A stretch of 8,474 nucleotides of DNA from an uncultured Flavobacterium sp. (GTDB lineage: Bacteria; Bacteroidota; Bacteroidia; Flavobacteriales; Flavobacteriaceae), in the NCBI GenBank assembly GCA_946480635.1, contig CAMLKV010000085.1:1-8474 (forward strand). The letters run 5' to 3'. Positions 1 to 8,474 of the stretch are shown one piece after another (the first letter of the stretch is position 1; each line of letters starts with the position of its first letter). The notes under the pieces were generated by a model. The model was not told the DNA's origin, searched no databases, and saw nothing but the letters and a program-made list of their open reading frames with translations. The position numbers were made by a program, and so were the translations under genes.

Positions 1-404
1 AATTAATGTTTCAAGTGTAGTTTCAGGATTCATTCGTCGAATAGCTTTTACAGTTTCAGCCCAAATAATAGATCCCATGTCTTTTAGGTCATCACGATCC
101 ACACTAGTAATTACAGCATGTTTAATTTTCATGATTTTAATAGATCGTGCTACTTTTTCTGGTTCGTCCCATTCAACATCTTCTGGACGTCCAGTTTTAA
201 CTCCGCAAAAACCACATGATCTTGTACATACATTTCCCAAAATTCACCCATGTTAGGGCAGCTTCCAGATGTACAAATTGTATTTAATTTGTATTTGTCT
301 ACTAATCCTCTGAGTTCTGTGTATTTTTCACCTATTGGTAATTTGACTTTTAACCATTTTGGTTTTCCTACAGGTAATATATTTGAAGTTGTTGCCGTTT
401 CCAT
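1..404 (-). pseudogene. lipA: Lipoyl synthase, 5' part, frameshifted by a deletion (runs off left edge)
   Basis: LipA is a radical-SAM enzyme that inserts two sulfurs into protein-bound octanoyl groups to make lipoate. The ATG at 402-404 gives METATTSN..., and the normal frame runs to codon 54 (NMGE, 243-245). It includes the first two auxiliary-cluster cysteines (CTSGSC). Family members continue [16 protein letters not shown]; here GAA is followed directly by TTTTGGGA. The remaining sequence is intact in another frame: ILGNVC, then the radical-SAM motif CTRSCGFC (about 208-231), [18 protein letters not shown], and on to ETTLETLI at base 1. The geometry implies 31 missing bases, about ten codons plus one base. 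The third cluster cysteine is lost, and the shifted frame stops at 150-152. As drawn the gene cannot make active enzyme. Because the downstream frame is undamaged, the lesion is either very recent or a sequence error. The identity is very clear. Confidence 0.9.
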
Positions 405-422
405 AAAACCATTTTTGCACTG

Positions 423-430
423 CAAAGATA
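423..430 (-). promoter_or_regulatory. Putative Bacteroidota -7 promoter element for lipA
   Basis: On the minus strand this reads TATCTTTG, an exact match to the Bacteroidota sigma-factor -7 consensus TAnnTTTG. It lies 18 bases upstream of the lipA ATG, so the leader would be very short. No good -33 TTTG was found at the expected distance, so the call rests on the -7 box and its position. Confidence 0.45.
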
Positions 431-558
431 TGGAAAGATTGATGATTAATAAGTAACAGACTGATTTTTATGATTTTTTTGACTTTTAATTTTGTTGAGT
501 GAAAAAATATTGGATTCGCTAGTAGGTAATACACTTTCTGAAAGCTGTAAATTAATGT

Positions 559-608
559 TTTGGTAACTGAAGTGATATGTATATTTCTAAAATTTCTTAT
601 TAATTTTG
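559..608 (+). promoter_or_regulatory. Candidate promoter region of the 263-aa exported-protein gene
   Basis: Two possible -7 boxes precede the gene at 634. TATATTTC (580-587, one mismatch to TAnnTTTG) has a TTTG at 559-562 as a possible -33 box, 17 bases away. TAATTTTG (601-608) matches the -7 consensus exactly but lacks a clear -33 partner. The rest of the 405-633 divergent spacer is AT-rich with no other feature seen. Confidence 0.3.
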
Positions 609-633
609 TAGGAATTTTAATATAAATTTAATC

Positions 634-1425
634 ATGAAAAAAATTATTTTTTGCGTCATAGCTATGACGACTTTAGCATTTGGACAAGCTAGTGCCCAAA
701 CTGCCCAACAACATTTAAATTCTGCAATTCAATCAGAAGGAAACATTAGAAACGGTGTTCTTGCTACTAAAAATGCTGTCAATCAATTAACAAAAGAAAT
801 TGTGGTAATTGGTAATCCAAATGGAGTATTATTTAACAATAAAATGTTTGAACAAGTAAATACAGTACAAAACAATGTTGATGATACTGATTATTTTGTA
901 AATGAAGCCAAGAATGTATCGGTTATTCCGTTTACAACACAGGCTATTAACACTTTGACTGCTGATTTAATTAATTTGAATGATGAATTGATTGGGCTTG
1001 CTTACCAAATCGATGAATTGTTAAACAACAACAATTACAATGCTGCATTAAACCTTTTGCCACAAGTAACTAACGTTTTAAATGCTCAAGATAATAAAGC
1101 GGTCGAAGTTATCAATGCTATTCAGTCTTTGAAACAAACAATTAAATTGTACAATGTTTGTATTCAGACAGTAGATTATCAAGGAAATCCAGTTAATGGA
1201 AGTGATTTACATGGATTTTGGGCTCAAAACTTAGCAACAGGGGAATATATTTATCCAACAAACCAAGATGGTAATTGTTTCGAAAATCTTCCTGCGGGAA
1301 CGTATAGATTCGATTCATATAATGGTTATTGGAGCGGAACTTCTTCTACAGATGTTACATTGTCTGAAAATCTAGAAAATTCTAATGGTATTATTGTAGT
1401 TAATCTAGTTTACTGGTCAGAATAA
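634..1425 (+). CDS. Exported protein with helical body and C-terminal beta-sandwich-like domain
   Basis: A 263-aa protein whose function I do not recognise. Residues 1-21 form a classical Sec signal peptide: MKK, a hydrophobic core, then ASA before Q22 as the likely signal peptidase I site. There is no lipobox cysteine, so the protein should be periplasmic or secreted. Residues 22-170 are rich in N, Q, L and V with helical periodicity (for example INTLTADLINLNDELIGLAY). Residues 172-263 look like a carboxypeptidase-regulatory or prealbumin-like domain: YNVCIQTVDYQGNPV, a LATGEYIYPTNQDGNC segment, and LPAGTYRF, the loop-strand typical of that fold. C176 and C215 could form a disulfide after export. 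The ATG follows an AT-rich leader. The gene is transcribed alone, divergent from lipA and convergent with tonB. No type IX sorting domain is seen. Confidence 0.85.
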   Translation: MKKIIFCVIAMTTLAFGQASAQTAQQHLNSAIQSEGNIRNGVLATKNAVNQLTKEIVVIGNPNGVLFNNKMFEQVNTVQNNVDDTDYFVNEAKNVSVIPFTTQAINTLTADLINLNDELIGLAYQIDELLNNNNYNAALNLLPQVTNVLNAQDNKAVEVINAIQSLKQTIKLYNVCIQTVDYQGNPVNGSDLHGFWAQNLATGEYIYPTNQDGNCFENLPAGTYRFDSYNGYWSGTSSTDVTLSENLENSNGIIVVNLVYWSE

Positions 1426-1433
1426 AACAAAGC

Positions 1434-1469
1434 AAAAGCCATTCTTTTCAATTGAATTGAATGGCTTTT
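1434..1469. terminator. Bidirectional terminator between the exported-protein gene and tonB
   Basis: The 11-bp perfect arms AAAAGCCATTC (1434-1444) and GAATGGCTTTT (1459-1469) flank a 14-nt loop that itself contains the palindrome TTCAATTGAA. The A-run on one side and the T-run on the other let the hairpin act on both strands. It begins 9 bases after the plus-strand stop and ends 19 bases past the minus-strand tonB stop, serving both convergent genes. Confidence 0.8.
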
Positions 1470-1487
1470 ATGTTTGGTATTAAGGTT

Positions 1488-2309
1488 TTATTGTGTTTTT
1501 ACAACAATTGGTAATGAATATTGTGTTCTAACTGGTTTTCCTTTAATAAATCCAGGCTCCCATTTAGTTTTAATTGATTTAAGAACTCTGATTGCTTCTT
1601 TGTCTAAACCATAACCTGGACTTCTTGGAACAGTTATGTTAGATAAGCTTCCGTCTTTTTCTACAACGAAGAATACAATAACTTTTAAAGTTCTTTCTTC
1701 TTCCAATTCAGGTACTGCAAATCTGTTTCCTACTAATTTTAAAAACTCATTAATTCCACCCGGAAAATTAGGGTTTTTTTCTACCATTGAAGTGTTGACA
1801 ATTTCGTTGCCATTATCTTCAGGTAGATCAGAAGGAGTTGTGTTTGTAGGTAATACTGTTGTCACAGTTCCAGATGTATTACCATTAGTATTTGTGTTTT
1901 CTGTATTTGGTTTTCCTACATCTTCTGGTTTGGTAAAATCTGTATTAGGAGCATCTTCTGCTTTTACTACTGTTGGATTTACCAGTGTTTTAGTGTTTAT
2001 TGGCGGTTGTGCAGCAGTTTTTGGAGCACTTGGTAACTTAGGCTTTATTTCTTCGCGTAAATTAACGTTATGAAGTTCTAAAATAGGATCATCATTAAGA
2101 TCAATTGGTTTTACAACTCGTTTTTCTCCAAAAGAACTTAGTAAAATAGGAAGAGTAACAAGTGTTGTTACAAATACTAAAGCAGTAAAAAATGCTTTTG
2201 TTGTTGTTGCACTATCTTCTTTTCTTAATTGATAAGCGCCATACTCTTTGTTTTTTCCTTCAAAAACGAGTTCTAGCCATTCGTCTTTGGTAATGTTTAG
2301 CTTAGACAT
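1488..2309 (-). CDS. Energy transducer TonB-family protein
   Basis: A 273-aa TonB-type protein. Such proteins link the inner-membrane ExbB/ExbD proton channel to TonB-dependent outer-membrane receptors. The N-terminal cytoplasmic stretch has the Bacteroidota hallmark WLELVFEGKNKEYGAYQLRK (residues 11-30). One membrane segment follows at about 39-58 (FFTALVFVTTLVTLPILLSS). A proline-, threonine- and asparagine-rich periplasmic spacer covers about 65-180. The TonB C-terminal domain occupies about 182-273, with FPGGINEFLK, the VEKDGSLSNITV strand pair, W250 with EPG, and KGKPVRTQYSLPI at the end. Length and order are normal for the group. The gene stands alone: its 3' end meets the convergent terminator, and 119 bases separate its ATG from the upstream cluster. 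No exbB or exbD is visible. Bacteroidota carry many tonB paralogs, so the specific receptor partner is unknown. Confidence 0.93.
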   Translation of the reverse strand: MSKLNITKDEWLELVFEGKNKEYGAYQLRKEDSATTTKAFFTALVFVTTLVTLPILLSSFGEKRVVKPIDLNDDPILELHNVNLREEIKPKLPSAPKTAAQPPINTKTLVNPTVVKAEDAPNTDFTKPEDVGKPNTENTNTNGNTSGTVTTVLPTNTTPSDLPEDNGNEIVNTSMVEKNPNFPGGINEFLKLVGNRFAVPELEEERTLKVIVFFVVEKDGSLSNITVPRSPGYGLDKEAIRVLKSIKTKWEPGFIKGKPVRTQYSLPIVVKTQ

Positions 2310-2428
2310 AATTTTTTGGTTTTTATGGTTAATTAATAATTTTTCATTGATTTAATTAACTGTATGAAAAAACTGTGCCAAAAAAAATGTTTTTATATAA
2401 TTATTGTTAATTTTTTAACTAAATAATT

Positions 2429-2803
2429 CTATTCTAAGCGATAACGATTCCATGTTTGATTACCAACTCTTTGTAAACCAACTCCTAAAGATCTTGTTTC
2501 TAAAAATTCTTCTTCTCCGTTTTGGTATTGAAGAACCAAATATAGATTAGGAAATTCATATTGAATTTTCCAATAACCATATTTTACTTCGTTAGATTCT
2601 CTGGGTAACGAAAGTCCTCCTCCTGTAACACTAGTAAAAGTTTCTTTTTTAGCCTCAAAACTTTTATCATCATAAAGGGTCAGGCAAAATTTAACATCGC
2701 TATACCAACCACCTCCAGAATAATCTCTGTCGCTTTCTACATTTTCATAAACCAATTTTTTATTTGATAACAAATTGGTCATTTCAAGAACTAAATTTTC
2801 CAT
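2429..2803 (-). CDS. Small uncharacterised protein downstream of the muramidase
   Basis: A 124-aa protein that I do not recognise. After a short helical N-terminus (MENLVLEMTNLLSNKKLVYE) it alternates in a beta-strand pattern: DVKFCLTLYDDKSFEAK, then YWKIQYEFPNLYLVLQYQNG, then an EEFLETRSLG strand. The W-K-I / L-Y-L-V-L rhythm resembles small lipocalin-like or calycin-type beta barrels, but this is only an impression. There is no signal peptide and no membrane segment, so it should be cytoplasmic unless carried out with a partner. The ATG lies 5 bases after the muramidase stop, so the two are almost certainly co-transcribed. It is the last gene of the cluster. An immunity or accessory role for the muramidase is possible. 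The missing signal peptide argues against a classical periplasmic immunity protein. Confidence 0.8.
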   Translation of the reverse strand: MENLVLEMTNLLSNKKLVYENVESDRDYSGGGWYSDVKFCLTLYDDKSFEAKKETFTSVTGGGLSLPRESNEVKYGYWKIQYEFPNLYLVLQYQNGEEEFLETRSLGVGLQRVGNQTWNRYRLE

Positions 2804-2808
2804 ATCGA

Positions 2809-3636
2809 TTAGTTTGAATATTTTCGGTAGGCGCTAGCAAGTTTTTCATCATATTTATTAGATTTATATCCAGCACCATTATAGTAGTATGCAAATCGGT
2901 CCCAGTTTTTATCTTTTAATAGTGAAATTAGATTAGCGGAATGTACTTCTAAGAATCTTCCTAATGCAAGTAAATGTTCTCTTTCAGATATGTACATTTT
3001 ATCAACGAACTCAGAAATAGAGCTATAACCAATATTTGTTGCATGATATCCCATTATTTGAAAACAACCCCAAGAAGCAGAAGCTAATGCTGCCTCTGGT
3101 CCAATATTACTTGGTATTATACTGATTGCTTTTTGAAGTCGGTCATGTTCACCTTCTCCACCTACATAAAAATTCTTTGTCCAGTTTTTATATAAAACAT
3201 CTTGATTTCCGTTGACAAGCGAAGCAGGATTGACACCTCTTTTTTCAAGTTCTTTCCAAAAAATATGACCTTCAAAAAGTATTTTGGGCTTTCCGCTTAA
3301 AAGAAAGCCTTTGCCTGAACTTTCAACTTGGTTAACAGCTTTAATTGCTGCTAAATCTACGTTGTAAAGATTTGAAAAATCAATTAAATCTTGCTCAGAT
3401 AAAAATTTGCTGTTGTAATTGGTCAGGTTGGGTTGAAGTTCATATAATTTTGACCATGTTTTAGGACCTACAACTCCATCGACTACTAAATTGTTTTTTA
3501 GTTGAAAATCTTTTACTGCTGCATCAACAACAAGTGTGAAAGAGTCTGATACATTTAGTTGAAAACCAATTTTATTCAATAATTCACAAAGAATTATAAC
3601 TTCGGGGCATTTGACATTGTATTGTATTGTTCTCAT
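2809..3636 (-). CDS. N-acetylmuramidase with N-terminal peptidoglycan-binding domain
   Basis: A 275-aa peptidoglycan hydrolase predicted to cut the MurNAc-GlcNAc bond. Residues about 12-66 form a PG_binding_1 module, with the typical DAAVKDFQLKNNLVVDGVVG and PKTW. Residues about 80-272 match the N-acetylmuramidase family (PF11860, formerly DUF3380): AIKAVNQVESSGKGF with E105 the likely catalytic glutamate, PKILFEGHIFWKEL, and ASWGCFQIMGYHATNIGY. Residues around FAYYYNGAGY lie near the end. There is no signal peptide, as in phage endolysins and some injected effectors, so access to the wall must come from a holin, a secretion machine or lysis. None is visible here. The ATG is 17 bases past the stop of the CYTH-like gene, and the 124-aa gene follows after 5 bases, so the three look like one transcript. 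The C-terminal catalytic domain appears complete. Confidence 0.88.
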   Translation of the reverse strand: MRTIQYNVKCPEVIILCELLNKIGFQLNVSDSFTLVVDAAVKDFQLKNNLVVDGVVGPKTWSKLYELQPNLTNYNSKFLSEQDLIDFSNLYNVDLAAIKAVNQVESSGKGFLLSGKPKILFEGHIFWKELEKRGVNPASLVNGNQDVLYKNWTKNFYVGGEGEHDRLQKAISIIPSNIGPEAALASASWGCFQIMGYHATNIGYSSISEFVDKMYISEREHLLALGRFLEVHSANLISLLKDKNWDRFAYYYNGAGYKSNKYDEKLASAYRKYSN

Positions 3637-3653
3637 TTTTATTGTTTTAAATT

Positions 3654-4310
3654 TTATAGCTTTTGTAATAAAATTTCAGGATACGATTTCGAGTTTGTAT
3701 ACTCTAAACCGGAAATTTTAATATCTGTAAATAAAAAATTCATAGTTTGATAAAAAACTTCATTTGTATTTCCTTTTTTATCACAAAATGATTCAATGCC
3801 TAATGAATAGTAAACATTGTTGTTCAATTTATATTTAGTAAGTTCAATTCCTGATCCACTGCCAATCATTTCTTTTCCCGAAACTATTTTGTCATTTTCT
3901 GCATCGTATTTTACCAACAGTCTGTCTTTTTCAATTATAATCCATTCATTAGACAGGAAGTTTGAAGAGCTACCGATAATTATGTCTAATGGATTTTTTT
4001 GTGGATCAGTATCGAAACTAAATTTCACCCATGAATTGACATTCCCATTATTTCCATTATTAAATTTTTGAGGACCTAAATTTTCTGTCAAGGTTTTTAT
4101 TTCAACTTTGGCAATAATTTCACCTTTCTCATTCTTTTTCGGTTCTCTTAATTTAACTCCCAATTGAGTTGAATCTGTTTTAAGGTAATAATCCTGTCTT
4201 TCAAATAAATTACCGTCTTTAAAATACTCGTTATGTTTTGAAAACCATTTCTCTACGATGTTCATCTTGTCTGAAGACAAAACCCATCTTGTTTCGGTAC
4301 TTACTAACAT
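3654..4310 (-). CDS. CYTH-like domain protein (triphosphate-tunnel fold)
   Basis: A 218-aa protein from the ATG at 4308-4310. A longer form could begin at a TTG at 4347-4349, but it would overlap the upstream gene by 28 bases, while the ATG starts 11 bases after that stop and just before the conserved region. The pattern recalls CYTH-type proteins: STETRWVLSSDK...EKWF near the N-terminus, RQDYYLKTDSTQLGVKLREP, then KVEIKTLTENLG, NSWVKFSF, an IEKDRLLVKYD strand, and SGIELTKYKLNNNVYYSLGIESF. The charged alternating strands fit the tunnel barrel that binds triphosphates or polyphosphate with divalent metal. The classical N-terminal ExExK is not seen, only ETR and the internal EIK, so enzymatic activity is uncertain. 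There is no signal peptide. It sits between the 602-aa gene and the muramidase in a tight operon. Its role there is unknown. Confidence 0.75.
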   Translation of the reverse strand: MLVSTETRWVLSSDKMNIVEKWFSKHNEYFKDGNLFERQDYYLKTDSTQLGVKLREPKKNEKGEIIAKVEIKTLTENLGPQKFNNGNNGNVNSWVKFSFDTDPQKNPLDIIIGSSSNFLSNEWIIIEKDRLLVKYDAENDKIVSGKEMIGSGSGIELTKYKLNNNVYYSLGIESFCDKKGNTNEVFYQTMNFLFTDIKISGLEYTNSKSYPEILLQKL

Positions 4311-4321
4311 AGTTTTGCATA

Positions 4322-6130
4322 TTAATTTATCAATGGTAACTTTTCGCAAATCATTCCAATTAAAAAATATGACTTATACTCAACAATATCTCTCGATAGC
4401 TCATAGTTTAATTTAATGGGGTTGTTATTTTCTACGTTTATTTCAATAGTTTTTGAAGTATAGAAATCACATTTTAAATCGATTGTATATTTTCCAACAG
4501 GTAAAATGGTTGAAATGACTCCTTCTTGATTAGTTTCAATTTCTCTTACAATATTATTACCTTCTTTTCCTTTAATTGAGATAGAACATTTATAAACTCC
4601 ACTTTTACTCACAGAGTCATTTACTGTGAAAGTTGTGTTGGCACCAAAAATAGGAAAGGCAGCAATTATTGGAGTAAGTAATGTTGTATTGATGTGTAAT
4701 GTTGTGCCTATAGGTCTTGCTTCAATGGGTTTAGTTTCAACTGGTTTAACATCAATAGGTTTAATGATATTGATTTTTGGAGAGTTTAGAACCCTCATGT
4801 TTGCAGTATTTATATTAGCAGTGCTTTTAATTTCGGAATTAATTATTGGTGTTACTTCTCTAGTTTCTGTTTTTTGGATTTCTAAGCTTGTGTTTTCAGA
4901 TTTTCTGGATAAATATTGCAATTGATTTGATCGAATTGTCTCTTTATTTGTTACAACTTTTAGGAAGCTTGTATTGTTTAGTTTGTTTACAAACATTTGA
5001 TTTTTTAAAACTAATGGCCCAAAGTGAATCATGTTGTTAATCGCATTGATTTGACTTTCAATGATATTGGTTTCTAAATCTACTTTTAGATTTTTCATCA
5101 AAATCATGATTTTTGGGAATGCTGGTAGCTGAAAATCATTAGAAATAGTTTGCCCATCAGAAATTTTCTTTTCGTTTGTATGTGAGAAAAATTTTTGATT
5201 GAATATTTCTTTGTTGAACCAACTTCTTTTTAAATGAACAAATGAATAATCAAGCTCTATGCCTTTGATATATTTTTCATCATATTCTAGGGATAAAATT
5301 TCTTCAGGAATACCAACAGAAGATTGTTTTGCTTTTAGATACAGTTCGTCTAATTCTTTTTTGTCAATTTTTAAATTGTTCCAGCCTGATTCATTTACCA
5401 TGAAATCATAAGGACTAAAGTCTATATTATGATATGAAGCAAGTGTTTCTACTCCTGTTTTTTTAGTGATATCAAAAATTGATTTTGTTGATTCTAACAG
5501 ACTTAAATATTTTTCTAATTCGGTATTATTATTAATCTCATTGATTGCTTTTTCAACTAAATTTTTAAAACCTTTTACCTCTAATTCAGCATAAGCCAAT
5601 TTGGCTTTTGATTTTAAGACCAAAAGTTTTTCTTCCCAAGCTGTTTTTTCAGAGTCTGTTGATAAGGAACCAAATTCTGATAGATGTTCTTGAACGGTAT
5701 CAAGACTTTTTTCATATAACTCAAGATATTTTAAATAAGCTTTATACTCTTTAGTTGCTTTTTGTTTTGTATCAAATAAAACAGATGAATCCTTTAATTC
5801 TAACTTAAGGAATTGATCCTGAAGTCCTATTGGTTGTATATTTTCAAGAATGTTTTTATAAACTTCTGATAAGATATTTTGAGGATTTACACTCCAGTTT
5901 GATGATGAGGTAGGAATAGAGTTAAGTTCGTTAGAAACCTGCTCTTTCTTTAGTAAAGATTCACCTATAACGTTTTTGTCTGTAATTTGACTTTGTGGTC
6001 TTAGTAATTCTAATTCTTCCTTAGAATACATAGTTAAAGATGGACATATTAATGGTAAATCATTTTCATTAGAATTAAGAGACAAATACGTGTCTTTTAG
6101 TTTTTGATATAGTGAGATATAGTATTTCAT
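4322..6130 (-). CDS. Large uncharacterised protein, distant paralog of the 516-aa neighbour, with Ig-like insertion
   Basis: A 602-aa protein of unknown function with no signal peptide or membrane helix. Residues 1-100 are variable. Residues 120-225 are helical or coiled-coil and resemble the central segment of the 516-aa neighbour: KEYKAYLKYLELYEKSLDTV, then GFKNLVEKAINEI. Residues 230-352 share further landmarks with it: NESGW, LDYSF, WF (304-305), ISDG (323-326), LPAFP and NLKV. LP and LKV are 13 residues apart in both proteins. After a polar stretch come four 5-residue repeats (about 456-475, [KR]P[IV] core). An Ig-like or carboxypeptidase-regulatory-like domain occupies about 500-577 (GVYKCSISIKGKEG, then LPVGKYTIDLKC). 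The end, FLIGMICEKLPLIN, resembles LLIGRKCNILDLSPNPLP of the neighbour. The ATG follows an A-rich leader immediately after the internal terminator. The CYTH-like gene starts 11 bases downstream. Confidence 0.85.
   Translation of the reverse strand: MKYYISLYQKLKDTYLSLNSNENDLPLICPSLTMYSKEELELLRPQSQITDKNVIGESLLKKEQVSNELNSIPTSSSNWSVNPQNILSEVYKNILENIQPIGLQDQFLKLELKDSSVLFDTKQKATKEYKAYLKYLELYEKSLDTVQEHLSEFGSLSTDSEKTAWEEKLLVLKSKAKLAYAELEVKGFKNLVEKAINEINNNTELEKYLSLLESTKSIFDITKKTGVETLASYHNIDFSPYDFMVNESGWNNLKIDKKELDELYLKAKQSSVGIPEEILSLEYDEKYIKGIELDYSFVHLKRSWFNKEIFNQKFFSHTNEKKISDGQTISNDFQLPAFPKIMILMKNLKVDLETNIIESQINAINNMIHFGPLVLKNQMFVNKLNNTSFLKVVTNKETIRSNQLQYLSRKSENTSLEIQKTETREVTPIINSEIKSTANINTANMRVLNSPKINIIKPIDVKPVETKPIEARPIGTTLHINTTLLTPIIAAFPIFGANTTFTVNDSVSKSGVYKCSISIKGKEGNNIVREIETNQEGVISTILPVGKYTIDLKCDFYTSKTIEINVENNNPIKLNYELSRDIVEYKSYFLIGMICEKLPLIN
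4710..4769 (-). repeat. Four imperfect 15-bp tandem units encoding a [KR]P[IV]-rich linker
   Basis: On the plus strand the units read ATAGGTCTTGCTTCA, ATGGGTTTAGTTTCA, ACTGGTTTAACATCA and ATAGGTTTAATGATA. They lie inside the 602-aa gene and keep its frame, giving KPID, KPVE, KPIE and RPIG spaced five residues apart. This is probably a flexible linker between the shared core and the Ig-like domain. Unit number could vary between strains. Confidence 0.6.
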
Positions 6131-6149
6131 TTTTTTAGTTTTAGTTTGT

Positions 6150-6182
6150 TTAAAAAGCCAAACACCGTGAGGTGTTTGGCTT
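6150..6182 (-). terminator. Strong intrinsic terminator inside the cluster, after the 516-aa gene
   Basis: A perfect 12-bp stem, AAGCCAAACACC (6155-6166) with GGTGTTTGGCTT (6171-6182), closes on a 4-nt loop. Read on the minus strand, the stem ends GGTGTTTGGCTT and runs into TTTA. It starts 9 bases after the 516-aa stop and ends about 20 bases before the 602-aa ATG. No convincing promoter fits in the remaining gap, so downstream genes probably depend on partial read-through or on a promoter inside the 516-aa gene. Confidence 0.85.
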
Positions 6183-6191
6183 AAAAATGAA

Positions 6192-7742
6192 TTAGTTAAC
6201 TTCTACCCATTCATCATCTTTAATTGATGGTAGTGGGTTAGGTGACAGGTCTAAAATGTTACATTTTCTACCTATTAATAATATACCACCTGAAGATAAT
6301 CCTTGTTGCTCTCTTTTTCCTGTACTGTTTACGCGAGTGTCTTCATAACCATATGTACCTCCAAACATAAAAGGACCTATAGCTAAATGAGCTCCAGCTT
6401 TTACTTCATCTTCTGCTCTTTTGTAAGAATCAGAGCCTTTTTTGAAACCAATTTTTAAATCAGAAATAAAATATAATTCTGTCGTAACAGCAGGTAATAA
6501 TCCTTTACCATTACCGTCACTGATCATTTGGTTGTTTAGAATTTCAGCACCATTTTTTGAGTATTTCCAATAACGTGATTTAAGGAATGTACTACCAAAC
6601 CAAGGGCTTGATACATAACATTTTCCTATTTTAAATGACATTTCGAATTGGTTAAAGTCATAAGATGAATCTATTCTTTTGTGTTTTCCTGTTCCGCCAA
6701 CATTAACCATACCAGCAAAACTTGCAGCAGCACTCCAGCTGTGTGCCGTACTTTTGTAGTTTGATTCATATTCACTTTTACTAAATTTATACTCCAACCA
6801 TTTTGTTGAATTGGCTAAAGTACTTGCTGGGACAGGTTGAGAGAAGTAATAGGTATTCATACCTCCTAAACCAGTTCTTTTTGCTGCTAAAAGTTCAGAT
6901 TCATAACGCTTTTTGATAGTGATAAAGTTGCTACTTTCAGTTTCATCAATATAGTTTAACGCTTTTTCAATTTTTCCTTTGTATCCAATTCCTTCCCATC
7001 TTTTCAATGCATCATCTCTTCTTTTGATATAATTACGGCCATTGATTGCCATTTCGGTCATTGCTTCACTATCTCCGTCAGATACTCTTTTTTGAAGATC
7101 TGTTAATTTGTCTTCTGCTTCATAATACAAAGCTTCATACTCTAAATATTTAACATACTGTGGTGAAGGAAAAGATTGATAGATGAATTTTGGGTTATCT
7201 TCTGGATGTTCAACAACAGATTCATCAAAATCAGGATTTGCTAGTTTTTTAATTGTAACAATTTGTTTTCTTAAAGTCTCTAATTTCTTTTCAACTTTAG
7301 GGTCAATTTTTGAATTTTTGACTACACAATAATCCAAAACATCACTATAAACATTTGATTTTGTATGATCAGGATGGGGGTTAAAAATGGTGAATTTTCT
7401 AGCTCCAGATGCTGGATCAATTTCTGGAATCATACTAGGAATTTGATCTGCTATTCTAGCAAATTCTTCTGCATAAGCAAATTTGCTGTATTTTTTTGAG
7501 CTTCTAGCATCTGCATATTCCTCATCTGACATGTTTTCTAATTTTGGAGTAGCTCCAAAAAATCCTTTTAAAGCATAATCAAAAGCTTCGGGATCCATGA
7601 CTACAGGAACTGGCTCCCAAGCAATAAAGTTGTTAGGGCCTAACATTTTGGCGTCACCGCCATTAGTCATTTTTTTAAAAACATCGCCTAATAGATAATT
7701 TAAAAAATCTTTTTCATCAGGCATTGGTGTAAAATCTGGCAT
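6192..7742 (-). CDS. Uncharacterised 516-aa multi-domain protein, core of the paralogous family
   Basis: A 516-aa protein of unknown function with an acidic start (MPDFTPMPDEKDF) and no signal peptide or membrane helix. Residues 1-140 form a mixed N-terminal region with MLGPNNFIAWEPVPVVMDPE. Residues 150-280 are strongly helical; 191-261 match the whole second half of the adjacent 117-aa protein (32 of 71 identical, no gap). Residues 295-435 are beta-rich: NSTKWLEYKFSK, HSWSAAASFAGMVNVGGTGK, FEMSFKIGKCYVSSPWFGS, ISDG (407-410) and a LPAVTTELYFISDLKIGF strand pair. Residues 450-500 are a glycine-rich beta segment (GAHLAIGPFMFGGTYGYED), ending in SSGGILLIGRKCNILDLSPN. The alternating small and hydrophobic strands could suit oligomeric or pore-forming beta structure, but this is speculation. 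Similar W...SA, WF and ISDG patterns occur, from memory, in uncharacterised bacterial and fungal proteins. A terminator follows the stop directly. Confidence 0.87.
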   Translation of the reverse strand: MPDFTPMPDEKDFLNYLLGDVFKKMTNGGDAKMLGPNNFIAWEPVPVVMDPEAFDYALKGFFGATPKLENMSDEEYADARSSKKYSKFAYAEEFARIADQIPSMIPEIDPASGARKFTIFNPHPDHTKSNVYSDVLDYCVVKNSKIDPKVEKKLETLRKQIVTIKKLANPDFDESVVEHPEDNPKFIYQSFPSPQYVKYLEYEALYYEAEDKLTDLQKRVSDGDSEAMTEMAINGRNYIKRRDDALKRWEGIGYKGKIEKALNYIDETESSNFITIKKRYESELLAAKRTGLGGMNTYYFSQPVPASTLANSTKWLEYKFSKSEYESNYKSTAHSWSAAASFAGMVNVGGTGKHKRIDSSYDFNQFEMSFKIGKCYVSSPWFGSTFLKSRYWKYSKNGAEILNNQMISDGNGKGLLPAVTTELYFISDLKIGFKKGSDSYKRAEDEVKAGAHLAIGPFMFGGTYGYEDTRVNSTGKREQQGLSSGGILLIGRKCNILDLSPNPLPSIKDDEWVEVN

Positions 7743-7775
7743 AATATTAAATTTTTAGTTTGTTCCTACTCTTTT

Positions 7776-7799
7776 TAAGGCTTTTCGGAATTCGCCTTA
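7776..7799. other. Inverted repeat between the 117-aa and 516-aa genes
   Basis: TAAGGC (7776-7781) and GCCTTA (7794-7799) can pair around a 12-nt loop that contains GAATTC. On the minus strand, the direction of the flanking genes, the stem is followed by AAAAAGAG rather than a T-run, so it is not a standard terminator. It may be an RNA processing or stabilising hairpin in the 60-base spacer. Confidence 0.4.
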
Positions 7800-7802
7800 T
7801 AA

Positions 7803-8156
7803 TTATTTTGCACTTTCTGATATTATTTTTTCTATCTCATTTTTATAGCCTATGGCTGACCACAGCTTAAGTGCATTTTCAACTTTTTTAATATGAGATG
7901 AACCAGAAAAGTTCATTTCGGTCATTGCGTCAATCTCTCCATTTTCAACTTTCTCTTTTAAAGTATTTAGTTTATCAGATAGATTTAAATAATTATCCCT
8001 ACATTCTAAATATTTAGCGAATTTGGTTGATGGATAGGTGTTTGAAACTCCATTTTTATCTTTTTTAACTTGACCAAGTTTTTCTTTTAGATATTGAAGT
8101 CTGTTAGTATCTGTGACATCGTTGAAGATTTCTTCAATTGTCTTATCAGTTTCCAT
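7803..8156 (-). CDS. Small helical protein, stand-alone copy of the central module of the 516-aa protein
   Basis: A 117-aa soluble, charged, helical protein with no signal peptide. Residues 41-111 align without gaps to residues 191-261 of the 516-aa neighbour, with 32 identities in 71 counted by eye. Key blocks are KYLE, DKL..L...V, AMTEM, HIK / YIK, ALK.W and IGYK..IEK. At the DNA level a 15-base run, CATTTCGGTCATTGC, is shared. Residues 1-40 are unrelated to the neighbour as far as I can see. The ATG lies 10 bases after the protease stop, so the two are co-transcribed. The 516-aa gene follows after 60 bases. It may be a partner or inhibitor of its larger relative through the shared helical module, a subunit of the same assembly, or a truncated duplicate. 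The clean start, normal stop and sustained conservation favour a working gene. No function is known. Confidence 0.85.
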   Translation of the reverse strand: METDKTIEEIFNDVTDTNRLQYLKEKLGQVKKDKNGVSNTYPSTKFAKYLECRDNYLNLSDKLNTLKEKVENGEIDAMTEMNFSGSSHIKKVENALKLWSAIGYKNEIEKIISESAK

Positions 8157-8166
8157 TTTGATTTAA

Positions 8167-8474
8167 TTAAGGATATTCTGTCCTTGCTTTGTTTACTAAG
8201 TCTACTAAATCAGAACCCCCACTTGCACCATTGTTTGATGCTGTTTGCCAACTTTGAACTGCTACTACATAAGGTGTTGATCCCCAATATCCCCAGAATG
8301 GGCCACCACTTTGTCCAGGCCATATATCACCTTGATGATACATTGCTTGATGTGCATCTGTTGTTAAAGCATCACCATCTAATGCGATACTGTTTTGGTA
8401 AGTAGGTCTTTGTGCACCCGTTTTATCCATAGGATATCCTGCATGAGTCCAAGAAGCTAAACCATCCCAAGAAT
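8167..8474 (-). CDS. Trypsin/V8-like serine protease, C-terminal part (runs off right edge)
   Basis: The frame is open to the right edge; the visible 101 residues are the C-terminal end of a chymotrypsin-fold serine peptidase, glutamyl-endopeptidase or V8-like. Visible landmarks are SWTHAGYPMDKT, where the GYP strand typically follows the second barrel's start, then DIWPGQSGGPFWG, with the GxSGGP catalytic serine and oxyanion hole. After it come a PYVVAVQSWQ strand and SGGSDLVDLVNKARTEYP, the usual C-terminal helix of these enzymes. The methionine at 8428-8430 is internal to the fold, not a start. The catalytic His and Asp and any signal peptide lie outside the window, so export cannot be judged. 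The 117-aa gene starts 10 bases after the stop, which makes this the most upstream visible member of the cluster. Homologs are often secreted. Confidence 0.88.
   Translation of the reverse strand, partial: SWDGLASWTHAGYPMDKTGAQRPTYQNSIALDGDALTTDAHQAMYHQGDIWPGQSGGPFWGYWGSTPYVVAVQSWQTASNNGASGGSDLVDLVNKARTEYP

What the first reader, a model, noticed from the sequence alone, without database searches (positions are those of the whole stretch)
4322..8156. Cluster built on three members of one uncharacterised family
The 117-, 516- and 602-aa proteins share a helical module: KYLE..., DKL..L, then G[YF]K..[IV]EKA. The two large ones also share NST/ES-W, [EL]xxSF, WF, F, ISDG, LP, then LK[IV] 13 residues later, and a terminal LIG..C strand. 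Three divergent relatives side by side, with hydrolases around them, suggest a multi-subunit assembly or a diversified effector set rather than unrelated genes. I recognise no named system with this layout.
Basis: partly seen in the sequence, partly recalled or inferred. Interest (0 to 1): 0.75.

Follow-up and report, generated by a model that had tools for sequence, protein, structure and literature searches.

The report
Possible gasdermin-like two-protein lysis operon
A cluster of bacterial genes appears to encode a pair of related, possibly membrane-perforating proteins next to protein-cutting and cell-wall-cutting enzymes, which would fit a built-in self-destruct (lysis) device; its action is so far only inferred from sequence and predicted structure.

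Summary
The 516-aa (A) and 602-aa (B) proteins share a core (BLASTP 4e-7 in a three-sequence comparison; profile-profile probability 98.2, E 5e-14). The 117-aa protein carries only A's helical insert. Scans of Pfam, NCBIfam, PHROGs and PADLOC name none of them.
A belongs to a wide unnamed family (Bacteroidota, alphaproteobacterial plasmids, other phyla by names in hit lists). It usually sits beside B and a peptidoglycan hydrolase: muramidase in 41 of 45 close loci, an amidase or CHAP enzyme in two others. In 6 of 8 Flavobacterium loci protease genes lie upstream: caspase-fold plus trypsin-like, or papain plus chagasin.
Best reading: A is a gasdermin-like pore former, B its partner, proteases the trigger, the hydrolase an endolysin. 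Fold and function are inferred. Main rival: exported or injected antibacterial effectors.

The parts
8167..8472 (-). C-terminal 101 aa of a trypsin/V8-like serine protease (cut by the window edge), with the GQSGGP motif
   Evidence: 100 of 101 residues identical to L061:7895-8848; its own 101 aa match no Pfam family, but the full-length relative L001:8908-9867 matches Trypsin PF00089 (E 2.9e-4, above cut-off) and Trypsin_2 PF13365 (9.6e-6, 26.8 bits, just under its cut-off 27.6). In L001, L003, L004 and L061 a caspase-fold gene lies upstream (C14 by Pfam in L001, L004, L061; L003 by cluster and motif); in the window that place is beyond the edge.
7803..8156 (-). 117-aa stand-alone helical module (putative adaptor)
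   Evidence: 42% identical to residues 187-262 of the 516-aa protein, E 2e-19; same cluster as L001:9881-10231 and a 150-aa ORF in L005; orthologue L061:8862-9212
6192..7742 (-). A: 516-aa putative pore-forming subunit, gasdermin-like beta core with helical insert
   Evidence: 60 proteins matched; model pLDDT 75.8, pTM 0.64; profile match to the P0180 family, probability 99.9, E 9.9e-37, whose model has gasdermins as its only full-length listed matches
6882..7163 (-). helical insert of A (residues 194-287)
   Evidence: four helices in the model; shared with the 117-aa protein and with the single subtilase fusion P0060 (75% identity over 16% of the query)
6657..6755 (-). hairpin-like segment 1 of A (residues 330-362)
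   Evidence: low-pLDDT loop 333-352 between core strands 316-320 and 366-378; column make-up; corresponding segment 38-43 residues in 12 of 13 A members compared, 65 in the other
6303..6425 (-). hairpin-like segment 2 of A (residues 440-480)
   Evidence: low-pLDDT loop 461-479 between core strands 418-433 and 482-496; columns; 47 residues in 12 of 13 A members compared, 71 in the other
4322..6130 (-). B: 602-aa partner with the same core, hairpin segments replaced
   Evidence: 119 proteins matched (candidates capped); hhalign to A1 probability 98.2 and to A4 probability 97.0; segment 1 is 26 residues, segment 2 replaced by a 229-residue stretch
4376..4627 (-). CarboxypepD_reg/PEGA-like beta domain inserted in B (residues 502-585)
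   Evidence: weak Pfam match in the window, PF13715 E 0.0027, below its cut-off; several relatives carry precomputed PF13620, one also PF08308
3654..4310 (-). 218-aa accessory gene of unknown function
   Evidence: no family match except a sub-threshold DOMON E 0.053 (done with a 225-aa reading); same cluster in L001 and L005, orthologue in L061, which fixes the start at MLVSTETRW
2809..3636 (-). 275-aa N-acetylmuramidase with peptidoglycan-binding domain, endolysin-like
   Evidence: PF11860 E 3e-60, PF01471 E 1.3e-11; PHROG endolysin families; no signal peptide evident from sequence and a simple hydropathy scan (best 9-residue mean 2.23 at residues 13-21; no signal-peptide predictor was available)
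2429..2803 (-). 124-aa accessory protein of unknown function
   Evidence: no Pfam match; same cluster in L001-L004 and orthologue in L061

Best explanation
The cluster encodes a cytosolic, protease-gated lysis module that works like a bacterial gasdermin operon with its own endolysin. A (516 aa) is a gasdermin-like pore former: a beta core with two segments that would refold into amphipathic membrane hairpins, and a helical insert. B (602 aa) is a paralogue that keeps the core but mostly lacks the hairpins and acts as regulator, cap or co-assembling subunit. The upstream proteases (caspase-fold plus trypsin-like in close relatives), with the 117-aa copy of the helical insert as a recruiting adaptor, cut and release A (or A/B) on an unknown trigger. 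The pore in the inner membrane then lets the signal-less muramidase reach the peptidoglycan, and the cell lyses. Shown by computation: homology of A and B, the conserved A-B-hydrolase cluster, different hydrolase and protease families in the same neighbourhood, segment anatomy. Suggested: gasdermin-like fold. Inferred: pore formation, cleavage, adaptor role, lysis, and that its purpose is altruistic death (for example against phage).
Confidence: 0.48

Rival explanations
1. A and B with the peptidoglycan hydrolase and proteases are antibacterial effectors that leave the cell (by type VI secretion, a contractile injection particle, or lysis) and perforate and digest competitors.
For: Hydrolases without evident signal peptides fit injected effectors as well as endolysins; two S. 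meliloti members look exported; a papain-type protease comes with a chagasin inhibitor in L002, as if for self-protection; L088/L089 pair an A-type protein with a small lipoprotein-like protein that could be an immunity protein; L086 adds a hemopexin plus L,D-transpeptidase-type protein.
Against: No secretion or injection gene was noticed in the neighbourhoods that I listed, but none was searched for by model; the 124-aa and 218-aa companions cluster only with Flavobacterium loci, so no general immunity gene is seen; A is highly conserved (512/516 to L061), unlike polymorphic toxins.
Confidence: 0.22
2. A and B form a constitutive envelope or cytosolic scaffold that positions or holds a peptidoglycan hydrolase for growth or remodelling; no death function.
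For: Fixed genomic place beside a tonB-like gene in the 32 Chryseobacterium/Kaistella loci; few amino-acid changes in A for its DNA divergence; OmpA-family neighbour in L063.
Against: Patchy presence: 6 of 296 Bacteroidota genomes (A1), 6 of 395 (A4), 8 of 397 in the family of G001 (A1), each count including G001; proteases of several families upstream in Flavobacterium; decay in L044 and an interrupting gene in L008 show that it can be lost.
Confidence: 0.16
3. The beta core is a pore former of another class (MACPF/CDC-like) and the gasdermin match is only shared topology.
For: Two strand-hairpin-strand units between four core strands are common to both superfamilies (recalled); a membrane-attack-complex chain, 6h04_F, appears at Foldseek rank 12, E 0.41.
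Against: Only gasdermins give full-length alignments in the 50 listed rows; that listing cannot exclude MACPF.
Confidence: 0.15
4. Phage-derived lysis or tail genes left in the chromosome.
For: The muramidase matches endolysin families.
Against: No relative confirmed in the viral-contig scans with A1, A4 and A2; P0180, the distant relative, had no match in 50,697 phage records. A itself and B were not searched in the phage records.
Confidence: 0.04

Closest known systems
Bacterial gasdermin (bGSDM) operons (Johnson et al. 2022: not held, recalled; review PMC9612521: passages and section 5 seen)
   Same: Pore-former candidate next to caspase-like or trypsin-like proteases and endolysin-like lysozymes or amidases; N-terminal helix and beta core; weak full-length structural match
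   Different: Two paralogous proteins instead of one; 438-588 aa in the A members read here, with a helical insert, against 240-255 aa in the bGSDM chains listed; no N-terminal cysteine; no sequence-profile match; the hydrolase is the constant partner and the protease the optional one
CARD-NLR gasdermin systems and LypABC (PMC13236601: passages seen)
   Same: Protease-driven, host-encoded lysis; a helical recruitment domain
   Different: No NLR-like ATPase or CARD protein was noticed in these clusters (not searched by model); the helical module here is shared with the effector itself
Fungal gasdermin-like RCD-1 pairs (review PMC10989679: passages seen)
   Same: Two different variants of one gasdermin-like fold act together
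   Different: There the variants are antagonistic alleles; here A and B are neighbouring genes and B mostly lacks the hairpin segments
Phage holin-endolysin lysis (recalled; outlined in PMC9612521 section 5)
   Same: Membrane hole plus cytosolic muramidase or amidase
   Different: The candidate hole-former is a large soluble-looking protein, not a small transmembrane holin; not found in the phage and viral searches made

Membership tests
bacterial gasdermin | gasdermin pore-forming-domain fold | tested here: inconclusive
bacterial gasdermin | sequence match to a known family model | tested here: not met
   No gasdermin family among matches of A up to E 1 (Pfam) or 0.1; distant members none up to 0.1 (Pfam). 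Whether these libraries hold a model that detects bGSDMs is not known; PF26164, tried from memory, is not in the library
bacterial gasdermin | co-encoded caspase-like or other protease | tested here: met
   Caspase-fold plus trypsin-like in L001, L003, L004, L061, trypsin-like C-terminus in the window, papain in L002; but seen in only 6 of 46 close loci
bacterial gasdermin | N-terminal palmitoylated cysteine (majority of bGSDMs, PMC9612521) | tested here: not met
   Cys within the first 12 residues in 0 of 54 A1 and 2 of 70 A4 rows
bacterial gasdermin | autoinhibitory C-terminal peptide removed by proteolysis | not testable with these tools
   The A1 family has a conserved tail of about 20 residues after the last core strand; the A4 rows shown mostly end sooner; cleavage was not testable
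bacterial gasdermin | forms membrane pores and kills the cell | not testable with these tools
   needs experiment
MACPF/CDC | MACPF or thiol-cytolysin sequence family | tested here: not met
   no such match of A up to E 1
MACPF/CDC | MACPF fold | tested here: inconclusive
   one weak Foldseek row, 6h04_F
holin-endolysin cassette | peptidoglycan hydrolase without signal peptide next to the membrane-hole gene | tested here: met
   hydrolase in the cluster; lack of signal peptide judged only by sequence and hydropathy
holin-endolysin cassette | small holin with transmembrane helices | tested here: not met
   best 19-residue hydropathy 1.02 for A, 1.38 for B

The most novel reading that the evidence does not exclude
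This is an undescribed, bacteria-wide two-protein branch of the gasdermin fold: a hairpin-bearing pore subunit (A) that usually travels with a hairpin-poor paralogue (B), coupled to an interchangeable peptidoglycan hydrolase and, in some lineages, interchangeable proteases, so that one operon carries the trigger, the pore and the endolysin of programmed bacterial lysis.
Probability: 0.4. Interest if true: 0.88.

Novelty: new variant of a known kind. Interest (0 to 1): 0.72.

Why it matters
If true, gasdermin-type death in bacteria is broader than the single-gene bGSDMs: it has a two-subunit form in which a paralogue may control the pore, and it links pore and endolysin in one conserved cluster, making the published idea of 'holin-endolysin mimicry' (PMC9612521) directly testable. 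It would also give a function to a family found in Bacteroidota, on alphaproteobacterial plasmids and, by genus names in the hit lists, in Myxococcota and Cyanobacteria, whose named members in the hit lists are nearly all called hypothetical or uncharacterized.

Tried and rejected
Family libraries gave nothing for A or B above their cut-offs. Viral Foldseek of the 516-aa model was uninformative. VIA-align of the 516-aa model was filled by coiled-coil matches to residues 146-271 and showed no gasdermin in its 50 rows. A sliding alternation score did not pick out the hairpin segments above core strands; column-wise inspection did, so the hairpin claim rests on a look directed at chosen segments, and the segment lengths depend on one MAFFT alignment. 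Phage origin disfavoured. The window's A was searched in plasmids (2 records, weak) and viral contigs, not in phage records; E. coli genomes were not searched. Recombination as the cause of A's near-identity to L061 is not needed: its DNA is only about 91-94% identical, so most changes are silent. Literature: ten searches listed no paper that describes this pair; six returned no paper at all; most subscription journals and all preprints are not held, so absence from print is not shown. I saw passages of PMC7159879, PMC9612521 (plus its section 5), PMC13236601 and PMC10989679; other papers only as search listings.

Full report
WHAT IS THERE. The window is from a Flavobacterium relative: the best genome hit for the 516-aa protein is F. 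terrae, 98% identical. On the minus strand it carries, in reading order, the last 101 aa of a trypsin-like protease (8167-8472), a 117-aa gene, A (516 aa), B (602 aa), a 218-aa gene, a muramidase (275 aa) and a 124-aa gene, followed by a tonB-like gene.

ONE FAMILY, TWO ANATOMIES. A matched 60 proteins and B 119 in the protein search (for B only part of the candidates was scored). A more distant family, found through genome G213 and expanded with P0180 (122 proteins, 120 listed, candidates capped), unites both: A to it probability 99.9, E 9.9e-37; B to it probability 97.0, E 1e-10. Names in the hit lists include Bacteroidota genera, Sorangium, Stigmatella, Pendulispora and Microcoleus; four alphaproteobacterial plasmid records carry it too. 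I compared 13 adjacent pairs, 3 from the close group (of 43) and the 10 found among 13 distant loci. In each pair I read one member (A) as having both glycine-rich segments between core strands, the second 47 residues long in 12 of 13 and the first 38-43 in 12 of 13 (L062 is longer in both). By the same reading the partner (B) lacks both in 11 of 13; in L064 it lacks only the first, and in L065 the second member is unclear. The three loci without a pair are L063, L088 and L089; in the last two the first segment is highly charged, so their place among A is less sure. Columns of the P0180 alignment alternate small and hydrophobic residues on either side of a turn, with few charges; the window's own family shows the pattern with more charges. 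In the model of A these segments are its low-confidence loops, in the P0180 model they are not. A sliding-window scan did not single them out.

CONTEXT. 44 loci came from the genome scan; with the window 45. Both members are present in 43 (not L041, cut by a contig end, nor L044, degraded), adjacent in 42 of 43 (L008 has a transposase-like gene, judged by eye, between them). The muramidase cluster is present in 41 of 45 loci (40 of the 43, plus L044); membership is by BLAST cluster, the Pfam scan was done only for the window and L061. L005 has an Amidase_2 enzyme and L007 a CHAP enzyme with a peptidoglycan-binding domain; in L008 and L041 no hydrolase was seen. L005's A is 83% identical to the window's, so the hydrolase was probably exchanged fairly recently. 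In the 13 distant loci (L057-L059, L062-L065, L084-L089) CHAP lies directly upstream of A in L057, L084, L085 and L086; an OmpA-family gene follows A in L063; none was noticed in the other eight. Neighbours of distant loci were read by eye and only partly scanned. Proteases: caspase-fold plus trypsin-like in L001, L003, L004, L061; papain plus chagasin in L002; trypsin-like C-terminus in the window; none seen in L005 and L006; so 6 of 8 Flavobacterium loci and 6 of 46 close loci. Metagenomic protein P0060 fuses the helical insert to a subtilase; it is a single sequence and could be an assembly artefact. In the 32 Chryseobacterium/Kaistella loci the cluster lies at one place beside a tonB-like gene; no protease was recognised there, but their other neighbours were not scanned.

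DISTRIBUTION. Patchy: 6 of 296 Bacteroidota genomes with A1 (E <= 0.01), 6 of 395 with A4, 8 of 397 in the family of G001, each count including G001, from which the draw was centred; some of these hits are weak. No relative was confirmed in viral contigs, nor one of P0180 in phage records. Some distant copies lie within the same fetched stretch as defence-type genes: a KAP NTPase (PADLOC PDC-S20) and an Old-like ATPase in L057, a ThsB-like TIR gene in L064.

MECHANISM. The best reading is protease-gated lysis: trigger, release of A by cleavage with the helical module as recruiter, pore, passage of the muramidase, wall breakdown. Only homology, gene order, enzyme families and segment anatomy are shown; fold is suggested; pore, cleavage, adaptor role and lysis are inferred. 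B may cap or regulate A. [quoted passage not shown] The proteins here are not filed as gasdermins: no sequence match, no N-terminal cysteine, weak fold score. They are said to work like them.

SELECTION. A is 512/516 identical to L061 at about 91-94% DNA identity; B 489/593, 218-aa 185/217, muramidase 232/270, 117-aa 98/117, 124-aa 111/124. A is the most conserved complete protein among those compared; the protease tail is 100/101.

WHAT SPEAKS AGAINST. The fixed place in Chryseobacterium, exported-looking S. meliloti members, lone A-type genes with a small lipoprotein-like gene (L088, L089), and the lack of recognised proteases in most loci are not explained by the simplest form of the model. 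The effector rival keeps about 0.2.

Noticed in passing
window 1-425: The lipoyl synthase (lipA) start looks broken compared with L001 and L061: after CPNMGE the reading changes frame and a stretch conserved there is missing. It may be a sequencing or assembly fault.
   Followed up: no
window 634-1425 and 1488-2309: A 263-aa protein with a signal-peptide-like start and a tonB-like gene lie next to the cluster here, in L001 and in L061; a tonB-like gene of the same cluster is also the divergent upstream neighbour in the 32 Chryseobacterium/Kaistella loci. Whether this is chance is open.
   Followed up: no
L002:8676-9940: Papain-type protease gene directly followed by a chagasin-type inhibitor gene, just upstream of A.
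   Followed up: partly
L007:13427-14140, L008:4609-5298, L086:4041-4691: YLATT (PF20303) three-TM protein downstream of B; Pfam match in L007 and L086, L008 by cluster only. No paper on it was listed.
   Followed up: partly
L044:9974-12231 and L008:73-4593: Decayed copy (truncated A, split B, complete muramidase ORF) in Kaistella palustris, and a transposase-like gene (by eye) between A and B in L008.
   Followed up: no
L086:4706-7849: Next to A/B: a hemopexin-repeat protein with L,D-transpeptidase domain and a long glycine/serine/asparagine-rich protein of unknown role.
   Followed up: no
L009:14490-15035: A second gene of the cluster that holds L007's CHAP enzyme follows the muramidase in L009, L010 and L040, but the L009 copy gave no Pfam match up to 0.01.
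   Followed up: partly
window 3654-4310: The 218-aa protein by eye recalls CYTH/triphosphate-tunnel proteins (recalled resemblance only); no library match.
   Followed up: no
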